DNA of 64,000 bases from Haladaptatus cibarius D43 (GTDB lineage Archaea; Halobacteriota; Halobacteria; Halobacteriales; Haladaptataceae), in the NCBI RefSeq assembly GCF_000710615.1, contig NZ_JDTH01000006.1:248001-312000 (forward strand), given 5' to 3'. Positions 1 through 64,000 of this stretch are shown here, piece by piece. The stretch's first letter is position 1; every line of letters starts with the position of its first letter. The notes under the pieces are model-generated. The model was given only the letters and a program-made list of their open reading frames with translations, had not been told where the DNA came from and made no database searches. Made by a program: the position numbers and the translations under genes.

Positions 1-2
1 CG

Positions 3-365
3 TACGACCCCACGACGGTCGCCGTGGCCGACGCCATCGCGCGTGAAACTGGCGGACGCGTCACCCTCCAGTTCAGCATGGCGGACGGCCAATCAAATCA
101 GCGCCAACAGACGATAGAGGAGTATCAGGCGGAACTCGCCGAACTGCTCTCTGCATCGGTGTCCGCAAACGTCGTCCGGTCGGACGGTGGCGACAACGTC
201 CCGAATCCCGAGGTCGTCATCCGTCGTGGCGTCGTCACCCGAGTGTGGGGCGGAAGCGACTCGCAGGAGCGCACCGCCGTCGATTGCACCGAGGTAACGG
301 TCTATCCACACGAGTCGCGTCGTCCCGGCCTCTTGCGTCGGTTGGTAGACCGACTCGTCTTCTAA
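3..365 (+). CDS. C-terminal part of an unidentified protein (5' end outside window)
   Basis: The reading frame is open from the first bases of the window, so the gene begins upstream and only about 120 C-terminal residues are visible. A GTG at 24 lies inside the frame and is unlikely to be the true start. The visible part begins with a helix-strand pattern (VADAIARETGGRVTLQFS) that resembles one repeat of a UspA-like domain. Such domains also form the cytoplasmic tail of some haloarchaeal cation/amino-acid transporters. It ends in a basic tail (RRPGLLRRLVDRLVF). The Usp resemblance is weak and the full gene is needed to name it. Confidence 0.55.
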   Translation, partial: YDPTTVAVADAIARETGGRVTLQFSMADGQSNQRQQTIEEYQAELAELLSASVSANVVRSDGGDNVPNPEVVIRRGVVTRVWGGSDSQERTAVDCTEVTVYPHESRRPGLLRRLVDRLVF

Positions 366-475
366 CCGCCGTCAGCTCTAAACATCTATCACGACCGAAC
401 GGCACCACTCCGAATTTTTCCCGAGTTTCGGGGTGAGACGATGACGCTTAACTTTCCGGCCACGAGACGGTCGGT

Positions 476-1093
476 ATGGAACCGGACGACAATCATCGCA
501 GTTGGGCCGAACGGTCGGGGGATTTTTCGCCCGCCTACTACGCCGAAATCGGCTCGAACGAGGTGAGCGATACCCTCGCCAGCGTGTTCGAGTACTACGC
601 AGACGAGGATGCCGAAATCCTCGAAATCGGCTGTAGCTCCGGCCGTCACCTCGCCCGCCTCCGCGACGACGGGTACAAAAACCTCACCGGCATCGACATC
701 AACGACGAATCGTTCGACGTGATGGCCGACCGGTATCCGCGACTCGCGGAGACGGGGACGTTCCGAACCGGCGCGATAGAGGACGTGCTTCCAGAATACC
801 CCGATGATGCGTTCGACGTGATTTACTCGGTGGAGACGCTACAGCACATTCACCCCGAAAACGAGTGGGTGTTCGAGGAACTGATTCGCGTCACGAGCGA
901 CCTGCTGATAAGCGCCGAAAACGAGGGCAACAGCCCACAGCGCGGCCGAGGAGATGCTGAAGTCAGCTACGTGCACGACGATTTTCCGCTCTATCACCGC
1001 AATTGGAAACAGGTGTTCTCCGACCTCGGCCTCGCCCAACTCGTCTGCGAACCGGGGAGTCGCGACACGGTTCGCGTGTTTCGAGTGCTCTGA
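476..1093 (+). CDS. class I SAM-dependent methyltransferase
   Basis: This 205-residue soluble protein has a Rossmann-type methyltransferase core. Motif I is the SAM-binding glycine-rich loop ILEIGCSSGRHLARL (around residue 50). It is followed by an acidic ribose-binding strand end (LTGIDIN) and a motif IV-like stretch (FDVIYSVETLQHI) typical of the Methyltransf_11/25 group. The ATG at 476 follows an intergenic stretch of about 110 bp, and no upstream in-frame start fits better. The substrate cannot be told from the sequence. It stands alone: the next gene is convergent on the minus strand, so it is not part of the acetate cluster. Confidence 0.85.
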   Translation: MEPDDNHRSWAERSGDFSPAYYAEIGSNEVSDTLASVFEYYADEDAEILEIGCSSGRHLARLRDDGYKNLTGIDINDESFDVMADRYPRLAETGTFRTGAIEDVLPEYPDDAFDVIYSVETLQHIHPENEWVFEELIRVTSDLLISAENEGNSPQRGRGDAEVSYVHDDFPLYHRNWKQVFSDLGLAQLVCEPGSRDTVRVFRVL

Positions 1094-1133
1094 TGGCAGT
1101 CACTCGAAGAACAACGAAAAAACAATTACGGCG

Positions 1134-1361
1134 TTAGGAGTCGGCGTCGAGCGCCGACTCCAGCGACATGAAGAAGGCGAAGTAGCCGATAACGCCAGCG
1201 AACAGGGACAGGTGGTACGCCCACGTCGGCCCCTGAAGAAGATCGAACAGGGCGGTGACGACCGCTACCCAAATCACGGCGAAGGCGAGGTCTGCGACCA
1301 TGCCGGAGCGATGTTCCTTGACGTGGTCGAGGAGTGTTCCGGTGAACTGCACGTCACTCAC
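1134..1361 (-). CDS. small two-helix membrane protein downstream of uspA
   Basis: This 75-residue protein has two hydrophobic segments (roughly residues 22-42 and 48-65). The N-terminus is short and charged, and the C-terminus (SALDADS) is acidic. It starts at a GTG that overlaps the 3' end of the upstream UspA gene by 8 bp, which suggests translational coupling. It is the last gene of the minus-strand run acs-symporter-uspA. I do not recognise a family. It may be a membrane partner of the stress protein, which is inference from position only. Confidence 0.65.
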   Translation of the reverse strand: MSDVQFTGTLLDHVKEHRSGMVADLAFAVIWVAVVTALFDLLQGPTWAYHLSLFAGVIGYFAFFMSLESALDADS

Positions 1362-1827
1362 CGTCCTCCGGTTCGTCTCGCTCGTCCACGACCAACACCG
1401 AGCGATGCGTGGAGCGGAGAACGCGTTCTGTGACGCTGCCGAGGAGCATCCGCCGGACGCCGCTTCGACCGTGACTGCCCATCACGACGAGGTCGATATC
1501 GTAGTCCTCGGCGAAGTCGGCGATGACTCGGTGGGGCTGTCCGGCGCGGAAATGCTCTTCGGCCGAAATGTTTCGGCTTCGGCCTTGCTCAACGACGTAC
1601 TGGGTCGCGTCTCCAGCTCGGTCTTCTAAGTCGTCCATCTCGCCGAATCGACCGGCCCGGATGCGGTCGATTTGCTCGGTGCCGAGACTCACGTCCATGG
1701 CGTCGGTATCGATGACATAGAGCGTGTAAACCTCGGCTCCGAACTTTTCGGCGATGTCGAGCGCGGATTCGACAGCCAGTTCCGCGGTTTTGCTCCCGTC
1801 CGTGGGAATGAGGATGCGTTCGTACAT
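1354..1827 (-). CDS. universal stress protein, UspA family
   Basis: This is a 157-residue single-domain Usp. It opens with the usual MYERILIPTDGSKTAELAVESAL strand-loop-helix and carries the ATP-binding signature near the C-terminus, GSHGRSGVRRMLLGSVTERVLRSTHRSVLVV, which matches G-2X-G-9X-G(S/T). Usp proteins of this type bind ATP and act in the cytoplasm. In haloarchaea they often sit next to membrane transporters and are thought to modulate them. The gene begins 53 bp after the symporter gene on the same strand, so co-transcription with acetate uptake is likely. Confidence 0.9.
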   Translation of the reverse strand: MYERILIPTDGSKTAELAVESALDIAEKFGAEVYTLYVIDTDAMDVSLGTEQIDRIRAGRFGEMDDLEDRAGDATQYVVEQGRSRNISAEEHFRAGQPHRVIADFAEDYDIDLVVMGSHGRSGVRRMLLGSVTERVLRSTHRSVLVVDERDEPEDGE

Positions 1828-1880
1828 TGATTGGTGGTTTGGGATTCGTTGATAGTTCGTTGGTGATTATCTACCGTTAG

Positions 1881-3524
1881 CTAGTCGTCCGCGGGGCTGT
1901 GCCCGCTCTTTGCATCGACGATGTCCTCGGCGCTCTGCTGTTGGCCCATCGGTTTGGGGCTGTGACACTGTCGAACGATTTGTTTGATTCGCTCCGGCGG
2001 TTCGCTGGTCGCCATCGACACGCCGATGGTGATTGCAAACACGATTGGCGTTCCGACGAGTGCGGCTCCGACTGCCGGGAACACTTCGGCGTAAATCGGC
2101 ACGAGCGGCCCGGATTCGGTGGCGAGGATGAGTTCGTTGAACACGGCAGCAGTCCAGATGAGGAGTCCGGTCGTCATCCCGGCGAGGGCACCCTGTCGGT
2201 TGGCGTTCTCCCACCACAGGCCGAGGAAGAACATCGGGAACAACACGAGTCCGGCCAGCGAGAAGGCAAGCGCGACGAGTTCACCGACCAGCGCTGGCGG
2301 GTCGAGTGCGGTAACCGTGACGATAGCACCGAGCACGATGATGGTACTGCGACCGACGAGGAGTTGTTGGCGCTGTGTCGCGTCCGGGTTGATGATGTTC
2401 GTGTAGATGTCGTGCGCCGCGGCCGACGAGGCGGCGATGAACAGCCCCGCAGTCGTTGCAATTGCGGCGGCGATACCGCCCGCCGCGACGAGGCCGACGA
2501 ACCACGTCGGGAGATTTGCGAGTTGCGACGCGAGAACGACGATAACGTCACCTTCCGCGCCGCTCATACCGTTTGCTCCGTAGACGGAACCGACGTTATT
2601 GGCGTAGAGGTCGGTTCCGAACGCCGCGAACGCGGGGGCGCTCAGGTACAGCAGACAGATGAAAAACAGCCCCCAGACGGTTGACCAGCGGGCGGTACGC
2701 TCGCTTTCGACCGTGTAGAATCGAACCAACACGTGCGGAAGGCCACAGGTACCAACGATGAGCGAGAACGCCGTCGCAATCCACAGGAAGTAGCTCGTTC
2801 CGCTGAACGGTTCGGTGAACTCCGTGTTCAGTTGGCCCAACAGCGCGCCGTACTCGACTTGCGGCAGGAAGGTCGAATAGCCCTGCGTGTAGCCGACGGC
2901 GTACAGGCCCGCGAGGAACGCCACGATGAGGATGACGTACTGGACGGCCATGTTCTTCGTCGCGCCGAGCATTCCCGACAGCGCGAGGTAGCCGACCGTG
3001 ATTCCCATCATGAGAATCACCATGGTGGCGTAGTCGCCACCGAACACGTAGATGCCGACCAATCCCATGCCGCGGGCCTGTCCGACCGAGTAGACGAACC
3101 CGATGAGAATCGTCGTCAGCGCGCCGATTGCGCGCGCGGTGTCCGAGTTGAATCGGTCACCGACGAAGTCGGGCGCGGTGTACTTGCCGAACCGGCGCAT
3201 CTGCGCCGCCATGAAGATGAGCAGGACGAAGTAGCCGGTTGACCACCCGACGACGAACGCAAGTCCGTAGTAGCCCGACAGCGCGATGAGTGCCGCCATG
3301 CCGAGGTACGACGCCGCGGACATCCAGTTGGCACCGATTGCCATCCCGTTTTCGACGTTTCCGATGGAGCGACCGGCGACCCACAGGTCTTCGGTGTCGG
3401 CCACGCGGAACGCGTACCCGATGCCCAAAAACAGCAACAACATTCCCGAAACCATGGCGGCCGGGATGATTTTGAACGACGCGTTGAGCGCGTCCGGAAG
3501 CAGTTGAAGCGGCGTGAACGTCAT
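1881..3524 (-). CDS. sodium:solute symporter, large subunit (acetate/monocarboxylate-type, ActP-like)
   Basis: This 547-residue polytopic membrane protein of the SSS family has about 13 hydrophobic segments. The N-terminal signature is EDLWVAGRSIGNVENGMAIGANWMSAASYLGMAAL, and the core includes YTAPDFVGDRFNS. The family couples Na+ entry to uptake of a small carboxylate. It follows a DUF4212 small subunit with a 4-bp ATGA overlap, the arrangement known for two-component acetate-type symporters (TIGR03647/VC_2705 pairs). Placement directly after acetyl-CoA synthetase points to acetate or a related short acid as substrate. That is inference, as the sequence alone does not fix specificity. Confidence 0.9.
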   Translation of the reverse strand: MTFTPLQLLPDALNASFKIIPAAMVSGMLLLFLGIGYAFRVADTEDLWVAGRSIGNVENGMAIGANWMSAASYLGMAALIALSGYYGLAFVVGWSTGYFVLLIFMAAQMRRFGKYTAPDFVGDRFNSDTARAIGALTTILIGFVYSVGQARGMGLVGIYVFGGDYATMVILMMGITVGYLALSGMLGATKNMAVQYVILIVAFLAGLYAVGYTQGYSTFLPQVEYGALLGQLNTEFTEPFSGTSYFLWIATAFSLIVGTCGLPHVLVRFYTVESERTARWSTVWGLFFICLLYLSAPAFAAFGTDLYANNVGSVYGANGMSGAEGDVIVVLASQLANLPTWFVGLVAAGGIAAAIATTAGLFIAASSAAAHDIYTNIINPDATQRQQLLVGRSTIIVLGAIVTVTALDPPALVGELVALAFSLAGLVLFPMFFLGLWWENANRQGALAGMTTGLLIWTAAVFNELILATESGPLVPIYAEVFPAVGAALVGTPIVFAITIGVSMATSEPPERIKQIVRQCHSPKPMGQQQSAEDIVDAKSGHSPADD

Positions 3525-3949
3525 TGTTCGGCCCCTCCGTCGGGGGCGACGGTTTCGGTGTCCGGCGCGGCCTGCTTTGTAGAGTGGTCGATACCGTACT
3601 TGTCGTCCAGTTGGTCACGCTTTCGCGCGTAGATGAACGAGAGAATCAGCGCACCGCTCGGCGCACCCATCGCGGTCAGCAGGTAGTGCAGTGGGAACCC
3701 GAGGATGGTGATGCTCGTCATGAGGTCGGGTGCGAGAAACGTCGCCGTTACCGGGCCGAACACGATGATGGTCCACGCGACGAACATCATCCATACGATT
3801 TTGAGGTGGTCGCGCATGAACGGTGTTGCCGGTTTGAAAATGTTAATTTGCGCATCGAGATAGTTGACGTTCCGCCGACTGGTTTGGACGCCGCCGTCCG
3901 TTTCGATGTCGGGAGCTGTCCCGTCTGATTGTGAGCTATTGTCTGTCAT
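3521..3949 (-). CDS. DUF4212 small subunit of the sodium:solute symporter
   Basis: This 142-residue membrane protein has two hydrophobic helices, one after LKIVWMMFVAWTIIVFGPV and one in TSITILGFPLHYLLTAMG. It ends in the soluble motif ILSFIYARKRDQLDDKYGID that characterises DUF4212 / putative solute:sodium symporter small subunits. The N-terminus is hydrophilic and acidic. Its stop overlaps the large-subunit start by 4 bp (ATGA), and the acetyl-CoA synthetase gene ends 47 bp upstream. The two subunits are expected to form one transporter. Confidence 0.92.
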   Translation of the reverse strand: MTDNSSQSDGTAPDIETDGGVQTSRRNVNYLDAQINIFKPATPFMRDHLKIVWMMFVAWTIIVFGPVTATFLAPDLMTSITILGFPLHYLLTAMGAPSGALILSFIYARKRDQLDDKYGIDHSTKQAAPDTETVAPDGGAEQ

Positions 3950-3996
3950 AGTTGACTGGTTTCGATGAGTTGTGGTCGTCCCGATTCGAGCGGCGT

Positions 3997-5988
3997 TCAG
4001 TCGTCTCCGACCGTTTCCGCGATGTCTTCGACGACATCTGGATTGCGGAGGGTCGAAGTGTCGCCCAGTTCCTCCTCGTTGGCGATGTCCTCCAAGAGTC
4101 GGCGCATGATTTTCCCGGAGCGCGTTTTCGGCAGTTCCGGCGTGAAGACGATTTCCTCGGGGCGAGCAATCGGGCCGATTGCGTCCTCCACGCCCGCGAC
4201 GATTCGGTCGTGCAGGTCGTCGCCGCCGTCGTAGCCCTCTTCGGTGATGACGTAGCCGTACACGGCCTCGCCTTTCACGTCGTGGTGACCGCCGACGACT
4301 GCGGATTCGGCGACACCTTCGACGCCGACGATGGCCGATTCGATTTCCATCGTTCCGAGGCGGTGGCCGGAGACGTTGAGTACGTCGTCAACGCGGCCGA
4401 GAACCGTGATGTAGCCGTCCTCGTCTATCTTCGCGCCGTCTTCGGGGAAGTACACCCAGTCCGCCGGGTCGTCGCTCTCGGTGTCCGAGTACTCTGCCCA
4501 ATACTCGGAGATGAATCGCTCGTCGTTGTCGTAGAGCGTCCTGAGCATCCCCGGCCACGGCTTGTTGATGGTGAGGTATCCGGCCTTTCCGGGGTCAACT
4601 TCCTCGCCGCGCGTATCGACGACGCGAATGTCGATACCGGGAAGTGGTGGGCCAGCGGAACCGGGTTTCGCGTCCGTCACGCCGGGGAGCGTGGTGAGCA
4701 TCATCCCGCCGGTTTCGGTCTGCCACCACGTGTCCACGATTGGGCAGTTCTCATTTCCGATGTGTTTGTAGTACCATTTCCACGCGCGTGGATTGATTGG
4801 TTCGCCGACCGTGCCGAGCAGTCGAAGCGAGGAAAGGTCGTGTCGTTCCGGATACTGACTGCCCCATTTCATGAACGCGCGAATCGCGGTTGGGGCGGTG
4901 TACAGTTGGTCTACCTCGTACCCTTCCACGATTTCCCAGAGTCGGTTACGGTCGGGATAATCCGGCGTCCCCTCGTACATCACGCTTGTCGTCCCGAGCG
5001 TGAGCGGGCCGTAGACGATGTACGAATGGCCGGTAATCCAGCCGATGTCCGCTGCACACCAGTAGGTGTCCTCCGGTTTGATGTCCAGAACCGCCTGCGA
5101 TGTCCACGCCACGTAGGACAGATAGCCCGCCGTCGTGTGTTTCACGCCTTTCGGTTGTCCCGTCGTCCCCGAGGTGTACATCAAAAAGAGCATATCTTCC
5201 GCGTCCCGCGACACGGGTTCGACGTCTGCTCCCGCGTGCTCGGCCACGAGGTCGTCGTAGTCGTGATGTGACTCAGCCATCGGATGGTCGTACTCGTCGC
5301 CAAGTCGGTCAACCACGGCCACCGCGGTTACGTCGTGGTTGACGCCCGCAAGTCCCTCATCGGCCTTCTCCTTGTGCTGAAGCGGGTCGCCTCGGCGGTA
5401 GTAGCCGTCGCAGGTGACGAGGTATTCGGAGTCCGCGGCGTTCATCCGCGTTGCGAGCGCGTCCGCCGAGAACCCGGCGAAGACGACGCTGTGGGGCGCG
5501 CCGATTCGTGCACACGCCAACATCGCGATCGGCAGTTCCGGCACCATCGGCATGTAGAGCGTAACGATGTCGTCCTCGCCAACACCCTGTTCGCGCAGTG
5601 CTGATGCGAACTCGTTGACCTCCCGGTGGAGGTCGTCGTAGGTGTACGTCCTGTTCTCTTCGTCGGTCGGTTCCCCGACCCACTCGATTGCGACCTCGTC
5701 CCCGCGATTTTCGAGATGGCGGTCGAGGCAGTTCGCCGACGCGTTCAGTGAACCGCCCGTGAACCACTCGTAAAACGGCGGGTTCGAATCGTCGAGAACC
5801 GTGTCGTACTCCACTTCCCAGTCGAGCAAATCGGCCGCTTGCGTCCAACACTCCGGCCAGTTCTGCTCGAACTCGTCGTAGATGGCGTCATCCACGATGT
5901 TCGCCTGCTCGACAAACGACTGTGTGGGTTCGAACCGCTCCCGGTTTTCGAGACGCGCTTCGAGTTCGACATCGTTGTTTTCCGTCAT
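3997..5988 (-). CDS. acs: acetyl-CoA synthetase (AMP-forming)
   Basis: This 663-residue enzyme activates acetate with ATP and CoA to acetyl-CoA. All core acyl-adenylate motifs are present: the P-loop YTSGTTGQPKGVKHTT (about residue 270), the acetate-pocket motif WWQTETGG, and the C-terminal catalytic lysine in LPKTRSGKIMRR. Length matches bacterial and archaeal Acs (about 650). It is the first gene of acs-DUF4212-SSS-uspA, and a TATA element lies about 25-35 bp before its ATG. It feeds the methylaspartate cycle genes encoded upstream on the same strand. Confidence 0.96.
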   Translation of the reverse strand: MTENNDVELEARLENRERFEPTQSFVEQANIVDDAIYDEFEQNWPECWTQAADLLDWEVEYDTVLDDSNPPFYEWFTGGSLNASANCLDRHLENRGDEVAIEWVGEPTDEENRTYTYDDLHREVNEFASALREQGVGEDDIVTLYMPMVPELPIAMLACARIGAPHSVVFAGFSADALATRMNAADSEYLVTCDGYYRRGDPLQHKEKADEGLAGVNHDVTAVAVVDRLGDEYDHPMAESHHDYDDLVAEHAGADVEPVSRDAEDMLFLMYTSGTTGQPKGVKHTTAGYLSYVAWTSQAVLDIKPEDTYWCAADIGWITGHSYIVYGPLTLGTTSVMYEGTPDYPDRNRLWEIVEGYEVDQLYTAPTAIRAFMKWGSQYPERHDLSSLRLLGTVGEPINPRAWKWYYKHIGNENCPIVDTWWQTETGGMMLTTLPGVTDAKPGSAGPPLPGIDIRVVDTRGEEVDPGKAGYLTINKPWPGMLRTLYDNDERFISEYWAEYSDTESDDPADWVYFPEDGAKIDEDGYITVLGRVDDVLNVSGHRLGTMEIESAIVGVEGVAESAVVGGHHDVKGEAVYGYVITEEGYDGGDDLHDRIVAGVEDAIGPIARPEEIVFTPELPKTRSGKIMRRLLEDIANEEELGDTSTLRNPDVVEDIAETVGDD

Positions 5989-6010
5989 GGGCCAAGTTCA
6001 CAAGACTCAC

Positions 6011-6023
6011 TATATTATATAAG
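6011..6023 (-). promoter_or_regulatory. TATA box of the acs-symporter operon
   Basis: On the minus strand this reads CTTATATAATATA, a strong match to the haloarchaeal TATA element, centred about 30 bp before the acs ATG. That spacing predicts a leaderless or near-leaderless mRNA. The wider gap to the regulator gene (5989-6147) is AT-rich near the promoter and otherwise featureless. Confidence 0.6.
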
Positions 6024-6147
6024 TGGTGGAGCTAACTATACAAAACAGTCGGTTTTTCAACACAGCGGCCCTCATCGGAAAGAATAGGAGTTCACCACCG
6101 CCGAGAGAGGATTCATCCGACGCCAGTACGCGAGCGAAATTAAGCAA

Positions 6148-8037
6148 TTAGTGTCTCTTTGCGTCCGACGAACCGCTGTCGTCCTCGAACACCGTATCGA
6201 ACACTTTCTGTTGTGCCTTCCGGAGGTGGTTGTGGAGCGTCGGCGACGAAACGTCCATCGACGCCGCGAGTTCCTCGGCGGTACTCCCACGAGGCCATTC
6301 GAAATATCCGGCGAGATAGGCGGCCCGGAGAACCGTCTGCTGGCGCTCGGTCAACCGGTCGTGTACCGACTGCTGGACATCGACCGTGCTCCGCACGGGT
6401 TCGGAAACCTTGCGTTTCGAGCGCAAATCCGTCGCCGGAAACGACCGTTCGACGGTTTCCACGACGCGACGGACATCGACCTGCTCCGAGAAAACGCCGG
6501 AAACGTCGAGGACGCCCGATTCGGCCGACAGTTCGCGGACGGTGCCGCCGCGTTCCACGAGTATCGTCGCGAGCGAGTCGCCGGAAACGACGAATTCGAA
6601 AAGCGCGTCGTCCTCGTAGTCCCGGATAAGACGAGCATCCTCGACAGCGTCCGCGGCGGTTATCCTGTCGAGAACGTCGCCGACGGCGGCCCCGCTGGCC
6701 GTGACGAAGTAGAGCAACGAGTGGTTCGCTATCGGCACCACGCCTTCGAGCGCAAATCGACAGTCGAGTTCCGCCGAAGCCGAGACGAGAAAGACGCCAT
6801 CGTCGGTACTGCGCAGGGAAAGCACCACGCCGGTGTCCGCCAACAGCAGGCGTTTGCGCGCAATCGACGTGATAGTTCGGCCGACTCGTCTGCCGACATC
6901 GGCGAGGAGCGTCCTATCTGTCGGCCGAAACGTGTCGTGGGCGACACAGAGCAATCCGTGAACGGTTTCGTTCGACCGGAGCGGCGCGACGGCGAACGAA
7001 CACCGGGCCACTGTCCCGGCAAGCGACGCTCTATCGACCGACGAAGTAGCCGACGTATCGGCCGACACACCGACCGACGACCCATCAGCAGATAGGTCGT
7101 CGGTCACCGCTTTGCCGACTATCGTCACGTCGGGAATCTCGTCCTCCAGCACGCCGATACCGTCGAGGACGCCACCGAGAACGTCGTTCTCGATTCGTTC
7201 GGGCACAGCAGTCGTCCGTGGCGAACCGTCCGCGTCGCAAATCCAGACGGCGCGGTAGATGCCCGAGAGATGGTCGCAAACGGTTCGTTCCACGGCTTCG
7301 GCCGTGGACGCCTCGGCGAGGGTTTCTCCCAACTCGCCCATACATCGAAGCAGTTCGGAGCGGCGAGAGTCCGATCGGCCATCGTATTCGCGGTCGCGTT
7401 CCCAGTGGTGGTATTCACGGCGGTCGTGATGGTGTTCGCGGTGGTCGTGACGGCGATCGGGCCGACCGCCGTCACGACTCGACTGCTGGTGCGGATGTGC
7501 GAACGCGTCGATGACGTCGGTCGTGGTCGGCCTGTCGAGGTACGGAGCGAGGCTTTCGAGGTTCGTCCATCCGCCGACGGCCTGCACCACCCGCGGGTCG
7601 ATTTCCTCCTCGACGAGACTCCACCAGGCGAAATACTTGCGGAGGTCGCGGCAGGTGACGTCTCGAAGGCCGTCAACGCGGTCTGCGACGTCGCTGACCA
7701 CCATCTGAACTCGGCGTGGTGACACCGCGACGAACGGGTCGTACCGGGAAACGTCGTTCGCGGTGGCGAACTTTCGGAGGTCGTGGGCGATTTCGGGCGG
7801 GACGTATGCCTCCCTCGTTTCGCCGTCTCCATCTGGGACGGAGAGAAAATAGAATCGCTTTCCGTCGCGTTCGCGCTCGGTGAGGTCGGCGGGACAAATG
7901 CGGGTCAGTTCCGAGGGACGGAGTCCGACGCGTCCCGCCAGCGCCACGACGAGGTCTTCGCGGTAGGTTTCGGTTCCGCGGCGGAGACGCTCGTACTCCG
8001 GTGTCGTCAGGAACTCCGTGTTTTCCGCACCGCTCAT
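6148..8037 (-). CDS. Bat-type HTH regulator with tyrosine-recombinase-like N-terminus and GAF-like sensor
   Basis: The start was set at the ATG at 8037 (MSGAENTEFL), giving 629 residues; the open frame extends 51 codons further but those lack coding character. Residues 1-180 resemble the catalytic domain of tyrosine recombinases: R40 in GLRPSEL, R133 in CRDLRKYFAWW, W157 in VGGW and Y166 in LAPYLDRP, but R130 replaces the first histidine of the HxxR motif. Residues about 180-228 are a His/Arg/Asp-rich linker. A GAF-like region (about 235-400) and a bacterio-opsin-activator region follow. The C-terminus is an HTH_10 domain (LTERQQTVLRAAYLAGYFEWPRG...SPTLHNHLRKAQQKVF). It lies between the two acs genes and probably controls acetate metabolism (inference). 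Confidence 0.85.
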   Translation of the reverse strand: MSGAENTEFLTTPEYERLRRGTETYREDLVVALAGRVGLRPSELTRICPADLTERERDGKRFYFLSVPDGDGETREAYVPPEIAHDLRKFATANDVSRYDPFVAVSPRRVQMVVSDVADRVDGLRDVTCRDLRKYFAWWSLVEEEIDPRVVQAVGGWTNLESLAPYLDRPTTTDVIDAFAHPHQQSSRDGGRPDRRHDHREHHHDRREYHHWERDREYDGRSDSRRSELLRCMGELGETLAEASTAEAVERTVCDHLSGIYRAVWICDADGSPRTTAVPERIENDVLGGVLDGIGVLEDEIPDVTIVGKAVTDDLSADGSSVGVSADTSATSSVDRASLAGTVARCSFAVAPLRSNETVHGLLCVAHDTFRPTDRTLLADVGRRVGRTITSIARKRLLLADTGVVLSLRSTDDGVFLVSASAELDCRFALEGVVPIANHSLLYFVTASGAAVGDVLDRITAADAVEDARLIRDYEDDALFEFVVSGDSLATILVERGGTVRELSAESGVLDVSGVFSEQVDVRRVVETVERSFPATDLRSKRKVSEPVRSTVDVQQSVHDRLTERQQTVLRAAYLAGYFEWPRGSTAEELAASMDVSSPTLHNHLRKAQQKVFDTVFEDDSGSSDAKRH

Positions 8038-8089
8038 ATTTCGTGTTTCTCTGGAAAGGCGAATAAATCTTCGGGGTAAGAACGGAACG

Positions 8090-8124
8090 GTTCTCGACTG
8101 TTCTTCCTCTAGGAAGAAGAGAAC
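8090..8124 (-). promoter_or_regulatory. palindromic element in the regulator's leader/promoter
   Basis: A perfect 8-bp inverted repeat with a 2-nt centre, TTCTTCCTCTAGGAAGAA (8101-8118), is nested between GTTCTC (8090-8095) and its complement GAGAAC (8119-8124). Read on the minus strand, GTTCTC/G units recur just upstream (about 8127-8147), and a TTTTTAAAC TATA-like element lies near 8150. The element sits 53-87 bp before the regulator ATG and 70-105 bp after the acs2 stop. It could be an operator, a leader hairpin or the acs2 terminator. Confidence 0.45.
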
Positions 8125-8194
8125 TGACAGAACCGGACGAGAACAGTTTAAAAATCGGGAACGAGTTGTTTCGCCGTTGTACGAAAGCACGAAA

Positions 8195-10129
8195 CTATTC
8201 GTTCAGAAGCGATTCGAGTTCGCCGACGACCTCCGGATTTCGGAGCGCGCTCGTGTCGCCGAGGTCTTCTCCGTTTGCGATGGCTTTCAGGTACCGCCGG
8301 ACGACTTTGCCCGACCTCGTTTTCGGCAGAGATGGCGTGAACGTGACGGAATCGGGTGCCGCAATCGACCCGATGGCCGATTCGACGGCCGACTGGACGC
8401 GCGTTCTGAGCACCTCGTCGCCCGCGACGTTCGATTCGGGGCTGACGAATGCGTGAACTTTCGACCCTTTCATCGTGTCCGTCCCGCCGACGACGGCGGC
8501 CTCGGCGACGCCGTCTACGCCGACGATGGCCGACTCGATTTCCGCTGTACTCAATCGACGGCCCGACACGTTGAGCACGTCGTCGGCCCGCCCGAGAAGG
8601 TGGAGGTAGCCGTTCTCGTCCCGGACGGCGTTGTCGCCGGTGTCGTACTGCCACTGCCCCTCGACACGATTCGTTCGACGGGCACCCCAAGCGGCGTCTT
8701 CGCAGAGCGACCGCGCCATCCCCGGCCATGGCCGAGTGAGAACCAAGCGCCCCGACTCGCCGGGCGCGACTTCCTCACCGACTTCGTTGACGACTGCCGC
8801 CCCGATTCCGGGGAGTTCCCGTCCGACGGCACCCGGTCGCATTCGGTCTGCGCCGGGAAGCGTCGAGAGGACGACGCCGCCGGTTTCGGTCTGCCACCAC
8901 GTATCTACGATTGGGCACTCGCCGCCGCCGACGTGTTCGCGGTACCAGCGCCACGCGGTTTCGTCGATGGGTTCGCCCACGGTTCCGAGCAGTCGGAGCG
9001 AGGACAGGTCGTGTTGTTCCGGATACTCGCTTCCCCACTTCATGAACGCCCGAATCGAGGTCGGCGCGGTGTAGAACACGTCCACTTCGTTGCGCTCGAT
9101 GACTTCCCAGAGACGGTTCTTTTCGGGATGGTCGGGCGTCCCTTCGTACAGAACGGTCGTCGCCCCGAGCGCGAGGGGGCCGTAAACGGCATAGGAGTGG
9201 CCGGTAATCCAGCCGACGTCCGCGGAGCACCAGTGTGTATCCTCCGGCCTGAGGTCGAACACGGCGTGACTCGTCCACGCGACGTGCGACAGATAGCCAC
9301 CGGTCGTGTGCTCGACTAACGTCGGTTCGCCCGTCGTTCCCGAGGTGTAGATGAGAAACAGAGAATCGTTCGAATCGCGCTCGACGGGGGCGATTTCGAC
9401 CCCGTCGTAGTCGCTGATGAGGTCGGCGTAGGAGTGAGCGTCACCGATTTCCCCGTCGTCACCGAGCCGATTGACGACAATTTGTTCGACGTCCTGTTCG
9501 ACGGAGAGACAGGCGTTGTCGGCCATGCTCTTGAGGTGGAGCGCGGTTCCCCGGCGGTAGTAGCCGTCGCAGGTAACGAGATATTCGGAGTCCGCACCGG
9601 CCAACCGAGTTGCGAGCGCGTTGGCCGAAAACCCGGCGAAGACGACGCTGTGCGGTGCGCCGATGCGCGCACAGGCCAGCATCGCAATCGGCAGTTCCGG
9701 CACCATCGGCATGTACAGCGTGACGACGTCGTCCTCGCCGACGCCGAGATTTCGGAGGGCCGCCGCGAACGCATTCACCTCGTCCTTAAGTTGGCGGTAC
9801 GTGTAGGTTCGCGTTTCCCCGAGTTTTCCTTCCCAAACGAGCGCCGCCTCGTCGCCGCGACCATCCGCTACGTGACGGTCGATGCAGTTGTACGAGGCGT
9901 TCAACCGACCGCCGGGAAACCAGCGCGTCGAACCATCGTCGTCGAGTACCGCGTCGAACAAACGATGCCAGTCCAGTAGTTCGGCGGCGGTCTTCCAGCA
10001 CGACGGCCACCCCGTTTCGAGAAGGGCGTCGCGGTCGCCCGCGGTGACGTTTGCTCCGTTAACGAACGACGATGGTGGCGTCTCCCGGTCGCGTCCGTGG
10101 GTTGTCTCCTTTCTACTCCCGTTGGCCAT
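8195..10129 (-). CDS. second acetyl-CoA synthetase-like acyl-CoA ligase with altered P-loop
   Basis: This 644-residue AMP-forming ligase is clearly paralogous to the acs at 3997, with shared blocks such as VTLYMPMVPELPIAMLACAR, WWQTETGG and LPKTRSGKVVRRYL including the catalytic lysine. The nucleotide loop is unusual: YTSGTTGEPTLVEHTT replaces the almost universal PKG(V) with PTLV, so the conserved lysine is missing. The last genes of the methylaspartate cluster end 63 bp upstream on the same strand. It may use acetate, propionate or another short acid. Reduced activity or a changed substrate is possible given the loop. Confidence 0.88.
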   Translation of the reverse strand: MANGSRKETTHGRDRETPPSSFVNGANVTAGDRDALLETGWPSCWKTAAELLDWHRLFDAVLDDDGSTRWFPGGRLNASYNCIDRHVADGRGDEAALVWEGKLGETRTYTYRQLKDEVNAFAAALRNLGVGEDDVVTLYMPMVPELPIAMLACARIGAPHSVVFAGFSANALATRLAGADSEYLVTCDGYYRRGTALHLKSMADNACLSVEQDVEQIVVNRLGDDGEIGDAHSYADLISDYDGVEIAPVERDSNDSLFLIYTSGTTGEPTLVEHTTGGYLSHVAWTSHAVFDLRPEDTHWCSADVGWITGHSYAVYGPLALGATTVLYEGTPDHPEKNRLWEVIERNEVDVFYTAPTSIRAFMKWGSEYPEQHDLSSLRLLGTVGEPIDETAWRWYREHVGGGECPIVDTWWQTETGGVVLSTLPGADRMRPGAVGRELPGIGAAVVNEVGEEVAPGESGRLVLTRPWPGMARSLCEDAAWGARRTNRVEGQWQYDTGDNAVRDENGYLHLLGRADDVLNVSGRRLSTAEIESAIVGVDGVAEAAVVGGTDTMKGSKVHAFVSPESNVAGDEVLRTRVQSAVESAIGSIAAPDSVTFTPSLPKTRSGKVVRRYLKAIANGEDLGDTSALRNPEVVGELESLLNE

Positions 10130-10192
10130 TCGTTTCGAGGTTCGTGCAAAAAGACAAAAATCGTTCGCCTACACGGCGGTTGGTGCTACCGG

Positions 10193-11215
10193 CTACCAAA
10201 TTTCAAGCGCCCGGTCGAGCAACCCCTCGTCGTATCGTTCTTTCGTCTGCTCGTCCTGCATCCCGTGGACGGTAGCAACCGTCTCGACAGTGTTTTCGAA
10301 GTTCTTCAACGTCGCTTCGTCCACCATCTGACCGTCGATTGCGACCGCTCCCGTCCCGGTTCCCTTCGCTTCGACGAACGTCTCGATTTTCGAAACCGCG
10401 GTGCGGAGTTCGTCTGCGGTTGGTAGGTGGATGCGGTTCGCTTGCGCGGTCTGATTGGGGTGAAGCGACCAACTGCCGTCGAGGCCGACCCGCGCTTCGC
10501 GCTCGACGTGGTCGGCGTAGCCGTCGCCGTTGTAGAACGAAACGCCTGCGCGCTCGCGGAACAGGCGGTCGAACGGCCCGCCGATGGAGAGCAGGTCGTT
10601 CGCGCTCGCTTCGTTCGAGAGGGCTTCGTAGAGTCCCGACCAGTCGGGTCGCTGGCCAATCTCGCGCCCGCCGAGTTCTGCGGTGTAATCGACCGGCCCG
10701 AACACAAGTGCGGTCAGAAGGGATTCCTGCCCAAATTTGGATATTTCTCGGAGGTCAGAGCGCGCCCGCGCCGATTCGACGATGACGGCCAGTTCGATAT
10801 CCGTGCCAGTTTCACGGCCCGCGGCGGCGACGGCCGCTTCCGCGGCGTTTACGTCTCCGAGACGCCCCACCTTCGGAACCACGAATCCATCGACGTGTTC
10901 GCCGACGGTTTCGGCGAGCGTTTCGATTTGCTCGACGCCGCGCTCGCGGAGCGATTCGCTGTCGTAGGCCCACTCGACGCGCAGCCAGATTTCGCCGGAG
11001 AATGCGGGCGCGTATTCCGGAAGCAACTCCCGGACGTTTTCGAGCGCCTCGTCTTTCATCTCCGGCGCGGTGCCGTCTTCGAGGTCGGGCACCAGCCAGT
11101 CGGGGGCCGAAAATCCCTCCGCGGTGAGGCCGGAGCGGAGATATTTCGCGCTGTCGTCCCGAGGGACGGCGGCGGGTGCGGTCTGGAACGTTCGGCAGAG
11201 TCTCGTCTTAGTCAT
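10193..11215 (-). CDS. citE: HpcH/HpaI (CitE-like) lyase, candidate malyl-CoA / beta-methylmalyl-CoA lyase
   Basis: The ATG at 11215 (MTKTRLCRTFQ) gives 340 residues; the open frame upstream overlaps the preceding gene and is not coding. Family marks are the metal-binding LVPDLEDGTAP loop near residue 40, PKVGRLGDVNAAE, and the conserved glutamate in IELAVIVESARA. In the haloarchaeal methylaspartate cycle a CitE-type enzyme cleaves (2R,3S)-beta-methylmalyl-CoA to propionyl-CoA and glyoxylate and acts in the glyoxylate + acetyl-CoA branch. The position 29 bp after the mesaconyl-CoA hydratase gene supports that role. The specific substrate is inferred from context. Confidence 0.85.
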   Translation of the reverse strand: MTKTRLCRTFQTAPAAVPRDDSAKYLRSGLTAEGFSAPDWLVPDLEDGTAPEMKDEALENVRELLPEYAPAFSGEIWLRVEWAYDSESLRERGVEQIETLAETVGEHVDGFVVPKVGRLGDVNAAEAAVAAAGRETGTDIELAVIVESARARSDLREISKFGQESLLTALVFGPVDYTAELGGREIGQRPDWSGLYEALSNEASANDLLSIGGPFDRLFRERAGVSFYNGDGYADHVEREARVGLDGSWSLHPNQTAQANRIHLPTADELRTAVSKIETFVEAKGTGTGAVAIDGQMVDEATLKNFENTVETVATVHGMQDEQTKERYDEGLLDRALEIW

Positions 11216-11244
11216 TGGTAGTGGGGTGTGTTTCGTGATTTTGT

Positions 11245-12318
11245 CTACTGGTTTCGTCTTCGAATCAGTGCGGTTCGGGTGCCGGAGTACACCGGTTCGT
11301 CGCGCTGGTTGAACGCGTAGTGTTCGAACGTGACTTGGCCTGCCTCCGGGTCGCCCGTGTCCTCGATACCGAGAACGCGGGTAAATCCGTAGATTGTGTC
11401 GCCAACGGTCACGAAGTCGTAGAACCGCTCGTTTCCGTAGCCGATTTCGCGGTAGGTTTTCTCGTCCGAGCGAGCGTGTCCGAGCGCGACCGACCGAGTC
11501 ACGTCGCCATACGCGACGATTTCGCCCGAGGGCGAGTCGGTCATGTAGTCGTCGTTGTGATGCTGTTTCGCGGTGTTGAGTGTCACGAGCGGCAGCGTCG
11601 CCACCATCACGTCGTCCATGGTTCGCCCGCGTTCGTGGCGGTAGGCGACCGCCGCATCGCGGTCTGTCGTTCGTTCGTGAGCGTCGCAAAAATCCTCGAA
11701 ATACGGGCCGTCGGGCGAAATGAACTCGCTCGGAAGGCCGGAATCGTCGGGTTCCGCGGCCGCGCGCGAGTCCGTCGGACTCTCGCGCCCGCCGTCACTC
11801 GCCATCGGTTCCCGGCGCGGAATCATGTTCGTCCGAGTATACGACAGGAGGGGTTCGTCCGTTTCGGCGTCGAATCCGGTCGTTTCCCACGTCACGATGC
11901 CGTAGTCGGGGCGAGAACTCGATTCCCGTTTGGCTTCGACCGTCGATTCGACGCGAATCTCGGTGCCCGGCATGACTGCCGGGTCGTGAAGCGACACGTT
12001 GTCCCTGCCGAGGAAGTAGCCGCCTTTCTCGCTCAAATCCTCGACGCTCGGCCCCATCACGCTGGCGAGCAGGTAATCCGGGTGAATCGGACAGCCGTCG
12101 TAGCCAACTGCTCGCGCGGCGTCAGACCGCCAGTACACTGGGTCGTGGTTGAGTGTCTGGCTCATCCACAGTTCGTTGGCGTGCGCAGAGAGGGTGAATC
12201 CCGGCGCGTGTTCGATTGTCTGTCCGTCGCTGAAATTCTCGAAGTAGTTTCCCTTTTCCAGCGTCTCTGCTCGCTCCAGCGCGTTCGAAAACGTCCGTGA
12301 GTCTGCCCAATCTGTCAT
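11245..12318 (-). CDS. mch: MaoC-family hydratase, candidate mesaconyl-CoA hydratase
   Basis: This 357-residue double hot-dog protein has the N-terminal pattern NYFENFSDGQTIEHAPGFTLS and a dehydratase-like stretch (DPVYWRSDAARAVGYDG) in the first half. A second hot-dog fold lies in the C-terminal half (EIGYGNERFYDFVTVGDTIYGFTRVLG). Length and layout match the two-domain mesaconyl-CoA hydratases that convert mesaconyl-CoA to beta-methylmalyl-CoA. It starts 3 bp after the methylaspartate ammonia-lyase stop, and the CitE-like lyase follows, so substrate and product enzymes flank it. A generic MaoC enzyme is the alternative, but the context is strong. Confidence 0.88.
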   Translation of the reverse strand: MTDWADSRTFSNALERAETLEKGNYFENFSDGQTIEHAPGFTLSAHANELWMSQTLNHDPVYWRSDAARAVGYDGCPIHPDYLLASVMGPSVEDLSEKGGYFLGRDNVSLHDPAVMPGTEIRVESTVEAKRESSSRPDYGIVTWETTGFDAETDEPLLSYTRTNMIPRREPMASDGGRESPTDSRAAAEPDDSGLPSEFISPDGPYFEDFCDAHERTTDRDAAVAYRHERGRTMDDVMVATLPLVTLNTAKQHHNDDYMTDSPSGEIVAYGDVTRSVALGHARSDEKTYREIGYGNERFYDFVTVGDTIYGFTRVLGIEDTGDPEAGQVTFEHYAFNQRDEPVYSGTRTALIRRRNQ

Positions 12319-12321
12319 CTG

Positions 12322-13632
12322 TTATCTCCGATTTTCATTCGGTGTCTCTTTCGTTCGTGTCTGCTTCGTCCGTGCTTTGCGGCGGTAAATCGTCCGCCGC
12401 ATCTCGTTTTCCATCACCATGTACCCTTCATCGAAACCCATGCCCGGTTTGGCGAGCGTCTGGGCGGCGTCGGTGGCGAGCGCGACGTGCGCGCACGCTC
12501 GCGCGGAGGTGACCGTCTCGTTGCACGTTCCGCCGAGATACGCCCGGGTGTCGGTGCCGTCGCAGTACAGCACTGCTTCCGCACTTCGCCCGATGCCGCC
12601 GAGGTCGGGGGTCTTGATTTGCACCACGTCGGCCGCGCTCGCGTCCACGAAGGCCCGCACGTCCGCGAACGTGTTGCACCATTCGTCGGCCACGATATCC
12701 ACGTCAACGCCCGCGTCGGCGAGTCCGTCGCGGAGTTCGGCCATGGCGTAAATCTGCTCTTCCCGCCCGCCAACGTCCATCGGCCCTTCGACCTGTAGCG
12801 GAAACGGGGCCGCGGCCTCCCGGAGGTCGGCGAAGTAGTCCGCGATTTCCGCGCGGTCGTATGGCGGCGCGAAAATTTTCCCGAGGATGCCGTACACGTC
12901 GACGTGGAATCGCGGGTTGTAGCCCTCCGGGCCGAGTTCGACCGCGCGGTTCGAAAGCCACGCCAAATACTTGACCAATCGCTCGCCGTCCGAACCGACC
13001 TTCTCGACGCTGTTGAATAGACCGTGGGGAAGGACGGGAACACCCTTCAACAGCATCTTTTCGGCGTTTTTGCGCCGATTGTCGCCCGACTGCCCGAAGA
13101 CGGGAATCGGGTCGCTCGCGGGAACAGTCCCGTAGGTGTCGGCCAGAACGTCGGTTTTCGTGCCGCGTCGGGCGATTGCCGCGGCGTCGAGCAGCGCCTG
13201 CGAGACGCCGTACCGAATCGCGGTGTGCAGTCGTTCGCCGTCGTTGGTGAGTTCTTCGAGGATGTCCGCGTTGTCGCGGAATTCGCGCACAGAGCGTCCG
13301 AACAGCGCGTCTGCGACCGTGTTTTCCACCACGGGCGCGAACGCTTCGGCCCGAAAGAGCGAATCGCGGCCGCCCGCGCCGGAGTACTGCACCGCGGCAC
13401 AGTCGCCGCGAGCGACTGTGCCGTCGGAGAGTTCGAGCAGGACGCTAACGGACTCTCCGGCCTGTCGAACGCGGTCGAATCCGGGCGTCACCGGGTCGCC
13501 CTGATACGCGAATCCGTCCTGTTCCGCGCCAGTCTTGATGGCGCGCTGGTCGTCGAAGAAAAATCCGGAGACGGCGGGCACCGCACGAACCGATTCGATG
13601 GTTTTCGCGGGGTCGGATTCGACGGAAGTCAC
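12322..13632 (-). CDS. mal: methylaspartate ammonia-lyase
   Basis: This enolase-superfamily enzyme deaminates (2S,3S)-3-methylaspartate to mesaconate. The start is the GTG at 13632, whose GTGA overlaps the glmE stop by 4 bp, giving 436 residues; the much longer open frame upstream is the glmE antiframe. Expected active-site residues are visible: H203 (LPHGLFN), metal ligands D245 (HVDVYG), E282 (VEGPMD) and D316 (VADEWCN), and the catalytic base K340 in VQIKTPDLGG. These correspond to His194 and Lys331 of the clostridial enzyme. The C-terminus has a basic, disordered tail (RRKARTKQTRTKETPNENRR) of about 20 residues beyond the barrel. Confidence 0.95.
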   Translation of the reverse strand: MTSVESDPAKTIESVRAVPAVSGFFFDDQRAIKTGAEQDGFAYQGDPVTPGFDRVRQAGESVSVLLELSDGTVARGDCAAVQYSGAGGRDSLFRAEAFAPVVENTVADALFGRSVREFRDNADILEELTNDGERLHTAIRYGVSQALLDAAAIARRGTKTDVLADTYGTVPASDPIPVFGQSGDNRRKNAEKMLLKGVPVLPHGLFNSVEKVGSDGERLVKYLAWLSNRAVELGPEGYNPRFHVDVYGILGKIFAPPYDRAEIADYFADLREAAAPFPLQVEGPMDVGGREEQIYAMAELRDGLADAGVDVDIVADEWCNTFADVRAFVDASAADVVQIKTPDLGGIGRSAEAVLYCDGTDTRAYLGGTCNETVTSARACAHVALATDAAQTLAKPGMGFDEGYMVMENEMRRTIYRRKARTKQTRTKETPNENRR

Positions 13633-15077
13633 GCTCCGCCACCCCCGGACCGACTGCTTCCGCGACGGCCGATGAGTCGGCCGTCGCTGATGGCGTCCAC
13701 GTCGTCCGCGACCATCTGGAACGAAGTGGTTCGGTTCTCCGCGCGCGCCCGACGGTCGAGTCGGTTGGTGTGAACCGCCTTGAGTTCCGGTTCGAGCGCG
13801 AGGTCGCCAAATTCGAGGATTCGAACCCGACCGTCGTCGTCGCGGGCCGGTAACACGGCACTCTTTGCACTCTCGCTCGGGGCGAACGGCACGTCGATAT
13901 TTCCAGTTTCGAACGCCGCAACGATGCCCTGTGCAACGTCTTCGTCGCCGAATTCGAGAATCGTCTCCATGAGCGACCGCACCGATGCTTCGATGAACTC
14001 GCGTTCCTCCTCGATGCCCTCCACGTCGATGTCCTGTTCGCACATCATATCGAGTATCTGTCTGGTGGTTCGCAGACCTGCCGCGTTTGCCTCCTTCGTC
14101 GGAACCCCGCCGAACTCCTGCGGCGATTTGGTGATAACCTTGTCCGGTTTTGCGATTGCGGCGGTGGCCGCGCCGAGCGCGATAACGCCGCTCGCGCGGG
14201 CCTCGTCGGGTGGGAAGCCACCCATCCACTCGTGGAAAACTGTCGTCACGGTCACCTCGTCGAGGAGGTACTCCTCGCCGAGTTCGCGGAGGGCTTGCAG
14301 GGCCGCAATGTCCTGCACGAGGTTGCCGACTTGCCCATAGCCGAGCGTGATGCTCCGGACGCCCTGCGTGGCGGCGAGTAAGCCTTCGACCACGCCGATG
14401 ACGATGGCGATACACGGCGGGACGAGCGTGCCCGTTAATGGGCCGAACGGTTCGCGGTTGATTTCCACGCCGCGAGCGGTGTAGGCTCCGGCGAGGCGGT
14501 CAACGTACTGCCAGTGTTCGATGGTCTGGGCGAGGCCGCGCTCTTTCGTGTACGGAATGTTGTACGAGATTGGGCCGCCTTCGAAGCTCTGGAACCCGCC
14601 GGCGAAAGTGACTGCGGCGAGAAGGCGGGCGTCGGGCGTCCCGTGGCGCACTTCGATTGGGGCGTCCACCGCTTCGATGAGTTTCCGACAGCCTTCGACG
14701 CCGTGGTTGACGGCGGGAAAGCCGTTGAGCGTGTCGTCGCCACTGTCGCGGGCGTCTTCGAGGCCCTGCTGGGCTTTTTCGTACTCGTTGTCCCGCGTGT
14801 ACGAGTCGATGGTCGTCGGGAGCAAGTCCGCGCCGCCCGCGCCTTCGAGGTGGCGAAGGAGGGCGATTTGGTCGTCCAGTCGCGGAACGCCGGCACGAGG
14901 TTGGAGGAGCGGCCGGTCGGCGCGCTGGAGCACCTTCGCAAACCGCTTTTTCTCGGGAAGCGAATCGTGGTAGGCGACCGCTTCCTCGAAATCGAACGGT
15001 TCGACCGGCCAGTTTTCTCGTATTTTTTCGTCGATTCGTGACAGCTTCTCTGCGGAAAGTCGTGTATCGCGTAACAT
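13629..15077 (-). CDS. glmE: methylaspartate mutase (glutamate mutase), epsilon subunit
   Basis: The ATG at 15077 (MLRDTRLSAEKLS) gives 482 residues, the length of clostridial MutE/GlmE (about 483). Conserved blocks include RAGVPRLDDQIALLRHLE, IDSYTRDNEYEKAQ, NGFPAVNHGVEGCRKL and the substrate-binding VRHGTPDARLLAAV. The subunit carries the TIM barrel that rearranges glutamate to 3-methylaspartate with adenosylcobalamin bound by GlmS. It follows glmS by 14 bp and overlaps mal by 4 bp. A polar, glycine-rich C-terminus (RRGSSRSGGGGA) is an extension outside the barrel. Confidence 0.95.
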   Translation of the reverse strand: MLRDTRLSAEKLSRIDEKIRENWPVEPFDFEEAVAYHDSLPEKKRFAKVLQRADRPLLQPRAGVPRLDDQIALLRHLEGAGGADLLPTTIDSYTRDNEYEKAQQGLEDARDSGDDTLNGFPAVNHGVEGCRKLIEAVDAPIEVRHGTPDARLLAAVTFAGGFQSFEGGPISYNIPYTKERGLAQTIEHWQYVDRLAGAYTARGVEINREPFGPLTGTLVPPCIAIVIGVVEGLLAATQGVRSITLGYGQVGNLVQDIAALQALRELGEEYLLDEVTVTTVFHEWMGGFPPDEARASGVIALGAATAAIAKPDKVITKSPQEFGGVPTKEANAAGLRTTRQILDMMCEQDIDVEGIEEEREFIEASVRSLMETILEFGDEDVAQGIVAAFETGNIDVPFAPSESAKSAVLPARDDDGRVRILEFGDLALEPELKAVHTNRLDRRARAENRTTSFQMVADDVDAISDGRLIGRRGSSRSGGGGA

Positions 15078-15091
15078 GGGGAGAGAGGGAC

Positions 15092-15532
15092 TCAGGACGT
15101 GAGCCTCGTTCGTTCGGCTTCGGATTCCGCGATGTTCATGTCGGCTTTGAGGGCGGCAATCGCTTCCATCGGCTTCGTTTCGGAGTCGAAAACGCGGTCG
15201 AACCCCATCGCTCGGAAGCATTCTTTCGTCTGCTCGAAGTCGTCCTGTCCGACGGCGAGATTGCCACCAATGTAGGTGATGGGGTCGAGACCGGCGGACT
15301 CGATGGCCTCGTGGAAACCACGGCAGTCCTGTTCGGCGTGGCCGTACAACGAGGAGACGAGTACCGCATCACCCTCGTGTGCTTCCACCGCGCTGATGAA
15401 GTCCTGCTGGCTGGACTGGACGCCGATGTTGACCACATCGAAGCCAGCCGTCGAGAGCGCTTGGTCGAGTATCGTGATGCCGACAGCGTGTGCGTCGGAC
15501 CCGATCACACCGAGGATTATTGTGGCAGACAT
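15092..15532 (-). CDS. glmS: methylaspartate mutase, cobalamin-binding sigma subunit
   Basis: This 146-residue Rossmann-like B12-binding protein carries the base-off signature DxHxxG as D13-A-H15-A-V-G18, with H15 as the expected cobalt ligand. The matching downstream motifs are SSLYGHAEQDC and YIGGNLAVG. It pairs with GlmE to form glutamate mutase, which opens the methylaspartate cycle by producing 3-methylaspartate from glutamate. It is the first gene of the minus-strand operon glmS-glmE-mal-mch-citE and reads away from the CoA-transferase gene across a 152-bp divergent intergenic region. Confidence 0.96.
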   Translation of the reverse strand: MSATIILGVIGSDAHAVGITILDQALSTAGFDVVNIGVQSSQQDFISAVEAHEGDAVLVSSLYGHAEQDCRGFHEAIESAGLDPITYIGGNLAVGQDDFEQTKECFRAMGFDRVFDSETKPMEAIAALKADMNIAESEAERTRLTS

Positions 15533-15684
15533 CGCATCGGTATCTACAATGGACAGAAGTTAAAGGTAATGTTTTTTCATGATTAATGCGTTTAAGGCCC
15601 TTTAGGGAGTTGGAGTGTGCCTAAGCCACAAACCACATTATTAATTGGGAAGATTTTTGTTTCGGGTTGGCGACGGATGGAGCG
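15533..15684. promoter_or_regulatory. divergent promoter region between glmS and the CoA-transferase gene
   Basis: This 152-bp region drives two divergent units of the same pathway. For the minus strand, CTTTAAC about 30 bp before the glmS ATG is a TATA candidate. For the plus strand, TTATTAATT around 15638-15646 lies about 40 bp before the CoA-transferase ATG. The centre holds TTTAAGGCCCTTTAGGGAG, a C/G-symmetrical stretch that could bind a shared regulator. No promoter mapping is possible from sequence alone. Confidence 0.45.
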
Positions 15685-16839
15685 ATGCCAGCGCTTTCCG
15701 ACCTGCGCGTTCTCGACCTCACACAGGTGCTCGCCGGGCCGTACTGCACGATGTTGCTCGCGGATTTGGGAGCCGACGTGGTGAAAGTAGAACGCCCCGG
15801 CGGCGACCTCATCAGGCCGAATCCACCGTTCGTCGGGGACGACGACGCCTACGGAGGGTATTTCCAGAGCATCAACCGTGGCAAGCGAAGCCTCGAACTC
15901 GATCTGACCGACGAGGACGACCGCGCGGATTTCCTCCGACTGGCCAAGGACGCCGACGTGGTCGTAGAGAACTTCCGCGCCGGGACGATGGAGAAGTTCG
16001 ACCTCGAATACGAAACCCTCCGCGAACGCAACCCCGAACTGGTGTACGCGTCAATCCGCGGGTTCGGCGACCCGCGCACGGGCGAAACCCACCGCCAAGG
16101 ACAACCCTCCTTCGACCTCATTGCACAAGCCCTCGGGGGCGTGATGCAGATTACCGGCGACAAGGACGGCCCGCCGACGAAAGTCGGGCCAGGAATCGGC
16201 GACCTGTTCACCGCCACGCTGAACGCCGTCGGCGTCCTCGCCGCGCTCCACCACCGCGACCGAACCGGCGAGGGCCAGTACGTCGATACCGCGATGTACG
16301 ATTCGATGATTTCGCTGTGCGAACGAACCGTCTATCAGTACTCCTACACCGACGAGGTTCCGAACCGGCGCGGGAACTCCCATCCGACGCTGTTTCCCTA
16401 CAACGCCTTCGAAACCGCGGACGGATACGTCGTCATCGCCGCGTTCGGCGACAACCACTGGACGGCGCTCTGCGAGGCGATGGAGCGGCCCGACCTCGCC
16501 GCGGACTTCCCTACGACGGCCGACCGGCTGAAGCACCGGGAACTGCTCCGCGGGGAAATTGCGGAGTGGACAGCCGTCCACTCCGCTGACGACGTGTGCG
16601 ACCTCCTCGAAGGCGCGGTTCCCTGCGCCCCGGTGCAGGACGTGGCCGACGTGTTCGAGGACGACCACGTCGATGCCCGCGACATGCTCGTCGATGTCGA
16701 ACAACCGGGAACGGACGAATCGGTGACCATCGCAGGGACGCCTATCAAGATGAGCGAAACGCCGCCGGAACCCGGCACCCGCGCGCCCTTGCTGGACGAA
16801 CATCGTGAGGAACTGTTCGGCGAGGAAAAATCCGTCTGA
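15685..16839 (+). CDS. mct: class III (CaiB/BaiF) CoA-transferase, candidate succinyl-CoA:mesaconate CoA-transferase
   Basis: The ATG at 15685 (MPALSDLRVLDLTQVLAGPYC) matches the family N-terminus; an in-frame TTG lies 18 bp upstream but is less likely. The protein has 384 residues. It shows the class III hallmarks LDLTQVLAGPYCTMLLADLGADVVKVE near the N-terminus and GEGQYVDTAMYDS with the catalytic aspartate that forms the acyl anhydride. In the methylaspartate cycle this family transfers CoA from succinyl-CoA to mesaconate. Divergence from glmS and the nearby mch and citE genes support this assignment, but formyl- or other acyl-CoA transferases share the fold. Confidence 0.87.
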   Translation: MPALSDLRVLDLTQVLAGPYCTMLLADLGADVVKVERPGGDLIRPNPPFVGDDDAYGGYFQSINRGKRSLELDLTDEDDRADFLRLAKDADVVVENFRAGTMEKFDLEYETLRERNPELVYASIRGFGDPRTGETHRQGQPSFDLIAQALGGVMQITGDKDGPPTKVGPGIGDLFTATLNAVGVLAALHHRDRTGEGQYVDTAMYDSMISLCERTVYQYSYTDEVPNRRGNSHPTLFPYNAFETADGYVVIAAFGDNHWTALCEAMERPDLAADFPTTADRLKHRELLRGEIAEWTAVHSADDVCDLLEGAVPCAPVQDVADVFEDDHVDARDMLVDVEQPGTDESVTIAGTPIKMSETPPEPGTRAPLLDEHREELFGEEKSV

Positions 16840-16909
16840 AGGTGAGAACGATGGTTATAGGGTGAGAAAAGCCCCCGACAGTTATCCCGCCTCCTGCCTT
16901 CTACTACCT

Positions 16910-17950
16910 ATGGCGCTTTACCACGAAGTCAAAGACCTCCCGCTCTCCATCGAAACCTGCGAGTACGAAACCCACGAACGCGAAACGTCGAGCGATTTCA
17001 CGCGCGTCACGACCGAAATCGTCCTGCGCGGCGCTGGCGAAACCGGCAGGGGCGAGGACGTAACCTACGACGCGGACGACCAGTACGCGCTGGCCGACGC
17101 AGAGTTCGACCTCTCCGGCGAGTACACGCTCGACGAGTTTTCCGCGGCAGTCGCCGACCGAGATTTGTTTCCCGAAGGCCCATCCCGCGATGATTTCCGC
17201 CACTACAGACAGTGGGGTTTCGAGAGCGCGGCGCTGGATTTGGCGCTCCGGCAGGCCGACACCGACCTGCCGACCGTGCTGGGTCGAACGCCGTCTCCGG
17301 TGACGTTCGTGATGAGCACGCGACTGGGCGACCCGCCGAGCGCGGAGCGCGTGACGCGATGGCTCGACATCGACTCCTCGCTGGCGTTCAAACTCGACCC
17401 GACGCCGGAGTGGTCTGCCGACCTGATTTCGAAACTCGCCGACACCGAAAAAGTCCGAATCGTGGATTTGAAATCCCAGTACGAAAACACCGAGGTCGGC
17501 CAATCCGCAGACCCCGAACTGTATCGTCGTATTCGGGACGGGCTTCCGAACGCAATTATCGAAGACCCGGCGTACACCGACGAAACCGAACCGATTCTCG
17601 ACGCCGCACAGGAGCGGATTTCGTGGGACGTACCGATTACCGGCGTCGAGAGCGTGAAATCACTCCCGTTCAAACCCGACTGGTTGAACATCAAGCCGTC
17701 GCGGTTCGGAAGCGTCGAATCGCTGTTCGATACGCTCGAACACTGTGACCGCCGCGGAATACAGTTGTACGGCGGCGGCCAGTTCGAGTTGAGCATCGCC
17801 CGCGGACAGATTCAACTGCTCGCGTCTCTGTTCTACCCGGATTCGCCGAACGACGTGGCTCCGCGCGGCTACAACGACCCCGAACCGACCGAGGGTCTTC
17901 CGTCGAGTCCGCTGGATGCGCCGAGCGTCGAAGGATTCCGGCGAGAGTGA
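16910..17950 (+). CDS. enolase-superfamily-like protein of unknown substrate
   Basis: The ATG at 16910 (MALYHEVKDLPLS) gives 346 residues. The C-terminal two thirds read like an enolase-superfamily barrel: LAFKLDPTPEW, then acidic strand ends in VRIVDLKSQYE and AIIEDPAYTD, then VESVKSLPFKPDWLNIKPSRFG with a lysine and LYGGGQFELSIARGQ. The N-terminal third would be the capping domain. Sequence is far from the ammonia-lyase at 12322, though both share the superfamily. It follows the CoA-transferase by 70 bp on the same strand and may be co-transcribed. Its reaction is unknown; a link to the methylaspartate cycle is only positional. Confidence 0.75.
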   Translation: MALYHEVKDLPLSIETCEYETHERETSSDFTRVTTEIVLRGAGETGRGEDVTYDADDQYALADAEFDLSGEYTLDEFSAAVADRDLFPEGPSRDDFRHYRQWGFESAALDLALRQADTDLPTVLGRTPSPVTFVMSTRLGDPPSAERVTRWLDIDSSLAFKLDPTPEWSADLISKLADTEKVRIVDLKSQYENTEVGQSADPELYRRIRDGLPNAIIEDPAYTDETEPILDAAQERISWDVPITGVESVKSLPFKPDWLNIKPSRFGSVESLFDTLEHCDRRGIQLYGGGQFELSIARGQIQLLASLFYPDSPNDVAPRGYNDPEPTEGLPSSPLDAPSVEGFRRE

Positions 17951-17957
17951 AACGAAC

Positions 17958-20210
17958 TCAATCGAGTTGAATCAGAAACCGCGCACCGCCGTCGCTCCCT
18001 TCGTCCGCCGAAACCGACCAGCCGTGTGCTTCGGAGATACCTTTCACAATTGACAGACCCAACCCCGAACCACCATCCGCAGTCGTGTGACCGTGGTCGA
18101 ACACCGCTTCGCGCTCGTCGAGTGGGATTCCGTCGCCGTCGTCTTCGACGTAGAAACCCGCAAAATCGTCCGTTTCGGCGACGTCCGACTCGTCAGCTAT
18201 CTCGCCGACGCGAACCGTCGTTTCACTCCCTGCATGTTCGACGGCATTGCGAAACAGATTTTCGAAGAGTTCTTGCAGTCGTCCCCTATCCGCGTCGATT
18301 TCCGTCTGCGTCTCGACGATGAGCGTGCTTTCTTCCGTCTCGACGTTTGCCCACGCCTGCCGAACGATTGTTTCCAACTCGACCGATTCGGTGTCGCTGA
18401 CGACCAACCCCTGCCGGGCCAGCGTTAACAGGTCGGCGATGAGAGTTCCCATTCGGTCGAGAGCGCCTCCTGCCTTCTCGAAATGGATTTCGTCGCCACG
18501 CTCTCGTGCAAGTTCGAGATGGCCCTGTGCGACGTTCAGCGGATTTCTGAGGTCGTGTGAGACGACGCTCGCAAACTCCTCCAATCGTTCGTTCTGGCGT
18601 TTGAGTTCCTGTTTCCGCTGTTTTCGCTCCGTCACGTCGCGGGCCGACCCAAGTTGGGCCGCTTCCCCCTCGTATGTGATTTCGCGGACGTTGAACTCCG
18701 CATATCGGAGATCGCCGTCTTTCGTCACGACGCGGGCGTCGTAATGCGGTGGGTGATTGCCGCGACTGCGTTCCTGTGCGATGTGTTTGACCCGTTCGCG
18801 CTCGTCCGGGTGTATCAACTCCCAGAGATTCATTTCGGCGAGTTCGTCGCGGTCGTAGCCGGTGAGTTCACACACGCGCTGGTTGACGAACACGAAGCTG
18901 TCGTCGCGGTAGATGTAAATCGCGTCGTGGCTCTGTTCGACCAGCGTTCGATACTTTTCTTCGCTCTCGCGGAGTGCGGTTTGCGAGTGGATTCGACGGA
19001 GCGCCTCCGTGGTGTGTGAAAGAAGCAGTTCGGCCAGCTCCGCGTCGTCGTGGTCGAACGCACCGACTTCGCGCGACCCTGCTTGGAATATCCCTTCCTC
19101 GCCAACCGGCGCGCTCAACAGCGACCGGTATTCGGCCTGTGCCGGAGCCGCATCGGCCTCCTCGCGCACGTCGTCCAACACGCACGTTTCGTGGTTCTGG
19201 TAGGAGCGCCCCGCGACGCCTTGGTCGGTTCGGAGTTTGGTGTAGCCGTCGTCGGTCATTCCCGTCGAGATGGCTTTCGGAATGAAGTAGCCGTCTTGCG
19301 CGAGGTCAACGCCGCAGATGTCGAATTCGAGGATACTTTCGGCGGCATCGACGGTCAGTTCGCAGATTTCATCCGGGGTTTGACACGCCTCCATCTCCGA
19401 GGCGATTTCGTGGAGGTCTTCGATTTTTCTTTTCTGTTCCCGAAGCGCCGCTTTGATTCGCTCGTGGTCTGCGATGCTCCGGAGGACACCGACGGTGCCG
19501 CGAAACTCGTCTCGGTGGGTCAGCAGGCCGATTCTGGCCTCGCACGGAATGCCGTCCCCGTCCGCGGTTTTGAGTTCTGCTCTGAGTTTGCCGACGTCCG
19601 CGTCACCCTGAAGCAGACTTTTGATGAGTCGGTCGCCGCGCGACACGTCCACTCCATCCAAGAGGAGCGAGATGTGTTCGCCGACGAGTTCGTCGCGGTC
19701 GTACAGTGACATCTCCAACAGGGTGTCGTTGACGGCAGTGACGTAGCCCTCCGTATCCAGCGTGTAGACGCCGTCGCCCATCGCCTGCACGATGGACTGA
19801 TACCGGTCGAATCGCTCGGGGGGACGTCGAGCATCGCTGGTGACGCGCGTAATCGTTTCCGAAAGTGCGGTGGTGCGCGATTCGTCCGGTTTAGTCGGGA
19901 CGTAGCCGTCGATTCCCGTTTCGAAAGCGTCGCTCGCAATTCGCTCGTTTCCGGACGTGGTGCAGAGAACGAACGGAACGTCCGGGAACTGGTCACGGAC
20001 TCGTTTCGACAGCGAGATTCCATCCCCTTCCGGAAGTGCATATCCACTGACAACGCAGTCAACGTTCTCGTCGGAAATCACGTCGAGAACGGCTCGTTCG
20101 TCGTCCGCAGTACGAACCACTAGCGCCGGTGCATCTCGCTCCAAATCGCTCGGAGTGACGCCCGTGTCGGCAAGTGGGTCAATGTATAGCACCCGGAAAT
20201 TCGTCGTCAT
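17958..20210 (-). CDS. PAS/GAF sensor histidine kinase with degenerate receiver domain
   Basis: This 750-residue cytoplasmic kinase has no clear membrane segment. The order is: receiver-like domain (1-125), PAS (about 140-260), coiled helix (KAALREQKRKIEDLHEIASEME), GAF (about 275-425), PAS with PAC (about 430-550), HisKA with VVSHDLRNPLN (H is the expected phospho-site), and HATPase with an N box (LFRNAVEHAG) and GGSGLGLSIVKGI. In the receiver the usual phosphoacceptor aspartate is G56 (CVVSGYALPEGDG), so that domain probably does not accept phosphate. No partner regulator is adjacent. It converges on the enolase-like gene with a 7-bp gap. Confidence 0.92.
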   Translation of the reverse strand: MTTNFRVLYIDPLADTGVTPSDLERDAPALVVRTADDERAVLDVISDENVDCVVSGYALPEGDGISLSKRVRDQFPDVPFVLCTTSGNERIASDAFETGIDGYVPTKPDESRTTALSETITRVTSDARRPPERFDRYQSIVQAMGDGVYTLDTEGYVTAVNDTLLEMSLYDRDELVGEHISLLLDGVDVSRGDRLIKSLLQGDADVGKLRAELKTADGDGIPCEARIGLLTHRDEFRGTVGVLRSIADHERIKAALREQKRKIEDLHEIASEMEACQTPDEICELTVDAAESILEFDICGVDLAQDGYFIPKAISTGMTDDGYTKLRTDQGVAGRSYQNHETCVLDDVREEADAAPAQAEYRSLLSAPVGEEGIFQAGSREVGAFDHDDAELAELLLSHTTEALRRIHSQTALRESEEKYRTLVEQSHDAIYIYRDDSFVFVNQRVCELTGYDRDELAEMNLWELIHPDERERVKHIAQERSRGNHPPHYDARVVTKDGDLRYAEFNVREITYEGEAAQLGSARDVTERKQRKQELKRQNERLEEFASVVSHDLRNPLNVAQGHLELARERGDEIHFEKAGGALDRMGTLIADLLTLARQGLVVSDTESVELETIVRQAWANVETEESTLIVETQTEIDADRGRLQELFENLFRNAVEHAGSETTVRVGEIADESDVAETDDFAGFYVEDDGDGIPLDEREAVFDHGHTTADGGSGLGLSIVKGISEAHGWSVSADEGSDGGARFLIQLD

Positions 20211-20538
20211 ACTATCGACTCTCCCTACTGTAGGAGTTTATCCCTAAAAACTAATACTATTTGTTTTGTTCGTTTGTTGCCACGTATGAGAGTAATAATT
20301 TAGTAGATGACCTCACTACAATTCGTGGGGCTATTTTTGAGACGGATATTTCGGAGTGCCGAGGTCGGAGACATCGGATGGTGAACGTGGGGTGACAATA
20401 ATACACCAAAGGTTCATATCATTCTACAACTAGTTCGTGAGTACTGATTTGGTTGATAATTTATTCATTTGTATGAATTTTCATTTCAACTATTATTAAA
20501 ACGGAAAATTTATCTGACCAGATTATAAGCATGCTAGT
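20211..20538. other. 328-bp intergenic region without a gene
   Basis: This AT-rich stretch lies between two divergent genes. It holds likely promoters on both sides: an AT run with CTAAAAAC-like sequence near 20255 for the kinase, and GATTATAAGC about 15 bp before the propeller-protein ATG. No open frame over 40 codons with coding character, tRNA-like fold or strong repeat was seen. Confidence 0.5.
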
Positions 20539-21732
20539 ATGTCCTCCAAAACTCCACCCATCAGTCGCCGTGATGCTCTCTTCGCTACTATAGGATGTGT
20601 CTCCGCACTCACGGGGTGCGTTTCGACCACTCCTTTCTCCACGGATCAGTCACCGAATGACAAGTCGCTCGACAGTCCATGGCCAACAGTCGGAGCGACC
20701 GCACAGCGAACCGGAGTTGCTACCGACGCGCGACTGCCGCAAACGAATGCCGGGACAACTGCGTTGATGGAACGAGATGACCCTGCTTTTGGTGGTATCA
20801 CGATGCCGCCCGTCGTCGCCGATAGAACCGCCTACGCGACATCCCGCACAGGTCACATTATCGCCCGTGGTGATACTGAGTGGACAGTAGAAACAGACAC
20901 ACAAGCCGGACTGACACCAACGATTGCACACGGCATAGTGTACGCACCTATCGCAAGTGGTATTGTGGCGCTTGACCCCAAAGACGGAGGCGAACAGTGG
21001 CGAACCGAAACCGATGCCGTGAGTCGTGACATCGGAGACGCAACCCCGACCGCGACGAACGAATCCGTCATTCTCGGAACCGAAGTTGTTTCAGCCCTCG
21101 ACAAGGGTACGGGAAAAGTACAGTGGGTAGGGGAGTATCCGAACCCGACGACGACGTGGGGTGTTGCTACGACCGGAAAACGGACGATTGCTATGACAGC
21201 ACTCGACGGGAAAGAGGGTCTCATCTGTTGTTTTGGGCCGAAGGGCAACCGACAATGGAAGAAAACAGTAGACGTAAATAACGCTCCGCCACGTCCCACG
21301 ATTTCCGACGGAACGGTGTTCGCTGCGACCGACACAGGAACGCTCTACGCAGTGGATTTGAAAACCGGTTCGACAAAATGGGAAGCAGAAATCGACGATA
21401 ACGTGAAAACGGGACTCGCGGTCACCAACGAGATAGTGGTTGTGCCGGGCGCAACAGGTGGAACGCTCCGAGCGATCAATGTCGCAGACGGAACGGCTCG
21501 GTGGACCCAAACTGTTGGAAACACGACCGCCCCAGCAGTGGTGAACGACCGCGTGGTCGTCGGTGCAAACGATATCTCGGATATTTCGGAAACCGGGTTC
21601 GCCGTATTCGACCCTGCGACAGGAAACAGGACGCGAAAGTACGCAGTCGGAACCGCTGGTTCCTTCACCGTTGGTGATGGACGTATATACTTCTGCCACG
21701 AGGCGGATTCCTCGCTTTGGGTTGTCGGTTGA
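20539..21732 (+). CDS. PQQ-type beta-propeller lipoprotein, Tat-exported
   Basis: This 397-residue protein begins with a Tat signal (SRRDALF) followed by a hydrophobic stretch and a lipobox-like LTGC at residue 27, so it is predicted to be lipid-anchored outside the membrane. The body is made of PQQ/quinoprotein-like propeller blades of the form GTxYAVDxKTGxxxW (for example DTGTLYAVDLKTGSTKWEAEI). Such haloarchaeal proteins rarely bind PQQ and their role is unknown; some scaffold outer-surface complexes. Codon use has more A/T than the flanking core genes. Confidence 0.85.
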   Translation: MSSKTPPISRRDALFATIGCVSALTGCVSTTPFSTDQSPNDKSLDSPWPTVGATAQRTGVATDARLPQTNAGTTALMERDDPAFGGITMPPVVADRTAYATSRTGHIIARGDTEWTVETDTQAGLTPTIAHGIVYAPIASGIVALDPKDGGEQWRTETDAVSRDIGDATPTATNESVILGTEVVSALDKGTGKVQWVGEYPNPTTTWGVATTGKRTIAMTALDGKEGLICCFGPKGNRQWKKTVDVNNAPPRPTISDGTVFAATDTGTLYAVDLKTGSTKWEAEIDDNVKTGLAVTNEIVVVPGATGGTLRAINVADGTARWTQTVGNTTAPAVVNDRVVVGANDISDISETGFAVFDPATGNRTRKYAVGTAGSFTVGDGRIYFCHEADSSLWVVG

Positions 21733-22015
21733 CCCCGTCAGTCACCGCTTAGACTGGGACGCCCATAACCAGTAGCATCTCGAACGTGATAATAGCAATA
21801 TTATACCTCGACTATGCGTAAACCTCTTTCAGACGTACTGGCCCAATTCTTACCCTATTCGCTCATCTCTCCACGCCAACACGGTCTACGTGTGAATTAG
21901 AGCAGATTGAAACAGTAACATACTTAAAATTATTTATTTTAAATTAAAATTTTATAGTAATTATATTTTATTTCTATCTAGATTAAATTTTTGTATAGTA
22001 ACTAAATATAACTAA

Positions 22016-23287
22016 ATGCAGATGGAGTCAAATAAAAGAGCTGATGGATGTTCGCGGAGAACCGTACTGAAAAATATCGGTGTCGGTGCTGTGGTCGGCA
22101 GTGCTGTGGTTAGCGGCGCAGGGACGGCAAGTGCCCTCAGTACCAGTGCCTTCGAGCGACGAGAGGTGTTCGTCGAACGAGACGCACCCGTCAAACTTCC
22201 AAAAAACGCGACGAAGGTCAAATCCCTCGAAAAGGCAGAGACGGCTGTCGCCAAGCCCGACACGAATCTCGCTCGCTCACGTATCGTCGATTTTATCAAA
22301 CAGGGCAAAACGCTCTCTTTCGCTGGCCGTAATTCGGAAGAGGCACTTCACGCTGTCTTGACCGACCAACGACCTGGACGAGTTCCGGAGACAGTTGGAA
22401 CGTCCGAACACTCCCGACCTGCCGACCTTGAAGAGTTCTCGTTCGGAGCGGAGTACAACGAAAATCTCGGCAGCTCATCATCAACCATCGTTCCGTTGGA
22501 TAACGACTCGCTCGCCCTGTCGGTGCGGCGGAACTCGGCAAAGTCTAAGGAAATTTCCATGGACATCAGCAAGTCGCTCACCAAGTTCGGTGCTGGCGGC
22601 GGTGGCATGAGTGCACAAGGCGAGTTCGAAACCGACCCCTCGTGTGTGAACTTCAACAGTGGATGGGAGTGTAAAGGCGAATACAACGACGCCGGTTCGT
22701 ACGAACCATACGGCAAATACGACATCAATATCAAATGCTCAGAGTCGAACGAAACCTCAGACAATAACGACGACTACGTGATCTTTGAAATCAATCAGGC
22801 ATCCACACCCGGTGAGGCAGTCAACGGCTGGAGTTCGGACTACGAGAATTACGAACTCTACCGCCTTACAGACTTTTACGAGTCGAACGGCGTTGATCTT
22901 GACAAAATCGGGCCGAACAGTACGGTCGGACAAACGACAGAGAGTGCGTCTGTCTCCGTTGGCTTCGATTCCTCGGGTGCGACCGGTTCGACCAGTTACG
23001 AGTACAGCTACACGGCCAGCGAGGTTCGCATCGAGAACAGTTCGAACAAGTCCGACGACGTGGTTGCCGAACACTGGCACAAGTTCAAGGAGAATCATAC
23101 CAGCGTCACCGACGGATACTACAACGCAAACCCCGCATACCGAGTCAAAGTCGGGGAATACCAGAACGAAGTCGCCTACAACCTCGACGAGTACTGGAAG
23201 TGGGAAGACCCGAACACCTGCTTTGCTTGCGGTGACCCGTCTTACTACACGGTAAACGGTGGCGGCACCGGGCAGTGGAACCTCTGA
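22016..23287 (+). CDS. Tat-exported protein of unknown function (beta-rich, cysteine pairs)
   Basis: This 423-residue protein has a Tat signal (CSRRTVLKNIGVGAVVGSAVV) ending at about residue 40 (TASALS). I do not recognise the family. The mature part is rich in Ser, Asn, Tyr and Asp. It has two close cysteine pairs (SCVNFNSGWEC and CFAC) plus one more cysteine, consistent with disulfides. The C-terminal third (TESASVSVGFDSSG...SYEYSYTASEVRIENSSNKS) looks like alternating beta strands. A similar pattern occurs in the next gene, suggesting distant paralogs. An AT-rich leader of about 280 bp precedes it. Start could be the ATG 6 bp further in. Confidence 0.75.
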   Translation: MQMESNKRADGCSRRTVLKNIGVGAVVGSAVVSGAGTASALSTSAFERREVFVERDAPVKLPKNATKVKSLEKAETAVAKPDTNLARSRIVDFIKQGKTLSFAGRNSEEALHAVLTDQRPGRVPETVGTSEHSRPADLEEFSFGAEYNENLGSSSSTIVPLDNDSLALSVRRNSAKSKEISMDISKSLTKFGAGGGGMSAQGEFETDPSCVNFNSGWECKGEYNDAGSYEPYGKYDINIKCSESNETSDNNDDYVIFEINQASTPGEAVNGWSSDYENYELYRLTDFYESNGVDLDKIGPNSTVGQTTESASVSVGFDSSGATGSTSYEYSYTASEVRIENSSNKSDDVVAEHWHKFKENHTSVTDGYYNANPAYRVKVGEYQNEVAYNLDEYWKWEDPNTCFACGDPSYYTVNGGGTGQWNL

Positions 23288-23397
23288 CTACGGAGGCGAT
23301 AGGCGAGAGGAATAAATTTTTATAATTTATTTATTATTAAAAGATAAATTTACTTATAATAAGATTTAATATTATATAATTTCAGAGTTAAAATGTG

Positions 23398-24453
23398 ATG
23401 GCGGAAGAAAAACCAGACAACAGTAGTACAGCATCCTCAACTCGACGATCCGTCCTTCAAGGAATCGGGGCAGTTGCCCTTGGGAGTTCAATCGCAATTT
23501 CCGGCAGTGCAAGTGCGGCCAATACAAAAGTTCACGTCATCACCGGCAGTGAACGAAGCCCAATCACGGAAGCGGAGATGCAGGACATTCGGAACAGTGC
23601 GGCATCAAAAGCCGGCGTCTCCGAGCCACGGGTAACGACAGAATATTCGGACTTAGACGACCCAATCGTCGGTTTTACCTATGCCGTTGACGAAAACGGT
23701 CGAAGCGAACAGACGACGACTATTGCGGGTGATAGCGAATCCATAGACGACATGCGAGAGCGCGCCAATCAAGCCGCGAGCGATATCAGCAGTAGCCTCA
23801 AGCACGGACGCACGGTTGGGACGAGCGACGTTACAACTAGCGGAGACGTGACCACGCAGGCGAAGTCGTGGGATAACATTCACTCCGATACCGACTACTA
23901 CAAGAAAAGTCCGTACGGTGAAGTCGGCAATGGCCACGACTGGTACGAACTCAGCGACGATTCGTACAGCAACTTTACCCCAATGGCAATTCATCAGAAA
24001 CATATTACGACACCCGGTGCGTCCTTATGGGATAACGAATGGGAAAACTTCCGAGCGTTCTGTACGCACGATTGGACGCTCGGCGACGGTGACTACATCA
24101 CAGACCACGGGCCGACTGGCACCACGGACACCAGTAGTGGCTCTGTTGACACGACCGTCAACCTCACAGTCGATGGAAAGACGCTCTCGTACGACGACTG
24201 GGTTCAGGATGACGTAGAAATCAAAGACCAGACGACGAAGTCGACCGGCGTCGCCGAGTGGCAGAACACGTACTTCGGCAATTCGAGGGACGGTTACGGC
24301 CTGTTCGAACCCGGTAGTGCCGTCCTCATCCCAGACAACGACAGCGGAACCTCAGAGAAAGTCGTTGACCTCATCTCGAAACAGAAATACTACGGGCCGA
24401 GTGCTTCGTTCCACAACCTCAAGTACACCTACGGGCTCGTGTACAACTTCTAA
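23398..24453 (+). CDS. Tat-exported protein of unknown function, possible paralog of its upstream neighbour
   Basis: The protein has 351 residues from the ATG at 23398; a GTG sits one codon earlier. A Tat signal (STRRSVLQGIGAVALGSSIAI) ends near ASAANT. The mature part starts with a small alpha/beta region (KVHVITGSERSPITEAEMQDIRNSA), followed by a Ser/Thr/Asp/Tyr-rich region. The segment SGSVDTTVNLTVDGKTLSYDDW...VEIKDQTTKSTGVAEW resembles the C-terminal part of the upstream protein in spacing. It lacks that protein's cysteines. An AT-rich 110-bp gap separates the two genes on the same strand. Function unknown. Confidence 0.75.
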   Translation: MAEEKPDNSSTASSTRRSVLQGIGAVALGSSIAISGSASAANTKVHVITGSERSPITEAEMQDIRNSAASKAGVSEPRVTTEYSDLDDPIVGFTYAVDENGRSEQTTTIAGDSESIDDMRERANQAASDISSSLKHGRTVGTSDVTTSGDVTTQAKSWDNIHSDTDYYKKSPYGEVGNGHDWYELSDDSYSNFTPMAIHQKHITTPGASLWDNEWENFRAFCTHDWTLGDGDYITDHGPTGTTDTSSGSVDTTVNLTVDGKTLSYDDWVQDDVEIKDQTTKSTGVAEWQNTYFGNSRDGYGLFEPGSAVLIPDNDSGTSEKVVDLISKQKYYGPSASFHNLKYTYGLVYNF

Positions 24454-24539
24454 GCCGATTTCCGACAGGCAGTTTCCCAGAAGTCGTTCAGCAGTCCTCC
24501 TGCCGTAGCTTTTTGCCATCAGCACGCGAGAATCAAGGT

Positions 24540-25514
24540 ATGGAGTACACGACGCTCGGAGACACCGGAATGGAGGTCAGTCGCATCTGTCTTGGCTGTA
24601 TGAGTTTCGGGTCGAGCGACTGGCGCGAGTGGGTGTTGGACGAGGACGAAAGTATGCCGATTATCGAGCGCGCAATCGACCTCGGCATCAACTTCTTCGA
24701 TACCGCGAACATGTACTCGCGGGGCGAGAGCGAGCGAATCCTCGGGAAAGCGTTGGAGGGGCGGCGCGACGAGATGGTCGTCGCCACGAAAGGCTACTTC
24801 CAGATGGACGAAACCAACCCGAACTCCGGCGGCCTATCCCGAAAGGCAATCGAGCAGGAACTTGATAGCTCCCTCTCCCGACTCGGAATGGACACAATAG
24901 ACCTGTATCAGACCCATCGTTGGGACGAGGAGACGCCAATCGACGTAACCCTGCGAGCGTTGGACGATGCGGTTCGACGCGAGAACGTTCGATATTTCGG
25001 CGCGAGTTCGATGTGGACACACCAGTTCGCCGAGGCGCTTCACACGAGCGAGCGCCTCGGACTCGACCAATTCGTCACGATGCAGAATCACTACAACCTC
25101 GTCTACCGCGAGGAAGAACGCGAGATGCTCCCGCTCTGTGACAAAGAAGGAATCGGCGTCATTCCGTGGAGTCCGCTCGCTCGGGGCTATCTCACTCGGC
25201 CACACGAGGAGTTCGAGGACACGACGCGGGGAAAGACCGACGACTACGCTCACGAACATCCCTACGCCGACAACGGGGGCGCGGAAATCAACGAGCGCGT
25301 ACAGGAACTCGCCGCCGAAAAGGGCGTGACGATGGCACAGATTTCGCTCGCGTGGCTGTTCCACAAGGAGGAAGTTGACGCGCCAATCGTCGGGACGACC
25401 AGCATCGAACATCTGGAAGCCGCTGTCGAAGCACTGGACATCAGCCTCTCGTCGGGCGATATAGCCTATCTCGAAGAACCATACGAACCGGTTCCTGTGT
25501 CGGGACATCAGTAA
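24540..25514 (+). CDS. aldo/keto reductase
   Basis: The ATG at 24540 (MEYTTLGDTGMEVSRICLGCMSFG) gives 324 residues, the usual AKR length. The catalytic tetrad is visible: D in NFFDTANMYS, Y in the same segment, K in VVATKGYF, and H in LYQTHRWD. The NADPH-binding end of the barrel has VGTTSIEHLEAAVEAL. The layout matches the YhdN/Tas-like group of oxidoreductases. It reduces carbonyl compounds in the cytoplasm; the physiological substrate cannot be told. It stands between unrelated genes. Confidence 0.93.
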   Translation: MEYTTLGDTGMEVSRICLGCMSFGSSDWREWVLDEDESMPIIERAIDLGINFFDTANMYSRGESERILGKALEGRRDEMVVATKGYFQMDETNPNSGGLSRKAIEQELDSSLSRLGMDTIDLYQTHRWDEETPIDVTLRALDDAVRRENVRYFGASSMWTHQFAEALHTSERLGLDQFVTMQNHYNLVYREEEREMLPLCDKEGIGVIPWSPLARGYLTRPHEEFEDTTRGKTDDYAHEHPYADNGGAEINERVQELAAEKGVTMAQISLAWLFHKEEVDAPIVGTTSIEHLEAAVEALDISLSSGDIAYLEEPYEPVPVSGHQ

Positions 25515-25636
25515 CCAACGTTTGGAGGTGGGCAGAGGGAGGCTGAAGCGAACGGCACCGTAGACCTGCACTAATCTATTTCAATTGTGCCATAGCTTTG
25601 AAACCCTTGAGGAGCGACAGCGTTCTGTGGGGTATC

Positions 25637-26263
25637 ATGGGGCACCCGACAGATCATCTATCACGACGGCGACTGCTCGCGGGAGGGGGAGTTCTTCTCA
25701 CGGGAGCAATCGCTTCGGGGGTTGCACAGCGAACAACGAGTTCCGGAGACGGTTCACAGTCCGCGACCGGAAGCCGACTGCTCGTGGAAAATCCGACGAA
25801 ACAGTCACACCAGTTCTCGCTTTCGGTGTCGAATCGGCCGATTTCGGCGTATCGGATAACGAGTCGGGATGGAAAAACGGAGACGATAGAACTCGGAAAC
25901 GAGGACGGAGACGAGGACTTTCCGTTCCCCGTTTTCATGCAGGCCGAGGCGAGAGCAATCAAACCGGCGAGTAACGTTATTTTCGACCGAGAGTACGACA
26001 TTCGACCCGATTCCGCACACTCGTTTCTGTTGGAGGGGATGCCGGAACAGGGCGAACTGCTCTACACGCTACGAGAAAACCCGGAATCGGCGGACGAAGC
26101 GACCGTCGTCGAATCGTGGGGAACGATGGGATGCGATTCGCGCTTCGAGGTGTACTTTACGCCGTCCGAAACCCGGAGTTCTTGTGGCAGTCCGCTCCCG
26201 GACGTGAACGAACCGAGGGGAGCGAAACAGCATACGATACGGTTACAGAACTCCTCGGGATGA
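25637..26263 (+). CDS. Tat-signal protein of unknown function
   Basis: The ATG at 25637 (MGHPTDHLSRRRLLAGG) gives 208 residues with a clear twin-arginine signal; the open frame 13 codons upstream adds residues that do not fit a signal. The mature protein has a low-complexity Thr/Ser/Gly linker (TTSSGDGSQSATGSR). After it comes a region with strand-like spacing (LLVENPTKQSHQFSLSV; ARAIKPASNVIFDREYDIRPDSAHSFLLE) that resembles an immunoglobulin-like beta sandwich. Two late cysteines (GCDSRFEV, SSCGSP) could form a disulfide. The family is not recognised. Confidence 0.7.
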   Translation: MGHPTDHLSRRRLLAGGGVLLTGAIASGVAQRTTSSGDGSQSATGSRLLVENPTKQSHQFSLSVSNRPISAYRITSRDGKTETIELGNEDGDEDFPFPVFMQAEARAIKPASNVIFDREYDIRPDSAHSFLLEGMPEQGELLYTLRENPESADEATVVESWGTMGCDSRFEVYFTPSETRSSCGSPLPDVNEPRGAKQHTIRLQNSSG

Positions 26264-26271
26264 GTGTGGCG

Positions 26272-26604
26272 TTACTGTAACCGCTCCCGCCGGATTTCGA
26301 ACTCCTCGTCGGAAATGTCGCCGCGAGCGTATGCCACCCGCAGTTCTTCGAGTGCCGGGTCACCACCAAATTCGTCAGCAGCGAACGCCCGATACGCGAG
26401 ATAGCCGAGCGCGACGACGAAACCGAACGGAACGAACAGCACAACCCATCCCCAAACTGGGACTCCCTCAGCGTATCCACCCATCATCCATCCGCCCAGC
26501 ATCGGGAACGCGAAGGCCATCATCAGCATCGGAAACACCAACAGAGCGACGAGGGCAACCAGTACGAATCGTATCAGCGAGCCGTTGTGGTCTGTCGTGG
26601 CCAT
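26272..26604 (-). CDS. SHOCT-domain membrane protein
   Basis: This 110-residue protein has two transmembrane segments (about residues 10-38 and 48-70). They are followed by a short C-terminal SHOCT helix pair (DPALEELRVAYARGDISDEEFEIRRERL). SHOCT tails are short oligomerisation motifs found at the ends of many membrane proteins. It is convergent with the Tat protein gene 8 bp away and divergent from the HAD hydrolase. Function unknown. Confidence 0.85.
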   Translation of the reverse strand: MATTDHNGSLIRFVLVALVALLVFPMLMMAFAFPMLGGWMMGGYAEGVPVWGWVVLFVPFGFVVALGYLAYRAFAADEFGGDPALEELRVAYARGDISDEEFEIRRERLQ

Positions 26605-26707
26605 AGTCGAACTACGATTCGAATCTCAATAAGTTGTTCAGCCCCGAACCGGAAACCCTTGCGTTTGCCCGCATGACTAACTCAGTACCGAACCAACTCG
26701 GCATATC

Positions 26708-27391
26708 ATGACTTTCGATTCCGAGCGGGTGACGACCCTCACGTTCGACTCCTACAGCACGCTGGTTGACGTTGACGCGGCCGAAAACGCCCTCGCGGAG
26801 CGCGTCGAAACGCCGGAACCGATTTCGAAACTCTGGCGCGCCCGGTCGCTCGAATACACCTTCGTCGCCAATCACACCGACTCCTACCAGCCGTTTTACG
26901 AGATAAATCGGGATGCCCTTCAGTACGCACTGTCGGCCCACGACGCCGATATTTCGGAGAGCGAGCGCGACGAAATTCTTGCCGTCTACCACGAACTCGA
27001 CGTGTTCGACGACGTGCGCGACGGCATCGAACGCCTCCGCGACGGCGGCTACGACTGCTACGTCGTTTCGAACGGCAATCCCGAAATGCTGGATTCGATG
27101 GTCGAACACGCCGACATCGGCGACCTTCTCACGGACACCATCAGCGCCGACGAGATTGAGACGTTCAAACCCGATGCCGAACTCTACCGCCACGCCGCGG
27201 GGCGAACCGGAACCCCAACCGAGGAAATCGCGCACGTCACCGCCGGATGGTTCGACGTGCAGGGCGCGAAACACGCCGGAATGCAGGGCGTGTGGGCGGA
27301 TAGGAAGGGAACGCCATGGGAACCGTTCGGCGACGAACCGGATTTAGTTATCGAGTCGTTCGACGACTTGGCCGACGAATTGGGGGTCTAA
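26708..27391 (+). CDS. haloacid dehalogenase type II / HAD-superfamily hydrolase
   Basis: This 227-residue HAD hydrolase has motif I TFDSYSTLVDV (nucleophile aspartate), motif II VVSNGNPEML, the motif III lysine in ETFKPDAELYRHA, and a motif IV-like HVTAGWFDVQGAKHAGM. The all-helical cap lies between motifs I and II. The layout matches (S)-2-haloacid dehalogenases (type II), though many archaeal members act on phosphorylated or other small molecules. It ends in a 4-bp convergent overlap (CTAA) with the S9 peptidase gene. Confidence 0.88.
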   Translation: MTFDSERVTTLTFDSYSTLVDVDAAENALAERVETPEPISKLWRARSLEYTFVANHTDSYQPFYEINRDALQYALSAHDADISESERDEILAVYHELDVFDDVRDGIERLRDGGYDCYVVSNGNPEMLDSMVEHADIGDLLTDTISADEIETFKPDAELYRHAAGRTGTPTEEIAHVTAGWFDVQGAKHAGMQGVWADRKGTPWEPFGDEPDLVIESFDDLADELGV

Positions 27392-29175
27392 ACGTGTTCA
27401 TCCAAAAAGTCCGAAATCCGCTCGAACTCCTCGATTAGATTCTCCCGCGAAGTCGTGTGGTGGCCTTCGTCCTCGAAGATACACGTCTCGACCGGAACGC
27501 CGCGTTCTCGAACTTTCTCCGCAATCTGTTCGGCTTCTCCGACCGGAACACGGGGGTCGTTCGCACCGTGTTGGATGAACAGCGGGCAGGAAATCCGGTC
27601 GGCTTTGTGAATCGGGCTGATTCGTTCGAGTAGTTCGGGGTCGTCTAACGACCCGTACTCCTGTGCGCGATGCGAACGCCGCCACTCGCCCGTGTTTTCG
27701 AGGAACGTCTGGAAATCGGCGATACCGACGAAATCGACCGCGGCGGCCCACAGGTCGGGATACTCCGTAATCGCGGCGAGCACCATGAACCCACCATACG
27801 AACGACCGTACGCGACGATTCGGTCGGAATCCACCGCCTCGTGGTCATGAAGCCATTCGACCGCGGATTCGATGTCGCCGACGGAATCCATTCGCTTTTC
27901 CACGTCGTCCAGATGGGTGTATTCCGTGCCGTAGCCCGACGAACCGCGGACGTTGGGTTCGAAAATCGCGTACCCCTGCTGGAGGAAATACTGCTTCGTC
28001 GGGTAGAACCACGGTTTTCGCTGGTGTTCCGGCCCGCCGTGAATATCGACAATTACAGGCGTTTCACCGGGGGATGCGTTTTCAGGAAGCGTCCAGTAGG
28101 CCGGAATCTCCCGCCCGTCGAACGTCTCGTATCGAATCGTCTCCGGTTCGAGAAGGCTCTCTTTGGGAATGCCGAGCGTTCCGGGGTTCGTCCATCGCTC
28201 CGATTCGCCCGTCTCGGGGTCGAACACGAAGACGCTTCTCGGGTCGTCGCTTCGGCTGAGCGAGAGCGCGCACCGTTCGCCATCCGGGCCGAAGGTCAGG
28301 TCGTATGCGACGCCTTCTGGAAGATTCGGCTCTGCAAGTGCTTCGATTTCGCCGTCCGCGAGGCGTCCGGTGTGAATCTCGGAGTACCCATCGACGTTGC
28401 GACTCCACACGACGTTCCCGGTTTCGCCGTGGAGCGCGAATCCTTCGACGTTCCAGTCGCCGCCCGCCAGAATCGTTTCGTGCGTTCCGTCGCCGAGGTC
28501 GATTCGGGCGATGTCGGCCGTGTCCGAATCGTAGTTGGTCACGCAGTACAGTTCGCCTTCGGGGCCGAACCGGACGTTTCCGTAGCGGGTTTCGGTGTCG
28601 TCGCTCAATCGACGGTGGTCGTCCGTTTCCGGGTCGAGCAGGAACAGGTCGTAGTCGAAACTGGCGTGCGCTTTCGAGAGGACGATACCGGGTTCTCCCC
28701 ACGTTTCGATGGAAAGGAAACCGCCCTCGCCCTCGTGGACGAGCGTCGCCTCCGAATCGTCTCGGCCCTGTACGTACACGTCGAAGGTGTCCGGTTGGCG
28801 GCGGTTGGCGGTGAACGCAAACTCGTCGCCATCGGGACTCCAGTCGCCCCAGAGGTGTATCGAACTCGGGTTGTCCGTGAGCGGGATTTCGGTACCATCG
28901 CGCAGGTCGTACCGGAACAACTGGTCGTGTTCGTTGCTCCCTTCGTCCATGCCGAAAATGACCTCCGGATGGGTCGGCGAGGCCGAGACGAACGAAATCC
29001 GTTCGTCGTGTGCGGTGCGGCGAGATGGGTAGGTGTCCGGCGCGTCGAGCGACCAAACTTGCGGCGTGCCGGTCGTGTCGGAGCAAAAGACGAGGTCGCC
29101 ATCGACCGAAATCGTCGGCGATTCCGTACTGTCGATGCTTAGATACCGTGCGACTGAATACCGTGGTTCGGACAT
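27388..29175 (-). CDS. S9-family prolyl oligopeptidase-like serine peptidase
   Basis: The ATG at 29175 (MSEPRYSVARYLS) gives 595 residues. The N-terminal beta-propeller (about 1-330) consists of WD40/TolB-like blades (for example GDWSPDGDEFAFTANRRQ). The C-terminal alpha/beta hydrolase has the nucleophile elbow GRSYGGFM, the acid in QHGANDPRVPVGEAEQ and the histidine in DEGHHTT. This is the acylaminoacyl-peptidase/DPP layout, without a signal peptide, so it cleaves small peptides in the cytoplasm. Its stop overlaps the HAD gene's stop by 4 bp, tail to tail. Confidence 0.92.
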   Translation of the reverse strand: MSEPRYSVARYLSIDSTESPTISVDGDLVFCSDTTGTPQVWSLDAPDTYPSRRTAHDERISFVSASPTHPEVIFGMDEGSNEHDQLFRYDLRDGTEIPLTDNPSSIHLWGDWSPDGDEFAFTANRRQPDTFDVYVQGRDDSEATLVHEGEGGFLSIETWGEPGIVLSKAHASFDYDLFLLDPETDDHRRLSDDTETRYGNVRFGPEGELYCVTNYDSDTADIARIDLGDGTHETILAGGDWNVEGFALHGETGNVVWSRNVDGYSEIHTGRLADGEIEALAEPNLPEGVAYDLTFGPDGERCALSLSRSDDPRSVFVFDPETGESERWTNPGTLGIPKESLLEPETIRYETFDGREIPAYWTLPENASPGETPVIVDIHGGPEHQRKPWFYPTKQYFLQQGYAIFEPNVRGSSGYGTEYTHLDDVEKRMDSVGDIESAVEWLHDHEAVDSDRIVAYGRSYGGFMVLAAITEYPDLWAAAVDFVGIADFQTFLENTGEWRRSHRAQEYGSLDDPELLERISPIHKADRISCPLFIQHGANDPRVPVGEAEQIAEKVRERGVPVETCIFEDEGHHTTSRENLIEEFERISDFLDEHV

Positions 29176-29422
29176 GCTGTGGTCGAAGAACGGGGGCGGC
29201 AAAAGGATTCGGCTGGGGTGCGTGTTTCCCCGGTTCTCCGTCACGAGCAGTGGTTAGCAGTAGGAAGGAGTTTTCGAGAGTGTATTGTACGAGATGAGCA
29301 ATACGAATGCGGCACCTTCACACGAACACCATCAGAGGATGTGGGACGAACTCCGAACTGCAGTAGATGTTTGCACGAAACGACCTCAACTACTAACTAC
29401 TCATACGCTGTAGTTCACGGCG

Positions 29423-29818
29423 ATGACCTACTACGACAAGCAGCACGTCAGTGGCGAGTTCGAAGCAGTCGTCGAAGAAACCACGAACGCCCTCAACGAC
29501 GAGGGGTTCGGCATCCTGAGCGACATCGACGTGAGCGACGCGTTTGCGAAAAAACTCGACATCCAAGAGTATCCCGAATACCGGATTCTCGGCGCGTGTA
29601 ACCCGCCGCTGGCAAAGGAAGGATTGGATGCCGAAACCGACCTCGGCGTGCTCCTGCCCTGCAACGTCGTGGTGTACGAAACCGACGACGGCGTCGTCGT
29701 CAGCATGGTTGACCCGGAAACGATGCTCTCAGTTGTGGACAATCCCGAGTTGGACGACATCGCAGAGGACGTTCGGGCGCGTTTCGACCGCGTTCTGGAT
29801 ACGCTTTCTGCGAACTAG
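29423..29818 (+). CDS. DUF302 domain protein
   Basis: This 131-residue soluble protein has the DUF302 pattern: TTNALNDEGFGILSDIDVSDAFAKKL, the metal-site-like ILGACNPPLAKEGL, and the GVLLPCNVVVYET strand. Two cysteines are conserved in context (GACNPP and LPCNV). DUF302 proteins bind small ligands or metals, and their role in haloarchaea is unknown. The ATG at 29423 follows a 247-bp gap after the divergent S9 peptidase gene. Confidence 0.9.
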   Translation: MTYYDKQHVSGEFEAVVEETTNALNDEGFGILSDIDVSDAFAKKLDIQEYPEYRILGACNPPLAKEGLDAETDLGVLLPCNVVVYETDDGVVVSMVDPETMLSVVDNPELDDIAEDVRARFDRVLDTLSAN

Positions 29819-29942
29819 CGATCCGTTCGGCGCAGTTCGCTGGAGAGGACACGAGGGAAGAGGAGTAGGGTATTTGTCCACAAACATAACAATAATACGT
29901 GCTTATATATTTGAATGACCAATATCCGAACTGCGGTCGAAT

Positions 29943-30422
29943 ATGGCAGAGAGTGAAAAAATAGACACAGACGACTCGGGAGAGGACGCTGGGGGCGTCT
30001 TTGCAAACGAGTCACGCCGAACGTTCATGAAAAAGGGCGCGCTTGCGACGGGTGCGCTCGCACTCGGTCTGGGCAGTGCTGGGACTGCTGTCGCGCAGGA
30101 TACCGATAGCGTTCTCGTGTACACGTATGCCTACCACCCGAACGTGCCGTTCCGCGTCACGAATGCGCTCGAACAGTCAACCACGGTGCGACTGCTTGAG
30201 CGTCCCGGTGGGGGCGATGTGGACGAAATCAGCCAACCGGACGACTACAGCGGATGGGTCATTCGCTACGACCTCGGTGGCCGGAATGGCGCAATCACGA
30301 CGATAATGTTCTCGCGCGACGCGAGCTTCAGTCAGGGTGACCGACGGCGGTTCTCCGGGGATGCAACCGTGTTCAGTAGCCAACTCAACCTGCTGAGCAC
30401 CACGGTTCGGAACCCAGAGTAA
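29943..30422 (+). CDS. Tat-signal protein of unknown function
   Basis: This 159-residue protein has an acidic lead (DTDDSGEDAGG), then the Tat motif SRRTFMKKGALATGALALGL and a cleavage-like AVAQD. The mature ~100 residues are beta-rich (VLVYTYAYHPNVPFRVTNALEQSTTVRLLERP, GWVIRYDLGGRNGAITTIMF). No cysteines or catalytic motifs are seen. The promoter region has TTATATATTTG 25 bp upstream. Family not recognised. Confidence 0.75.
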   Translation: MAESEKIDTDDSGEDAGGVFANESRRTFMKKGALATGALALGLGSAGTAVAQDTDSVLVYTYAYHPNVPFRVTNALEQSTTVRLLERPGGGDVDEISQPDDYSGWVIRYDLGGRNGAITTIMFSRDASFSQGDRRRFSGDATVFSSQLNLLSTTVRNPE

Positions 30423-30474
30423 AACTGTGGGAATGGGGGGGCGCTCCCTCGCCCACGTTCAATTTTACCAGCCA

Positions 30475-30538
30475 TCGCTTCACCCGTCAATCGCTTCACC
30501 CGTCATTCGCTTCACCCGTCATTCGCTTCACCCGTCAT
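30475..30538. repeat. four tandem copies of a 16-bp repeat
   Basis: The unit TCGCTTCACCCGTCAT occurs four times in a row (30475-30490 with a final A, then 30491-30506, 30507-30522 and 30523-30538). The last copy contains the stop codon and last residues of the minus-strand flavodoxin gene (stop at 30528-30530). The unit length is not a multiple of three, so copy-number change would alter only the non-coding part upstream of the stop. Confidence 0.9.
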
Positions 30539-31082
30539 CACGAGTCGAGAGAGAGCGAGCGAACGAGGTCGCAAATACCTCAACCTCATCCCAATCGGTG
30601 TACTCGTAATCGCACGAGGTGTCGGTTCCGCCACCCGCCTTCGTTGCGACGTACTTCATCAGCAGTCGCGTGAGCAGGCCGTATCGGCTGTATTTCAGCG
30701 CACCGGCAACGACCGCCGTTCGGTCAGGGTTCCATCCCGTGTCAGCGAGGAACTTCGTAACTAAGTTCTCGGCTGTCGCCCGTGCTTCGTCGGTATCTTC
30801 TGCGGCGGTCAGACTCACCGAGAAGAACGCCGACGGCAACCGGTTCAACTCATCTGCGTGCTCTCGAACGAATTCAGTAATATATCTCTGATGTTTTCCT
30901 CTATGAATCGACGCGCCAACGATGGCGGCGTCGTACTCCGAAAGACGAAATCTGTCGGGAACGCGATTACCGTGAAGTAGCGTCGAATCGTGACCCGCGG
31001 AGACCAGCACCTCGGCGATTCGCTCCGCGATTGTCGCGGTCTGTCCCTCCGTTGAACCGTAGAGGACGAGCACACGCGCCAT
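30528..31082 (-). CDS. flavodoxin-domain protein, HemG-like protoporphyrinogen oxidase candidate
   Basis: The ATG at 31082 (MARVLVLYGSTEGQTATIAERIAE) gives 184 residues. The FMN-phosphate loop is YGSTEGQT. The middle block AAIVGASIHRGKHQRYITEFVREH and the motif AFFSVSLTAAE match the menaquinone-dependent protoporphyrinogen IX dehydrogenase HemG family (Flavodoxin_5). Such proteins act in heme biosynthesis in bacteria. In haloarchaea the role is not established, and a general flavodoxin-type reductase is possible. The 3' end lies inside a 16-bp tandem repeat. Confidence 0.87.
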   Translation of the reverse strand: MARVLVLYGSTEGQTATIAERIAEVLVSAGHDSTLLHGNRVPDRFRLSEYDAAIVGASIHRGKHQRYITEFVREHADELNRLPSAFFSVSLTAAEDTDEARATAENLVTKFLADTGWNPDRTAVVAGALKYSRYGLLTRLLMKYVATKAGGGTDTSCDYEYTDWDEVEVFATSFARSLSTRDDG

Positions 31083-31256
31083 CAGCCGTGACCTCCGAAA
31101 AGTCCGTGATTGGAACCGCGCCATACCCACTGATTTCGATGTGACCGGGAATCGTGTGCTACCATCGTACCACTGCAAATCAGCATCGACAGCTATCGAC
31201 TAAAACGTCCGGTGGTCGAACCGTCGTGGGCTGTGAGACGGTTCGAAGCCGAAAAA

Positions 31257-32675
31257 TCACTGATAGCCGAGCGCCTTCAACTGGTTCGTTACCTCGGATG
31301 GAACGTCGCCCGATTCGTTGTCCCCGTCGGTTTCGATTCGCTCGATTCGCATCTCGACCGCGTCGTGAAGGCGGCTTGCGAGTTCGGAACCCTCGTACTC
31401 GCCCCACAGATTGTCCTGTTCAGTTGGGTCGCCGCGTCTATCGTACAGTTCCCGATTCTCGGATTCTGTGTGATAGATGTACGACCAATCAGCGGTTCGG
31501 GCGCTCACGAGAAGTTCGCCGTCGTCCAGATGGCGCGGAATCGGTTGCCGAGTAACGTGTTCGCCGCGAACAGCGACTGAGGTGACCGGCGTCGTAGCAG
31601 ATGGAGCATCGAGGCCGATTTCGGAATCAGTTTCGGATTCGACAGCGGTGTCCAGCAAACTCGGGGCCGAAAAGTCGTGTTCGACGCCCATCGCGTCACA
31701 GATGGTCGCCGGAATCGACGCCAAACCGACCGCCTTCTCTACCGATTTCGTGTCTACGCTCTCTTTTTTGTCGTCCGCCTGCCGGACAAGGAGCGGGACG
31801 TGGGTCAGTTCCTCGTACAGTTTCGGATAATGCGCCAGATGGCCGTGTTCCATGAACTCCTCGCCGTGGTCGCCCGCGAGAACGACGCAGGCGTCGTCAC
31901 GAAAGCCGCGTCGGTCGAGTGCCGACAGCACTCGACCGACACTTTCGTCCACCTGCCGAACCGTAGCCCGGTACAGCGATTTGAGGTCGGAAAGCGTGTC
32001 GTCACCAACTTCGCGCCCCAATCCGGCCCGGAGGTGGGCGCGAAGCATCTTCAGCGACCCGACGTTCGCGCCGGTTTCGTCGCGGACGAACTTCGGCGCG
32101 GGAACGTAGGGCGTATGAACGTCCATGTAGTGAACCCAGAGGAAAAACGGCGGTTCCGCCCGCTCCACGAAGTCGATAGCGCTGCGTTCTACGTCGAGCA
32201 TTCGTGATACGTTTTTCGCGCCGCCTTTCTGTCCGAGCAGTCGCCGAACCGGCGACGAAATGACTTGAAGCCACGCCTGCACGGTCGGATGGGCCGTGAG
32301 ATATTTGCTGTAGAGACTGTCGCCCGTCCCGGAGGTGAACGTCTCGAACTCGTCGAATCCACGGTCGTAGCCCCAGTGTTCGGTTAAAAATCCGTTCGCG
32401 CCGTTGAATCCCGCGGTCGAAATTCCCGCTTCGGAGAGGGTTTCGGCCAGCGTCGGGGCATCGGCGACGCCGATGCCCCGCGAATCGGTGAACACCTGTT
32501 TTGCGCCGAGAATCGACGGGAACGAGAACGGCGTCCAGTTCCCGTGCGCGAATGCGTTTTCGAAGACGGTTCCACGTTCACCGAGGGCGGCGACGACGCT
32601 GTCGGACGTGAAAGCGTCCGCTCGGAGCGAATCGACGGTGAACAGCACGGTAACGGGGGTGTCATTTGCGCTCAT
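31257..32675 (-). CDS. sulfatase / alkaline-phosphatase-superfamily hydrolase
   Basis: The ATG at 32675 (MSANDTPVTVLFTVDSLRADAF) gives 472 residues. Metal-binding VDSLRAD is followed by FAHGNWTPFSFPSIL, where SFPSI stands in place of the usual C/S-x-P-x-R sulfatase signature. The late metal site is VLAGDHGEEFMEHGHL. No signal peptide is seen, so it is probably cytoplasmic. It cleaves or transfers sulfate or phosphate esters; the substrate is unknown. A second sulfatase lies at 54922, sharing the family but not close in sequence. Confidence 0.88.
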   Translation of the reverse strand: MSANDTPVTVLFTVDSLRADAFTSDSVVAALGERGTVFENAFAHGNWTPFSFPSILGAKQVFTDSRGIGVADAPTLAETLSEAGISTAGFNGANGFLTEHWGYDRGFDEFETFTSGTGDSLYSKYLTAHPTVQAWLQVISSPVRRLLGQKGGAKNVSRMLDVERSAIDFVERAEPPFFLWVHYMDVHTPYVPAPKFVRDETGANVGSLKMLRAHLRAGLGREVGDDTLSDLKSLYRATVRQVDESVGRVLSALDRRGFRDDACVVLAGDHGEEFMEHGHLAHYPKLYEELTHVPLLVRQADDKKESVDTKSVEKAVGLASIPATICDAMGVEHDFSAPSLLDTAVESETDSEIGLDAPSATTPVTSVAVRGEHVTRQPIPRHLDDGELLVSARTADWSYIYHTESENRELYDRRGDPTEQDNLWGEYEGSELASRLHDAVEMRIERIETDGDNESGDVPSEVTNQLKALGYQ

Positions 32676-32807
32676 TCTGTCGGGCACGGTGACTCCGCTA
32701 CCCGAAAATTCGTCACGGAGGTAAAATACCTTTTGCGCAAACAATCACTGCGACCGAGGAGGAGACAATAGCGCTCAATATCCCACGAGAGTGCAAAATA
32801 GTGCATC

Positions 32808-33145
32808 TCAGCTACTTTTACTGCGAAGCGGCGGGAGCGAAAATCGTTCGATGAGGCCCAACTGGCCGAACAGGAGTATCACCATCGAAACGACCACGCC
32901 GCCAAAGAACACGGCGAGGACGACCGGCCCGCTCCGGATAAACGGAAGCGAGGAAACCGAAAGGGAAAACAGCACCCATCCGAACGCCAGCCATTTTTCC
33001 CCCGGTGATAGCGAACGAATCCAGTAGCAAGGCCGAAAATCACGAACAGTCCGAGGACGATTTTCATACTGACGAGTTCCGTGAGGCTAAGCGCCGCCAG
33101 CACGCTCATCGCAACGAATTCCAGAGTATCGACCTCGTCCATCAT
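32808..33145 (-). pseudogene. frameshifted three-helix membrane protein gene
   Basis: The frame from 33145 (MMDEVDTLEFVAMSVLAALS...GLATGFVRYHRG) gives two hydrophobic helices, then loses coding character. In the next frame the sequence goes on as EKWLAFGWVLFSLSVSS, PVVLAVFFGGVVVSMVILLFG and IERFSLPPLRSKSS with a stop at 32808. One extra G in the run at 32999-33003 (five C on the plus strand) joins both parts into an ORF of about 110 residues with three to four helices. This is either a real 1-bp deletion or a homopolymer sequencing error. The protein family is not recognised. Confidence 0.7.
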
Positions 33146-33199
33146 TCAGTGAACAAAACACGTTCGGGCGATATAATCGTTTCCGTGCGTTTTCGATTG

Positions 33200-34537
33200 T
33201 TATTCCACGGGTTCGAGTTCCGCGCTGAAGTGACGCAGTTCCGCCATCTCGGGTTCCGCGACGACTTCCAACCCCGAGAGTTCGTCGCGTCGCTCGGCGA
33301 CTTTCTCGAACGACTCCGCGATGTGCACGAGATGGTCGCGGAAGTACGACCGGCGGGGGAGACACAGTCGAACGAGTTGCGGACGATCTTCGCCCGGGAA
33401 CGCAAATTCGCCGAGTTCGACGCCGCGAACGCCGCCTTCGCGGTAGAGTTCGCAGGTCAAAACCTGTCCCGGGAACTCCTCGCGCGGGATTTCGGGCAGG
33501 AACTTCTCGGCGTCCACGTACACCGCGTGGCCTCCCGTCGGGGCGAAAATCGGAACGCCTGCTTCCTGAAGCAGTTCGCCGAGTTCCGCGACCTGTTCGA
33601 CGCGAGATTCGATGTAGCTCTCGGTGACTGCTTCTCGGAGGCCAACCGCCATCGCTTCCAAGTCGCGCCCCGCGAGTCCGCCGTAGGTCGTGAATCCTTC
33701 GTAGAGAATGCCGCGCTGTTTCGTGGCTTCGAACAAGGATTCGTCGCGCACGCCGACGAATCCGCCGATATTCGACAGTGCGTCCTTCTTCCCGCTCATG
33801 ACAATTGCGTCGGCGGAGGAGAGTTCCTCGCGAGCGATGTCCGCGACACTGGCGTTCGAAAATTCGTCCTCGCGCTGTTGGACGAAGTACGCGTTTTCCG
33901 CGAATCGGCAGGCGTCGATGACGAAGGTTGCGTCGATTTCGTCCGCCACGTCGCGCGCTTCGCGGATATTCTCGACGCTCACGGGTTGGCCCGCCATCGA
34001 ATTATTCGTGACGGTGACGACGAGCGCGGGGATGTTTTCGGCACCCACCTCGTCAGCCAGTTCGCGGACTTTGTCGGGGTCGAGATTTCCTTTGAACGAA
34101 TCTTCGTCCTCGGCATCGACGTCTATCGGGCAATCGACGGGCTTCCCGCCGTTGTTCACGATGTGTGCCCGCGTCGTGTCGAAGTGCGTGTTGTTCGGGA
34201 CGTAGTCGCCCTCCGAGATGAGCACGCCGTAGAGGACGTTTTCGGCACCTCTGCCTTGGTGGGCCGGGACGATTTTCTCGAAGCCCATCACGTCGTTCAC
34301 GCTCTCCTGAAGCCGTTTGAAACTGTCACTACCTGCATATGCCTCGTCACCGCGCATCATCGCGGCCCACTGTTCGTCGCTCATGGTTCCGGTTCCGCTG
34401 TCGGTCAGCAGGTCGATGAAAACGTCCTCCGCGTCGAGGTTGAACACGTTGTAGCCCGCGGATTCGAGGTTGGCTTCACGTTCGTCTCGCTCGGGGAGGT
34501 GAATCGGTTCGACGACTTTCGCCCGGTAGGCTCGCAT
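33200..34537 (-). CDS. tnaA: tryptophanase / beta-eliminating lyase (fold type I, PLP)
   Basis: This 445-residue enzyme is slightly shorter than E. coli tryptophanase (471). Family blocks include GTGTMSDEQWAAMMRGDEAYAG and PAHQGRGAEN, plus the PLP lysine, expected at K251 in MSGKKDALSNIGGF. Near the C-terminus GVRGVELGEF has V-E-L where tryptophanases have V-E-I and tyrosine phenol-lyases M-E-R, which favours tryptophan over tyrosine as substrate. The reaction would be tryptophan to indole, pyruvate and ammonia. It is alone in its transcription unit, with a GGTTAAGAAC TATA-like element before the ATG. Confidence 0.85.
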   Translation of the reverse strand: MRAYRAKVVEPIHLPERDEREANLESAGYNVFNLDAEDVFIDLLTDSGTGTMSDEQWAAMMRGDEAYAGSDSFKRLQESVNDVMGFEKIVPAHQGRGAENVLYGVLISEGDYVPNNTHFDTTRAHIVNNGGKPVDCPIDVDAEDEDSFKGNLDPDKVRELADEVGAENIPALVVTVTNNSMAGQPVSVENIREARDVADEIDATFVIDACRFAENAYFVQQREDEFSNASVADIAREELSSADAIVMSGKKDALSNIGGFVGVRDESLFEATKQRGILYEGFTTYGGLAGRDLEAMAVGLREAVTESYIESRVEQVAELGELLQEAGVPIFAPTGGHAVYVDAEKFLPEIPREEFPGQVLTCELYREGGVRGVELGEFAFPGEDRPQLVRLCLPRRSYFRDHLVHIAESFEKVAERRDELSGLEVVAEPEMAELRHFSAELEPVE

Positions 34538-34665
34538 ATTCGATACCCCGACAGCGTCGTTCTTAACCTTGCTGAGATAACGTCGGGGGAAAACGAGCGA
34601 TTCCGGGCGTCAAGGGGCGAAATTGACCATCGTTAGTAGGGGACGTTCATTGCGAATGTGCGTGG

Positions 34666-35223
34666 TCAATGCGAATACGGATAGTCCATCTGAACTGTGA
34701 TAGCGTCGCGGGTTTCCTCGTCTTCCAGTTCGGCGCAGAGCCACAGGCCGAGGTCGATGCCTGAACTGACGCCGCCCGCCGTCGCCACCGTTCCATCCAC
34801 GACGATTCGCTCTTCGACAACTTCGCAAAAATCCGCCAATCGCTCGTAGGCGTCGGGGTGCGTGGTGGCCTGTTTGCCATCCAGCAATCCCGCCGCGCCG
34901 AGTAGAAGCGACCCGGTACAGACCGAGGTAATCCACTCCGCATCCGCAGTCGCCAGCCACGAAGTGAACTCGTCGTCCTCAGCGAGTTCACGGGCGACGA
35001 ATCCGCCCGGAACGACCAGCATGTCGTAGCCAGAAAGCGGTTCGTCCACCACGTCGGGAACGATTTTTAATCCCGCGTTCGCGGTAACGCGTTCGGTTCG
35101 GGCGCAGACCTCCCACGAAACGTCGTCGCGGAAGCCCATCGTATCGAGTCTGGTCAGCGGGTCGTAGATGCCGACGAAATCCAGCGCGGTCATGCCGTCA
35201 TACGCAACGAACGCGATGTGCAT
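34666..35223 (-). CDS. DJ-1/PfpI family protein
   Basis: The ATG at 35223 (MHIAFVAYDGMTALDFVGIYDPL) gives 185 residues. The nucleophile elbow is ITSVCTGSLLLGAAGLLDG, with the cysteine of VCTGS, and the family glutamate is in the N-terminal part (YDPL region, less clear). The sequence TTHPDAYERL follows, as in isonitrile hydratase/AraC-associated DJ-1 proteins. The function could be isonitrile hydratase, glyoxalase-like or chaperone. It precedes the tryptophanase gene convergence region but shares no operon signal with it. Confidence 0.88.
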   Translation of the reverse strand: MHIAFVAYDGMTALDFVGIYDPLTRLDTMGFRDDVSWEVCARTERVTANAGLKIVPDVVDEPLSGYDMLVVPGGFVARELAEDDEFTSWLATADAEWITSVCTGSLLLGAAGLLDGKQATTHPDAYERLADFCEVVEERIVVDGTVATAGGVSSGIDLGLWLCAELEDEETRDAITVQMDYPYSH

Positions 35224-35322
35224 GGAGGAAGGTTTAGGGTCATATGATATAATCCCCATGAAAAATATTGAGAGAATGATGAGATCATAGGATAGATAAA
35301 ATTTCAGATCATAGATTAAAAT

Positions 35323-36132
35323 ATGATTGAGAAAGATAAAGTATTAAGTATCTTTTTAGTAGTATCTCTATCGCTTTCCATATTTTTAGGCATAAATATC
35401 ACGAATAAAGATACTAGTTCAAAAGAAGAGATTACAGCTACGGGATTATCCGAAGATGAAATATCAGACGCTAATAAACTTATTCAAAGGCACGAAGATA
35501 TTATAAAATCGAGTTCATTCATATATAATACAACTACGGTTAGGAATTTCCAGAACGGTACACTTCTGCAGCAGAAAGACGAGTCAATTAAAATGGAGAA
35601 TAGCTCGAATTTTCTTTTAAAGGCAAGTTCAAGGGGAGAAAATAATAAATTACGGTATTTTAGCTCTAATCGGGTTGAATATTACGCCGATGGTGAAAAA
35701 GTTATTGGAAAGTTATATAAAAACAATAAGACTAGATATCATGTACCGACTTCTGCAAGAGGTGAGCCCATTAAACCAAGGCAGTGGTTATCTCAAGACC
35801 CTGCAAATAGCGACCAATTATATATGATATTATCATTAGCCAAAAATGAGACAGTCAGGGAAATATCACATAGTGGAGAAGAAAAAAGATATAAAATATC
35901 AATAATAGAATTCGTAGAAACCCCAAATATATATAACGAGGAGCATACCAACATTAATAGTATGAAATCGGAGATTATAGTTGATAAGTGGGGGATGGTA
36001 CAGAGATACAGTATTGAATTCGAAAGTTCTCTAGATGGTAAGACAATATATACAAAAGTAGAAAAAGAATACAAAAATATCGATAAGACAACTGTGAGCG
36101 CACCAAATTGGTTCAAAAATAAAACAATTTAG
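35323..36132 (+). CDS. membrane-anchored protein of unknown function in AT-rich islet
   Basis: This 269-residue protein has one N-terminal hydrophobic anchor (LSIFLVVSLSLSIFLGINI) and a hydrophilic exported domain rich in Lys, Asn, Ile and Ser. Composition is strikingly unlike the rest of the window: AT-rich codons such as ATA, AAA and TTA dominate, and the protein is far less acidic. The domain pattern (HEDIIKSSSFIYNTT...VEYYADGEKVIGKLYKNNKTRYHVP) resembles haloarchaeal anchored lipoproteins of unknown function, but no lipobox cysteine is present. It is convergent with the cysteine-rich gene 24 bp away. It was probably acquired by transfer. Confidence 0.8.
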   Translation: MIEKDKVLSIFLVVSLSLSIFLGINITNKDTSSKEEITATGLSEDEISDANKLIQRHEDIIKSSSFIYNTTTVRNFQNGTLLQQKDESIKMENSSNFLLKASSRGENNKLRYFSSNRVEYYADGEKVIGKLYKNNKTRYHVPTSARGEPIKPRQWLSQDPANSDQLYMILSLAKNETVREISHSGEEKRYKISIIEFVETPNIYNEEHTNINSMKSEIIVDKWGMVQRYSIEFESSLDGKTIYTKVEKEYKNIDKTTVSAPNWFKNKTI

Positions 36133-36156
36133 TGGAATACTATATATTTTGTTAAG

Positions 36157-37016
36157 TCAGCAAGGGGTAGTATATCCAGAATCACAGGGAGTACCACCGT
36201 CATCTGCACAAGAGTAGTCTCCACAAAGCTCACAGCACCAGTCTTCCTCCTCACAGGTGCAGCATCCGTCATAGCAAAGGTTACCTGAACAATCGTGGAG
36301 AGTACACGAATCACCAAGACACTCACCTTCCCAAGCGTAACAACTATATGAGCCACAATTTTCAATCTCACCTTTATTTCGGCAAAGTCCAATTATCATA
36401 CCATTTGGAGAAACACCATCCATTTGAGTGAGCGAGGAAACCCCCTGAGTGTCGTGTTCTTGTTTGAGAGTGTTTAAACTCTGAGTGGTGATTGTTTTTT
36501 CAGTTTTGGTTGGTTTTGATCCTTTGGTACGAGCAAGATATCGGACAGCTTTCTTGCCATCAGCCAGTGATTCCGCTTTGACCCCATCTGGCTTATAGAG
36601 CGCGCGAGGGCCAATATCCAAATCAGGATTAATCGAAATCACTAGACGACCACCGAACACTTTCCGTCGAATCGTGATGTGAGCAGTTGGGCCCTCCCCA
36701 GGATAACTAAGACCCCACACTCTTGCTCCGTTTTCACTCTCAAGATAATCACATGAGGACTGAGATTTTTCAATTTTTAATTCCGGTTTGTCAAGAAGGC
36801 CATCCTGTGACAAGACGTTCAAAAAGTCTGTTCGGTCATCAACGATCTGTTGAAGTGCATCCTTAGGTGCGTAGGGTTTGCGCACCCTGGCGAAGATTTG
36901 CTTGGTATTCTGACTGGCAGAGGCAGAACCAACGAAAGCACCTGTAGTAGTTGATGCACCAACGGCCTGCATGAACTTTCTTCGATCAATTTTCTGGTTA
37001 GGATTACTTTTGCCAT
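36157..37016 (-). pseudogene. Tat-exported cysteine-rich protein, frame broken near the start
   Basis: The long frame encodes about 270 residues from MQAVGASTTTGAFVGSASAS, which is only half a Tat signal. The missing part lies in the neighbouring frame: adding one A to the A-run (plus-strand T at 37008-37011) turns the ATG at 37016 into MAKSNPNQKIDRRKFMQAV, a perfect twin-arginine signal. The last ~80 residues hold 16 cysteines, including CC pairs and CxxC motifs (CTCEEEDWCCELCGDYSC). The middle third is beta-rich. The Tat signal + spacer + cysteine-rich tail layout recalls halocin C8 precursors, but the cysteine pattern differs. Codon use is AT-rich. Confidence 0.75.
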
Positions 37017-37120
37017 TTCTACAAATATGGATTCATTCAGCCATCATGTAAATACTTCTACTCTAACCAATTTAAGAAGGTGAAAATCCTTATGTACTCT
37101 GTCTACATAGGTTTGATAAG

Positions 37121-37375
37121 ATGAGAAAATCGTCAAGAAAAATATCAAAATTTTTAGATAACCATTGGATAATCAAGTGATTTATAGTACCAATACTTTT
37201 TATGGGGTTAATACTGCTATTACTCACATTTATTGTCACAAATAGCATTTCAGAGCCATCTACGATATTTGCACTATATGTATCTGCGTCTACATTAATA
37301 GTATTCGTGGGTCTTATCATAGAGAAAGTCGTTAATACTATGACAGGAAGAAATGTATTGAGTCCAGAGGATTAA
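37121..37375 (+). pseudogene. small two-helix membrane protein interrupted by an in-frame TGA
   Basis: From the ATG at 37121 the frame reads MRKSSRKISKFLDNHWIIK, then TGA (37178-37180). It continues without further stops as FIVPILFMGLILLLLTFIV, a loop, LYVSASTLIVFVGLIIEK and NTMTGRNVLSPED to the stop at 37373. The second part has two clear transmembrane helices and a basic N-terminus, so a TGG-to-TGA change after WIIK would explain it. It is divergent from the cysteine-rich gene (105-bp gap) and shares its AT-rich composition. No family is recognised; an immunity or membrane partner role is speculation. Confidence 0.6.
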
Positions 37376-37384
37376 TTCATAAAA

Positions 37385-38134
37385 TCATCGTGCCTCTTCG
37401 ACCCGCCGCGGAGCCTCGATTTCCTCCACGCGCTCGACGGTGCCATCCAAAATATGCACGATTCGCTCGGCGTGTTCCGCGATGTCGCGCTCGTGGGTCA
37501 CCATCAGCACGGTGTGGCCGTCGTCGTTGAGTTCCTCGAACAGACCCATAATCTGTTGGCCCGTTTCGCTGTCGAGGTTGCCAGTGGGTTCGTCCGCCAG
37601 AAGGATGGCAGGGTCGTTCGCCAACGCGCGCGCGATTGCGACGCGCTGGCGCTGGCCACCCGACAGTTCGTTGGGGCGATGGTCGCCCCGGCCTCGAAGT
37701 CCCACTTTATAAAGGAGGTCGTCCGCCCGTTCCGTTCGCTCGGAGCGCGAAACACCCCGAAAAATGAGCGGGAGTGCGATGTTCTCCCGGGCGGTCAGGC
37801 GCGGCATGAGATTGAACGTCTGAAAGACGAATCCGATTTCCTCGCCACGAACGTCGGTTCGTTCGCTGTCGGAGAGTCCCGTCACCTTCCGCTCGTTGAC
37901 GTGGACAGTCCCCTCGGTGGGCGTGTCGAGACAGCCGATGAGATTGAGCAGGGTGCTTTTTCCCGACCCACTCGGCCCCATGACTGCGGTGTACGACCCT
38001 CGCGGAATCGACAGTGTCACGCCATCCAGCGCATGTACCGGTTCTCCGAGATGGTACGTCTTTCGAACGTCGGTCAGTGTCACGGCGTCCCTCGGCCCCT
38101 CGTCGGACTCCGTCACCGAGTGGCTGGCGGCCAT
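37385..38134 (-). CDS. ABC transporter ATP-binding protein (MacB/LolD type), no permease adjacent
   Basis: The ATG at 38134 ([18 protein letters not shown]) gives 249 residues. Walker A is [16 protein letters not shown], the signature is [15 protein letters not shown], and Walker B is [14 protein letters not shown]. DxSxSE-type spacing and [18 protein letters not shown] match the MacB/LolD/FtsE exporter ATPases that work with a FtsX-like permease. No FtsX-like gene lies next to it: one side is the AT-rich islet, the other an unrelated amidohydrolase. The high GC of this gene shows it belongs to the core, not the islet. Confidence 0.93.
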
Positions 38135-38289
38135 ACCCACTGTTACCACTTCGACTGTCTAAACCCTGCCCCATAGCACGAATGTCGGGTGACGGAAAAT
38201 AAGCGAAGCAGAGAGCGACACCTCGCGGCAATCGGCAATCCGGAACCAGCACCCGGAACTTCTTGCCCACACCTCACGACCATCAATGC

Positions 38290-39519
38290 ATGAAAATCGA
38301 CGGCGACCGACTACGGAAGGACATCGAAGCGAACGCCGAGTTCGGCACGCTCGACGTGGAAGGCCACGGACGAACCGTTCTTACCGGAACCGAAGCGAAT
38401 CGAAAGGCGCGCGAATATTTCGTGGAACGACTGGAAGATGTCGGGCTCGACGTTCGCGTGGATTCGGTCGGCAACATCGCGGGGCGCTGGACGCCCGAGA
38501 GCGCAGACCCGGAATCGAAACCAGTCGCGGCCGGGAGCCACCTCGATTCGGTTCCGGAGGGTGGAATCTTCGACGGGCCGCTCGGCGTCTACGCCGCACT
38601 TGAGGCGGTTCGGGCGATGCAGGACGCTGGTGTCGAACCGAGTCGTCCGATAGAAGTCGTCTCGTTCACGGAGGAGGAAGGCCAGCGGTTCTCCGACGGA
38701 CTTCTCGGGTCGTCCGTCGCGGTCGGAGAGCGGTCGGTGGAGGAGGCACTCGAACTGCGAGACGGGCGAACAACGCTTGCGGACGCACTCGACACGATGG
38801 GTTTCGACGGCGACGGAAAAATCGACGCGAGCGAATGGGATTCGTGGCTCGAACTCCACGTCGAACAGAGCAGGAGACTCGAACGCGCTGACTGCCCGGT
38901 CGGCGTCGTGACGACGATTACGGGAATCACGCACTGTGCCGTGGAAGTGCTGGGTGAAGCGAACCACGCTGGAGCGACCCCGATGCCGGAACGAACGGAC
39001 GCACTGGTCGCCGCGAGCGAATTTGTGCAGGATGTCGAGGATGGAGCGAACGAAGTCGGCGAAACCACGGTCGGCACCGTTGGCAAACTCGACGTTCGTC
39101 CCAACGCGACGAACGTCGTTCCGGGCGCGGTCGAGATGGGCGTCGATATTCGAGACGTGAGTTATGACGCGATGAACGAACTCGTCTCGCTGGCGCGAGA
39201 CTCGCTTTCCCGCCTCGAATCGGAGCGCGGCGTAGAAACGAGCTTTTCCCGCGAGTTCGACCTCGAACCGATCGAAATGAGCGCCCGCTGTCGGCGAGCG
39301 CTCCACGACGCCGGAGACGAGGCGAATATCGAACTCCTCGATATGCACTCCGGAGCGGCCCACGACACGATGCACGTCGCGGACGTGACCGACGCAGCGA
39401 TGCTGTTCGCGCGGTCGCGGGACGGTATTTCACACAATCCGGCAGAATGGACGGAGTGGGGAGATTGTGCCGCCGCGACGCGAGTACTCGCTGGCGCACT
39501 CGCGTCGTTGGCGCGGTGA
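38290..39519 (+). CDS. M20-family Zn-dependent amidohydrolase (N-carbamoyl-amino-acid hydrolase / allantoate amidohydrolase type)
   Basis: The ATG at 38290 (MKIDGDRLRKDIEANAEFG) gives 409 residues; a TTG 27 bp upstream is less likely. Metal and catalytic sites are visible: GSHLDSVPEGGIFDGPLGV, SFTEEEGQRF, the LHVEQSRRLE motif that marks the carbamoylase/ureidoglycolate branch, and SGAAHDTMHVA near the C-terminus. The family hydrolyses carbamoylated amino acids, allantoate or ureido compounds. No purine or pyrimidine degradation gene is adjacent, although a hydantoinase gene starts at 63366. Confidence 0.92.
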   Translation: MKIDGDRLRKDIEANAEFGTLDVEGHGRTVLTGTEANRKAREYFVERLEDVGLDVRVDSVGNIAGRWTPESADPESKPVAAGSHLDSVPEGGIFDGPLGVYAALEAVRAMQDAGVEPSRPIEVVSFTEEEGQRFSDGLLGSSVAVGERSVEEALELRDGRTTLADALDTMGFDGDGKIDASEWDSWLELHVEQSRRLERADCPVGVVTTITGITHCAVEVLGEANHAGATPMPERTDALVAASEFVQDVEDGANEVGETTVGTVGKLDVRPNATNVVPGAVEMGVDIRDVSYDAMNELVSLARDSLSRLESERGVETSFSREFDLEPIEMSARCRRALHDAGDEANIELLDMHSGAAHDTMHVADVTDAAMLFARSRDGISHNPAEWTEWGDCAAATRVLAGALASLAR

Positions 39520-39540
39520 ATTTTGGTTTTCAACTCGATT

Positions 39541-40242
39541 TCAGCTCTTTCGTTTGACTGCGTCGTAGCCCGTCAACTGCCGAAGTTCTTCTTCGGTCAA
39601 CCCATTTGTACTGGCGTTCATCTCGTCTAATCCGACGCCGCTCGTCACGATGCCGCGGAACGCCTCTTCCAGCGAGAGGTCAACGTCCACGAGGTCGTCC
39701 TCGGGGACGTTGACGACGAAGCCGCCCATGACGGGGTTCGGAGCCATCGGAAGGAAAACGGTCGTCATCGGGCCTTCACCGAGCGCGCTTTCGATGCCGT
39801 CCGGCGTGTCCGCAGTCACGAACGCGAAGGTGTAGGTGCCGTCGGTCGGAAATTCGAGCAGTTTCACGTCGCGGAAATGGTCGGCGTCGCTCTCGACCAT
39901 GGCGTCGCCCATCCGCCGAAAGCTGCGGTAAATCGTGCCGAATCCGGGAACTTGGCTGATAGCTTGGTCGAAGTTGTCGATTGCTCGCTCACCCATCGGC
40001 GAGTGAGCCATGAATCCGATGACGAGAATCAGCGCGGAAACCGTCGCCATGGTGACGCCGCCCAAGACGTATATCGAGTCGATAGAGACGAATTTGAGGA
40101 GCGGGCGCAACACTTTGGCCACGAAATCGAGCAACACGACGAGCACGTACACCGTAATGAGCAGTGGGACGACGACGGTGACACCAGTCAGCGCCGCCTC
40201 CCGAAGCATGCCGAGTGGAGAGAGACTCTCGGAGTCGTCCAT
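39541..40242 (-). CDS. DUF502 membrane protein
   Basis: This 233-residue protein starts with two transmembrane helices (ALTGVTVVVPLLITVYVLVVLLDFV and GGVTMATVSALILVIGFMAH). A soluble domain follows with the family marks GFGTIYRSFRR and FLPMAPNPVMGGFVVNVPEDDLVDVDLSLEEAFRGIVTSGV. DUF502 proteins are widespread in bacteria and archaea without a settled function; a plant member (LCV) is known. The 3' end is convergent with the amidohydrolase gene, 21 bp apart. Confidence 0.92.
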   Translation of the reverse strand: MDDSESLSPLGMLREAALTGVTVVVPLLITVYVLVVLLDFVAKVLRPLLKFVSIDSIYVLGGVTMATVSALILVIGFMAHSPMGERAIDNFDQAISQVPGFGTIYRSFRRMGDAMVESDADHFRDVKLLEFPTDGTYTFAFVTADTPDGIESALGEGPMTTVFLPMAPNPVMGGFVVNVPEDDLVDVDLSLEEAFRGIVTSGVGLDEMNASTNGLTEEELRQLTGYDAVKRKS

Positions 40243-40370
40243 CGTTCAGGGAACTCGGACGCTTCATAAAGAGCGTACCGCCTGCGTGTGCCAGCAGAAG
40301 ATGCAGGCTATTCGAAATGTCAATTTCATTTGCCAGTAGAGTCATCCGTGAGAAGGCCCTAAGACGGGGT

Positions 40371-41039
40371 ATGAGTACAATCGCCATCGTGCGACTCCCT
40401 GCCGATGGATTCGCACTGCAGGCGACGCTCGAACGAGTTCCCGGCGTCTCATTCGAAGTCGAACGCGTCGTCGCCTCGGAAGTCGGGCGAGTGATGCCGT
40501 ACATCTGGGCGACGGCGGAATCCGAGCAGTTCGAGTCCCTCCGAAATGCGCTCGAAGACGACCCGACGACCGAGGACGTGGAACTGCTCGTCGATTTGGA
40601 CGACGAGTGGCTGTACCGAATGTCGTGGGTCAACCAAACCACGTTCGCCATCCACCTCCTCGTCGAAGAAAATGGCACCGTCATCGATGCGAACGGAAAG
40701 GGAGAAGAGTGGCAGCTCAGAATCCTGTTTCCCAACCGGGACGCTCTCTCCGCAACCTACGAGTTCTGCGAAACGAACGACATCCCCATCGAAATCGAGC
40801 AGATATACCAGTTGGACGAATCCCCACGGCGTGGTCAGTACGGACTCACCGAAGAACAGTACGAAACGCTCGTAGCCGCGCTCGAATCGGGCTACTACGA
40901 CATTCCCCGTGAAATCTCCGGCGAAGAACTGTCGAGCGACCTCGGCATCTCCCATCAGGCGCTCTCGGAACGCCTACGACGAGCCTACAAAAACCTCATT
41001 TCGAACGCGCTCGTCGTCGGTGAAAACGAACTTCGGTAA
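40371..41039 (+). CDS. Bat-type HTH transcriptional regulator (HTH_10)
   Basis: The ATG at 40371 (MSTIAIVRLPADGFALQATLE) gives 222 residues. The N-terminal two thirds form the bacterio-opsin-activator ligand region with strand-helix pattern. The C-terminus holds the HTH_10 domain YGLTEEQYETLVAALESGYYDIPREISGEELSSDLGISHQALSERLRRAYKNLI. It is a cytoplasmic regulator; its targets are unknown. It is divergent from DUF502 across a 128-bp gap that may include its own operator, and it converges on the AI-2E gene. Confidence 0.92.
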   Translation: MSTIAIVRLPADGFALQATLERVPGVSFEVERVVASEVGRVMPYIWATAESEQFESLRNALEDDPTTEDVELLVDLDDEWLYRMSWVNQTTFAIHLLVEENGTVIDANGKGEEWQLRILFPNRDALSATYEFCETNDIPIEIEQIYQLDESPRRGQYGLTEEQYETLVAALESGYYDIPREISGEELSSDLGISHQALSERLRRAYKNLISNALVVGENELR

Positions 41040-41055
41040 GTTGCAGTACTATTTG

Positions 41056-42291
41056 TTATGACCGAGGCGAAGAGTCGTCGGGGCCGAACTCACCACGGTC
41101 GCGTTCCTCAAATTTTGATTTCGAATCGTCGGAAACGTCGGTTGTATCGGGCGAATCGCCCCCTTCCCCCGTATTGCTCTTTTCCGTACCACTCACTTCC
41201 ACCGCATCCCCCGTTTCGGTTGACGCGTCGGGGAGCATATCCGGAAACACTACCCAAAGGAACTGGACGGCGATGACCATGATAAGCGGGCCGAGAAAGA
41301 TGCCGTACCAGCCGAAAATCGGCGGGCCGAGGAGGTAGGCGAACATGATGAGTCCGGTGTGGAACATGCGTCCTGAAAGATACGGGCGGACGTAGGTTCT
41401 GATGACGTTGTCGAAGACGAGCGCCATGAAGAGATAAAAGAAGATAGGAAACCAGAGCCGTGTTGGGTCGGTTCCGACCGCAATAATCGCAAGATAGAGG
41501 ACGACGACGAGGTAGACGATGGAACGTCCGACCAGCGGAATCAAGGTTGCGAGTCCGGTCGCAACCGCGACGAGCATCGTCTGCGGGATTGCCATTCCGG
41601 GCGGTGCGATGAGATTCAAGCCGTTGTAAATCAGTGCGGACGTGATGATGATGACGAGGATGGTCAGTGTGTAGCCGAAAAAGACCGAGTTCAGGCCGCG
41701 GTCGATGGCGTCCAGATAGTCGTGCGTCGTCGTTCCGCTTCCGGCCACGGTCGTTTCGAACCATCCCGAAATCCGGTCTTCGTCGCGCACCAGAAAGAAG
41801 ACGAAAACGAGCGCGAGAAACAGATTGTACGACTGTGTAGCAAACGTCCCGACGAAACCCCCGAACTGACCGAGCACGTTTCTGATGGACGGTTCGCGGA
41901 GCAACTGCGTGCCGGCATCGTACAACTGCGTCGGATCGGTCGGTATGGTACTCGTGTCGAATCCGGGAAACAGGGTTCGTGCGAGTTGCTCAATGTCGGC
42001 AGGTCGGATTGCAGACAGTTGTCCGAACGTGATGGCGACGATGGCACCCAGTAGCCCGATGAACGGGAGAATGATGAGCGCAAGCGTGAGCAGTGACGCA
42101 AGCCCGGGCGACAGTCCTCGATTCCGCAGCCGTCTGGCTATTGGCCGAGCGACGTAGTACAGAAACAGCCCGAACACTATCCAGCCGAGATACGTATCGA
42201 GCGAGACGACGAGAACGATAGCCAGCGCGATTCCGAATAGCCACCAACCGATTCCCACACCGTCTGACCCCCGTTCGTTCCAGATATTCAC
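41056..42291 (-). CDS. AI-2E family transporter
   Basis: This 411-residue polytopic protein has about eight hydrophobic segments. The first pair is WWLFGIALAIVLVVSLDTYLGWIVFGLFLYYVARPIARRL, and the family loop PPGMAIPQTMLVAVATGLATLIPLVG follows. Near the end is FAYLLGPPIFGWYGIFLGPLIMVIAVQFL, the conserved terminal motif. The C-terminus is a long hydrophilic tail rich in Ser, Glu, Asp and Thr (about 60 residues). AI-2E proteins include quorum-signal exporters and Na+/H+ antiporters, so the substrate is open. Confidence 0.92.
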   Translation of the reverse strand: MNIWNERGSDGVGIGWWLFGIALAIVLVVSLDTYLGWIVFGLFLYYVARPIARRLRNRGLSPGLASLLTLALIILPFIGLLGAIVAITFGQLSAIRPADIEQLARTLFPGFDTSTIPTDPTQLYDAGTQLLREPSIRNVLGQFGGFVGTFATQSYNLFLALVFVFFLVRDEDRISGWFETTVAGSGTTTHDYLDAIDRGLNSVFFGYTLTILVIIITSALIYNGLNLIAPPGMAIPQTMLVAVATGLATLIPLVGRSIVYLVVVLYLAIIAVGTDPTRLWFPIFFYLFMALVFDNVIRTYVRPYLSGRMFHTGLIMFAYLLGPPIFGWYGIFLGPLIMVIAVQFLWVVFPDMLPDASTETGDAVEVSGTEKSNTGEGGDSPDTTDVSDDSKSKFEERDRGEFGPDDSSPRS

Positions 42292-42352
42292 CGCACTCCC
42301 CCTCAGAGAAGACGGGTGGAACGAAGATAATGTATTCGGAGAAGAATGTGTG

Positions 42353-42727
42353 TCACACGACGGACGATTCCGGGGTTTCTGCGGGAGCGAGATACTCCGT
42401 CCCCCAGTCGCGCATGGAGACGATGACCGGACGGAGCGATTCGCCGTGCTTCGTGAGCGAGTATTCGACGCGAACCGGTTTTTCGTTGACTATTTCACGG
42501 GACACGAGCTGTTTCGATTCGAGGTCTTCGAGACTATCGGAAAGAACTTTACTCGAAATGCCATCGACGGCCCGTTTCAACTCGTTGAACCCGCTTGGGC
42601 CGTATTCGAGCAGACGGTGAATGATTACCGGGTGCCACTTCTTCCCGATGAGTGTCGTCGTGGAGGTAATCGGACACCATTCCTCACCCAGACACCACAC
42701 GTGGAGTTGATTGAGCGTCTCTGTCAT
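42353..42727 (-). CDS. HxlR-type winged-helix regulator
   Basis: This 124-residue protein has the HxlR signature: CPITSTTTLIGKKWHPVIIHRLLEYGPSGFNELKRAVDGISSKVLSDSLEDLESKQLVSRE. Two cysteines near the N-terminus (VWCLGEEWC) fit redox-sensing members such as YodB, where an N-terminal cysteine is the sensor. It probably represses itself or neighbours. A palindromic site lies 37-47 bp upstream of its start. Confidence 0.93.
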   Translation of the reverse strand: MTETLNQLHVWCLGEEWCPITSTTTLIGKKWHPVIIHRLLEYGPSGFNELKRAVDGISSKVLSDSLEDLESKQLVSREIVNEKPVRVEYSLTKHGESLRPVIVSMRDWGTEYLAPAETPESSVV

Positions 42728-43055
42728 CCTACTCAGTCTATAGTCGTCCAGCGAGTATAGCAGTACCTTAGGTAACTCAGTTTTGAATAGTAATCGGATA
42801 TGTTCGTATCAAGCGAGCTGAACGCGGACGGCGCCGGAGAAAACTGCGTCAGTCTATCGTCTGACGCGGTTTGAAGAGGGATGCAAACGTCAGTAACCGA
42901 CGATGACGCGGAGGCGGCGAAATCGGGAGTCATTAGCACACTGCTACGGGTCGGGTTCTGTACCGTTTCGAGCCACCGGACGACCCGACGTGAGTGTCGG
43001 GCAACTGCTCGCGTGGGTCGTCTCACAGTCTCCAATTCATTACCAAGAAGGCGAT
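42728..43055. other. 328-bp intergenic region
   Basis: Apart from the palindrome at 42764, this stretch between the HxlR gene and a small plus-strand gene holds AT-rich promoter-like sequence (42778-42800). A longer part has weak open frames on both strands and no recognisable protein pattern. No tRNA-like structure was seen. Confidence 0.45.
42764..42774. promoter_or_regulatory. palindrome upstream of the HxlR gene, possible operator
   Basis: TACCTTAGGTA is a perfect 5-bp inverted repeat around one base, within AGTACCTTAGGTAACT. It sits 37-47 bp before the regulator's ATG, the usual position of a TATA/BRE region in haloarchaea, so binding there would block transcription. This is a candidate autoregulatory site only. 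Confidence 0.35.
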
Positions 43056-43364
43056 ATGCGGCACGATTACGGCTGGACGGGAGCCCTCCTTCGCGCCGTT
43101 TGCTCGGTCAGCGCGGTGGGATTGGCCATTCGAGCGATACTGACGGGACTGTTCGTCGCGTTCGTAACGACACATATCGCTCTCGTGGTGCTGTTCAACC
43201 TCTGCCTGACGGCGTTCGTCGGGCGACTGCTCCTTTCGAGCGTGAAAATACATCCCAAAGACCGCCGTCAACAGCGGCCACGGTACGGATGGACACGGCC
43301 ACTGCGGACGGACACCCGAAAACGACAGTCACGCAGTTCCGGGACGGGAATCGACCGGCTGTAG
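43056..43364 (+). CDS. small membrane protein, uncertain
   Basis: The ATG at 43056 (MRHDYGWTGALLRAVCSV) gives 102 residues with two or three hydrophobic segments (VGLAIRAILTGLFVAFV, IALVVLFNLCLTAFVGRLLL). The C-terminus is basic and low in complexity (KIHPKDRRQQRPRYGWTRPLRTDTRKRQ). The frame is open further upstream but loses membrane character, so this start was chosen. The antisense strand also has an open frame without family resemblance. No known family; it may not be a real gene. Confidence 0.4.
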   Translation: MRHDYGWTGALLRAVCSVSAVGLAIRAILTGLFVAFVTTHIALVVLFNLCLTAFVGRLLLSSVKIHPKDRRQQRPRYGWTRPLRTDTRKRQSRSSGTGIDRL

Positions 43365-43406
43365 CAACTGTACCGAAAAATCACGGTTCCGCAACCCTTT
43401 CGACGG

Positions 43407-43697
43407 TTACGCCTCGGTGAGCGTATCGAACGACGCCGGGTTCTCCCAGAGTTCGCCCAGCGTCGCGGCGGCCAAATAGCGCGTCGGTGCGGCGACCCAC
43501 TCGGACGTCACGCTGGAATCGGGGGCGGGTGCCGTTGGCCCGAACCACCACGCCACGTATCGACCGTCGACGAGTTTCGCGGTCGGATACATCTGCCCGT
43601 TTACCGAAACATCAACTCGGGAGTCGGTTTCGACGGCCGGAGCGTCTTCCGGCGAGTCCGCGATTAGCACCTCGATTTGAACGCTTCGTTCGGTCAT
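43407..43697 (-). CDS. small hypothetical protein
   Basis: This 96-residue soluble acidic protein (MTERSVQIEVLIADSPEDAPAV) has a compact beta-rich middle (RVDVSVNGQMYPTAKLVDGRYVAWWFGP) and no cysteines. Composition and codon use are typical for the organism, which supports coding. No family is recognised. The next gene upstream on the same strand is a 40-residue protein 146 bp away. Confidence 0.6.
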   Translation of the reverse strand: MTERSVQIEVLIADSPEDAPAVETDSRVDVSVNGQMYPTAKLVDGRYVAWWFGPTAPAPDSSVTSEWVAAPTRYLAAATLGELWENPASFDTLTEA

Positions 43698-43843
43698 ACA
43701 GGCTCACCGGCGACTGTCGCATCCGCTGTGTCGGTTCTGCTGGGTGCGACAGTTACGAGTACCATATCACGACCCGACGACAGCCACCTACAAGAAAGTC
43801 AGTCAGGCGTGTGTCTGACGGAGCGGGTTTTCCGGACATACTT

Positions 43844-43966
43844 CTACTGGCGAACTTCGACCGCCGTATCCGACATTAACCACTCGTCGTCGGTTTCGTC
43901 CGGGTTTCGAATCTCTATCCACCCGGTTTCGGAGACGACCATCTCACAGGTCGGCTCTTGCGTCAT
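43844..43966 (-). CDS. 40-residue haloarchaeal small protein (DUF7331-like)
   Basis: The ATG at 43966 gives MTQEPTCEMVVSETGWIEI followed by RNPDETDDEWLMSDTAVEVRQ. The pattern GWIEIRNP...EWLMSDTxVEV belongs to a widely conserved haloarchaeal micro-protein group (I recall it as DUF7331). The function is unknown. Its start codon overlaps by 4 bp (ATGA) the stop of an even smaller upstream ORF at 43963-44043. It is too short for standard ORF cut-offs. Confidence 0.75.
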   Translation of the reverse strand: MTQEPTCEMVVSETGWIEIRNPDETDDEWLMSDTAVEVRQ

Positions 43967-44043
43967 CGGACAGCCTCGCAGTGGTCACAGACGGTCGTAA
44001 GACGGTTCTTGGCTCCGTGTTGTGTGTGGTTCGAAGCGAGCAT
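43963..44043 (-). CDS. possible 26-residue peptide coupled to the DUF7331-like gene
   Basis: The ATG at 44043 opens MLASNHTQHGAKNRLTTVCD, ending HCEAVR, with a CDHC motif. Its TGA overlaps the ATG of the 40-residue gene (ATGA), as in translationally coupled pairs. The frame stays open without ATG further upstream, so the true start may be elsewhere or the ORF may be chance. One CxxC motif suggests metal binding if real. Confidence 0.3.
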   Translation of the reverse strand: MLASNHTQHGAKNRLTTVCDHCEAVR

Positions 44044-44247
44044 GAGGATTTCTTCGGGGAAGTGAACGCTCGAAATCCACTTTGGTATGACCAGCCTGTT
44101 GTCGAGTAGTCGGTACCTACCCGCTAATGTTCGTGGAAATTTTGAAATGTATGGCCTGAATTTGGGATTTCGGAAGTTGGTAGTGTCGCACGTCGCCGAC
44201 GAACTCGCCCACCATCTTTATTCTCGTTCTGCCCGTTTCGGAGGTCT

Positions 44248-44406
44248 ATGCGAACGGGGAAATCAAAGATGCGGGAGGCGGGCGAACCTGAAACCGAACG
44301 AGCGACCGAAACGACGGAAGCAGGCATCCGAATGGTCGCCCTCTGGATACTGCTCACGATTGCGCTGTTCGTCTTCGGAAGGTGGACACGAGGACGAAGA
44401 GAGTAG
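44248..44406 (+). CDS. small tail-anchored protein, 52 residues
   Basis: The ATG at 44248 (MRTGKSKMREAGEPETERAT) gives 52 residues. A polar Glu/Thr-rich N-terminal half is followed by one C-terminal transmembrane helix (MVALWILLTIALFVFGRW) and a basic end (TRGRRE). The topology is that of a tail-anchored or single-pass membrane peptide. It precedes the O-methyltransferase gene by 71 bp on the same strand. A longer overlapping frame (44087-44452) lacks protein character. Confidence 0.55.
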   Translation: MRTGKSKMREAGEPETERATETTEAGIRMVALWILLTIALFVFGRWTRGRRE

Positions 44407-44477
44407 ACGAAAGTCAATGAGGAACGGTCACAAACAACACACCGAACGTTAACCGCACCGCCATCGTTTCGTGGTGT

Positions 44478-45134
44478 ATGACGGACATTCTACCGGAAGA
44501 AACGAAACGGTTCGTGCGCGCCGCACTCCCCGAAGCGGACGAGACGTTGAAAGCGATGGAAGACCGCGGAGAGGGATTTCCAACCGTCGGGCGCGAAGTC
44601 GGACAGTTCCTTCGCCTGCTCGCGCACGCCGTGGATGCGGAGCGAATTTTCGAATTCGGGTCAGGATTCGGCTACTCGGCGTACTGGTTCGCCGATGCGC
44701 TCCCCGAGGACGGCGAAATCGTCCTCACCGAATACGACGCAGACGAACTGCGCGAGGCCCGCGAGTTCCTCGAATCGGCGGGGTTCGCAGACCGCGCGGT
44801 CTTCGAAAACGGTGACGCGATGGACGCAATCGAGCATCACGACGGGCCGTTCGATGTCGTCCTCATCGACCACAACAAGGACGGCTATCCCGAGGCGCTG
44901 GAAGCGGTCCGCGACAAAATCGCCCCCGGCGGCGTCGTCGTCGCCGACAACGCGATGGTCAGCGGGATACAGGATTTCGACGCGATTCTCGCCGCACTGG
45001 AGGGAGACGACCCCGAACTGGACGAGGACAGTCGCGGCATCGCGGAGTACCTGCTGGCGATGCGCGAAGACGAGGCGTTCGAAACGTCGATCGTGCCACT
45101 CGGCGAGGGCATCGCGGTAAGCTACCGTCGATAA
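44478..45134 (+). CDS. O-methyltransferase, class I (COMT/caffeoyl-CoA type)
   Basis: This 218-residue protein has the family layout: GREVGQFLRLLAHAVDAERIFEFGSGFGYSAYWFADAL (motif I), IVLTEYDADELREAREFLESAG, and FDVVLIDHNKDGYPEALEAV with the metal-binding aspartate. GGVVVADNAMVSG completes the metal site. These enzymes methylate small hydroxylated molecules with SAM and a divalent metal. The substrate is not evident from the neighbourhood. Confidence 0.93.
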   Translation: MTDILPEETKRFVRAALPEADETLKAMEDRGEGFPTVGREVGQFLRLLAHAVDAERIFEFGSGFGYSAYWFADALPEDGEIVLTEYDADELREAREFLESAGFADRAVFENGDAMDAIEHHDGPFDVVLIDHNKDGYPEALEAVRDKIAPGGVVVADNAMVSGIQDFDAILAALEGDDPELDEDSRGIAEYLLAMREDEAFETSIVPLGEGIAVSYRR

Positions 45135-45153
45135 CGGGAGTCCGGTGGGGGAG

Positions 45154-45169
45154 GAATTTCGTGAAATTC
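45154..45169. terminator. short inverted repeat after the O-methyltransferase gene
   Basis: GAATTTCGTGAAATTC is a 7-bp inverted repeat around GT, 20 bp after the stop at 45134. An AT-rich tract with T runs follows from about 45210. The stem is AT-rich and weak; it may end transcription or be a protein-binding site. Confidence 0.3.
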
Positions 45170-45326
45170 GGTGCTCATTTCGATGGAATTCCTAACGTAG
45201 TTGACCAACTATTTTTATCCTAATTCTATATATTATAATATTTTTTCTGTAAAATTAGCGGAGTGGACGAAACTGTTTTTCGGTGAGGAATGTATTACTC
45301 ACATCAGTACCGTCGAGAGAGAAGCT

Positions 45327-45678
45327 ATGAACAGTGGAACGGAGGTCACGCCCGATTCAGGAGTAGGACAGACCGAGAGCCATCTCGATACCCTGCTTCA
45401 GCTTTTGGACGGCACCGACTCGCTCGCTATCGTCTGTCACGACAACCCCGACCCAGACAGCATCAGTAGCGCGCTCGCGCTCTCGGCCATCGCGGATTCA
45501 CATCGGCGACGTGCTGACCACGGCGTTCGACGGATTCGGAAGCGCTGGCGGCCACCGCGATATGGCGGGCGGCGTCGTTCCATTAGGCGTTTTCGGGGAG
45601 TTGGGCAACGACGACGAACTCGTCTCTTTGCTCGCCGAGGCGCTGACGGAGCGATTTTTCGACTGCACGATGGGATGA
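45327..45678 (+). pseudogene. DHH-family phosphoesterase remnant with large internal deletion
   Basis: The 5' part (ATG 45327, MNSGTEVTPDSGVGQTESHL) encodes the start of a DHH phosphoesterase: LLDGTDSLAIVCHDNPDPDSISSALALSAIADS, with the DNPDPDS metal motif. At about 45497-45500 the frame shifts and the text becomes the family's C-terminal end, HIGDVLTTAFDGFGSAGGHRDMAGGVVPLG and ELVSLLAEALTERFFDCTMG, stop 45678. In intact members several hundred residues lie between these parts, so most of the gene was lost. An intact copy presumably exists or existed elsewhere. Confidence 0.85.
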
Positions 45679-45690
45679 ACTCCTCCCGAG

Positions 45691-46464
45691 TTACGGAAAC
45701 AGGAGGGCGAATCCGGCCGCGACGAGCACCCCGCCAAGTGCGAGTTTTAGCCGTGCTGGTTCGATGTGGTGGGCAACCCGCCAACCGACGACGACGCCGA
45801 GGAGTTCGGGAATCCCGATAGCGACAGCGAGCGGAATCGACACCGCACCCTGCATCAAATACGTCGAGGCCGCAAACGCGGAGAGAAACACCGATTGCAC
45901 CTGCGCGGCGGCCAACGCGTCGAGCATCGAGACGCCCACCACGACGAGGAGGGGGACGGCGATAACCGGCCCGCCGACGCCAAGCAGGCCGCCCAAAACG
46001 CCGATAGCGAAGCCGAGTGAGCCGAAAACGACCACGCCGACCGTCGAGTCAATTCGGAACGACCATTTCGAACCGAGGCCCTGTTGCTCCCGATAGACGA
46101 TGCTCGCGCCGACGAGCATCGTGAATCCGGTCAGCATGAATCCGAACAGGGCGTCGGAGAGAATCGTGTTGACGAGCGCGCCGACGACGGCACCGACGAC
46201 GCTCGGAATCGTCACGAGGGCGGCGAGTCGTTGGCCCGATTGGGTGCGTAGTTCACCCGACCGGAGGTAGGTGAGGCTTCCGAGGATACCGGTAAAGACG
46301 AAAGTCGTCATTGCTGTTCCGGCGACGACCGAGGACGAAACATCGGTGAGCGCGAACAGGGCGACGGTAATGAAGATGCCGCCAGGCCCAACGGCGGTGA
46401 TTCCGATACCGGAGAGGAAGGCGATGACGACCAAAACCGCCAGCATCGTCGGTTCAGGGAGCAT
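45691..46464 (-). CDS. TauE/SafE family sulfite/anion exporter
   Basis: This 257-residue membrane protein has about eight helices. It has the TauE/SafE marks GIGITAVGPGGIFITVALFAL in the first half and GFAIGVLGGLLGVGGPVIAVPLLVVVGV in the second, giving the internal duplication of the family. Members export sulfite, sulfonates or other organic anions. It runs in the same direction as the downstream Nramp-family gene end (14-bp gap), so the two may form an operon. Confidence 0.92.
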   Translation of the reverse strand: MLPEPTMLAVLVVIAFLSGIGITAVGPGGIFITVALFALTDVSSSVVAGTAMTTFVFTGILGSLTYLRSGELRTQSGQRLAALVTIPSVVGAVVGALVNTILSDALFGFMLTGFTMLVGASIVYREQQGLGSKWSFRIDSTVGVVVFGSLGFAIGVLGGLLGVGGPVIAVPLLVVVGVSMLDALAAAQVQSVFLSAFAASTYLMQGAVSIPLAVAIGIPELLGVVVGWRVAHHIEPARLKLALGGVLVAAGFALLFP

Positions 46465-46477
46465 TCGTCTCGGTTTT

Positions 46478-47773
46478 TTAGAGTCCGCCCGATGTCAGTG
46501 CGTCGATGAATCCGGGGAGCGAAGTTACGGCGAGATACGCCGAAAGAGCGACGAGCAGGAAGTTGAGCGACATGAGCGCGATTCCGTTTCGATGGTCGCC
46601 CATCGTCTCCCGGTCGTTGACCGCCCAGAACAGCAAGAGTGCGGTAATCGGCAGTCCCACAATCGCGTTGTACGCCGGGAACAGGAGAATCATGTCGATG
46701 ACGCTTAACCCCAAGAACTCGTGAACGAGCGGTGACAGGCTTCCGATACCGACGCCGACCGCGTAGATGATTTTGAACTCTCTGCTCGCGCTGTCGGCGA
46801 CCCGGCCGCGTGCGTTCTGGAACAGATAGGCAGGCGTCCACATTATCGGGACGATGCTGTTGAACGCGGCCGCGAGGGTTCCGAGGAGGAAGACGACCAT
46901 CGCCCACTCGCCGAACACGTCGGCGAGCGCGCGGCCCGGCGTGATGAACGTCTCCAGTTCGGTGTATCCAGCAGGGCGCAGCACCGCCGCCGCGACGACG
47001 ACGATTGCAACGGTCGTCAGGCCGCCGACGAGGTAACCGATGCCGAGGTCGCGCCGCATCTCCGAGACGCCCTCTTCATCGACCCATCCCTTCTGTTTCA
47101 CGAGATTGGATTCGAGGAAGAAGTTCGGCCAGAGCGCAGTCGTCCCGATGATGGCGGCGGCGAGCGTCAGCGCGCCGCCAGCGGGAACCGAGGGAACGAA
47201 CCCGCCAGCAACGTCGGCCATCGACGGACTGCTCACGCCAGCCACGCTCATGTAGATGACGAGCAGGATGAGCATCATGGCGGTCATGATTCGCTCGACG
47301 CCGTCGTAGTTCAGCACGCCGATGAGGATGGCGAGGAGGCCGGTAACCAGCGCGAGGGGTTGCCAGCCGATAGCTCCGTTCAGGAGAATCGAGATGCCCT
47401 TCCCGACCGCGGCGGTGAGTTCGAGTGTCCACGCGACACAGCCGATAGAGAGAAGTGCGGCCAGTGCTGTCGCGCCAGTTCCTCCGATTTTTCGGCGGGC
47501 GAACGTCATCAGAGGTTCACCGAAAATTCCGAGTCGGGCGCTCATATCCTGCGCCATGAAGCCGAACAACACCGCGCCGACGACGGCCCAGAGCAGACCG
47601 TAGCCGTACCGAACCCCGGCAGAACTAGCGATGAACACCGACCCCGAACCGAAGTAACTCGCAACCATCACGAATCCCAGCCCGTACTTCTGGAAGAAGC
47701 CGCTCGCAGTATCGCGGAGGCGACTTCCGTAGGAACTGTGCGCCGATTTTGTTTCCATTACTGTTTGTTGCAT
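46478..47773 (-). CDS. Nramp-family transporter lacking canonical metal ligands
   Basis: This 431-residue polytopic protein has about 11 helices and the Nramp layout. The first helix has YFGSGSVFIAS where the metal-binding DPGN is expected. The sixth has GTTALWPNFFLESN where (A)MPH is expected. The helices between (FMAQDMSARLGIFGEPLMTFARRK) match the family well. With both signature sites changed, Mn2+/Fe2+ transport is doubtful; related proteins may carry other cations or organic solutes. It has a further relative at 62148. Confidence 0.85.
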   Translation of the reverse strand: MQQTVMETKSAHSSYGSRLRDTASGFFQKYGLGFVMVASYFGSGSVFIASSAGVRYGYGLLWAVVGAVLFGFMAQDMSARLGIFGEPLMTFARRKIGGTGATALAALLSIGCVAWTLELTAAVGKGISILLNGAIGWQPLALVTGLLAILIGVLNYDGVERIMTAMMLILLVIYMSVAGVSSPSMADVAGGFVPSVPAGGALTLAAAIIGTTALWPNFFLESNLVKQKGWVDEEGVSEMRRDLGIGYLVGGLTTVAIVVVAAAVLRPAGYTELETFITPGRALADVFGEWAMVVFLLGTLAAAFNSIVPIMWTPAYLFQNARGRVADSASREFKIIYAVGVGIGSLSPLVHEFLGLSVIDMILLFPAYNAIVGLPITALLLFWAVNDRETMGDHRNGIALMSLNFLLVALSAYLAVTSLPGFIDALTSGGL

Positions 47774-47950
47774 GGAGCGTTATAGGTTATTGCGGCATGG
47801 CTGTCTACGCAAGCCGTTTTTATGACCGACAGTAATTTTAAAACTGTTGTGGCTGTTCCGGTTGGTGAATGAATTGATAGCAAAAAGTTCGAGGATGGGT
47901 AACATTACACTGAGTTTGAGGAAATAGCAACTAGTGAAAATCCAACGCTA

Positions 47951-48748
47951 CTACTCCCGCCGACTGCCGGGTTGCGGGTCAACGTGCGGTTTCGCCATCA
48001 AATCCGAAAATCGCGCGTCGTCCACCCAGTCGAGCAGTTTCACGAGTTGCTCCGTCGCGGCCTCGAAGATTTGTTCGCCCTTTTCGGGCGTTGCGTCGGT
48101 TTGGTCGCCGAGGACGCCGTTTTCGGTGTTGTCGATTGCGTCGTAGTAGTTGCGCGCGCCGTGAATCATGAAGTTCCCCTCCCCGAGGTTGGAGAGGCCT
48201 CCATCCCGAGCGCGTGCGAGTTGGTCGGTTCTGACCAACTCGCACGCGATGTGCATAATCATCGCCGTCTCCTTCGGCCCGCCGTGGGGGCCGTTGTGCT
48301 CGAACAGGTCGGAGACGAGGTCGGGAATCGACTCGTCCCACATCCACTCGACGGCGAAGGCGACTTCGTCCTGACGAAGTCGCCGACCGACCTCGCGCAG
48401 ATGTTGCATGTTCCCGCCGTGGGCGTTGACGTACACGACGCGGTCGATGCCGTGGTACGTCAAATTGCGCGTGAAGCTTTCGACGTAGTCGCGGAACACG
48501 CGTGCATCGACCCACATCGTTCCGTGGAACTGCTTGTGGTGGGGGCTGACGCCGATGTTTATCGTCGGCGTGCAGAGGTAGCCCGCTCGGTCTGCGGCCT
48601 CGCGGGCTACCGCTTCCGCGATGAGGTGGTCGGTCGCAAGCGGCAGGTGCGGGCCGTGCTGTTCGGTCGAACCCAGTGGCACGACGGCGACGGATTCTTC
48701 GGCGACGTAATCGCCCAGTTCCGGCCACGTCTTGTCGGCGAGGTACAT
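47951..48748 (-). CDS. creatininase-family amidohydrolase (ArfB candidate)
   Basis: The ATG at 48748 (MYLADKTWPELGDYVAEESV) gives 265 residues. Family metal sites are clear: VVPLGSTEQHGPHLPLATDH, NIGVSPHHKQFHGTMW, YVNAHGGN and GPHGGPKETAMIM. Archaeal members include ArfB, the formamide hydrolase of riboflavin and F420 synthesis, and creatinine amidohydrolases. In haloarchaea, which make F420, ArfB is a sensible guess but not proven here. No riboflavin gene is adjacent. Confidence 0.88.
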   Translation of the reverse strand: MYLADKTWPELGDYVAEESVAVVPLGSTEQHGPHLPLATDHLIAEAVAREAADRAGYLCTPTINIGVSPHHKQFHGTMWVDARVFRDYVESFTRNLTYHGIDRVVYVNAHGGNMQHLREVGRRLRQDEVAFAVEWMWDESIPDLVSDLFEHNGPHGGPKETAMIMHIACELVRTDQLARARDGGLSNLGEGNFMIHGARNYYDAIDNTENGVLGDQTDATPEKGEQIFEAATEQLVKLLDWVDDARFSDLMAKPHVDPQPGSRRE

Positions 48749-48831
48749 GCTGAAACAAGCGTGGGGAAGGAGCATAAAATTCCGCTCGGCGGAAATCGAC
48801 TCTGGCCAGAAGCGGTAGCAGTTCGAGAGAA

Positions 48832-49302
48832 CTACAACCGCTTCGTCATCCGGTGCCGCTTGATTTCGAACTCGTCGCGCCGGTACAGCGACTGTGCGAT
48901 TTCGTTGTCGGCGTGAACGTCGAGCGAGAGGTACTCACAGCCCTGTCGCCGCGCCCACGATTCCGCGCGGAGCATGAGTCGGGTGGCGATACCACTCTCT
49001 CGGCGACTCCGGACGACGTACAGGCTATCGATGTATCCCCGCGGGCCGCGGACGAACACCGGGGGAGAGGCCCGCTTTTCCACGGTCACGTAGCCGACCA
49101 GTTCGTCGCCGTCGTCGGCGACGAACGTGGCGATATCGTCGTCCGAGTAGCGATCTTTGATGTACGAAAAAACGTTCGCACGAACCCCGTGCTCGGCGAG
49201 GGTGTCGAACTCGTCCATCGCCGCCATCTCGCGGGCGAACGGCAACCAGAGGTCGTCGACGAAGCGGACGAGTTCGGTCGCACGGAGTCGCCGGATTCGC
49301 AT
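48832..49302 (-). CDS. GNAT acetyltransferase coupled to TrpRS gene
   Basis: This 156-residue GNAT has the N-terminal motif MRIRRLRATELVRFVDDLWLPFAREM and the acetyl-CoA-binding loop YVVRSRRESGIATRLMLRAESWARRQGCEYLSLDVHADNEIAQSLYRRDEF. Its ATG shares one base with the trpS stop (TGATG), so translation is coupled. The substrate is unknown; acetylation of a protein or small amine is typical. Coupling to a tRNA synthetase gene is unusual and may be incidental. Confidence 0.9.
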   Translation of the reverse strand: MRIRRLRATELVRFVDDLWLPFAREMAAMDEFDTLAEHGVRANVFSYIKDRYSDDDIATFVADDGDELVGYVTVEKRASPPVFVRGPRGYIDSLYVVRSRRESGIATRLMLRAESWARRQGCEYLSLDVHADNEIAQSLYRRDEFEIKRHRMTKRL

Positions 49303-50405
49303 CAGGTGAGTTCCTCGGTGTGCTCCGCGACGTACTGTTCGACTTTCGGTCTGGCTTCCTCGCGCTTTTGCTGATGGTCGCGCAGGAACCGCTCTAGTCG
49401 GTCTTTGGCAATCGCTTTCAGTTCACCCGAGAGCATCGCGCCGGATTCGTACTCCGTTCGAATCCGGCGCAGTTCGTCGTCGTCCTCCACGAGATGGTAC
49501 GCGAGCAGTTCGAACACCATGTCCTCCTCGACGTTCGCACCCTTTTCGCGGTGTTCCTCGATGCTGACCCGGCCGCCGGTTTTCGCCTCGTCGATTTTGC
49601 GCTTCGCGTCCGCAATCGAATCGGTGAGGGCGATGTAGCTTTTCGGGTCGGACGAACTCATCTTCCCACCCTGCAATCCCCGCATGAACCGATGGTACGT
49701 ACTGGCGGGCTTTAGGTACGGCGCATCGCGGTAGCGAGAGGCTACGTCCCGCGTCAACCTGACGTGTGGGTCTTGGTCGATACCAACCGGGACGACGGTC
49801 GGTTTCGGCCCGCCGTGCTCCGGCGATTGCGGGCGAAGGATGTCCGCGTACTGGGTCAGCGCCGACACCATCTTACCGGGGTCTGCGTTGCCGTAGGTCG
49901 CCTCGAACTCGTTTTGCGTGACGTGCCGGGCGAACAGTTTGCTTCGAACCAGATGGTCGTTACCCGCCTGCGACTGGAAGTAGAAATCCGTCGAATCGAG
50001 GTCTAATCCCAGCGCGACGTAGTTCAGCAGGTACTCCTCAACCACGAGTTCGCGGGCGTCTTCGAGCGACATCTCTCTGGTCGCGTAGGACTCGATGTCC
50101 GCCGCACAGAGCGTGAGTTCTGCGCCCATGTCCTGAAACATGAGCACCTGCTCGACCACACCGAGGTGACCGAAGTGGAACACTCCGGAGGGCATGATGC
50201 CGGTCATCATGGCGAACGGGTCGCCCTCGTCGCGGGCGTCCAGCACGGTGTCTAAGTCGCGGTGCCCGAAGACGATGTTCCGCCGAACGAGGCGATTGTC
50301 CGGCAGTCGGTCTGCGAGGTCGGCAATCGGTTCGATGCCGAACTGTTGCATCGTCGCCTCGTAGTCGGTGATTTCGACGTTACCCCACGGGTCGATTTCG
50401 GGCAT
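49302..50405 (-). CDS. trpS: tryptophanyl-tRNA synthetase
   Basis: This 367-residue class I synthetase has the HIGH-like FHFGHLGVVEQVLMF and the KMSKS-like GGKMSSSDPKSYIALTDS. The block VPVGIDQDPHVRLTRDVA matches archaeal TrpRS. It attaches tryptophan to tRNA-Trp. It is shorter than the ~500-residue archaeal TrpRS with N-terminal extension; haloarchaea often carry two TrpRS genes, so this may be the second, compact form. It is followed by a GNAT gene in overlap. Confidence 0.9.
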   Translation of the reverse strand: MPEIDPWGNVEITDYEATMQQFGIEPIADLADRLPDNRLVRRNIVFGHRDLDTVLDARDEGDPFAMMTGIMPSGVFHFGHLGVVEQVLMFQDMGAELTLCAADIESYATREMSLEDARELVVEEYLLNYVALGLDLDSTDFYFQSQAGNDHLVRSKLFARHVTQNEFEATYGNADPGKMVSALTQYADILRPQSPEHGGPKPTVVPVGIDQDPHVRLTRDVASRYRDAPYLKPASTYHRFMRGLQGGKMSSSDPKSYIALTDSIADAKRKIDEAKTGGRVSIEEHREKGANVEEDMVFELLAYHLVEDDDELRRIRTEYESGAMLSGELKAIAKDRLERFLRDHQQKREEARPKVEQYVAEHTEELT

Positions 50406-50597
50406 AGCTATCGCTCACCTCCATATCGTCCCTCCGCGGTAGTTCGCGGTCGCTCTATCGGTACAACAGAAGTCTTGTTACTGTGCCGCGGTCGGCCAAA
50501 ATCGACCACCGGCAGTGGCAGATGGATACATGCCAGTTTCTACTCCAGCGGTAGCGGACAAAAACGTTTCGTCCGGACAACAACACGCTGGCAAATC

Positions 50598-50625
50598 CGG
50601 TTCGGCCGCCCAAGCGGCCGAACCG
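50598..50625. promoter_or_regulatory. 12-bp perfect stem-loop upstream of the winged-helix gene
   Basis: CGGTTCGGCCGC, a 4-nt loop CCAA, and GCGGCCGAACCG form a perfect, very GC-rich hairpin ending 30 bp before the ATG at 50655. Such a structure may be an operator for the encoded HTH protein, an RNA leader structure or a terminator for upstream reading. No T-run follows, which speaks against a simple terminator. Confidence 0.5.
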
Positions 50626-50654
50626 ACCATACACTTCGACAACGGAGGGAAACC

Positions 50655-50885
50655 ATGGTCACGGGGCAACCGACCATCGAAACGGAAGAAATCGTCGCCG
50701 CGATTCGAGGCGCGCCAGCGCCGGTCGTGAACACGCGGTACCTCGCGGACGAGTTCGACACCACGATTGAATGGATGAAAAACCGACTCGCCGAACTGGT
50801 AGAGGAGGGCGTTCTCGAACACACGGAAGCGCGTAATCGAGGGCATCTGTGGTGGCTCTCCGTCGAAACTGAGATGGAACGTTGA
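50655..50885 (+). CDS. small winged-helix DNA-binding protein
   Basis: The ATG at 50655 (MVTGQPTIETEEIVAAIRGA) gives 76 residues. The pattern VNTRYLADEFDTTIEWMKNRLAELVEEGVLEHTEARNRGHLWWL is a helix-turn-helix with wing, similar to haloarchaeal ArsR/MarR-like single-domain proteins. The open frame runs much further upstream without a protein signal. A strong hairpin precedes the start, and the gene is alone. Confidence 0.82.
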   Translation: MVTGQPTIETEEIVAAIRGAPAPVVNTRYLADEFDTTIEWMKNRLAELVEEGVLEHTEARNRGHLWWLSVETEMER

Positions 50886-50935
50886 AACCGTAACTACCTC
50901 GCACTCCACTATACGAACAAAAATCCGAGTGCAGT

Positions 50936-51145
50936 TTACTGTTCTACCGTGTTCCGGTTTCGTCTACGATTGATGGTGAGCAGTGCGAAGCCGATGAGGG
51001 CGAGGGAGGCGGCGAGAACGCCAGCAAACCAGAGTCCGATGACCTCGCCGAGGAGGATGAAGTTCGGAATCAAAAGCAAAGCCAGAATGAGATACTGGCG
51101 TCGCTTGATTCGATGAAGTCGATTCTGGAGGGCGGATTCGTCCAT
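50936..51145 (-). CDS. small two-helix membrane protein
   Basis: This 69-residue protein has a charged N-terminus (MDESALQNRLHRIKRRQYL), two transmembrane helices (LILALLLIPNFILLGEVIGLW and VLAASLALIGFALLTI) and a basic C-terminus (NRRRNRNTVEQ). No family is recognised. It is convergent with the winged-helix gene and lies upstream of, and codirectional with, the MFS gene. Confidence 0.65.
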   Translation of the reverse strand: MDESALQNRLHRIKRRQYLILALLLIPNFILLGEVIGLWFAGVLAASLALIGFALLTINRRRNRNTVEQ

Positions 51146-51250
51146 ACAGGACTGAACAAAAGTGGGACATAAAAAGTATTCTTTTCAATGACATTTTAAA
51201 GACGATTGGCGTTCCTGCTACGAATTTCGACGAGGCCGTGATACGCTATG

Positions 51251-52546
51251 CTACCGCGACGATTCCTCGTCCGGAAGCATCGCGTACAATCCAAGCGCGA
51301 CGGCCGACAGACCTGCCAGCACGAGAAACGCGAAATCGAACCGATCTGCATCTGCAAAATAGCCGACGAAGGTGGAACCGGTCGAGCCGACCAAGAAAAA
51401 TCCGGTTCGGAGGAATCCCCACGCAGCGCCTTCGATGTGCTCCGGGAGCGCCCCGACGACGTAGGCGTTCGTAACGGGAGCAATCGCCATCCGGGAGCCG
51501 AGGATGGTAACGACGACGGCGAGAACCGCGGTTCCGGACGTGACCGTGAGAACCGCCGGAGTGACGACGCCGACTGCGGTGATGACCAGAAGAACCGGTT
51601 TGACCCCAACGCGGTCTGCGGCGCTCCCGGCGGCGACCTGCGAAATCGCACCTGCGACGAACATCACGCCGAACAGCAGGGCGGCGGTCTGCTGGCTCAT
51701 TCCCTTCGTCTGGAGATACGTCGGCAGAAACGCGGTGAGGCCCTGAAAGACGAACAGCAGGAGCGCCATGGCGACGACCGCGAGGAAAATAGAGCGGTCG
51801 GAGAACGTTCGGACGATGTCCCGGAGCGCGCGGCGGTCAAGGAGTTTCGTAGATTCGGAAGCAGGATTTCCGCCGTCAGTGGATTCTTGAGTTCCACTGT
51901 CGGCCGACTCCCGACTTTCGTGGGTCGTCCCTCGCTCGCGCTCGGGAACGACCTGCCACGCCAGCACCGCGACGGCGAAGAACGGAATCGAGAGTCCGGC
52001 GAGGATGTATCGCCAGCCAACCGCGCCGACCACGGTGGTTGCAAGGTTCGGCAGGATTGCCGAACCGATGCTTCCGACGGCGAGCGTGACGCCGAACGCC
52101 GCGCCAGCATTTCGCGTGTAGGTGCGCGAAAGGACGGTGCCGCGACTCGGGCCGTACAACCCGGAACCGAGGCCGAATGCGGTGCTTCCGGCGAAGAAGA
52201 CGAGGAAAACAGGGGAGAATCCGATGAGGCACAGACTGATTCCCGAAAGGCAGAGGCTCGTCGAAAGAAGCGTTCGCTCGCCGATGCGGTTAATGAGCAC
52301 CCCGGCGGGGAACTGCATCAGGGCGTAGCCGACCCAGAGGGCGGTGATAGCGAGTCCGGCAGTCGCGTTGGTGACTTCGAACGTCGATTTGATTTGGGGC
52401 AACAGCGCGGGAACGAGAAATCGCAAACCGAGGGTGAACGCCCACCCGAGCGCAACCGCGGTGAGAATCCAGCCGCGGCCGTCACCGCGTAATCTGCGAA
52501 CCGCGGTTTGCAGGTGACTCGTGACTGACCGGCGACTGGACGACAT
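51251..52546 (-). CDS. MFS transporter
   Basis: This 431-residue protein has 12 hydrophobic segments and major-facilitator marks: the loop-2/3 motif GVLINRIGERTLLSTS and, in the second half, AAGSAADRVGVKPVLLVITAVG. A long hydrophilic loop of about 50 residues (ERERGTTHESRESADSGTQESTDGGNPASESTK) separates the two halves. The substrate is not evident; drug-efflux type is likely. No regulator is adjacent. Confidence 0.9.
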   Translation of the reverse strand: MSSSRRSVTSHLQTAVRRLRGDGRGWILTAVALGWAFTLGLRFLVPALLPQIKSTFEVTNATAGLAITALWVGYALMQFPAGVLINRIGERTLLSTSLCLSGISLCLIGFSPVFLVFFAGSTAFGLGSGLYGPSRGTVLSRTYTRNAGAAFGVTLAVGSIGSAILPNLATTVVGAVGWRYILAGLSIPFFAVAVLAWQVVPERERGTTHESRESADSGTQESTDGGNPASESTKLLDRRALRDIVRTFSDRSIFLAVVAMALLLFVFQGLTAFLPTYLQTKGMSQQTAALLFGVMFVAGAISQVAAGSAADRVGVKPVLLVITAVGVVTPAVLTVTSGTAVLAVVVTILGSRMAIAPVTNAYVVGALPEHIEGAAWGFLRTGFFLVGSTGSTFVGYFADADRFDFAFLVLAGLSAVALGLYAMLPDEESSR

Positions 52547-52620
52547 CGGATGACTCGCACGATGTGTGGTGGGGTGTTAAACGAGTGGGTGCATACCCAA
52601 TGTTTCCGGAAATCGTTCGT

Positions 52621-54711
52621 CTACGCGGATAGGTCGGCGTTCCGAAGTCGCTGGGCGTTGATTGCCACGATAACCGTGCTCGCAGACATGAACACCGCAC
52701 CAACCGCTGGCGAGAGGAGGATGCCAATCGGGGCGAGAATTCCGGCCGCCAGCGGAAGCGCGAATACGTTGTACCCGGTCGCCCAGACCAAATTTTCCTG
52801 CATTTTTCGATAGCTCGCACGACTCAGTTCCACGAGTTTCACCACGTCGAGCGGGTCGTTCTCCACGAGGACGATGTCCGCGGATTCGATTGCGACGTCG
52901 GTGCCGCTCCCGATGGCGATTCCCACGTCGGCGCGGGTTAGTGCGGGCGCGTCGTTGACGCCGTCGCCGACCATGGCGACCAGTTTTCCCTGCCGTTGGA
53001 GTTCGACGACTTTCTCGTCTTTCTCGTCGGGAAGCACTTCGGCGAAGGAAGTGTCGATGGCGAGTTCGTCTGCGACGAATCGGGCGACCGCTTCGCTGTC
53101 GCCCGTCAGCATGGCGACTTCGATGTCCATTCGGTGAAGGGCGTCGATGGCCCGTTTGCTCGCCTCGCGGATGACATCCGCGAGGGCGAGCGCCGCGACG
53201 ACCTCGCTGTCGGAAACGAGGTAGACGACCGTCTGGCCGTTTTCCCCGGCTTGTTCTACGAACTCCGTCAGGGTCGTCGGAAGGTCTGCATCGGCCAGTT
53301 CGAGCAGGTTCGGCCCGCCGACGAGCAGTTCGTGGCCTTCGACCGTCGCCCGAACGCCCCTGCCTTTGATGGCTTCGAACCCGGTTGCATCCGGAATTTC
53401 CGCACCCGTTTCCTCGGCTTTTCGGCGAATCGCCTGCGCGATGACGTGTTCCGAATCGCCCTCGACGCTGGCGGTGAGCGCGAGTGCGCGTTCGTCGTCC
53501 CAGCCATCCACGGTTTCCATGCCGACGACGCCCTGCTCGCCTCTCGTGAGGGTTCCGGTTTTGTCGAAGATTATCGTATCGAGGTGCCGGGCGTTCTCCA
53601 TGGCGATTCGGTCGCGGACGAGAACGCCGTTTCGGGCCGCCAACGAGGTGTTGATGGAGACAACCAGCGGAACCGCCAACCCGAGCGCGTGCGGACAGGC
53701 GATGACGAGAACGGTGACGACGCGTTCCACGACCGCGATGTCGAATCCCGTGGCCAGAATCCACGCGACTGCGGTAACCCCAGCGACAGCCAGTGCGATG
53801 TAAAACAACCACCCGGCGGCCCTGTCGGCCAACACCTGCGTTCTGGATTTGCTTCCTTGGGCTTCTTCCACGAGGCGCATGATTCCGGCCAGCGTCGTCT
53901 CCTCGCCGGTTGCAGTGATGCGGACGCGAAGGCTTCCGTCGCCGGAGTTGACGGTTCCGCCGATAACCTCGTCGCCGGGTTCTTTGCCGATTGGTCGGGA
54001 TTCGCCGGTAATCATCGACTCATCGGCAGTCGAATCGCCGTCTTCGACCACGCCATCCGCCGGAATACTCGCGCCCGGTCGGACGAGAATCAAGTCGCCG
54101 CCTCGAAGGTTCGCGGTCGAAATCTCCTCGGTCGTGCCATCTTCTTTGATTCGCTCCGCGGTGTCGGGCATCAACTTCGCCAATTCGGAGAGCGCACCGG
54201 AGGCTTGCCGGACGCTCCGCATCTCAAGCCAGTGACCGAGGAGCATGACGTCGATGAGCGTCACCAGTTCCCAGAAAAAGCTCGTCGTGCCGGGAAGGAA
54301 GAAAAACGCGGCGATGCTGTAGACGAACGCGACGGTGATGGCGAGCGAGATAAGCATCATCATCGCCGGTTCGCGGTTTTTCGCCTCCACAGAAGCCATG
54401 CGCAGGAACGGCAAACCACCGTAGCCGAAGATGATAACGGCGAAAATCGGCGTTATCCACGCACTGCCGGGAAACGAAATCGCGGAGTAACCGACCGTTT
54501 CCTGCACGAACGGGCTGAAATACAGGACGGGAATCGAGAGGACGAGACAGACCCAAAAGCGCCGCCGGAACATCGTCTCGTGTCCGTGGTGGTCAACGTG
54601 GGCGCGATGCTCGTTCTCGTGTTCCGAACCGTCGCCGTGTTCCGCGTCGGCTTGCTCGTGCGAAACTGGTCGTCTCGTGCGGTCGTAGCTTTCCTCGTGT
54701 CCATCGGTCAT
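52621..54711 (-). CDS. copB: P1B-type heavy-metal ATPase of the CopB (CPH) group
   Basis: The ATG at 54711 ([20 protein letters not shown]) gives 696 residues. The N-terminus is His/Glu-rich without CxxC domains. The transmembrane metal site is [11 protein letters not shown], the P1B-3 (CPH) signature of CopB Cu/Ag ATPases rather than CPC. Catalytic motifs are intact: [16 protein letters not shown], the [20 protein letters not shown] hinge, and HP region [11 protein letters not shown]. It pumps Cu (probably Cu(II)) or Ag out of the cell. The chaperone and regulator genes often found with it are absent here. Confidence 0.93.
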
Positions 54712-54921
54712 GCTCCCCAACCCGAGAGGAGTACGCGGGACGGACACTTCAGTCTGTTCTGCACACTTGGAAGAAGAAATGACAAATAAAACATTCCCGA
54801 GACTGATATAACCGGAATGTGGCGTTCGAAGAACCCGCAAAACACCTCTATTTATCCAACACACCATTTTTTGAATAGGTGGCCATCATCGTTTTACCTC
54901 AGTTGCGTATTTGCAGTACTA

Positions 54922-56355
54922 ATGCCCCCCGCTGAAAGAGAGACAGAGACTTCGACGCCGCGAAACGTTGTCGTCGTCTGTCTCGATACGGTGCGCGCTG
55001 ACTTCTTTTCGCAGTACGCAAAGCGACTCCAGCGCCTCGCGGACGTGTCGTTCACGCAGTGTCGCGTGGTGAGTTCGTGGACGGTTCCGAGTCATGCGAG
55101 CATGTTCACCGGGAAACTACCGTCGGAACACGGTGTTCACACGCACAACCGGCGATTCGACAGCATTCCGCGCGAGGAGACGTTTCTCGCCGACCTCGAC
55201 CACGCCACGTTCGGCGTGAGTGCAAACGCCTTCGTCAGTTCGACCTACGGATTCGATTCGTGGGTGGACGAGTTGTCAGAAATCGAGCCGAAACACCGCT
55301 ATCCGGAAGCGACCAGCCTCAACGAAGTGGGCAAGGAAACCGACGCGACCGGCGTGAAAAAGTACACTGAATACCTCCAGCAGGCGGTGAAACACGACCA
55401 TCCGGTTTTGAGCCTGAAAAATACCGCGTTCGGCTACCTCCACGCCATGACCAAAACGGGGCCGATTTCGAAGCAGGTGGACGACGGCGGCTCTGCGGTG
55501 GTTCGAACCGCAAAACAGCATATCGACAGCATCGACGAACCCTATTTCGGGTTCTGCAACCTCATGGATGCGCACACGCCGCTTCACCCCTGCAAGTGGT
55601 TCGATTCGTCGCTCAACGACGTGCCGGATTCGTGGACGTCTAGCCAGTACGACGTGTGGGAGTTGATGGACGAGTCGGAACGTCACGACGAATACTGGCA
55701 CCTCCGCGAGCAGGTGTACGGCGCGACTATCGAGTATTTAGACCGTATTCTCGCGGAGTTCGTCCATGACGTTCTCGATTCGGGAGGGAGAGAGACGACC
55801 ATCGTCGTCACCGCAGACCACGGTGAAAATCACGGAACGGAAGCCGACGATTTCCTCGCAAATCACAAAAGCAGTCTCTCGGAAGGACTGCTTCACGTCC
55901 CGTTGTTGCTCATCAATCCGCCGGAGGGCTACGACAAGGAAGAAGACGGATACGTGTCCCAACTCGACTTCGGCGACCTCGTCGTGGGACTGGCGAACGG
56001 AGAGACGCCTGACGTGTTCCGCGACCGATTCCCCGCCGAACTGGTCGGGATGAGCGCAGGGCCGGAACCGCCGGAAAACCGCGAGTACTGGGACAGAATG
56101 ATTCGCTGTGTGTACGACGGAACGAAAAAGACGGTGTGGGATTCGCTCGGAACCAGAACCGAATACGAGTTAGACCCAGATCGACTCTCGTGGCAAAAAA
56201 GGGTCGAGACAGGTGAGGGAACGCCCGAAGTCGAACCGGACTTCTTCGACACGCCAGTCGCGGAAGCGAAGGCGACTGCGGCGGCAGACAAAAATGATGG
56301 AACAAAGATAGATTCCGCAACCGAGTCACGGCTCGAAGAGCTAGGGTATCTATAA
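54922..56355 (+). CDS. sulfatase-family protein, first gene of a surface-glycan pair
   Basis: The ATG at 54922 (MPPAERETETSTPRNVVVVC) gives 477 residues. The metal site starts with VVCLDTVRADFF and the signature is SSWTVPSHASMFTGKLPSEHG. There Thr-Val-Pro-Ser-His replaces Cys/Ser-x-Pro-x-Arg, so formylglycine chemistry is excluded. ADHGENHGTEADD completes the metal site. It may act as a phosphatase, phosphotransferase or sulfatase. A flippase gene follows 146 bp later on the same strand. No signal peptide is seen. Confidence 0.87.
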   Translation: MPPAERETETSTPRNVVVVCLDTVRADFFSQYAKRLQRLADVSFTQCRVVSSWTVPSHASMFTGKLPSEHGVHTHNRRFDSIPREETFLADLDHATFGVSANAFVSSTYGFDSWVDELSEIEPKHRYPEATSLNEVGKETDATGVKKYTEYLQQAVKHDHPVLSLKNTAFGYLHAMTKTGPISKQVDDGGSAVVRTAKQHIDSIDEPYFGFCNLMDAHTPLHPCKWFDSSLNDVPDSWTSSQYDVWELMDESERHDEYWHLREQVYGATIEYLDRILAEFVHDVLDSGGRETTIVVTADHGENHGTEADDFLANHKSSLSEGLLHVPLLLINPPEGYDKEEDGYVSQLDFGDLVVGLANGETPDVFRDRFPAELVGMSAGPEPPENREYWDRMIRCVYDGTKKTVWDSLGTRTEYELDPDRLSWQKRVETGEGTPEVEPDFFDTPVAEAKATAAADKNDGTKIDSATESRLEELGYL

Positions 56356-56501
56356 AATAGCGTATTCATCCGATTTCGTGCAACTGTGGTTTTGTTCGGC
56401 CGTTCGACAGTTATTCCGTGTATGCGACACAGACGCTCACACACGAGGGGCGAAAGCGCAAGAGATAATCGGCTCTAATCGTATAGCCCTAATCTAAGAT
56501 A

Positions 56502-58043
56502 ATGGCTGACCAATCGTCGGACTCATCGCTCAAATCCGTTTCTCGCGGTGCGTCTTTTTTTATGGCTGGGAAGGGTCTCGACAACGGACTTCGATTTCTA
56601 TTGAATTGGATACTCGTTCGGGGACTGGGAGGAACGCTGTTTACGGTGTACACCCTCGGATTGGTCGTCCTTACCTTCGCGCAGGTGTTCACCAACCTCG
56701 GGACGAACCAGTCCATCATGAAATTCGTCCCAAAATACGACGATAACCCGGTAAAACGCCGCCGGATGCTCGGACTGTCCTATCTGACTTCGCTGGTCGG
56801 GGGAGTTACCGTCGGCGTAGCTATCTATATCGCCGCCCCGTGGATTACGCAGTTCGTTGACCCCGAGTATCAGCCGTACTTCGTCGATATACTGCGCGTT
56901 TTCGCGTTTTTACTCCCCCTCGACACGCTCATTAGCTGTTTCGGGAGCCTCTTCAAGAGTCTCGAAATGCCGGAGTACCAAGTCCTCATTCGAAACATTC
57001 TGACTCCACTTCTCCGCGTCGTGGGCGTTACGGTCGCTATTCTCCTCGGATTCGCCCTCATTGGGACGGTGGCCGCGACGGTTATCGCCTCAGCCATCGT
57101 GTTCTGTATCGCCATCTATCTGGTGGTGGAGAAAACGAACCTCAAACCGAAGTTCGGTGCCTCGCGGAAGGAAATGGTCGAGTTTTATGACTTCTCACTG
57201 CCGCTCACCGCCAATCAGACGGGACAGGTTCTCGCAAGCAAGGTTGACCTCCTCATGGTCGGATTTCTGGCGGGGGCCTACATCACGACGCAAGATGCGG
57301 CAGGTATCTACAAAATCGCCACCGTCCTCGCCGGAATACTCCTCCTCCCCCTCAGCGCGTTCAGTCAACTGTTCCCGCCCATCGCGTCGAAGTTGTACAA
57401 CAACGGGAAGATGGACGATTTGGAATCGCTGTACCGCAGAATCACCCGATGGACGTTCACGCTGGGATTGTTTCCGGCAATCGGAGCCACCATCTACGCA
57501 CACGAACTGCTGGTCGTGTTCAGCGATTCGTTCGCGCAAGAAGGAACGTCCGTCCTGCTGCTGTTGGTCGTCGCCCAACTCGCAAACGTGAGCGTCGGGC
57601 CGTCGGGATACGTGCTGATGATGACCGACCATCACTATCTCACACTCGTCAATCAGTGGATGCTCGGCGTCTGTAACGTGGTTTTGAACTACCTGCTCAT
57701 CCAGCAGTTCGGACTCATCGGTGCGGCAATCGCAACCGCGAGCGTCATCGTCTCTATCAACGCCCTCCGAATCATCGAAGTCTGGTATACGGAACGGCTG
57801 TTTCCCTACTCCAGACGGTACATCAAACCGGTGTTGGCCGGGGCCGTCTCCGCGGCAGTGATGTTTGGAACCAAAACGGTGCTCGAAGGCTACGTCGCGG
57901 GACTGGGTTCCAGCGCAGTCGTCGCGCTCATTCAGGGAATCGTCGGCGGCGTCCTTGGACTCGTCGCGTTCGCTGGCGTGCTCTACCTCCTCGGAATCGA
58001 GCAGGAAGACCGGGACTTCTTCGCGGAGAACCTCCCGACCTAA
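56502..58043 (+). CDS. polysaccharide/oligosaccharide flippase (MATE-like, Wzx type)
   Basis: This 513-residue protein has about 14 helices and the pattern SVSRGASFFMAGKGLDNGLRFLLNWILVRGLGGTLFTVYTLGLVVLTF at its start, as in haloarchaeal Wzx/AglR-like flippases. It would turn lipid-linked sugars across the membrane for surface glycosylation or exopolysaccharide. It follows the sulfatase-like gene, and a sugar-modification role for the pair is likely. No glycosyltransferase gene is next to it. Confidence 0.92.
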   Translation: MADQSSDSSLKSVSRGASFFMAGKGLDNGLRFLLNWILVRGLGGTLFTVYTLGLVVLTFAQVFTNLGTNQSIMKFVPKYDDNPVKRRRMLGLSYLTSLVGGVTVGVAIYIAAPWITQFVDPEYQPYFVDILRVFAFLLPLDTLISCFGSLFKSLEMPEYQVLIRNILTPLLRVVGVTVAILLGFALIGTVAATVIASAIVFCIAIYLVVEKTNLKPKFGASRKEMVEFYDFSLPLTANQTGQVLASKVDLLMVGFLAGAYITTQDAAGIYKIATVLAGILLLPLSAFSQLFPPIASKLYNNGKMDDLESLYRRITRWTFTLGLFPAIGATIYAHELLVVFSDSFAQEGTSVLLLLVVAQLANVSVGPSGYVLMMTDHHYLTLVNQWMLGVCNVVLNYLLIQQFGLIGAAIATASVIVSINALRIIEVWYTERLFPYSRRYIKPVLAGAVSAAVMFGTKTVLEGYVAGLGSSAVVALIQGIVGGVLGLVAFAGVLYLLGIEQEDRDFFAENLPT

Positions 58044-58067
58044 GGGAGCCAACGACCCCAAAGACGA

Positions 58068-58667
58068 CTATCCCGTCTCTCCGACTTTTTCATCGACTAC
58101 CCCCTTCGCAACCGCTCGTCCGCCCATCGCAGTCGCAACTATCGACAGACCGCTGGTAAAGAGGCCGATTCCGAACAAGAGTCCGACCGCCCACAGCGCG
58201 GAACTCGGATACTCGAGCCAGACGAATAGGGCGACAGCGAGCGATATAATTCCGCTGATAACGACCAACAGCCACCCTCGCGCCGGACGCAGGCGAAGCC
58301 CCATGCCGATTTCCACCAATCCTTCGACGAGGAAAAAGGTGATCAACAGCAGGGTCAACGCCGACAGTCCGATGAGTGGGTTCAACAGGAATGCAATCCC
58401 CGCCACCACGAAGACGAGCGCTAAAATCGCCTGTCCGAGAAATCCGGCCCACCCTCGCCCCGAAACGGCATGAGCGAAGTGTGCGATGCCACCGACGACG
58501 AGATACGCGCCGAGCAGGAACGACAACGTGATACTAGTGAATAGCGGCGTAAAAATGGCCGCCAACCCGACGACGGTCAGCACGACGCCGACCCCCATCA
58601 GCAGTCGCCACGTATCCTGTACCGTGTTCGCTAACTCCTCTCCATCCCGTGTCCTGACGGTACTCAT
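58068..58667 (-). CDS. HdeD-family (DUF308) membrane protein
   Basis: The ATG at 58667 (MSTVRTRDGEELANTVQDTW) gives 199 residues; five more codons upstream are possible. Six short helices occur in the repeated DUF308 pattern (LLMGVGVVLTVVGLAAIFTP, LSFLLGAYLVVGGIAHFAHAV, and so on). HdeD proteins are linked to acid resistance in enterobacteria; in haloarchaea the role is unknown. It is convergent with the flippase gene. Confidence 0.9.
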   Translation of the reverse strand: MSTVRTRDGEELANTVQDTWRLLMGVGVVLTVVGLAAIFTPLFTSITLSFLLGAYLVVGGIAHFAHAVSGRGWAGFLGQAILALVFVVAGIAFLLNPLIGLSALTLLLITFFLVEGLVEIGMGLRLRPARGWLLVVISGIISLAVALFVWLEYPSSALWAVGLLFGIGLFTSGLSIVATAMGGRAVAKGVVDEKVGETG

Positions 58668-58754
58668 TTCGATTTCCCCCATGCTCGTGCAACGTAAGCG
58701 ACCATAACGGCAGTGGTAGGGTGATGATGTTTTGCGGCTGAAAATGAGAATGTA

Positions 58755-58797
58755 TCATGAATCGATACTCATGATTCAATCAACGCTCATGATTCGA
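58755..58797. repeat. three copies of TCATGAWTCRA between HdeD and the DUF2238-like gene
   Basis: TCATGAATCGA, TCATGATTCAA and TCATGATTCGA occur at about 58755, 58769 and 58787, about 14-18 bp apart. The last overlaps the stop of the minus-strand membrane protein gene. Each begins with the palindrome TCATGA, so neighbouring copies also pair as inverted repeats (ATCATGA/TCATGAT). It may be a weak terminator or protein-binding array; no known element matches. Confidence 0.4.
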
Positions 58798-60037
58798 ACG
58801 TTTCCGACGCAAGCGCGTCGGAAACGTGAGACAGATACCGCGCACCCCAGAGTGCGACCACGACGCCGCCGACCGTGTCGAACACCAAATCGAGCATCGT
58901 GTTGCCGAGCGAATACTGCGCGAGAACGCTTTCGGTTCCCGTCATGGACGCGACCCCATCGAGTCCGAACTCAAGTAGTTCCCACAGCACGCCAAAGGCG
59001 AGCGTAAACAGGAGGATGAAGACGAACATGAACTCCTTCGGCAGATAGATGGAATCCGCGTGAACGTCGAGCGCGCGAACGACCGTGTAGCCCGCCGCCG
59101 CGACGACCGAGGACGAAAGTGCGTGGGTCAGTTGATCCCACAAGCCAATCGACTGGTACAGGCCGACCGTCCCGATTGCGTGCAAAAATACGGGAACGAC
59201 TATCCAGAGTGTTAGTCGCGTATCCATCGGCAGTCCGTAGTTTCGTTCGAGCAGGGCCGGAACCTCGGTCAGCGCGAGAGCGACCGCCGTATTGACGATG
59301 ATGCCGACGTTCACCTCGAACAAGCCGAAAAGCAGGACACCAACGAGGACGAGCTGAAACGCACGAACGACCTGTCGTTGACGCGTTTCGGACAGGTTCC
59401 AGCCTTCGGTCGCTCCGACGGCGGTCGTATCCTCAGTTCGTGCTCGCCCGTCGGCGGGCCGAAACCCGAACCGTGCTGTATCGGCGCGCCGGAAGTAGAC
59501 GGCGAACAGCACACCGGCGACAATTCCTGCGCCCGTCGCCGCGAGAAGCGACCACATCACGTCGTTGAGACTCGACAGATTTTGCGTGCCGAGCATGCCG
59601 TCGGCAGTCCACTGCACGACCGCCCACAGCCCCGCGCTCGCCATGGTCGCAACGACGACGAACAGCACCGCAAAAAACGGAGAGAGTTCGACAGCCGTGA
59701 ACGAGTCTAGCTCGACGGCCACCACGAGCGCCAATCCCGCGACGGCGACGAACGTCGCAATCGAGCGCGGAAGGAGTGACCCGACCGGGACGCTGATGAG
59801 GCCGAGCGCCACCGCGAGGAGCGACTCCCACGGAACCATCGCGGTCGATCGCCGGAAGGCGAAAACCGGTATCAGCGCGAGAAGAATCGACGCGACGCCG
59901 AATCCCGCCCACAGGTAATCGCCGCGGAGCGCGCTGGCGAGGACGGCGACGGCCATGCTTGCGACGAGAATCCACGCGAGCAGTGCGTTTCGGTTTCGTT
60001 GCGTGGCGTTTCCGTCGGTCGTTCCCGACCCGAGCAT
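58787..60037 (-). CDS. polytopic membrane protein with DUF2238-like C-terminus
   Basis: This 416-residue protein has about 11 helices. The C-terminal region LWDQLTHALSSSVVAAAGYTVVRALD...FMFVFILLFTLAFGVLWELLEFGLDG...NTMLDLVFDTVGGVVVALWG is the DUF2238/YjdF pattern, with conserved Asp, His and Glu inside the membrane. The N-terminal half is an extra membrane domain without family name. A hydrophilic loop (residues about 195-225) divides them. Function unknown. Confidence 0.8.
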   Translation of the reverse strand: MLGSGTTDGNATQRNRNALLAWILVASMAVAVLASALRGDYLWAGFGVASILLALIPVFAFRRSTAMVPWESLLAVALGLISVPVGSLLPRSIATFVAVAGLALVVAVELDSFTAVELSPFFAVLFVVVATMASAGLWAVVQWTADGMLGTQNLSSLNDVMWSLLAATGAGIVAGVLFAVYFRRADTARFGFRPADGRARTEDTTAVGATEGWNLSETRQRQVVRAFQLVLVGVLLFGLFEVNVGIIVNTAVALALTEVPALLERNYGLPMDTRLTLWIVVPVFLHAIGTVGLYQSIGLWDQLTHALSSSVVAAAGYTVVRALDVHADSIYLPKEFMFVFILLFTLAFGVLWELLEFGLDGVASMTGTESVLAQYSLGNTMLDLVFDTVGGVVVALWGARYLSHVSDALASETFES

Positions 60038-60126
60038 GGGAGAGCTACGTCGGGGAGTGGCTAAAGTGTGAAGTGTGGGAAAGGGGCTTGAATAGTAGCG
60101 ACGGAATTGTTCCCTTCAGACACACA

Positions 60127-60567
60127 TCAGGCGGGATTGTTTCGGAAGCGTTCGATGAGGTGTGAGAACTCCGCTGTTTCTTCGAACACATCATAGTCGT
60201 CGTCCGCTCCGACGAGAAGGGTTACATTTTGTCCGTCGTCAGTATCGATAGCTTTAGCGGCGGCGACTGCGTATGCATCCCCGAGCGATGGACTGTACGA
60301 GGCTTTCAAATCCGACGCGGATTGCCATAGGTCGTCAATCTTGCATTCGGTCACCCCCATCTCCCGAAGGTCGTTGATATGGGCGTCCGCTGCCGTTGCT
60401 GACGTTTGGCGAGCGGCAATGTACCGAAATTCCGCAAGGTTGATCGTCGTCACGTAGCCGTCGATTTCGCTGTCGTACACGCGGCCAAGCCAATGCTCAA
60501 CTTCGGCGGCACCGGGTTCATCGAACGAGAAGGCGAGAAGTGGCTCGGCATCGAAGACGACCGTCAT
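60127..60567 (-). CDS. vapC: PIN-domain toxin (VapC-like)
   Basis: This 146-residue PIN ribonuclease has the acidic active-site residues in place: FDAEPLLAFSF, INLAEFRY, SLGDAYAVAAA and LLVGADDDYD. Its ATG overlaps the stop of the AbrB-like antitoxin gene by 4 bp, the classic type II arrangement with antitoxin first. It probably cleaves RNA when freed from the antitoxin. Confidence 0.88.
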   Translation of the reverse strand: MTVVFDAEPLLAFSFDEPGAAEVEHWLGRVYDSEIDGYVTTINLAEFRYIAARQTSATAADAHINDLREMGVTECKIDDLWQSASDLKASYSPSLGDAYAVAAAKAIDTDDGQNVTLLVGADDDYDVFEETAEFSHLIERFRNNPA

Positions 60568-60860
60568 TCATCGCGCTCCGACCGGCTTTCTTTCTCTTCG
60601 GCTTTCTTTTTGTCTCGCTCTCGTTCCTCGCGGAGCAGTTCCGTGGCCGACTGTTCTCCGTCTTCGGCCTTGGATGCGAGTGCGCCTCGAATCTCGGACG
60701 GGCGCTTGACCGGTCGAATCACGATTTCTCCCGTTTCGTTCTCAACGAATCGAACACGCCCTGGCGTGTCGATGTGGAGCTTATCGCGGAACTCTTTCGG
60801 AATCGTTGCCTGTCCCTTGCTCGTGACGGTAACAGTGGTTCCCTCTTCAGCGTCGCTCAT
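60564..60860 (-). CDS. vapB: AbrB/SpoVT-type antitoxin
   Basis: The ATG at 60860 (MSDAEEGTTVTVTSKGQATI) gives 98 residues. The swapped-hairpin DNA-binding domain is VTVTSKGQATIPKEFRDKLHIDTPGRVRFVENETGEIVIRPV. The C-terminal half is charged and helical (ATELLREERERDKKKAEEKESRSERDE) and should wrap the PIN toxin. Antitoxin and toxin are translationally coupled (ATGA), and the antitoxin is expected to repress the pair's own promoter. Confidence 0.9.
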   Translation of the reverse strand: MSDAEEGTTVTVTSKGQATIPKEFRDKLHIDTPGRVRFVENETGEIVIRPVKRPSEIRGALASKAEDGEQSATELLREERERDKKKAEEKESRSERDE

Positions 60861-60932
60861 ATGTAATGGGTAGTGTTCTGTAATACTTGAACCTTTGTAA
60901 TACATCTATTCGGTATTTCCACTCCGAGGCCG

Positions 60933-61196
60933 TCACTCGCGCGAAAGTTGCATCCCACGAGAGACGACGTACAGCAGAACGATACCGGAACCGACTGCGA
61001 GGATGAATTGACCAATTAACGTAAACAGCACGTCAATTATCGAGTAACCACCCAGCAGAAACGCTATCGAGAACGGAACGAGTGCAATCGCCGCAAACAG
61101 TCCAATCAGCTTGGCGAGCGGTGCTGCTTCGACAAGAAGTTGCGTCGTGTCTATCGTACCAGTTCCACGGTCGAAGAACGGAGGGGAGGGTGACAT
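60933..61196 (-). CDS. small membrane protein
   Basis: The ATG at 61196 (MSPSPPFFDRGTGTIDTTQL) gives 87 residues with two transmembrane helices (LAKLIGLFAAIALVPFSIAFLLG and VLFTLIGQFILAVGSGIVLLYVV) and a short basic tail. An in-frame start 22 codons upstream adds a hydrophobic piece that does not fit. Family not recognised. It lies just upstream of the toxin-antitoxin pair on the same strand but with a 72-bp gap. Confidence 0.65.
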   Translation of the reverse strand: MSPSPPFFDRGTGTIDTTQLLVEAAPLAKLIGLFAAIALVPFSIAFLLGGYSIIDVLFTLIGQFILAVGSGIVLLYVVSRGMQLSRE

Positions 61197-61414
61197 CTTT
61201 CGTGCGGTTATGATTCTAAACCTATAAATATTCACTAACAGATAGCAAATCGAGAACTGCACATCGACATCATCTACATTCCAGAAATTCCGCCGAAAAG
61301 GTAAGCGTTACAGAACAAATCGAATGGTAACTGTGAAAATAGTTCAGACAAGCCGAATCAAGTGCGAAAAACGGGGACAGAACGATAACCCTCCTCGCCC
61401 GAGATAGAGACAGG

Positions 61415-61963
61415 ATGACGAACCGCATCACGGTGTCGCTCGACGACGACGCACAGACGGCGCTCGACAACCTCGTCAATCAGACCGGCAAGGCCCAGAG
61501 CGAACTCGTCAGACAGGCGCTCACCTTCTACGCGGCGAACTACGACGCGGCGACGGCGGACGCCGGGGAGAATTTGGAAGCCTACCACCAGATGCTGTCG
61601 AGCGGCGAGCACGTCCTGCTGGACGTGGATTTCCTCCACTGTTTTCTGGATTATGTGGAAGACGAGACGGGCGAACCGAATCGGGCGTTCTTAGAGCAGG
61701 CCGACAAAGTGTCCGAATACCACGCCCGCGAGTACGTAAACCGGTTCGACAGCCTCGGCGAACTACTCGATTGGCTGTCGCTGTGCGGGTTTTTGACGGT
61801 TCGGGCGACGGAGGGAGACACCTACCACGTCGTATTCCCGACCGAGTCGGTGAAATGGTTCATGATGCGATTCATCGAGTTGAGTACGGCCCGACTGCCG
61901 TTCGAACTCGAAATCGAAGAGGGAGTTTCGAAGGTGCTCATCACGGAAGTTCGAGACGACTGA
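61415..61963 (+). CDS. ribbon-helix-helix regulator with C-terminal extension
   Basis: This 182-residue protein begins with a CopG/RHH domain: NRITVSLDDDAQTALDNLVNQTGKAQSELVRQALTFY. The remaining 135 residues are a helical and strand mix (YHQMLSSGEHVLLDVDFLHCFLDYVEDET...RLPFELEIEEG) found in haloarchaeal RHH proteins; it may sense a ligand. Two cysteines are present (LHCF, LCGF). It is probably a transcription factor acting on neighbouring genes; the Nramp/hydantoinase operon starts 184 bp downstream. Confidence 0.88.
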   Translation: MTNRITVSLDDDAQTALDNLVNQTGKAQSELVRQALTFYAANYDAATADAGENLEAYHQMLSSGEHVLLDVDFLHCFLDYVEDETGEPNRAFLEQADKVSEYHAREYVNRFDSLGELLDWLSLCGFLTVRATEGDTYHVVFPTESVKWFMMRFIELSTARLPFELEIEEGVSKVLITEVRDD

Positions 61964-62099
61964 GGGAAAATTGGGAGACTGGAATCAGAAGGGGAAGGGA
62001 GACAGAATTTGACACTGTGTGAATACCACATACGATTTCATACTACTTCACAACGACCACATAACGGTGTAGACAGCAGTACACGGCGTTCTTAGAAGG

Positions 62100-62109
62100 G
62101 TTTTAAGTC
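62100..62109 (+). promoter_or_regulatory. TATA-like element of the Nramp-hydantoinase unit
   Basis: GTTTTAAGTC, about 40-48 bp before the ATG at 62148, matches a haloarchaeal TATA box. The rest of the 184-bp gap from the RHH gene holds no open frame with coding character. Confidence 0.4.
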
Positions 62110-62147
62110 CAAATCGTGGGTTGAGACACCATAGCACGTCAACAACC

Positions 62148-63365
62148 ATGAACATTATAGGTAAACTACAATCCATCGGCCCGGGTGCAATGGTCGCAGC
62201 GGCGTTCATCGGCCCCGGAACCGTGACGACCGCGAGCGTGACGGGGGCGGAGTTCGGCTACGCTCTCGTCTGGACAATCGTGTTTTCCATCGTCGCAACC
62301 ATCGTGTTACAGGAGATGAGCGCCCGTCTCGGCGTCGTCTCGCGCAACGGACTTGGCGAAGCGCTCAAAGAGCAGTTCGACAACCCCGTTCTCTCGACCG
62401 TCAGCATCGCGCTCGTGGTGAGCGCAATCGGCGTCGGAACCGCGGCCTACGAAACCGGGAACATCCTCGGCGGGGCCGCCGGACTCGCCGGAATCACGGG
62501 TATCAGCGCGAACATCTGGGGGCCGCTGATGGGACTCTGTGCTGGCGTGCTGTTGTGGACTGGCCGGTACAAACTCATCGAGAAGGCTCTCGTCGGACTC
62601 GTGGCGATCATGGCCGTCGCGTTCGTCGTCAACGCGATACTCATCGATCCCGACCTCAACGCGCTGGCGATGGGATTCGTTCCGAGCGTTCCCGAAGGTT
62701 CTATCTTCCTCATCACGGGTCTCATCGGAACCACCGTCGTCGGCTACAATCTGTTCTTGCACGCCGGGAGCGTGCAAGAACGCTGGGCTGGGCCGAACGA
62801 GTTGGGCGAATCGCGCGCCGACACGATACTCTCGATTTTCATCGGTGGCGGCATCACCATTGCCATCCTCGTCACCGCGGCGGCGGCATTCCCCGCCGGT
62901 ACCGAAATCAGCGACGTGAGTCGGATGGCGGAACAAATCGAACCGCTCGCGGGGACGCAGGCGACGGTTCTGTTCAGCATCGGCCTGTTTGCCGCCGGAT
63001 TCACGAGCGCGACGACCGCGCCGCTGGCCGGAGCCTACGCCACCGCTGGCGCGCTCGGGTGGGACACCGACCTCAAATCGACGAAGTTCCGTGCAGTCTG
63101 GGGTTCAATTTTGCTCATCGGCATCGTCTTCTCTGCCCTCGGCCTCAAACCCGTGGAGGCAATCGTCTTCGCGCAAGTTGCAAACGGAATCCTTCTTCCC
63201 ATCGTCGCCGTCTTCCTCATTTACGTGATGAACGACCGCGACATCCTCGGGGAGTACGTGAACAGCACCGCACAGAACGTCATCGGCGTGGTCGTCACCC
63301 TCGTCGTCGTTTGGTTGGGACTCCGCTCGCTCTACGGCGTCGGGCAGAGTTTGGGGGTGTTCTGA
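62148..63365 (+). CDS. Nramp-family transporter linked to a hydantoinase gene
   Basis: The ATG at 62148 (MNIIGKLQSIGPGAMVAAAF) gives 405 residues and about 11 helices. Where metal-transporting Nramp proteins have DPGN in helix 1, this has GPGTVTTAS. In helix 6 (A)MPH is replaced by VVGYNLFLHAG, with Val for the metal-binding Met. The hydantoinase/oxoprolinase gene begins at the very next base after its stop, so they form one transcript. Loss of metal ligands and this partner point to transport of an organic or other substrate, such as a hydantoin or oxoproline (inference). Confidence 0.87.
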   Translation: MNIIGKLQSIGPGAMVAAAFIGPGTVTTASVTGAEFGYALVWTIVFSIVATIVLQEMSARLGVVSRNGLGEALKEQFDNPVLSTVSIALVVSAIGVGTAAYETGNILGGAAGLAGITGISANIWGPLMGLCAGVLLWTGRYKLIEKALVGLVAIMAVAFVVNAILIDPDLNALAMGFVPSVPEGSIFLITGLIGTTVVGYNLFLHAGSVQERWAGPNELGESRADTILSIFIGGGITIAILVTAAAAFPAGTEISDVSRMAEQIEPLAGTQATVLFSIGLFAAGFTSATTAPLAGAYATAGALGWDTDLKSTKFRAVWGSILLIGIVFSALGLKPVEAIVFAQVANGILLPIVAVFLIYVMNDRDILGEYVNSTAQNVIGVVVTLVVVWLGLRSLYGVGQSLGVF

Positions 63366-64000
63366 ATGGCCGGGAACACCCGCGTCGGCGTGGACGTCGG
63401 CGGCACGTTCACCGACGTGGTTCTCCTTCCGCCGGACGACGAACTCGTGACGGCGAAAGTTCCGAGCACGGACGACCAGAGCGTCGGCGTCATCTCGGGC
63501 ATCGAAAAGGCCTGCGAGGAGGCCGGAATGGACCCGAGAGACGTGGACGCCTTTACTCACGCGATGACGGTTTCCGTCAACGCCCTGCTGGAAGAGAACG
63601 GTGCGAAAACGGCACTTGTGACTACTGAAGGATTCCGCGACGTGCTGGAAATCGGGCGACAGGCCCGACCCGACCTGTACGACGTGAACGTGGACAAACC
63701 CGGGCCGCTCGTTCCACGGCGGCGCAGGTTCGAGGTTTCGGAGCGAACCGCAATCGACGGCGTCCGAGTCGCTCCCGACGAGGACGAGGTTCGGCAAGTC
63801 GCCGAAAACATCCGCGACTGCGGCGCAGAAAGCGTCGCAGTCGCGTTTTTACACGCCTACCAACATCCGGAAAACGAGCAGGCAATCACAGACGTCCTTC
63901 GTGAAGAACTCGACATTCCCGTCTCCGCGTCGCACGAAGTGCTCGCGGAGTTCCGCGAGTACGAACGAACTTCCACGACGGTCGTGGACGCCTACGTCAC
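63366..64000 (+). CDS. hyuA: hydantoinase/oxoprolinase family protein, N-terminal part (runs off the window)
   Basis: The ATG at 63366 directly follows the transporter stop. The visible 211 residues contain the ATP-binding motif VGVDVGGTFTDVVLLPP, the HAMTVSVNALLEENGAKTALVTTEGFRDVLEIGRQ block and the REYERTSTTVVDAYV stretch. All are typical of the HyuA/5-oxoprolinase alpha domain (acetone carboxylase, N-methylhydantoinase). The enzyme uses ATP to open cyclic amides. A HyuB gene is expected beyond the window's end. Confidence 0.93.
   Translation, partial: MAGNTRVGVDVGGTFTDVVLLPPDDELVTAKVPSTDDQSVGVISGIEKACEEAGMDPRDVDAFTHAMTVSVNALLEENGAKTALVTTEGFRDVLEIGRQARPDLYDVNVDKPGPLVPRRRRFEVSERTAIDGVRVAPDEDEVRQVAENIRDCGAESVAVAFLHAYQHPENEQAITDVLREELDIPVSASHEVLAEFREYERTSTTVVDAYV

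Follow-up and report, generated by a model that had tools for sequence, protein, structure and literature searches.

A probably domesticated, catalytically dead tyrosine-recombinase domain in a haloarchaeal acetate-locus regulator

There are documented precedents for a recombinase fold that has lost its chemistry and now regulates genes or selects targets, namely MrpR, TnsF and Crypton DUF3504. MrpR (YopR), the master repressor of prophage SP-beta, has the recombinase fold, has lost catalytic residues and acts as a DNA-binding regulator (PMC10516654, PDB 8A0A). TnsF of Tn6022 (PMC10293859) and the Crypton-derived DUF3504 proteins (PMC3212892) have inactivated domains of the tyrosine-recombinase type that were recruited for choosing targets or into transcriptional regulators. 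Among archaeal tyrosine recombinases, fam30-04 joins Phage_integrase to BAT and HTH_10, in some members with GAF_2, and is listed among the recombinase families by Badel et al. 2021; the consulted parts of that paper do not say what the family does and mention no loss of catalytic residues, no synteny with an acetate locus and no promoter element (PMC8371274). Bat, the bacterio-opsin activator of Halobacterium, also has a GAF domain and an HTH end. Its description includes a PAS/PAC domain, its target is bop, and the consulted part of the source places an upstream activator site (UAS) near the controlled promoter (PMC1447603).

The regulator described here has 629 aa (open reading frame of 629 codons plus stop) and is encoded at 6148..8037 on the minus strand of the window, the whole 64,000-nucleotide stretch of Haladaptatus cibarius D43 DNA that was analysed. 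From its N-terminus it comprises an integrase-like domain of the tyrosine-recombinase catalytic fold (residues 8–181, 7495..8016), a fast-evolving His/Arg/Asp-rich linker (residues 182–225, 7363..7494), a GAF-like sensor domain (residues 263–389, 6871..7251), a BAT domain (residues 401–554, 6376..6837, 133 bits) and a DNA-binding HTH_10 domain (residues 562–613, 6199..6354, 72 bits), all on the minus strand and the last three assigned by Pfam. The BAT and C-terminal HTH_10 domains of Bat/HTH_10 regulators are thus both present, and the protein fits fam30-04 as defined in the consulted parts of PMC8371274 (Phage_integrase, BAT and HTH_10, with GAF optional). Pfam found no PAS domain, which makes the protein a relative of Bat and not Bat itself; unlike Bat, it has an integrase-like domain before the GAF domain and lies in an acetate-metabolism locus. 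PAS is present in one long homolog (L117).

Homology of the N-terminal domain to tyrosine-recombinase catalytic domains was found with three profiles. The Pfam Phage_integrase match covers residues 9–168 at 27.8 bits (cut-off 27.1), and NCBIfam XerA_Arch matches at E 1.2e-9, a score that falls short of the model's own threshold for membership. A profile built from ten homologs of the family found Pyrococcus abyssi XerA (4a8e) over the whole domain at E 2.3e-11; another XerA structure, 5hxy, matched at E 2e-5. Judged by these profiles the integrase match is not a chance one, being weak for the window sequence alone and solid for the family, and homology and fusion are real. The initial annotation, which had read the letters as a Bat-type regulator with a tyrosine-recombinase-like N-terminus, a GAF-like sensor and an HTH_10 end in one protein, is confirmed on each point. 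The domain starts at residue ~8, leaving no core-binding domain. Predicted structures (window protein plus four Haladaptatus orthologs as input) had low confidence, with pLDDT 57 and 36. Foldseek with the low-confidence model gave no match at E < 0.001, and the best VIA-align rows for the pLDDT 57 model were recombinases with Z of at most 5.5. MrpR, YopR and SroF structures were among the fold matches, which, given the poor model and low Z, are a lead and not proof. Because the models are poor, the evidence for the fold rests on sequence profiles. MrpR has core-binding and catalytic domains without a sensor or HTH fusion, and no sequence match between it and the window protein was found, so the likeness to MrpR-like repressors is an analogy only. 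TnsF and Crypton DUF3504 differ from the window protein in lineage, partner domains and function.

The gene order acs, regulator, acs, DUF4212, sodium:solute symporter on one strand recurs in nearly all fused loci. In the window, all on the minus strand, a second acetyl-CoA synthetase gene, acs2 (8195..10129), lies upstream of the regulator. On its other side are the acetyl-CoA synthetase gene acs1 (3997..5988), in the position of Haloferax volcanii acs7, then genes for a small DUF4212 membrane protein (3521..3949) and a sodium:solute symporter (1881..3524), located where H. volcanii has its acetate transporter ActP. The acetate-cluster setting first proposed is supported. In Haloferax lucentense the arrangement is identical, with a universal stress protein encoded next. 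The homologous acs7-HVO_A0155-ssf-uspA transcript of H. volcanii is acetate-specific, and its products ACS7 and ActP activate and take up acetate, respectively (PMC7746861). The consulted parts of the literature on this inducible operon mention no regulator for it, and the literature search returned no paper on the locus tags expected from synteny, HVO_A0157 (H. volcanii) and HFX_5130 (Haloferax mediterranei). Haladaptatus pallidirubidus carries the acetate cluster twice on one chromosome (L032, L033), with the same within-locus coordinates and scores. Mesaconyl-CoA hydratase and HpcH/HpaI-type lyase are associated with the methylaspartate cycle of acetate assimilation. Genes for both types of enzyme lie directly upstream of the acs genes (10193–12318), which suggests that this pathway is encoded in the same region.

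The N-terminal domain matched 217 of 292 haloarchaeal genomes, and the fused architecture is present across most haloarchaeal families; in a phylum-level search, matches were confined to genomes of the window's own order. Strong matches are mostly fused proteins of about 550–1050 aa, and some are free proteins of about 200–250 aa. Plasmid-borne fused proteins carry the annotation "bacterio-opsin activator domain-containing protein", and free ones on plasmids are labelled "site-specific integrase". In a quick tree of the domains, in which many inner forks are weak, the fused domains group on a single branch (SH-aLRT 100), and by this tree the fused architecture arose once and makes up one family. 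The initial annotation had called such a fusion unusual. The union of fold and regulator is real, but it is pan-haloarchaeal, of single origin and was catalogued in 2021 as fam30-04 (PMC8371274). The closest non-fused relatives found are stand-alone haloarchaeal "site-specific integrases" of ~201–225 aa, about 35–42% identical and many on plasmids (for example L136, L131 and plasmid hits H9–H14 and H17–H30). Free integrases L126–L137 (200–225 aa) consist of the catalytic domain alone, without a core-binding domain and with a complete R-K-H-R-W-Y set; several are on plasmids or near contig ends. Scans of viral contigs and phage records found no viral relatives of the domain. In L093 (5971–6633) the fused frame breaks off prematurely at 220 aa, beyond the integrase domain, and what remains is a separate match; this may be a frameshift, a sequencing error or a natural split.

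A candidate operator lies together with the TATA box of acs1, the first operon gene behind it, at 6016..6046 (minus strand), GTTTTGTATAGTTAGCTCCACCACTTATATA. Footprinting found a conserved block just before this second acs in Haladaptatus, TATAGTTAGCTCCACCACTTATATA, and the all-family consensus of the element is TTNG-N-AYA-N-YTAG-N8-YTTA (searched as [N]A[TC]A[N][TC]TAG-N8-[TC]TTA). The element is found in 64 of 70 loci, 45–61 bp upstream of the projected acs1 start with one exception at 67 bp, and at the other acs, acs2, in only one of 71. Shuffled sequence gave about 0.2%, an optimistic figure because the three consensus strings searched were derived from the same sequences. Positions outside the search are also conserved: TT at −4/−3 (61 and 62 of 63), G at −1 (47/63) and C at +12 (49/63). 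In the 3.93-Mb genome the element is single-copy even with three mismatches allowed. It is missing from all eight acs-DUF4212-symporter operons that lack an adjacent regulator (L151–L156, L159, L171); these come from four genera but five of them from one genus, and so represent few independent events. The genome that holds L171 does encode the regulator, at another locus (L089) with an element of its own, and the divergent fused loci L143, L145, L164 and L165 have a weakened form of the element. TTNG and YTAG repeat at a distance of 9 bp, a spacing at which two protein contacts would fall on almost the same side of the DNA. The element could belong to another factor. It may resemble the Bat UAS, whose sequence was not found in the consulted parts of the Bat literature. 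Covariation of element type with protein residues did not separate the integrase domain from HTH_10, since both follow phylogeny. A second conserved block, CGAACGATTTTTGTCTTTTT, lies upstream of acs2 in Haladaptatus relatives (window about 10130–10190, minus strand).

The active site was aligned across 72 fused and 12 free domains. The positions named initially proved exact: R40, R133, W157 and Y166, the nucleophile position (7540..7542, minus strand), are kept, and R130 (7648..7650, minus strand) occupies the His position of the HxxR box. Two points absent from that annotation are the missing core-binding domain and the loss of the catalytic Lys of the β2–β3 turn, where the window protein has G-E-T-R and stand-alone relatives G-K-P-R. 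Of the enzymatic R-K-H-R-H/W-Y site, the window protein therefore lacks K and H. The full R-K-H-R-W-Y set occurs in 0/72 fused homologs, whereas all twelve stand-alone integrases examined, which are not fused, keep the six residues. Lys is absent from all 72 and His from 69; L091, L101 and L109, a fused-regulator lineage in which the HxxR His was retained or regained, still lack Lys. Conservation of R/R/W/Y, proposed initially as a test, is mixed, being strong for R133 (72/72) and W157 (69/72) and weaker for R40 (62/72) and Y166 (49/72). About seven changes are required on the tree to account for the missing Tyr, and orthologs that share the synteny have lost it repeatedly. A working recombinase or topoisomerase with its activity tied to the sensor would account for the four residues that the window protein keeps and for the His of the three homologs. 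It is nevertheless barely credible beside the losses of Lys, His and, within one syntenic setting, Tyr, the absent core-binding domain, and the confinement to one conserved host locus with no viral relatives found. The enzyme reading is not supported, and it does not fit because none of the 72 homologs keeps the catalytic set and Tyr has been lost repeatedly. The initial annotation had offered a second DNA-binding module or a retained enzyme; the former fits and the latter does not.

Some residues outside the active site are nearly invariant. A putative DNA-reading helix, SPRRVQMVV (residues 106–114, 7696..7722, minus strand), precedes the HxxR box in the alignment, its role being suggested by known recombinase structures; in Cre and XerD, the helix before this box faces the major groove. 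R108 and R109 are present in 72/72 fused homologs, M112 in 71/72 and Q111 in 69/72, and not in stand-alone integrases, so that the RRxQM motif is nearly invariant in fused proteins only. The domain has dN/dS of 0.12–0.30 against 0.29–0.57 for the GAF region, and is the lower in each of five ortholog pairs. It is under purifying selection and is not decaying. A relic carried along in the fusion would explain the lost active site, and the linker and GAF regions do evolve fast, but this selection, together with class-wide retention and invariant non-catalytic positions, makes decay very improbable. It is possible, though unlikely, that HTH_10 alone reads the element and that the integrase-like domain is a protein–protein module for oligomerisation or signalling that makes no DNA contact. 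The HTH_10 recognition helix PTLHNHLR is nearly invariant across the fused family, Bat acts through a UAS near bop without an integrase domain, and tyrosine recombinases multimerise on DNA. Against this, conservation within the domain is highest at R133 and at the RRxQM residues of the putative DNA-facing helix, which would be unexpected for a pure protein interface. The proposed DNA-binding role of the integrase-like domain is well supported.

We consider it probable that this is a domesticated, catalytically dead tyrosine-recombinase domain that serves DNA binding in a dedicated one-component regulator of the acetate operon. This is the best explanation of the observed homology, residue loss, selection and synteny and of the element with its co-occurrence with the regulator. 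DNA binding, the choice of the domain that would contact the element, the nature of the signal and the direction of control, here taken as activation, are inferred. The N-terminal domain would descend from a small tyrosine integrase consisting of the catalytic domain only, of the type still free on haloarchaeal plasmids and chromosomes, and would have been fused once to a GAF-BAT-HTH_10 regulator. Cleavage chemistry would have been lost after fusion, Lys and His first and Tyr later and repeatedly, with the dead domain kept as a DNA-binding, possibly oligomerising module. GAF/BAT would sense an acetate-related signal, HTH_10 and the dead domain would hold the DNA beside the TATA box, and the acs-DUF4212-symporter operon would then be switched on. 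Activation is preferred over repression because of Bat and of acetate induction. It seems quite improbable that the dead domain still forms a recombinase-type synapse short of cutting, in which subunits bound at the element would pair with others bound elsewhere, perhaps close to acs2 or to the promoter of the regulator gene itself, and the resulting DNA loop would act as an acetate-responsive switch.

The fused architecture had been described before. Within the literature searched, no account was found of its inactivation pattern, of its acetate locus or of the candidate operator. A widespread haloarchaeal regulator, hitherto placed among recombinases, gains a probable function, a target operon and a candidate operator, and would provide an archaeal case in which a tyrosine recombinase has become a component of a regulator of host metabolism. 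Relatives bearing the active site still exist for comparison with the dead domain, and the regulator hypothesis is directly testable in H. volcanii.
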